NCBI GenBank assembly: GCA_025774615.1
Contig: JALGVQ010000047.1
Coordinates: 1 to 15,309 of the forward strand
Source: a bacterium
GTDB taxonomy: Bacteria; Blakebacterota; Blakebacteria; Blakebacterales; Blakebacteraceae
Direction of reading: 5' to 3'
DNA length: 15,309 nt
The notes beneath the pieces were generated by a model that did no database searches, was not told the origin of the DNA, and saw only the letters and a program-made list of their open reading frames with translations. Numbering within the stretch: position 1 is the first letter of the stretch; every line of letters begins with the position of its first letter. Positions 1-15,309 of this stretch are shown here, piece after piece. The translations under genes were made by a program, and so were the position numbers.

Positions 1-216
1 CTCCTCATCTTTTTCCACTACCCAGGCATCCATACCCAGAACGATGGGAATGAAGGCCAGAGCAACTCCGACCATGAGCAGGGAGATCGGGATCACTTCG
101 AATGTCTCATTGATGAACAGGGCCTCAACCGGCAACAGAAGCAGCGTGATCCCGTAGAATGCGGTCATGGTAAGAAAACGACCCCTGATGACGCGCCATT
201 CCTTCCAGAAGATCAT
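1..216 (-). CDS. ABC transporter permease, N-terminal part (runs off the window)
   Basis: The first 72 codons of a membrane protein are visible; the rest lies beyond position 1. The start ATG at 216 overlaps the TGA of the ATPase gene (ATGA), and GAGGAGGTGG just upstream can serve as ribosome binding site. The protein opens with MIFWKEWRVIRGRF, a short cytoplasmic stretch typical of ABC-2-type permeases. Two hydrophobic segments follow, at about residues 15-36 and 43-60, then a charged end (VVEKDEE). Translational coupling to the ATPase gene makes it the likely membrane partner of that ATPase in an exporter or envelope-stress transporter. The substrate cannot be told. The subfamily is uncertain because most of the protein is missing. 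Confidence 0.8.
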   Translation of the reverse strand, partial: MIFWKEWRVIRGRFLTMTAFYGITLLLLPVEALFINETFEVIPISLLMVGVALAFIPIVLGMDAWVVEKDEE

Positions 217-1208
217 ACCCCCACCTCCTCCGGGCCAGAGCCGGACAGCTGCACAGAATCAGCAGGTTCTTCATCCGTCAGGATCTTCTCCTCCACGATC
301 GGCACGTAAGCTGCAGCACCTTCTCCTGATCCGAGCACTACCTCGGCGAATATCTCATCGAGGCTCAGGGTGTGGGTTTCGATGCTCAGTGGTTTGTAGG
401 TCTGCCGAAGGTGGTTCACAATCACACCCGGCTCACCCCGTGCCGTCACGATCAGGTCACGACCGCTCGAAGCGATACGGTAGACGCCCTCCATCTCGAT
501 CGAGGTCGGAGCCGGACCTTCCAGGGTAAGTTCATACCGCTTGACGCTTGCCTTCAGTTCATCAACGGGTGATGCGATCCTGAGCTTCCCCTTGTCGAGG
601 ATGGCGACCCAGTCAGCCACCTGCTCGAGTTCCTGCAGGATGTGGGTCGAGAAGAAGACGGTGCGTCCCTCCTCCTGGATCGCTCTGACAATGTCACCGA
701 GGAACTCCTGGCGGCTGATCGGGTCGAGTCCCATGGTGGGATCGTCGAGAAGGAGGAGTTCGGGGCGGGGGGCCAGTGCCAGCAGAAGGGAGAGCCGGGC
801 GGTCTGGCCCTTGCTGAGGGTCTTGGCCTTCGCCTGGGGATCGAGTTCGAACCGCTTCACATACTTCTCGGCGAGGTCGTCGTCCCAGGTCTTGTAGAAT
901 CCGCTTGTGAAGCGGACCAGTTCGCTCACCCGCATCCAGCCATACATCTTCTGGCCTTCGGCCACGTATCCGATCCTTTTACGCATCTCCACCGCGTCTT
1001 CCCGGGGATTGAAGCCGAGTACGGTAGAGCTGCCTGAAGTAGGGCGGATCAGGTCGAGCAGGAGTTTGATGGTCGTGGTCTTACCCGAACCGTTCCTGCC
1101 GAGATACCCGAACACGCTACCCCTGGGGACTGCGAGATCGAGCCCGTTCAGGGCCTTGATGTCACCATAGTGTTTACTCAAACCAGAGGTTTCAATAACC
1201 ATATCCAT
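213..1208 (-). CDS. ABC transporter ATP-binding protein (YtrB-like)
   Basis: This 331-residue cytoplasmic ATPase would power the permease encoded just downstream. Visible motifs are Walker A GRNGSGKTT (37-45), a Q-loop region around YVAEGQ (81-86), the signature LSKGQ (131-135), Walker B LLLLDDP (151-157), a D-loop GLDP and the switch histidine in STH (about 189). The usual catalytic Glu after Walker B is Asp here (DDP instead of DEP). About 105 residues follow the ATPase core, ending in an acidic, Gly/Pro-rich tail. The ATG at 1208 is chosen because AGGAGG lies 10 bases upstream, inside the end of the GntR gene; a second ATG is two codons later. Only two bases separate it from the repressor's stop. 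The GntR-ATPase-permease order matches YtrA-type operons, which often respond to envelope stress, but the substrate is unknown. Confidence 0.93.
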   Translation of the reverse strand: MDMVIETSGLSKHYGDIKALNGLDLAVPRGSVFGYLGRNGSGKTTTIKLLLDLIRPTSGSSTVLGFNPREDAVEMRKRIGYVAEGQKMYGWMRVSELVRFTSGFYKTWDDDLAEKYVKRFELDPQAKAKTLSKGQTARLSLLLALAPRPELLLLDDPTMGLDPISRQEFLGDIVRAIQEEGRTVFFSTHILQELEQVADWVAILDKGKLRIASPVDELKASVKRYELTLEGPAPTSIEMEGVYRIASSGRDLIVTARGEPGVIVNHLRQTYKPLSIETHTLSLDEIFAEVVLGSGEGAAAYVPIVEEKILTDEEPADSVQLSGSGPEEVGV

Positions 1209-1210
1209 GA

Positions 1211-1615
1211 TCAGATATCCTCCTTTGGCCCGGAACCGGCATACATTTTATCAAGTCGTTCCTGGAAGATCTCCTCGACCTGTTCCTTCTTCAGACGGAG
1301 GTGTCCGGCCTCCACCAGTACCCGGTCGAGCTTCTCCACGATCACCGTCTTTCGTTCCTGACTGGTGATGGAAACGTCACCGTCGGCGACGAAGGTGCCG
1401 ATACCCTTGCGGGAGACTACGATCCCTTCGCGTTCGAGGAGCTGATACGCCTTGGCGACGGTGTTGGGATTAACGGTGAGCATCTCAGCTACCTCACGGA
1501 TGGAGGGCACCTGCTCTCCATCCCGAAGACTTCCCAGGGCGATCGTTCGCCTGATTGCCTGGGTTATCTGAAGGTAGACCGGGACGCCGCTGTCCGGATC
1601 GATATGGAACCGCAT
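1211..1615 (-). CDS. GntR-family transcriptional regulator, YtrA type
   Basis: This 134-residue protein is a short GntR regulator. A winged helix-turn-helix fills about residues 12-75, with VPSIREVAEMLTVNPNTVAKA as the recognition region (split here: VPSIREVAEML, then TVNPNTVAKAYQ). A helical tail of about 55 residues follows, too small for a FadR or HutC effector domain. This size and build define the YtrA subfamily, usually repressors of an adjacent ABC transporter operon. The ATG at 1615 is preceded by CAGGAA at a suitable distance; an ATG at 1620 is out of frame. It is the first gene of the operon with the ATPase and permease. An imperfect palindrome over its own -10 box suggests autorepression. 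The inducing signal is not visible. Confidence 0.92.
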   Translation of the reverse strand: MRFHIDPDSGVPVYLQITQAIRRTIALGSLRDGEQVPSIREVAEMLTVNPNTVAKAYQLLEREGIVVSRKGIGTFVADGDVSITSQERKTVIVEKLDRVLVEAGHLRLKKEQVEEIFQERLDKMYAGSGPKEDI

Positions 1616-1636
1616 GGCATTTCCTGACTATGTTAA

Positions 1637-1657
1637 GTGTCTACCGAACTAATACAC
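1637..1657. promoter_or_regulatory. Putative GntR (YtrA-type) operator
   Basis: The 21 bases form an imperfect palindrome with outer half-sites GTGTnT and AnACAC around a 9-base centre. The site covers the -10 box and probable start point of the GntR promoter, where a bound repressor would block RNA polymerase. GTGT/ACAC-type half-sites are typical of YtrA-subfamily operators, so autoregulation by the adjacent regulator is the simplest reading. Binding itself is inferred. Confidence 0.5.
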
Positions 1658-1678
1658 CAGACACCAGAGAGAGGTCAA
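1649..1678 (-). promoter_or_regulatory. Sigma70-like promoter of the GntR-ABC operon
   Basis: On the minus strand TTGACC (1678-1673) and TATTAG (1654-1649) are separated by 18 bases. Transcription would start near 1642, giving a leader of about 27 bases before the GntR ATG at 1615. The match to the sigma70 consensus is good for a GC-rich genome. The call rests on sequence only. Confidence 0.6.
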
Positions 1679-1736
1679 GGAGAAATAATGTTTTTTCACC
1701 AACGAATGTTCCCGTCCGATTCAGGCATACCTGTTC

Positions 1737-1766
1737 TTGTGAGTTTCTCACCTGCATGGGTATATT
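1737..1766 (+). promoter_or_regulatory. ppdK: Candidate promoter for ppdK
   Basis: TTGTGA (1737-1742) and TATATT (1761-1766) are 18 bases apart and face the ppdK gene. This would give a leader of about 100 bases before the preferred start at 1874. The 258-base gap between the GntR and ppdK starts must hold divergent promoters, and this is the best plus-strand match. Two TTGACA boxes further right (1765 and 1808) have no good -10 partner. Confidence 0.4.
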
Positions 1767-1873
1767 GACAGCTTCCGTCGCTGTTGCGGTTTCAGGATGC
1801 TCGGACTTTGACAGCTGGCCGTGACATGGACTCCGGATCGACATCAGAGAGAAGCAGAAAGGACCTTCGGAAG

Positions 1874-4549
1874 ATGGCAGAAAAGCACGTCTATTCATTC
1901 GGCGCTGGTAAAGCGGATGGTACCAGCAAAATGAAGGATCTATTGGGAGGCAAGGGTGCAAACCTGGCCGAGATGTCCCGCATCCGTATTCCCGTTCCAC
2001 CGGGCTTCACGATCACCACTGAGGTCTGCAACTACTACTCCAGCCACAACAGCAAGTATCCGGCCGGACTGACGGGTCAGGTCAACACGGCCCTGAAGAA
2101 GGCCGAGACGATCATGGGAGCGAAGTTCGCCGACAAGACCGATCCGCTCCTCTTTTCGGTCCGCTCGGGCGCGAAGTTCAGCATGCCGGGTATGATGGAC
2201 ACGGTTCTGAACCTTGGACTGAATGACAGGAACATCAAGGCGTTCGCGATGGCCGCCGGTGGAGATGAGCGGTTCGCGTGGGATTGCTACCGTCGCCTGA
2301 TCCAGATGTACGGTGACGTGGTACTCGAGGTGGAGAAGGAAGCCTTCGACCACATCATCGAGACCGCCAAGAAGAAGCGGAAGGTGAAGAACGATCTCGA
2401 TCTCACCGCCGCCGACTGGAAAGAGATCGTCAAGCTGTTCAAGGCGATCATCCGCACGAAGACCGGTAAGGCCTTCCCCCAGGATCCGCAGAAGCAGCTG
2501 TGGGGAGCGCTCGGCGCGGTATTCAGCTCCTGGAACAACGAACGCGCCATCACCTACCGGAACCTCAACAACATCCCTCACGATCTCGGGACCGCCGTGA
2601 ACGTCCAGGCTATGGTCTACGGCAACCTGGGTGAGGGTTCGGCTACCGGAGTGGCGTTCACTCGTGACGCCGCCACCGGCGAGAAGGTCTTCTACGGCGA
2701 GTGGCTCCCCAATGCCCAGGGTGAAGACGTGGTCGCGGGTATCCGCACACCGATGCCGCTCAGGAAGGGCAAGAAGGGCAGTCTCCCCTCCCTGCAGGAG
2801 CAGATGCCGAAGATCTACAAGCAGCTGGACGACATCCGGCACAAACTGGAAGCGCACTACAAGGACATCCAGGACATCGAGTTCACGATCCAGAATAACC
2901 GCCTCTGGATGCTCCAGACCCGGACGGGGAAGCGTACCTCCCAGGCCGCGGTGAGGATCGCAGTCGAGATGGTGAAGGAAGGCCTCATCGACAAGGAAGA
3001 GGCGGTCCGCCGGATCGATCCCGACCAGTTCGAACAGCTCTTCCACCCCTCGTTCGAGACCGGTGCCGTGAGAAAGGTGATCGCCAAAGGACTACCCGCC
3101 TCACCAGGCGCCGCAGTGGGCCAGGTCGTCTTCTCAGCCGCCGATGCCGAGAAGTGGGCCGCTGACGGTAAGACGATCATCCTGGTCCGGATCGAGACAA
3201 GCCCTGAGGACATCGGTGGCATGGATGCCGCAAAGGGTATTCTCACCGCTCGCGGCGGGATGACGAGCCACGCCGCAGTGGTCGCCCGCGGCATGGGCAA
3301 GTGCTGTGTCGCCGGGTGCGATGAGATCGAGGTCGACTACAAGAAGAAGCTCTTCAAGGCCGGCAAGAAGATGATCAAGCAGGGTACCTGGATCAGCCTC
3401 GACGGTTCGATCGGAGAGGTCATGGAGGGTAAGGTACCGACCCAGGATCCCGAGTTGAGCAAGGAATACTATGTGCTGATGAAGTGGGTCGACAAGATCC
3501 GCACCATGAAGGTCCGCACCAACGCCGACACCCCGGAGGATTCCCGTGTCGCTCGTGAGTTCGGCGCCGAGGGGATCGGCCTGACCCGGACCGAGCACAT
3601 GTTCTTCGAGGCGGAGAGGATCACCGCGGTACGCGAGATGATCCTGGCCACCACCGAGAAAGACCGGCGCAAGGCCCTCAAGAAGCTCCTTCCAATGCAG
3701 CGGAAAGACTTCGAAGGCATCTTCAAGGCGATGGACGGACTCCCCGTAACGATCCGCCTGCTCGACCCGCCGCTCCATGAGTTCCTTCCTCATGAAGAGG
3801 ATGCGCAGAAGGTGATCGCAAAGGAGCTGGGTGTGAAGCCGGCCGAGATAAAGCGGCTCACCGAATCGCTCTCGGAGTTCAACCCGATGCTCGGTCACCG
3901 CGGGTGCCGTCTCGCGATCACCTACCCGGAGATCTGCGAGATGCAGGCCCAGGCCATCATGGAAGCGGCCTGCAACATGCAGAAGAAGGGGATCAAGGTG
4001 TTCCCCGAGATCATGGTTCCGCTCATCGGTACCGAGCACGAGTTCAACATCCTGAAGGTGGTCATCGACCGGGTGGCCCAGCAGGTCATCGAGAAGAAGG
4101 GGATCAAGGTCAAATACATGGTCGGTACCATGATTGAGATCCCGCGCGCGTGTCTGGTCGCCGACAAGGTTGCCCAGCAGGCCGAGTTCTTCTCCTACGG
4201 CACCAACGACCTCACCCAGATGGCCTACGGCTACAGCCGGGACGACTCGGGCCGGTTCCTGGCCGATTACGTCGAGAACGGCATTCTGGCGGGCGACCCC
4301 TTCCAGAGTCTCGATCAAGAGGGTGTGGGACAGCTCGTGGAAACGGGTGTCAGACTCGGACGGAGTGTGAACCCGAAGCTGAAGATCGGTGTCTGTGGTG
4401 AGCATGGTGGTGACCCGGCCAGTGTGGGTTTCTTCCACAACGCGGGACTGGACTACGTGTCCTGTTCCCCTTACCGTGTACCGATCGCTCGCCTCGCGGC
4501 CGCCCAGGCGGTCCTTGAGGAGAAGCAGGCAAGCTGGCGGGACAAGTAA
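1874..4549 (+). CDS. ppdK: Pyruvate, phosphate dikinase
   Basis: PPDK interconverts ATP + Pi + pyruvate and AMP + PPi + PEP in the cytoplasm, serving gluconeogenesis or PPi-linked glycolysis. The 891-residue product has the full family layout. An N-terminal ATP-grasp domain contains GGKGANLAEM (25-34) and SVRSGAKFSMPGMMD (95-109). A swivelling domain carries the phosphorylated histidine in GGMTSHAAVVARG (His466). The C-terminal PEP/pyruvate TIM barrel has SYGTNDLTQM and a catalytic cysteine in IGVCGEHGG (Cys841). Length is normal (about 870-900). The frame stays open upstream to a TTG at 1784, but homologues begin near MAEKHVYSFG and AAAGGA precedes the ATG at 1874, so that start is preferred. 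It seems to be transcribed alone: a GC-rich hairpin follows, and parA starts 114 bases later. Confidence 0.96.
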   Translation: MAEKHVYSFGAGKADGTSKMKDLLGGKGANLAEMSRIRIPVPPGFTITTEVCNYYSSHNSKYPAGLTGQVNTALKKAETIMGAKFADKTDPLLFSVRSGAKFSMPGMMDTVLNLGLNDRNIKAFAMAAGGDERFAWDCYRRLIQMYGDVVLEVEKEAFDHIIETAKKKRKVKNDLDLTAADWKEIVKLFKAIIRTKTGKAFPQDPQKQLWGALGAVFSSWNNERAITYRNLNNIPHDLGTAVNVQAMVYGNLGEGSATGVAFTRDAATGEKVFYGEWLPNAQGEDVVAGIRTPMPLRKGKKGSLPSLQEQMPKIYKQLDDIRHKLEAHYKDIQDIEFTIQNNRLWMLQTRTGKRTSQAAVRIAVEMVKEGLIDKEEAVRRIDPDQFEQLFHPSFETGAVRKVIAKGLPASPGAAVGQVVFSAADAEKWAADGKTIILVRIETSPEDIGGMDAAKGILTARGGMTSHAAVVARGMGKCCVAGCDEIEVDYKKKLFKAGKKMIKQGTWISLDGSIGEVMEGKVPTQDPELSKEYYVLMKWVDKIRTMKVRTNADTPEDSRVAREFGAEGIGLTRTEHMFFEAERITAVREMILATTEKDRRKALKKLLPMQRKDFEGIFKAMDGLPVTIRLLDPPLHEFLPHEEDAQKVIAKELGVKPAEIKRLTESLSEFNPMLGHRGCRLAITYPEICEMQAQAIMEAACNMQKKGIKVFPEIMVPLIGTEHEFNILKVVIDRVAQQVIEKKGIKVKYMVGTMIEIPRACLVADKVAQQAEFFSYGTNDLTQMAYGYSRDDSGRFLADYVENGILAGDPFQSLDQEGVGQLVETGVRLGRSVNPKLKIGVCGEHGGDPASVGFFHNAGLDYVSCSPYRVPIARLAAAQAVLEEKQASWRDK

Positions 4550-4589
4550 GCAGACCGCCGGGTGCCGAACTGGTTGTACCATTCGCTTG

Positions 4590-4615
4590 CCCGGCGGGCC
4601 CCTCTGTCCGCCGGG
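4590..4615 (+). terminator. GC-rich hairpin after ppdK (weak terminator candidate)
   Basis: CCCGGCGG (4590-4597) and CCGCCGGG (4608-4615) form a perfect 8-bp stem around a 10-base loop. Only TGAGTTTCTC follows, not a true U-tract, so intrinsic termination would be weak. The same left arm can also pair with an identical CCGCCGGG at 4555-4562, giving two exclusive hairpins. It lies between ppdK and parA, where a transcription boundary is plausible. Confidence 0.4.
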
Positions 4616-4663
4616 TGAGTTTCTCATGAGGGTATTTCGGCCCCTCAGGGCTGGAAGGATCGT

Positions 4664-5449
4664 GTGAGCAGAGTAATCGCCATCGCGAACCAGAAGGGTG
4701 GAGTGGGTAAGACCACTACCGCCGTGAACGTATCCGCCTGCCTCGCGGAAGCGGGTCACAAAACCCTTCTGATCGATATCGATCCTCAGGCGAACGCCAC
4801 CTCAGGCCTTGGTGTGGACCCCAACGAAGTCGATTATTCCATCTATGAAGCCCTCATCGAGGAGATCTCGATAGAAGACGCGCTGATAAACACCATCGTG
4901 GAAGGGCTCGATCTCGTTCCGAGCCATATCCGGCTTACCGGAGCGGAACTCGAAATGGTGGCCATGATCGGCCGGGAGAAGAAGCTTCAACAGGCGATCG
5001 AGACGGTCCGGGGAGAGTACGAATACGTCCTCGTCGATTGCCCCCCGAGTCTCGGACTGCTTACCCTCAATACCCTGACCGCGGCCGATTCGATACTCAT
5101 CCCGATCCAGTGTGAGTATTACGCCCTCGAGGGACTTGGTAAGCTGCTGAACACGATCAGGCTCGTTCAGAAGCACCTGAACCCGAACCTCGACATCGAG
5201 GGTGTGCTCCTCACCATGTTCGACAGCCGCCTCAATCTGAGTAAACAGGTGGCTGAGGAAGCGTATCGCTATTTCAACGACAAGGTGTACAAGACCAAGA
5301 TCATGCGGAATGTCCGTCTGGGCGAAGCGCCCTCATTCGGCATGCCGATCATCCAGTACGACATCCTCTCGACCGGGGCTGAGAACTACATCAGCCTGAC
5401 CAAGGAGATCGTCGCCCATGTCGCGAAAGGCACTCGGAAAGGGTCTTGA
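4664..5449 (+). CDS. parA: Chromosome-partitioning ATPase ParA (Soj)
   Basis: ParA is a Walker-type ATPase that binds the nucleoid in its ATP form and moves ParB-parS complexes to segregate replicated origins. The 261-residue protein has the deviant Walker A KGGVGKTT (11-18), the A' motif [11 protein letters not shown] (about 36-46) and Walker [10 protein letters not shown] (121-129). It lacks the N-terminal HTH of plasmid type Ia ParA, and the size fits chromosomal Soj. Translation starts at a GTG (4664) with GGAAGGA just upstream; the conserved reading [12 protein letters not shown] begins directly after it. It overlaps parB by 32 bases, which implies coupled expression. Chromosomal parAB usually lies near oriC. 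Confidence 0.97.
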
Positions 5450-6320
5450 CGCTCTGATCCCGGGTGCCGGTGAAGATGCCGGGCCGGCATCGGAGGTCGA
5501 GACGAAAGCACGGCGCCCCGGAGATGCGGGTGTCGTCACCAGAATCCAGATCAAAAACATCAGGCCTAACCCCTTCCAGCCCCGGCAGGATTTCGACCGC
5601 GAAGCCCTCGAAGAACTCGCTGAGTCCATCAGACAGAAGGGTGTGCTTCAACCTGTCCTGGTCCGCGCGGCTGAAGATGGATACGAACTGGTTGCAGGAG
5701 AGCGGCGCGTGCGGGCGGCAAAACTGGCCGGTCTTACCAGGATCGCCGCGATCGTATACGAGGTGGAGGCCGATGAGGAAATGCTGGAACTCTCGATCAT
5801 CGAGAATGTCCAGCGGGAAGACCTGAATGCGATCGACACGGCGCTGGCGTACCGGAGACTGGCCGATGACTGCTCGCTCACCCAGGAGCAGATATCCGAG
5901 AGGGTAGGCAAGAGCAGGGCGGCTGTGACGAACAAGATACGGTTGCTCGGACTCCCGGCAGAAGTGCAGAAGAAGGTTCGTCAGGGAGAATTGAGTGAGG
6001 GACATGCCCGAGCGCTCCTCGCCCTGCCCACGAAGAAACAGCAGGTCGATCTGTCACGCAGGGCGATCAAACGGGGGCTTTCGGTGCGCGATGTTGAGCG
6101 GCTTGTGCGAAAGCTCACCGATGAGGTTGGCGGGGAGAAGAAGAAGGAGAAGAAGGAACTCACTCCCCGGCTTCAGGCGATTCTCGAGGAGATGCAGCGC
6201 GCCCTGGGAACAAAAATCACCCTCACCGGCTCTGAGAAGACGGGTACCCTGCGGATCGAGTATTATTCTTCGGACGACCTGACCCGGATCTGCGACAGAC
6301 TCGACGTCAAACTGGATTGA
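5418..6320 (+). CDS. parB: Chromosome-partitioning protein ParB (Spo0J)
   Basis: ParB is a CTP-dependent DNA clamp that loads at parS and spreads, acting with ParA in origin segregation. The 300-residue product starts with the Spo0J-like [16 protein letters not shown]. It has the ParB box NPFQPR (51-56), the CTP-binding GERRVRAA (94-101) and ENVQRED (129-135). An HTH lies around [18 protein letters not shown] (153-170). After a Lys/Glu-rich linker (about 229-238) comes a C-terminal dimerisation domain (about 240-300). The ATG at 5418 lies inside the end of parA. No match to the common parS palindrome (TGTTTCACGTGAAACA) was found in the window, so its site is elsewhere or divergent. Confidence 0.97.
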
Positions 6321-6377
6321 TGTGAGCAGCCAGCCGGAGTGTTTTTCAGACTGGCTACCAGGATAGAAAGGGAGCGC

Positions 6378-7202
6378 GTGCCGAGAAGACGCAACTGGAC
6401 CATCGTCTTCATTCCTGATGATGAGAGCGAACCCCGCCAGGTTCGCCTGAGTCGGTCCGCTATGCGTCTGCTCATGGTCCTGGTCATAACGGTCATCGTG
6501 ACCGCCGGGATCGGTGTGGCAACCTACTGGAAGGTGGCTTCCACCGCTCTTGAGACATCGAGGGTCAATGAGGAAAACGCAACGCTCAGGGGACAGATCG
6601 AGCAGGTGTGGGAACTCGAGCGATTGATGGCGGACATGCTCGAGACCGACTACAAGATCCGGACGCAGATGGGAATCGAGTTTCCTCAGGACTGGCCTGG
6701 ATACAACTACCAGCTCGGTCCCGGCACGGTCAGCGAACCGGGCGGGATGGTGCGCACTACCTCGGGTGAAAGCACCATGACCGGGCGTGAACAGAATGTA
6801 TCTGAGGAATCAGCCATTCTCTTCGCGTGGCCGGTGGTTCTGGGGTGGCCGACGGTTGAATTCGGCCAGGGCGAGGGAACGGCCGGTGGACCGCATACCG
6901 GACTCGATATCGCGGCAAGAACGAACACACCGATCCGTGCCGCCGCTGACGGAAGAGTTACCTTCGCGGGGATGGACGACCAGTACGGTTTCCTCTGCGA
7001 GATCGGGCACAACAACCGGCTGACAACACGGTATGGCCATTGCGTAAGATTGGTTGTTCGGGAAGAGCAACTGGTCAAAAAGGGTGAGATCATTGCATAT
7101 GTAGGAAGTACGGGGCGGGTCACTACAGGGCCGCACCTCCACTTCGAGGTTCAGAAGAACGGGCAACCTGTTGATCCCCGTTCCTACCTCCCCAAGATCT
7201 GA
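6378..7202 (+). CDS. Membrane-anchored M23 (LytM-type) metallopeptidase
   Basis: This is a predicted zinc endopeptidase acting on peptidoglycan peptides in the periplasm. From the GTG at 6378 it has 274 residues: a short basic N-terminus (MPRRRNWTIVFIPDD), one membrane segment (about 30-50), a coiled-coil-like part (about 55-95), a linker, and an M23 domain (about 150-272). The ligands and catalytic residues are intact: HTGLD (His173, Asp177), YGHC (His221) and HLHFE (His253, His255). An in-frame GTG at 6339 would add 13 residues, but AAAGGGAG lies before 6378 and homologues begin near this point. It is followed 10 bases later by a bactofilin gene. M23-bactofilin pairs are known to shape cells by local wall remodelling. 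It lies just downstream of parAB. Confidence 0.9.
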   Translation: MPRRRNWTIVFIPDDESEPRQVRLSRSAMRLLMVLVITVIVTAGIGVATYWKVASTALETSRVNEENATLRGQIEQVWELERLMADMLETDYKIRTQMGIEFPQDWPGYNYQLGPGTVSEPGGMVRTTSGESTMTGREQNVSEESAILFAWPVVLGWPTVEFGQGEGTAGGPHTGLDIAARTNTPIRAAADGRVTFAGMDDQYGFLCEIGHNNRLTTRYGHCVRLVVREEQLVKKGEIIAYVGSTGRVTTGPHLHFEVQKNGQPVDPRSYLPKI

Positions 7203-7212
7203 AAGGACGATC

Positions 7213-7647
7213 ATGTCGAAGAGCCTCACGGGCGAAGGAACTATGAATACTCTGGTTGGTCACGGTACGACACTTGATGGTTCACTGAATGTGTCGAGCA
7301 GTATGCGGGTTGATGGAAAGATCCTGGGGCAGATTACCTGCTCGGACAGCCTTCTGGTGGGCAAGACAGGTGTTGTCGAGGCCAGCGTCAAGGTCAAGAA
7401 CGCCACCATCGGGGGGAAGGTCATCGGAGATATCGAAGCAAGCGAAGTGGTGATCCTCGAAGGGAACAGCACCGTCATCGGCGATGTTACCACTAAAAAG
7501 CTCATTATCGAAGAGGGGGCAGTGCTCAACGGCACCTGTCACATGGGTGGTGAGACATCGGGCAAGACGGCCCGCAGGGAGGACACATCCGGGAGCCAGA
7601 CCGGTCTGCAGATCCCGTCGGCATCCAGTTCGGAGTCGTCAGAATAG
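7213..7647 (+). CDS. Bactofilin (polymer-forming cytoskeletal protein)
   Basis: Bactofilins polymerise without nucleotide into filaments under the membrane and recruit cell-wall enzymes or other partners. The 144-residue product has the central DUF583 right-handed beta-helix core, roughly residues 12-112. Its short repeating turns include SMRVDGKILGQITC, GVVEASVKVKNATIGGKV and GDIEASEVVILEG. A Ser/Gly-rich disordered tail follows (about 113-144). The ATG at 7213 follows AAAGGA at a good distance; the frame is open further upstream but overlaps the peptidase. It is probably cotranscribed with the M23 gene and is likely its scaffold. A hairpin directly after its stop suggests the operon ends here. 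Confidence 0.95.
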   Translation: MSKSLTGEGTMNTLVGHGTTLDGSLNVSSSMRVDGKILGQITCSDSLLVGKTGVVEASVKVKNATIGGKVIGDIEASEVVILEGNSTVIGDVTTKKLIIEEGAVLNGTCHMGGETSGKTARREDTSGSQTGLQIPSASSSESSE

Positions 7648-7648
7648 G

Positions 7649-7670
7649 CCGGGTGCTCACAGGCGCCCGG
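7649..7670 (+). terminator. Hairpin after the bactofilin gene
   Basis: CCGGGTGC (7649-7656) and GCGCCCGG (7663-7670) pair over 8 bp, with one G-U, around the loop TCACAG. It starts two bases after the stop codon. There is no run of T after it (TAGTGCCTC), so it resembles the ppdK hairpin: a stable stem without a U-tract. It may stop transcription with help from Rho, or protect the mRNA end. Confidence 0.45.
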
Positions 7671-7767
7671 TAGTGCCTCACGACTCCTCTGCCAGATCCC
7701 CTGGTTGATCTCCCAGCCCGATCACCGCGCTGTGATTGACGCACGGCGGTCGGTATCGCTGCATCAG

Positions 7768-7882
7768 GTTGTGGAGAACTGTGTTGATAACTTCACCGAT
7801 CAGGTGGATAACTCAGTATAATGTTGTGTAATATGGAGTTACGTGAGGTGTCTTAGTGAAGAGTTCACGAGTTATCCACAAC
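7768..7882. other. Cluster of DnaA-box-like sites (possible oriC element or DnaA-regulated promoter)
   Basis: Four 9-mers match the DnaA box TTATCCACA. Three lie on the minus strand with one mismatch each: TTCTCCACA (7770-7778), TTATCAACA (7782-7790) and TTATCCACC (7803-7811). One on the plus strand is perfect: TTATCCACA (7872-7880), inside the first codons of hflX. The first two are 12-base tandem units (7768-7779 and 7780-7791). The outer sites form a 12-base inverted repeat with 11 matches. Between them lies an AT-richer stretch (about 7811-7845). The gap from 7648 to 7855 has no gene. With parAB 1.5 kb away this could belong to oriC, but no dnaA or dnaN is in view and no clear DnaA-trio tract was found. 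Confidence 0.6.
7792..7822 (+). promoter_or_regulatory. hflX: Candidate hflX promoter overlapping a DnaA box
   Basis: A perfect -10 hexamer TATAAT (7817-7822) is preceded by TTCACC (7792-7797) with a 19-base spacer. The -35 match is modest. Transcription would start near 7829, about 27 bases before the hflX GTG. The DnaA-like box at 7803-7811 sits between -35 and -10, so DnaA binding would be expected to repress it. Confidence 0.5.
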
Positions 7883-9193
7883 ATTCCCCATAATACCAGA
7901 GAACGGGCGGTACTGGTCGGTGTCGATCTCGCGCGGGATGGGTCCGTCCCTGTCGAGGAGTCCCTCCTGGAACTGGCCCTGCTGGCCGATACAGCTGGAG
8001 CCGATGTGGTGGATGAGCTCGTCCAGAAGAGGGACCAGCTTGATCCGGCTCTCTTCGTGGGAAGTGGATTCGTCGACAGAGTGGGGCAGCGGGTAAGGGC
8101 CCTGGACGCGGACCTGGTAATCTTTGATGACGATCTGAGCCCGGCTCAGGTCCGCAATCTGGAAAAACAGATCGAAGCCAAGGTGGTCGACCGTTCCACA
8201 TTGATCCTCGATATCTTCGCCGAGCGGGCTCAGACGAAGGAAGCCAGAACGCAGGTCGAACTCGCCCAGCTCGAATATCTTCTGCCCAGACTCACCAGAG
8301 CATGGAGTCATCTCTCCCGACAGGAAGGGGGGATCGGCACACGAGGCCCCGGTGAGACACAGCTTGAGGTTGACCGGCGTCTCGTACGCACGCGGATCGC
8401 CGAATTGCAGAAGGAACTCGTTCAGATCGAGAAACAGCGGGAGACAAGACGGAAGGCACGAACAGAATTCTTTCAGATAACCCTCGTCGGCTATACAAAT
8501 GCCGGAAAATCAACTCTGCTCAACCGGCTCGCCGACTCAGATCTCTTTGTTGAGGACCGGCTCTTCGCGACGCTGGATACCGCTACCCGTTCGGTGGACC
8601 TCCCCGGCGGTCCCAGGGTACTTCTCACCGATACGGTCGGCTTCATCCGCAAGTTGCCGCCCGGGATCGTCGCATCGTTCCGCAGCAGTCTGGAAGAGGT
8701 CGTGGTCGCCGATCTCCTCCTGCATGTAGTCGATATGAGTCATCCCTGGTACGAAGATCACATCTCAAGCGCGAACACCATCCTCGATGATCTGGGGGTC
8801 CTGCACTATCCGACAGTGATGGCGTTCAACAAGGTCGATTGCGCGGATGAGGGATGTACCGGTCTCATCCGGTCATCGTATCCGGAGGCGGTCGACTTCA
8901 GCGCGAAGACCGGTGAAGGGATCGAGAACCTCATTTCTGCGCTGATCGAGAAGATCAGATCCCTGCAGGTCGTCGTCGATGTCGTGGTACCTCAGCAGCA
9001 TCCGGGGCTCGCGAACGTTGTACATGAACTGGGAAAGGTTCTGGATCGGGAGTACGATGAGCAGGCGGCCCGCTTCAGACTCAGAACTACCTCGGCCCGG
9101 TTCGGCTATCTTGCGGCGCTGCTGGGAGATATTCCCGGAGCCTCGGTCACTCTGGTCGAGGAATCGGCGGATGAGTCAGGGGAGGATCAATGA
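7856..9193 (+). CDS. hflX: GTPase HflX
   Basis: HflX is a ribosome-associated GTPase that splits stalled or heat-damaged 70S ribosomes. The 445-residue product has the HflX N-terminal domain with EARTQVELAQLEYLLPRL (129-146) and the glycine-rich GGIGTRGPGETQLEVDRR (158-175). The GTPase domain follows: G1 GYTNAGKST (212-220), G3 DTVGF (259-263), G4 NKVD (325-328) and G5 SAKTG (349-353). A short C-terminal domain ends in an acidic tail. The start is GTG at 7856 with GAGGTG upstream. It adds about 15 residues before the conserved RERAVLVGVDL, and no later start codon fits well. A perfect DnaA box lies in codons 6-9. It overlaps the next gene by four bases. Confidence 0.96.
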   Translation: MKSSRVIHNIPHNTRERAVLVGVDLARDGSVPVEESLLELALLADTAGADVVDELVQKRDQLDPALFVGSGFVDRVGQRVRALDADLVIFDDDLSPAQVRNLEKQIEAKVVDRSTLILDIFAERAQTKEARTQVELAQLEYLLPRLTRAWSHLSRQEGGIGTRGPGETQLEVDRRLVRTRIAELQKELVQIEKQRETRRKARTEFFQITLVGYTNAGKSTLLNRLADSDLFVEDRLFATLDTATRSVDLPGGPRVLLTDTVGFIRKLPPGIVASFRSSLEEVVVADLLLHVVDMSHPWYEDHISSANTILDDLGVLHYPTVMAFNKVDCADEGCTGLIRSSYPEAVDFSAKTGEGIENLISALIEKIRSLQVVVDVVVPQQHPGLANVVHELGKVLDREYDEQAARFRLRTTSARFGYLAALLGDIPGASVTLVEESADESGEDQ

Positions 9194-10116
9194 TCGACCA
9201 CTCATGGCCGGAATGGAAACCCTCACGTGGTATCCAGCCGCGCGAATGGCCATTTGCGTGCATCGGTCCGGGGCGCGTCGGATGCGCCCTGAGCCGTGCC
9301 CTGGCTGAACTCGGCTTCCCGGCGGTGGCCATCGGAGGAGGAGGCGGGGGAACAGCAGAGGCGCTGGCCCAGGAACTGGGTGCTGAGGTGATCATGGATC
9401 CGTTTACCGGTCTGGGTGATCGGGCACGCCTTATTGTGCTCACGCCTCCCGACCGGAAGCTTGAAGAAGCCGCGCTCTCCCTGCATGCAGGCGCTGAACT
9501 GGGTCGGGGGGGCTGTCTGATACAGACCTCCGCCGCGCTTCCCTCATCCATCCTCGAGTCCGCCGATCAGGAAGGGAATTTCTTTCTGCTCTCTTTCCAC
9601 CCACTCAAGCCCTTTCCCGACCGGGATCGTGACCTGAGGCAGTTCATCGATATCCTCATCGGGATCGAGGGAGATGACAGGGCATTCCATTTTGGTGAGT
9701 CACTCGCGCTGCTGCTCGGAGCGAATCCGATCAGGCTCTCATCTGATGTCAAGAGCGCCTATCACGCGGCAGGAGTTCTGGCGTTGACCGGTGTCATGGC
9801 ACTCGCCTGGGCTGCGGATCTGATGGGTGGGTCGATGGATCTGAAACGGGAATTCATGACAAAGGGGATCCTGCCGGGAATGCGCGCGGCGATCGACGCA
9901 GTCGAAACTCACGGCCTCCCCGGTGTCCTCACCGGCCCGGTCAGTCGGGGTGATGACCACGTCATTGCCGGTCATCTGGAAGTGCTTGCCGAGGGTAATC
10001 CCGAACTGGTGTCGCTCTACCGTCAGATCCTGCTCGTCACGCTCCGTATCGCGGAAGAGGGTGGCCAGATCGATGGAGAGACCGCCGAAAAACTGCACGC
10101 TCTGCTGGATATCTGA
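9190..10116 (+). CDS. Rossmann-fold / DUF2520 protein, putative NAD(P)-binding oxidoreductase
   Basis: This 308-residue cytoplasmic protein matches the Rossmann-like plus DUF2520 family; its reaction is not established. The N-terminal half has a dinucleotide-binding loop in CIGPGRVGCALSRAL (about 19-33, GxGxxG) and a strand LIVLTPPD (about 80-87). The middle has SFHPLKPF. The C-terminal helical DUF2520 part begins around KSAYHAAGVLALTG. The fold is akin to ketopantoate and pyrroline-5-carboxylate reductases. The ATG at 9190 overlaps the hflX stop (ATGA) and follows GGGGAGGA, so it is translationally coupled to hflX. It is the last plus-strand gene before a convergent gene whose end lies 57 bases away. 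Confidence 0.88.
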   Translation: MIDHSWPEWKPSRGIQPREWPFACIGPGRVGCALSRALAELGFPAVAIGGGGGGTAEALAQELGAEVIMDPFTGLGDRARLIVLTPPDRKLEEAALSLHAGAELGRGGCLIQTSAALPSSILESADQEGNFFLLSFHPLKPFPDRDRDLRQFIDILIGIEGDDRAFHFGESLALLLGANPIRLSSDVKSAYHAAGVLALTGVMALAWAADLMGGSMDLKREFMTKGILPGMRAAIDAVETHGLPGVLTGPVSRGDDHVIAGHLEVLAEGNPELVSLYRQILLVTLRIAEEGGQIDGETAEKLHALLDI

Positions 10117-10173
10117 ATGGAGATCTTCAACTGAAGGACTACTGAAGACCGGGCTCGTGGATCCCCGGCTCGA

Positions 10174-12939
10174 TCAGAAACGGAATCCGAGCGCGACATA
10201 CACTCTGCTATGACCACCCTCACGCATCCCCCAGGCAACTTCGAGGGGTCCGAGGGGACTGTCGAGCGATGCCTTGATCCCGATACCGCTTATCATATCG
10301 GTGAAAGCGGCGTTATCCACCTCTTCCCAGCTCCCCCCCCAGTCGAATCGTACTGAAAGGTGCAGAGGAGCGACCGGTTGCCAGGGAATATGGTAGCGAT
10401 ACTCCCCCGAAAGCAGAAGGATCTGACGTCCACGCAGTTGATCACGTGAGTATCCATAGAAGGAGTCGAGGCCACCCAGTCGGTACCAGCGCGCATACGG
10501 CATGGTGTGATCGGCGGTGCCGAACATGAATCTGGGATGGAGAGTATGCCTTCCACGGGTGTGGAATGATTCCATGGAGAGAAAGAGCCGCACATGTGAG
10601 ATGTTGTCGACGGTGTGGGCATCAGAGGCAGTCACATAGGAGAATTCATGACGAACCCCTTCTGTGGGGAAGGGGGTGCGGTCCTGAGTGTCGATAACAC
10701 TCCTCAGCTCGATCTCCCGGAACTGATGAGTGGCGTTGCGCGAGATGAAACCGCTGATCCTGTCTGTTTCCAGGTTCTCTGCTCTGAAACCGATGCTCAG
10801 GAGCCCCAGACGCCTGACCTGATGGCCGATCGCCGCGGCGATGTGGTAGCTTTCGGTCTGGTAAGTTCCTGTCAGTTCCTCTCCCTGCCAGGTGTGGATA
10901 TCCTCAAGACCGTAGCCCGCGTTCAGCTGCCAGGTCAGGAAGGTGTGGAACACCCTGTCGACGCGGGTCCGTATACCGATCGAGCTGCGCCGACTGCCCT
11001 TCAGGGCGCGTACGCTCATCTTTCCGCCGCGGCCGAGAAGGTTCTCGTTCCGGTACTCCACGAATCCCTCGGTCTTCTGTTCCTCGAGGTAGTGGATGCC
11101 GAATCGTGCCACATACCGCGGACGTTCCTCCACGCTCACGACGATCGACAATCCATCCCGGCCGGTCCGTTCCGGTCGGATCGTCACCCGCTCAAAGAGC
11201 CCGGTGCTGTAAATGTCGTCGATCATCTGACGTATCGAATGCCGCCCGAACGGTTCGCCCACATTCAGGGGCAGGTCACGAAGTATCAAATCTTCATGAG
11301 TCTGCTCGAGCCCCTCGATGCGAATGTCGTCGATCCGCCCCTCGTCGAGAACGAACGTGAGCACTCCCGTACGCTCGGCAAAGCGTATTTCCCGTATCAG
11401 GGCGAGGGGATACCCGCGGTCCTGGTGGTATCGCTCGAGGGCGCGAATATCTGAGGCAACACTGTGACGATCGACAGGTTCCCCGACTCTGGAAGAGATG
11501 GCTCGCCGGAGTTCGGGGGGATCGTAGAGATTGGACCCTTCGAATCGGATCTCGGTCACTACGGAGCGGCTGGTGATCTCTACAGAGAGGGTGACAGGAG
11601 TTTCCGCCCCGGCCGCGGGGCGGGGGGCTGAGTAGACTCTCAGAACGACATTGCTGAGGCTTCCGTCATCCATCAGGCGTGAAGCAGTCGCCTCCAGCCC
11701 TGCCGGATCGGCACTGCGGCCGATCAGTTCACGCTCGATGAAGCTGAGTACACGATCCTGCTGGGCATCACTGCCCCCCTCGACATCGACCGAGATGATC
11801 CGGAGCGGCGGACCGTGTTCAGGATGCACCCCGGCGAGCCGTATCAGGTGACGAGACTCAGGATTGCCTTCCCACCGGGCGATCGCCGCCCGGGCCGTTT
11901 CGTATCCCGCGATGACGAGGGTATCCACGCCGGTGAAATCACTTGAGAAATGATCACCGAGGGCGGGCGCGACAATCAGATCGGCCTGGGAGAGCGAAAG
12001 GGCATTCGATCCGCGCATCATGATACTCATCACCTGGTCGAGCACTTCCACCGGACTGCTGAGATGGGAGGAGTCCCGCAGCGCGGCCGACACATCCGAG
12101 ACCACGATCAGGTCGGCCCCCATGTCGCTGACCACACCCACCGGGATGGCGTCCACGAGACCTCCATCAACGAGAAGCTGATCGCCCCGCCGCTTGGCCG
12201 ACAGAATGACCGGGATGGCTGTTGATGCCATCAGCGCTTCAGCAAGTGTGCCGTCACCGATGACGACCCGTTCACCCCGCAACAGGTCGGTAGAGACCGC
12301 TCTGAACGGTATGGAGAGCGCGTCGAAATCACCCGCGGCCTGGAAATCCGCCTTGAAGGTGAGGTCTGAGAACAGCGCTCCGATCCTCTGTCCGGTCATG
12401 TAACTCGTCGGGAGTACGGGCTTCCATCCCTCGAACCTGACCTGCAGAGTGTACGTTGCCCGCTCCTCCTTCTGTGGAAGGAAGAGATTCGTTCGTTCGG
12501 GAGAGTCGGTGAACAGGTCCTGCCAGGTGATCCCGGCTGCCAGTTCTTCGAGTTCATCAGGGGTATAGCCGGCTGCGTACAGGCCGCCGATCACAGCGCC
12601 GGCGCTGACGCCTGCTATGAATGAGGGTTTTAATCCGGCTTCCTCGAGGGCCCTGAGGGTGCCGATATGCGCCATGCCGCGACTTCCCCCTCCGCTCAAT
12701 ACAACTCCGATTGTGGGACGGACGGGGGCTGTGAAGGGGGTCCCGCGCATCTGCTCCAGCCGGGGACGGAACTCGTAGAGAAGCTCCTGCTGGGTGGAAG
12801 CGGGAGTCGGCAGGAGAATGAGAACGAGCAGAGCCAGAGGGACCAGTGAGGACAGGAGAGACAGAACAGGATGGTCAGCCGGCACGACCGCCAGGCGGCA
12901 GGAAAAAAGGAACGGTCTTTTCGAGTTGAAATAGCTCAT
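10174..12939 (-). CDS. Secreted patatin-like phospholipase with POTRA domains and an Omp85-type barrel
   Basis: This 921-residue protein is a predicted outer-membrane lipase. An N-terminal signal sequence has its hydrophobic core at about 26-43, then PTPAS. The patatin domain (about 75-365) has the oxyanion loop GGGSRG (83-88), nucleophile motif GVSAG (Ser112) and DGG (Asp258), so the catalytic dyad is intact. Three POTRA-like units follow (about 379-456, 458-534, 536-606), then a beta-barrel (607-921) ending in GFRF with a terminal Phe. The layout resembles PlpD-type (type Vd) proteins, but PlpD is shorter and has one POTRA. The Omp85 signature (V/L)RG(F/Y) appears as FYGY in LDSFYGYSRD. The ATG at 12939 has no good ribosome binding site; a GTG about 18 codons later is an alternative. 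It is monocistronic and divergent from the PTS gene. Confidence 0.93.
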   Translation of the reverse strand: MSYFNSKRPFLFSCRLAVVPADHPVLSLLSSLVPLALLVLILLPTPASTQQELLYEFRPRLEQMRGTPFTAPVRPTIGVVLSGGGSRGMAHIGTLRALEEAGLKPSFIAGVSAGAVIGGLYAAGYTPDELEELAAGITWQDLFTDSPERTNLFLPQKEERATYTLQVRFEGWKPVLPTSYMTGQRIGALFSDLTFKADFQAAGDFDALSIPFRAVSTDLLRGERVVIGDGTLAEALMASTAIPVILSAKRRGDQLLVDGGLVDAIPVGVVSDMGADLIVVSDVSAALRDSSHLSSPVEVLDQVMSIMMRGSNALSLSQADLIVAPALGDHFSSDFTGVDTLVIAGYETARAAIARWEGNPESRHLIRLAGVHPEHGPPLRIISVDVEGGSDAQQDRVLSFIERELIGRSADPAGLEATASRLMDDGSLSNVVLRVYSAPRPAAGAETPVTLSVEITSRSVVTEIRFEGSNLYDPPELRRAISSRVGEPVDRHSVASDIRALERYHQDRGYPLALIREIRFAERTGVLTFVLDEGRIDDIRIEGLEQTHEDLILRDLPLNVGEPFGRHSIRQMIDDIYSTGLFERVTIRPERTGRDGLSIVVSVEERPRYVARFGIHYLEEQKTEGFVEYRNENLLGRGGKMSVRALKGSRRSSIGIRTRVDRVFHTFLTWQLNAGYGLEDIHTWQGEELTGTYQTESYHIAAAIGHQVRRLGLLSIGFRAENLETDRISGFISRNATHQFREIELRSVIDTQDRTPFPTEGVRHEFSYVTASDAHTVDNISHVRLFLSMESFHTRGRHTLHPRFMFGTADHTMPYARWYRLGGLDSFYGYSRDQLRGRQILLLSGEYRYHIPWQPVAPLHLSVRFDWGGSWEEVDNAAFTDMISGIGIKASLDSPLGPLEVAWGMREGGHSRVYVALGFRF

Positions 12940-13000
12940 TCAGTTGTAGAAGTTAAAAGGTTACCATGATTATCAGAGATCACATTCATCAAGAGCGCAG

Positions 13001-13477
13001 ATGAGACTCACAGACATCCTCACAGTTGATCGGATCAATCTCGATCTCGACGTCCAGACCAAGGACGAAGTGATAGAGAGCCTGGTCGATCTCGTAGTCG
13101 AGACGGTTAAAGGTACGAACCGTGACGCTATCCTGAAAGCAGTCCGGGCTCGTGAACAACTCATGAGTACCGGTGTCGGGAACAGTGTAGCCATTCCTCA
13201 TGGCAAGACCAATGCCGTCAAGTCGCTGGTGGCCGCGTTCGGGCGCTGCAGCGTACCGGTAGAGTATAACGCTCTGGATGATCAGCCGGTTTCACTTGTG
13301 TTCCTGCTGGTTGGTCCGGAGGACGCCGCAGGTCCGCATATCAAGGCGCTGAGCCGTATCTCCCGTCTGCTCAGTTACGGGGAGTTCCGTTCCCTGTTGA
13401 GCAGTGTCACGACTCCGGAAGAAGTGCTTGCCGCCATCGCGGCTGAAGAAAAACATCATTTCGAACTGAAGACATGA
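13001..13477 (+). CDS. PTS EIIA domain protein (fructose/nitrogen type, PtsN-like)
   Basis: This 158-residue cytoplasmic protein is a single EIIA domain of the fructose/mannitol/PtsN class, which accepts phosphate from HPr on a histidine. The active-site motif is VAIPHGKT with His67. The preceding REQLMSTGVGNS and later VFLLVGPEDAAGPHIKAL and LLSYGEFRSLL are typical of the family. No EIIB, EIIC, HPr or EI gene is nearby, so a regulatory role like EIIA-Ntr is more likely than sugar uptake. The ATG at 13001 has only a weak Shine-Dalgarno. It is first in an operon with VanZ, hisS and the aspS-like gene. The 61-base gap to the divergent patatin gene must hold promoters for both, but no strong -35/-10 pair stands out. 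Confidence 0.92.
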   Translation: MRLTDILTVDRINLDLDVQTKDEVIESLVDLVVETVKGTNRDAILKAVRAREQLMSTGVGNSVAIPHGKTNAVKSLVAAFGRCSVPVEYNALDDQPVSLVFLLVGPEDAAGPHIKALSRISRLLSYGEFRSLLSSVTTPEEVLAAIAAEEKHHFELKT

Positions 13478-13896
13478 GTGTGCTCCAGCGGCCGGCCCTG
13501 GCATGGGGAGGCGTTATCCTCTGGGCGGGTGCAATCTGGTTCGGTTCCAGTCTGAACATCGGATCACAATCCCCACTGATGAAATTCGGTCCCGACAAGC
13601 TGGGACACTTTGTCGAGTTCAGCATTCTGGCCATGCTGGCGGCCAATGCCCTGATGACTCGACCACGGCTCTCTGCTACAGAGGCAGGACGGAGGAACGC
13701 CTGGAGGTTGGCGGTGATCATCACTGCCCTCTGGGGCGTTCTCGATGAGATCCATCAACTCTGGGTGCCGGCACGAACTTCCGACCCTTTCGATGCCGTT
13801 GCTGATATACTGGGCGGAATGGTCGGTGCCTGGCTGCTCCTTTACTGGATAAGGCCGGGCGATACCATCTCTATTGAAGTGGATGAGGAACCATGA
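13474..13896 (+). CDS. VanZ-family membrane protein
   Basis: This 140-residue integral membrane protein has about four transmembrane segments (about 9-27, 43-61, 78-94, 106-126). The family signature DKLGHFVEFSILA (41-53) lies in the second segment, DEIHQLWVPAR (91-101) follows the third, and DAVADILGG begins the fourth. VanZ-like proteins are widespread; VanZ gives low-level teicoplanin resistance in enterococci, but most relatives have no known role. Length is normal for a single-domain member. The ATG overlaps the PTS gene stop (ATGA), and its own stop overlaps hisS, so it is translated as part of that operon. It ends in a short acidic cytoplasmic or periplasmic tail. Confidence 0.9.
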   Translation: MSVLQRPALAWGGVILWAGAIWFGSSLNIGSQSPLMKFGPDKLGHFVEFSILAMLAANALMTRPRLSATEAGRRNAWRLAVIITALWGVLDEIHQLWVPARTSDPFDAVADILGGMVGAWLLLYWIRPGDTISIEVDEEP

Positions 13897-15257
13897 CAGA
13901 GAACAGATCGCTGCAGTCGATCCGTGGTACGCGTGATCTCCTTCCGGGTGAGACCGAGGCCTGGGATGTTGTCGAGGGCATTATCCGGGAGGTGATGGGC
14001 ATCTACCAGTATCGGGAGATCCGCACTCCCCTGTTTGAGGATACCCAGCTGTTCACCAGGGGGATCGGCGAGCATACCGATATCGTGAACAAGGAGATGT
14101 ACACCTTCGAGGATCAGGGAGGGCGAAGCCTCACCCTGCGTCCTGAAGGCACGGCTTCGGTCGTGCGCTCCTGGCTTCAGCACCGACTCGGAGCCCAGGG
14201 AACCGTAAACAAACTCTACTATCTGGGGCCGATGTTCCGGCAGGAGGCCCCTCAGAAGGGACGAGCCCGCCAGTTCCATCAGTTCGGAGCCGAAGTCATC
14301 GGCACAGACGCTCCTGAAGCCGACGCCGAGATCATCCTGCTCGTCCTTGCCGTACTCGATGCACTCGGTCTTGAAACATGGGCGCTCCACATAGGCAGCC
14401 TCGGTTGCCGGGAGTGCAGGCCGGGCTATCGGGATATCCTGGTGGAATTCCTCGCGGGGGTAGAGTCTCTCCTCTGCGAGGAGTGTAAGGAACGCATGAA
14501 GACGAATCCTCTCAGGATCCTCGACTGCAAGAACGAGGGATGCCGCCTGGCCACTGCAAAGGCTCCGAGCCATCTCGACCATCTCGATGAGGGATGTCAG
14601 ATACATTTTAACGCGGTCCAGGCCCTTCTGAGTGACCGGGGGATCCCCTTCACCGTCGATCCGCGTCTGGTACGGGGTCTCGATTATTACGAACGCACAA
14701 CCTTCGAGGTACTCAGTCCCGACCTGGGTGCCCAGGACGCCATCTGCGGCGGAGGCCGGTATGATGGTCTGGCGCAGATGATCGGGGGGAGTGACCGGGT
14801 ACCGGGAGTCGGTTTCGCTGCGGGGATCGAACGGATCATGCTGGCACTGGAAGCCGCCGGTGTGGAACTCGATTTCGAGCCGATCTGCGATGTTGCGCTG
14901 GTCCACATAGGCGAGGCGGCCCGTCAGCGGCTGTTTGCCCTGTGTGATATTCTTCGCCGGGCCGGTGTCGCCTGCACTATTGAGCTCTTTGACCGGTCGG
15001 TGAAGGCGCAGATGCGGGAAGCGAACCGCCGGGAAGCCCTGCTGGCCCTGATAGTGGGAGAGAACGAACTGAAGGACGGGATGGTAACCGTGAAGAACCT
15101 GGTCGATGGTGAGGAAGAGCAGGTGTCGTTTGAAGACGTCGTCTCCGTTGTCCTTGAGAAACTTGAGAAGATGGATGATGAAGCAGTCGATGAAGAGCCA
15201 CAGGACTGGTCCGAGGAGGACGATGGATCAGAACCTGAACCGGGGGAAGCGGCATGA
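13893..15257 (+). CDS. hisS: Histidyl-tRNA synthetase
   Basis: HisRS charges tRNA-His in the cytoplasm. The 454-residue class II enzyme starts with the typical RGTRDLLPGE (11-20). Motif 2 is MFRQEAPQKGRARQFHQFG (114-132), the histidine-specific motif is LVRGLDYYERTTFEV (259-273) and motif 3 is GVGFAAGIERIML (305-317). The C-terminal anticodon-binding domain covers about 330-425. A cysteine-rich insertion (Cys172, 175, 195, 198, 212, 217) is like that of many bacterial HisRS. About 28 residues of very acidic tail (from MDDEAVDEE) make it longer than the usual 420-430. The ATG overlaps the VanZ stop and has GAGGA before it. Its own stop overlaps the next start. Confidence 0.97.
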   Translation: MTENRSLQSIRGTRDLLPGETEAWDVVEGIIREVMGIYQYREIRTPLFEDTQLFTRGIGEHTDIVNKEMYTFEDQGGRSLTLRPEGTASVVRSWLQHRLGAQGTVNKLYYLGPMFRQEAPQKGRARQFHQFGAEVIGTDAPEADAEIILLVLAVLDALGLETWALHIGSLGCRECRPGYRDILVEFLAGVESLLCEECKERMKTNPLRILDCKNEGCRLATAKAPSHLDHLDEGCQIHFNAVQALLSDRGIPFTVDPRLVRGLDYYERTTFEVLSPDLGAQDAICGGGRYDGLAQMIGGSDRVPGVGFAAGIERIMLALEAAGVELDFEPICDVALVHIGEAARQRLFALCDILRRAGVACTIELFDRSVKAQMREANRREALLALIVGENELKDGMVTVKNLVDGEEEQVSFEDVVSVVLEKLEKMDDEAVDEEPQDWSEEDDGSEPEPGEAA

Positions 15258-15309
15258 GCGATCAGGGAGAACCAGCGCGGAACTCGTTAGCCACGTCATT
15301 CCGGACTCA
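15254..15309 (+). CDS. aspS: Start of the next gene, possibly aspartyl-tRNA synthetase (cut by window end)
   Basis: Only 18 codons and two bases are visible. The ATG overlaps the hisS stop (ATGA), and GGGGGA lies a few bases upstream. The peptide is MSDQGEPARNSLATSFRT followed by CA, which encodes His or Gln. Bacterial AspRS commonly begins with a short leader and then RTHxCGEL. The SFRT-H reading and the known hisS-aspS gene order make aspS likely. The call is an inference from very little sequence. Confidence 0.5.
   Translation, partial: MSDQGEPARNSLATSFRT

Follow-up and report, generated by a model that had tools for sequence, protein, structure and literature searches.

The window analysed here is an entire contig (C11; 15,309 bp) and comes from a draft genome (G000) that totals 3.3 Mb in 324 contigs and is 82% complete. 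Four genomes in the collection represent the phylum: G000 itself, G001 from the same genus, G002 from another genus of the same family, and G003. The plus strand of the window carries, in order, genes for PPDK, ParA (4664..5449), ParB (5418..6320), an M23 peptidase (6339..7202) and a bactofilin (7213..7647), a cluster of DnaA boxes, hflX (7856..9193, GTG start; 50S ribosome-binding GTPase) and a gene for a DUF2520 protein. The sequence GAGGTG at 7845..7850 (plus strand) is the likely ribosome-binding site of hflX, and G001 has AAGGTG at the same place. A TATAAT at 7817..7822 (plus strand) could serve as the -10 element of hflX; it is not conserved in G001 or G002.

The parA, parB, M23 peptidase and bactofilin genes adjoin one another (4664-7647), and this arrangement is kept in G002 and partly in G001. 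The adjacency suggests that segregation is connected with the cytoskeleton of the cell envelope.

Between the bactofilin gene and hflX we found four DnaA boxes, taken as 9-mers that differ from TTATNCACA at no more than one position. Three lie on the minus strand: box 1, TTCTCCACA, with one mismatch (7770..7778); box 2, TTATCAACA (7782..7790), spaced 12 bp from box 1; and box 3, TTATCCACC (7803..7811), 21 bp from box 2. Box 4 is a perfect TTATCCACA on the plus strand (7872..7880). It lies exactly 90 bp from box 2 and would fall in codons 6-9 of hflX. In the outer arms (7768-7780 and 7870-7882), 12 of 13 positions are complementary; in the arms formed by boxes 3 and 4, 11 of 11 are. The rest of the 15.3-kb window contains only three further 9-mers with one mismatch or fewer, all beyond 10.3 kb. 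The AT content of the cluster is 59%, compared with ~42% for the window. AT content in the intergenic stretch peaks at 66% over 50 bp, which leaves the cluster without a strong unwinding tract; a 70% stretch sits elsewhere in the window. These findings agree with a preliminary description of the locus, which had reported one perfect and three single-mismatch boxes within 115 bases (7768-7882), the perfect one facing the other three, a 12-base tandem, an inverted repeat made by the outer pair, and an AT-richer stretch with TATAAT and no clear unwinding tract.

The same description had judged such clustering unlikely to arise by chance, and our estimates bear this out. We sampled 144 kb of the same genome and found 0.36 boxes (one mismatch or none) per kb, with never more than two in a stretch of 115 bp. 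No 115-bp stretch had more than two boxes in 3 Mb of sequence simulated under an order-3 Markov model. At an expectation (lambda) of 0.041 per 115 bp, a given box has three more beside it with a probability of ~1e-5, and approximately 0.01 four-box clusters are expected by chance in the whole genome. Perfect boxes elsewhere in G000 numbered 11 (9 for the reversed pattern) and were mostly isolated; outside the window, only the perfect box on contig C158 had a second good tandem box nearby.

The tandem spacings within the cluster are typical of DnaA boxes. We surveyed 145 genomes and collected 110 head-to-tail pairs of boxes. Spacings of 10-13 bp (47/110) and 19-23 bp (31/110) were common, and spacings of 14-18 bp (7 pairs) and 24-28 bp (4 pairs) were rare. 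Given this preference, the 12 and 21 bp found in the cluster are usual helical-phase spacings for a pair of DnaA boxes. Across the 145 genomes, start-to-start distances showed a clear helical periodicity, at about 11-12, 20-22 and 33 bp.

We found that the cluster is conserved. Three genomes were informative (G000, G001 and G002); G003 has no hflX, and its contig stops inside an atpI-like gene. A scan of named genomes for further family members gave three relatives and one weak match in Erwinia; the relatives are deposited as Candidatus Latescibacterota RS_11_2, Candidatus Zixiibacteriota CSMAG_1180 and 'bacterium Meg22_46_Bin_213'. Both G001 and G002 carry the cluster 5' of hflX, in the same place, order and orientation as in the window. 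In an alignment of the three genomes anchored on box 4 and made with no gaps, the distances from box 2 to box 3 (21 bp) and from box 2 to box 4 (90 bp) were exact in all three. Box 4 was invariant. Box 2 was identical in G001 and one base off in G002, where it reads TTATCCACA. Box 3 was weaker and variable (TTATTAAGA, a weak box, in G001; TTTTCCACC in G002), and box 1 was retained among the relatives only in G001 (as TTTTCCACA), being absent at that position in G002.

Conservation was concentrated in the boxes. Boxes 2 to 4 bound a gap-free core of 99 bp (7782..7880) that was found once per genome. Within it, 21/27 columns in the boxes were identical in the three genomes, compared with 24/72 columns outside the boxes (Fisher p = 8e-5), and identity just beyond the core dropped to 4/28 and 6/31 columns. 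We searched the four genomes (~10 Mb) for the pattern TGTKGATAA-N66..96-TTATCMACA. It matched at one place each in G000, G001 and G002, always with a gap of 81 bp, and nowhere else; the reversed control pattern gave 0 matches. The inverted pair was the sole one with a spacing anywhere near that length in each of the three genomes. The preliminary description had held that loss of the boxes in close relatives would speak against any function. With boxes and exact spacings kept in two relatives, the cluster is probably functional.

The gene to which the element is linked is hflX, not the bactofilin gene. In G002, whose HflX is 70% identical to that of the window, an atpI-like gene separates the bactofilin gene from the element, and box 4 lies ~150 bp from the hflX ATG. 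Because the element is still found at hflX despite this inserted gene, it appears to travel with hflX. The atpI-like (ATP-synthase-I-like) gene, at positions 4487-4891 of G002 contig C61, is absent from the corresponding part of the window (7213-7855) and from G001. Among 27 hflX loci from distant genomes, none had a perfect box in the hflX-locus stretch examined, indicating that the cluster is not a general feature of hflX.

We suggest that the cluster is a conserved, lineage-specific DnaA-binding module that lies outside oriC and is attached to hflX at its 5' end. We give this reading, drawn from sequence comparison, a probability of a little under 0.6. The boxes are clustered beyond chance, outside the replication origin and conserved, as in oriC-external DnaA-box clusters. 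The element probably couples hflX expression to DnaA, or titrates DnaA, or both. We infer that box 2 would be a strong site for DnaA, with cooperative binding at box 3 (and box 1), since boxes set head to tail at 21 and 12 bp share almost the same helical face. Box 4, which is perfect and faces the other way, might anchor a second DnaA across the AT-richer stretch of 60 bp, which would hold the hflX ribosome-binding site and probably the hflX promoter. Once occupied, and perhaps looped between its arms, the element could then reduce hflX transcription or set its timing in step with how much active DnaA is present; it may also titrate or hold some DnaA. A promoter and terminator scan of 7000-8500 gave nothing. 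With no consensus promoter and a TATAAT that is not conserved, control of an hflX promoter is conjectural. In G001, DnaA can be aligned along its entire length with solved bacterial DnaA structures (best match, 8btg), and two motifs of the DNA-binding domain, PRQ and FGGRDHTTV, are retained.

The cluster might instead be purely a site for DnaA titration or for the timing of initiation, unrelated to hflX and placed there merely because the intergenic gap was free. A second conserved pair of boxes is consistent with this possibility. A search for TTATC-N0..30-TTATCMACA gave seven places in the four genomes and none in the control, and four of the seven had a spacing of exactly 21 bp: the window, G000 contig C158 (5772-5801), G001 contig C515 (13867-13896) and G002 contig C69 (923-952). 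The pair outside the window lies downstream of gyrA-rex in G000 and G001 and of gyrA in G002, ~10 kb from dnaA, and precedes a gene whose Omp85-like product contains polymer-forming-type repeats. On C515, the 50-bp stretch with the highest AT content (78%, 13838-13887) overlaps the start of this pair.

Known systems also lend the titration reading some weight. B. subtilis has six oriC-external DnaA-box clusters that act on initiation, and their joint removal causes early initiation (Okumura et al. 2012, as cited in PMC5295017). The core of E. coli DARS, like the cluster, has one box opposed to two others, at fixed spacing (PMC5742627). Elements of this kind can thus act on initiation. However, the element in the window keeps to the 5' end of hflX when gene order changes, and four boxes are few for titration. 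We therefore regard a role in titration or timing alone as rather unlikely, although it is the best of the alternatives to a DnaA-binding module tied to hflX.

Much less probable is a structured RNA leader of hflX, in which the inverted arms would form a stem rather than DnaA sites. The arms are a fixed distance apart, and the G000 RNA folds better than its shuffled versions (z = -2.4). However, the complementary strand of G000 folds equally well, and the z-scores for G001 (+1.2) and G002 (-1.1) do not follow that of G000. The consensus fold from the three sequences was weak, with no favourable covariation term, and there was no Rfam match. In addition, the arms match DnaA boxes, and the identity of box 2 is kept beyond what pairing would need. 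We rejected the RNA leader on the lack of a conserved fold or of compensatory changes among the three sequences, and of an Rfam match.

The 9-mers could also be the site of another regulator, or an unusual promoter that happens to resemble DnaA boxes, with TTGATA (7784-7789) and GATAAC (7807-7812) 17 bp apart. The 21-bp spacing does yield a 17-bp spacer from TTGATA or TGGATA to GATAAN at both conserved loci. However, the -10-like hexamer is variable and does not end in T, and the opposite-facing box 4 is left unexplained. Moreover, it is the exact DnaA consensus that is matched, and the 9-mers of the cluster also occur upstream of dnaA in G001. This reading is highly improbable.

The preliminary description had offered two readings, a DnaA-controlled element or a segment of oriC. 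The first is supported, with boxes and spacings kept in two relatives. The second is not, as the family has a canonical origin locus elsewhere. On contig C515 of G001, the order is gidB, three parS sites (two of them perfect), yidC, yidD, rnpA, dnaA, dnaN, recF, gyrB, gyrA and rex (names read from translations; DnaA and Rex also by profile). The genes diverge at dnaA, three DnaA boxes lie upstream of it, the gap between dnaA and dnaN is 58% AT, and cumulative skew has a local minimum at this locus. The preliminary description had named a skew minimum and denser boxes beside dnaA elsewhere as evidence against an origin at the cluster.

In favour of an origin, the cluster is AT-richer than its surroundings, parAB is near, and dnaA was not found in the G000 assembly. 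However, both flanks of the dnaA locus are present in G000 on other contigs, yidC-parS-gidB on C184 and gyrB-gyrA-rex on C158, and the missing dnaA is best explained by a gap in the assembly. The window has neither dnaA nor dnaN, as the preliminary description had noted, and also no rnpA, gyrB or parS; such genes and sites are on C515 of G001 and on C184 and C158 of G000. The proximity of parAB had been taken to support an origin, but parS is not near this parAB. Clusters of parS (TGTTTCACGTGAAACA, 47 bp apart) lie between yidC and gidB at 870-979 of C515 in G001 and 1073-1135 of C184 in G000, with parAB on a different contig; parS was not found in G002 or G003.

Skew within the window climbs steadily through the cluster, with no turning point at 7.8 kb (the curve covers the window only, a whole-genome curve being impossible on a draft of 324 contigs), and the genes flanking the cluster run in the same direction. 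Of the features of a chromosomal oriC, the cluster has the DnaA boxes; an AT-rich unwinding element, a skew minimum and the gene neighbourhood of an origin were not found there. With gene neighbourhood, skew and parS all against it, we rejected the origin reading, whether of a whole origin or of part of one, as the least probable of all. We caution that a box cluster and parAB alone do not justify calling an origin when a draft genome misses dnaA.

Most of what is known about DnaA-box clusters outside oriC comes from E. coli and B. subtilis. A cluster at hflX in uncultured bacteria, kept with base-pair precision, would add a lineage that has received little study to those with DnaA-based control, and its position suggests that replication control and ribosome rescue are connected. 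Among the papers searched, the only one to name both hflX and DnaA boxes concerns a Mycoplasma plasmid, and its abstract is unrelated. More speculatively, and we think this doubtful, the two 21-bp modules (one at hflX beside parAB and bactofilin, the other downstream of gyrA or gyrA-rex) might form a dedicated DnaA-responsive circuit of this candidate phylum, a switch for the cell cycle or for starvation that would couple initiator activity both to an envelope gene and to HflX-mediated ribosome rescue.

The cluster resembles several known systems in part. It shares box words and the 12-bp tandem spacing with a canonical bacterial oriC of the dnaA-dnaN type. Unlike such an origin, it has no dnaA or dnaN, no strong unwinding tract and no skew minimum, and the lineage has an oriC of that type elsewhere. 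As at DnaA-regulated promoters (E. coli uvrB, PMC6015884; autoregulated dnaA), boxes flank the region of a gene start, although here the hflX promoter is only putative. E. coli DARS1, DARS2 and datA (PMC5742627) are likewise clusters away from oriC, and the DARS core shares the arrangement of one box opposite two at fixed spacing. In contrast to these, boxes 3 and 4 are 69 bp apart, and the lineage is different. The cluster differs from the B. subtilis clusters in its inverted box, its rigid 90-bp geometry and its position at hflX, and the loci are not homologous. Like them, however, it is a small intergenic cluster of boxes outside the origin, and the genus of the window has at least two.
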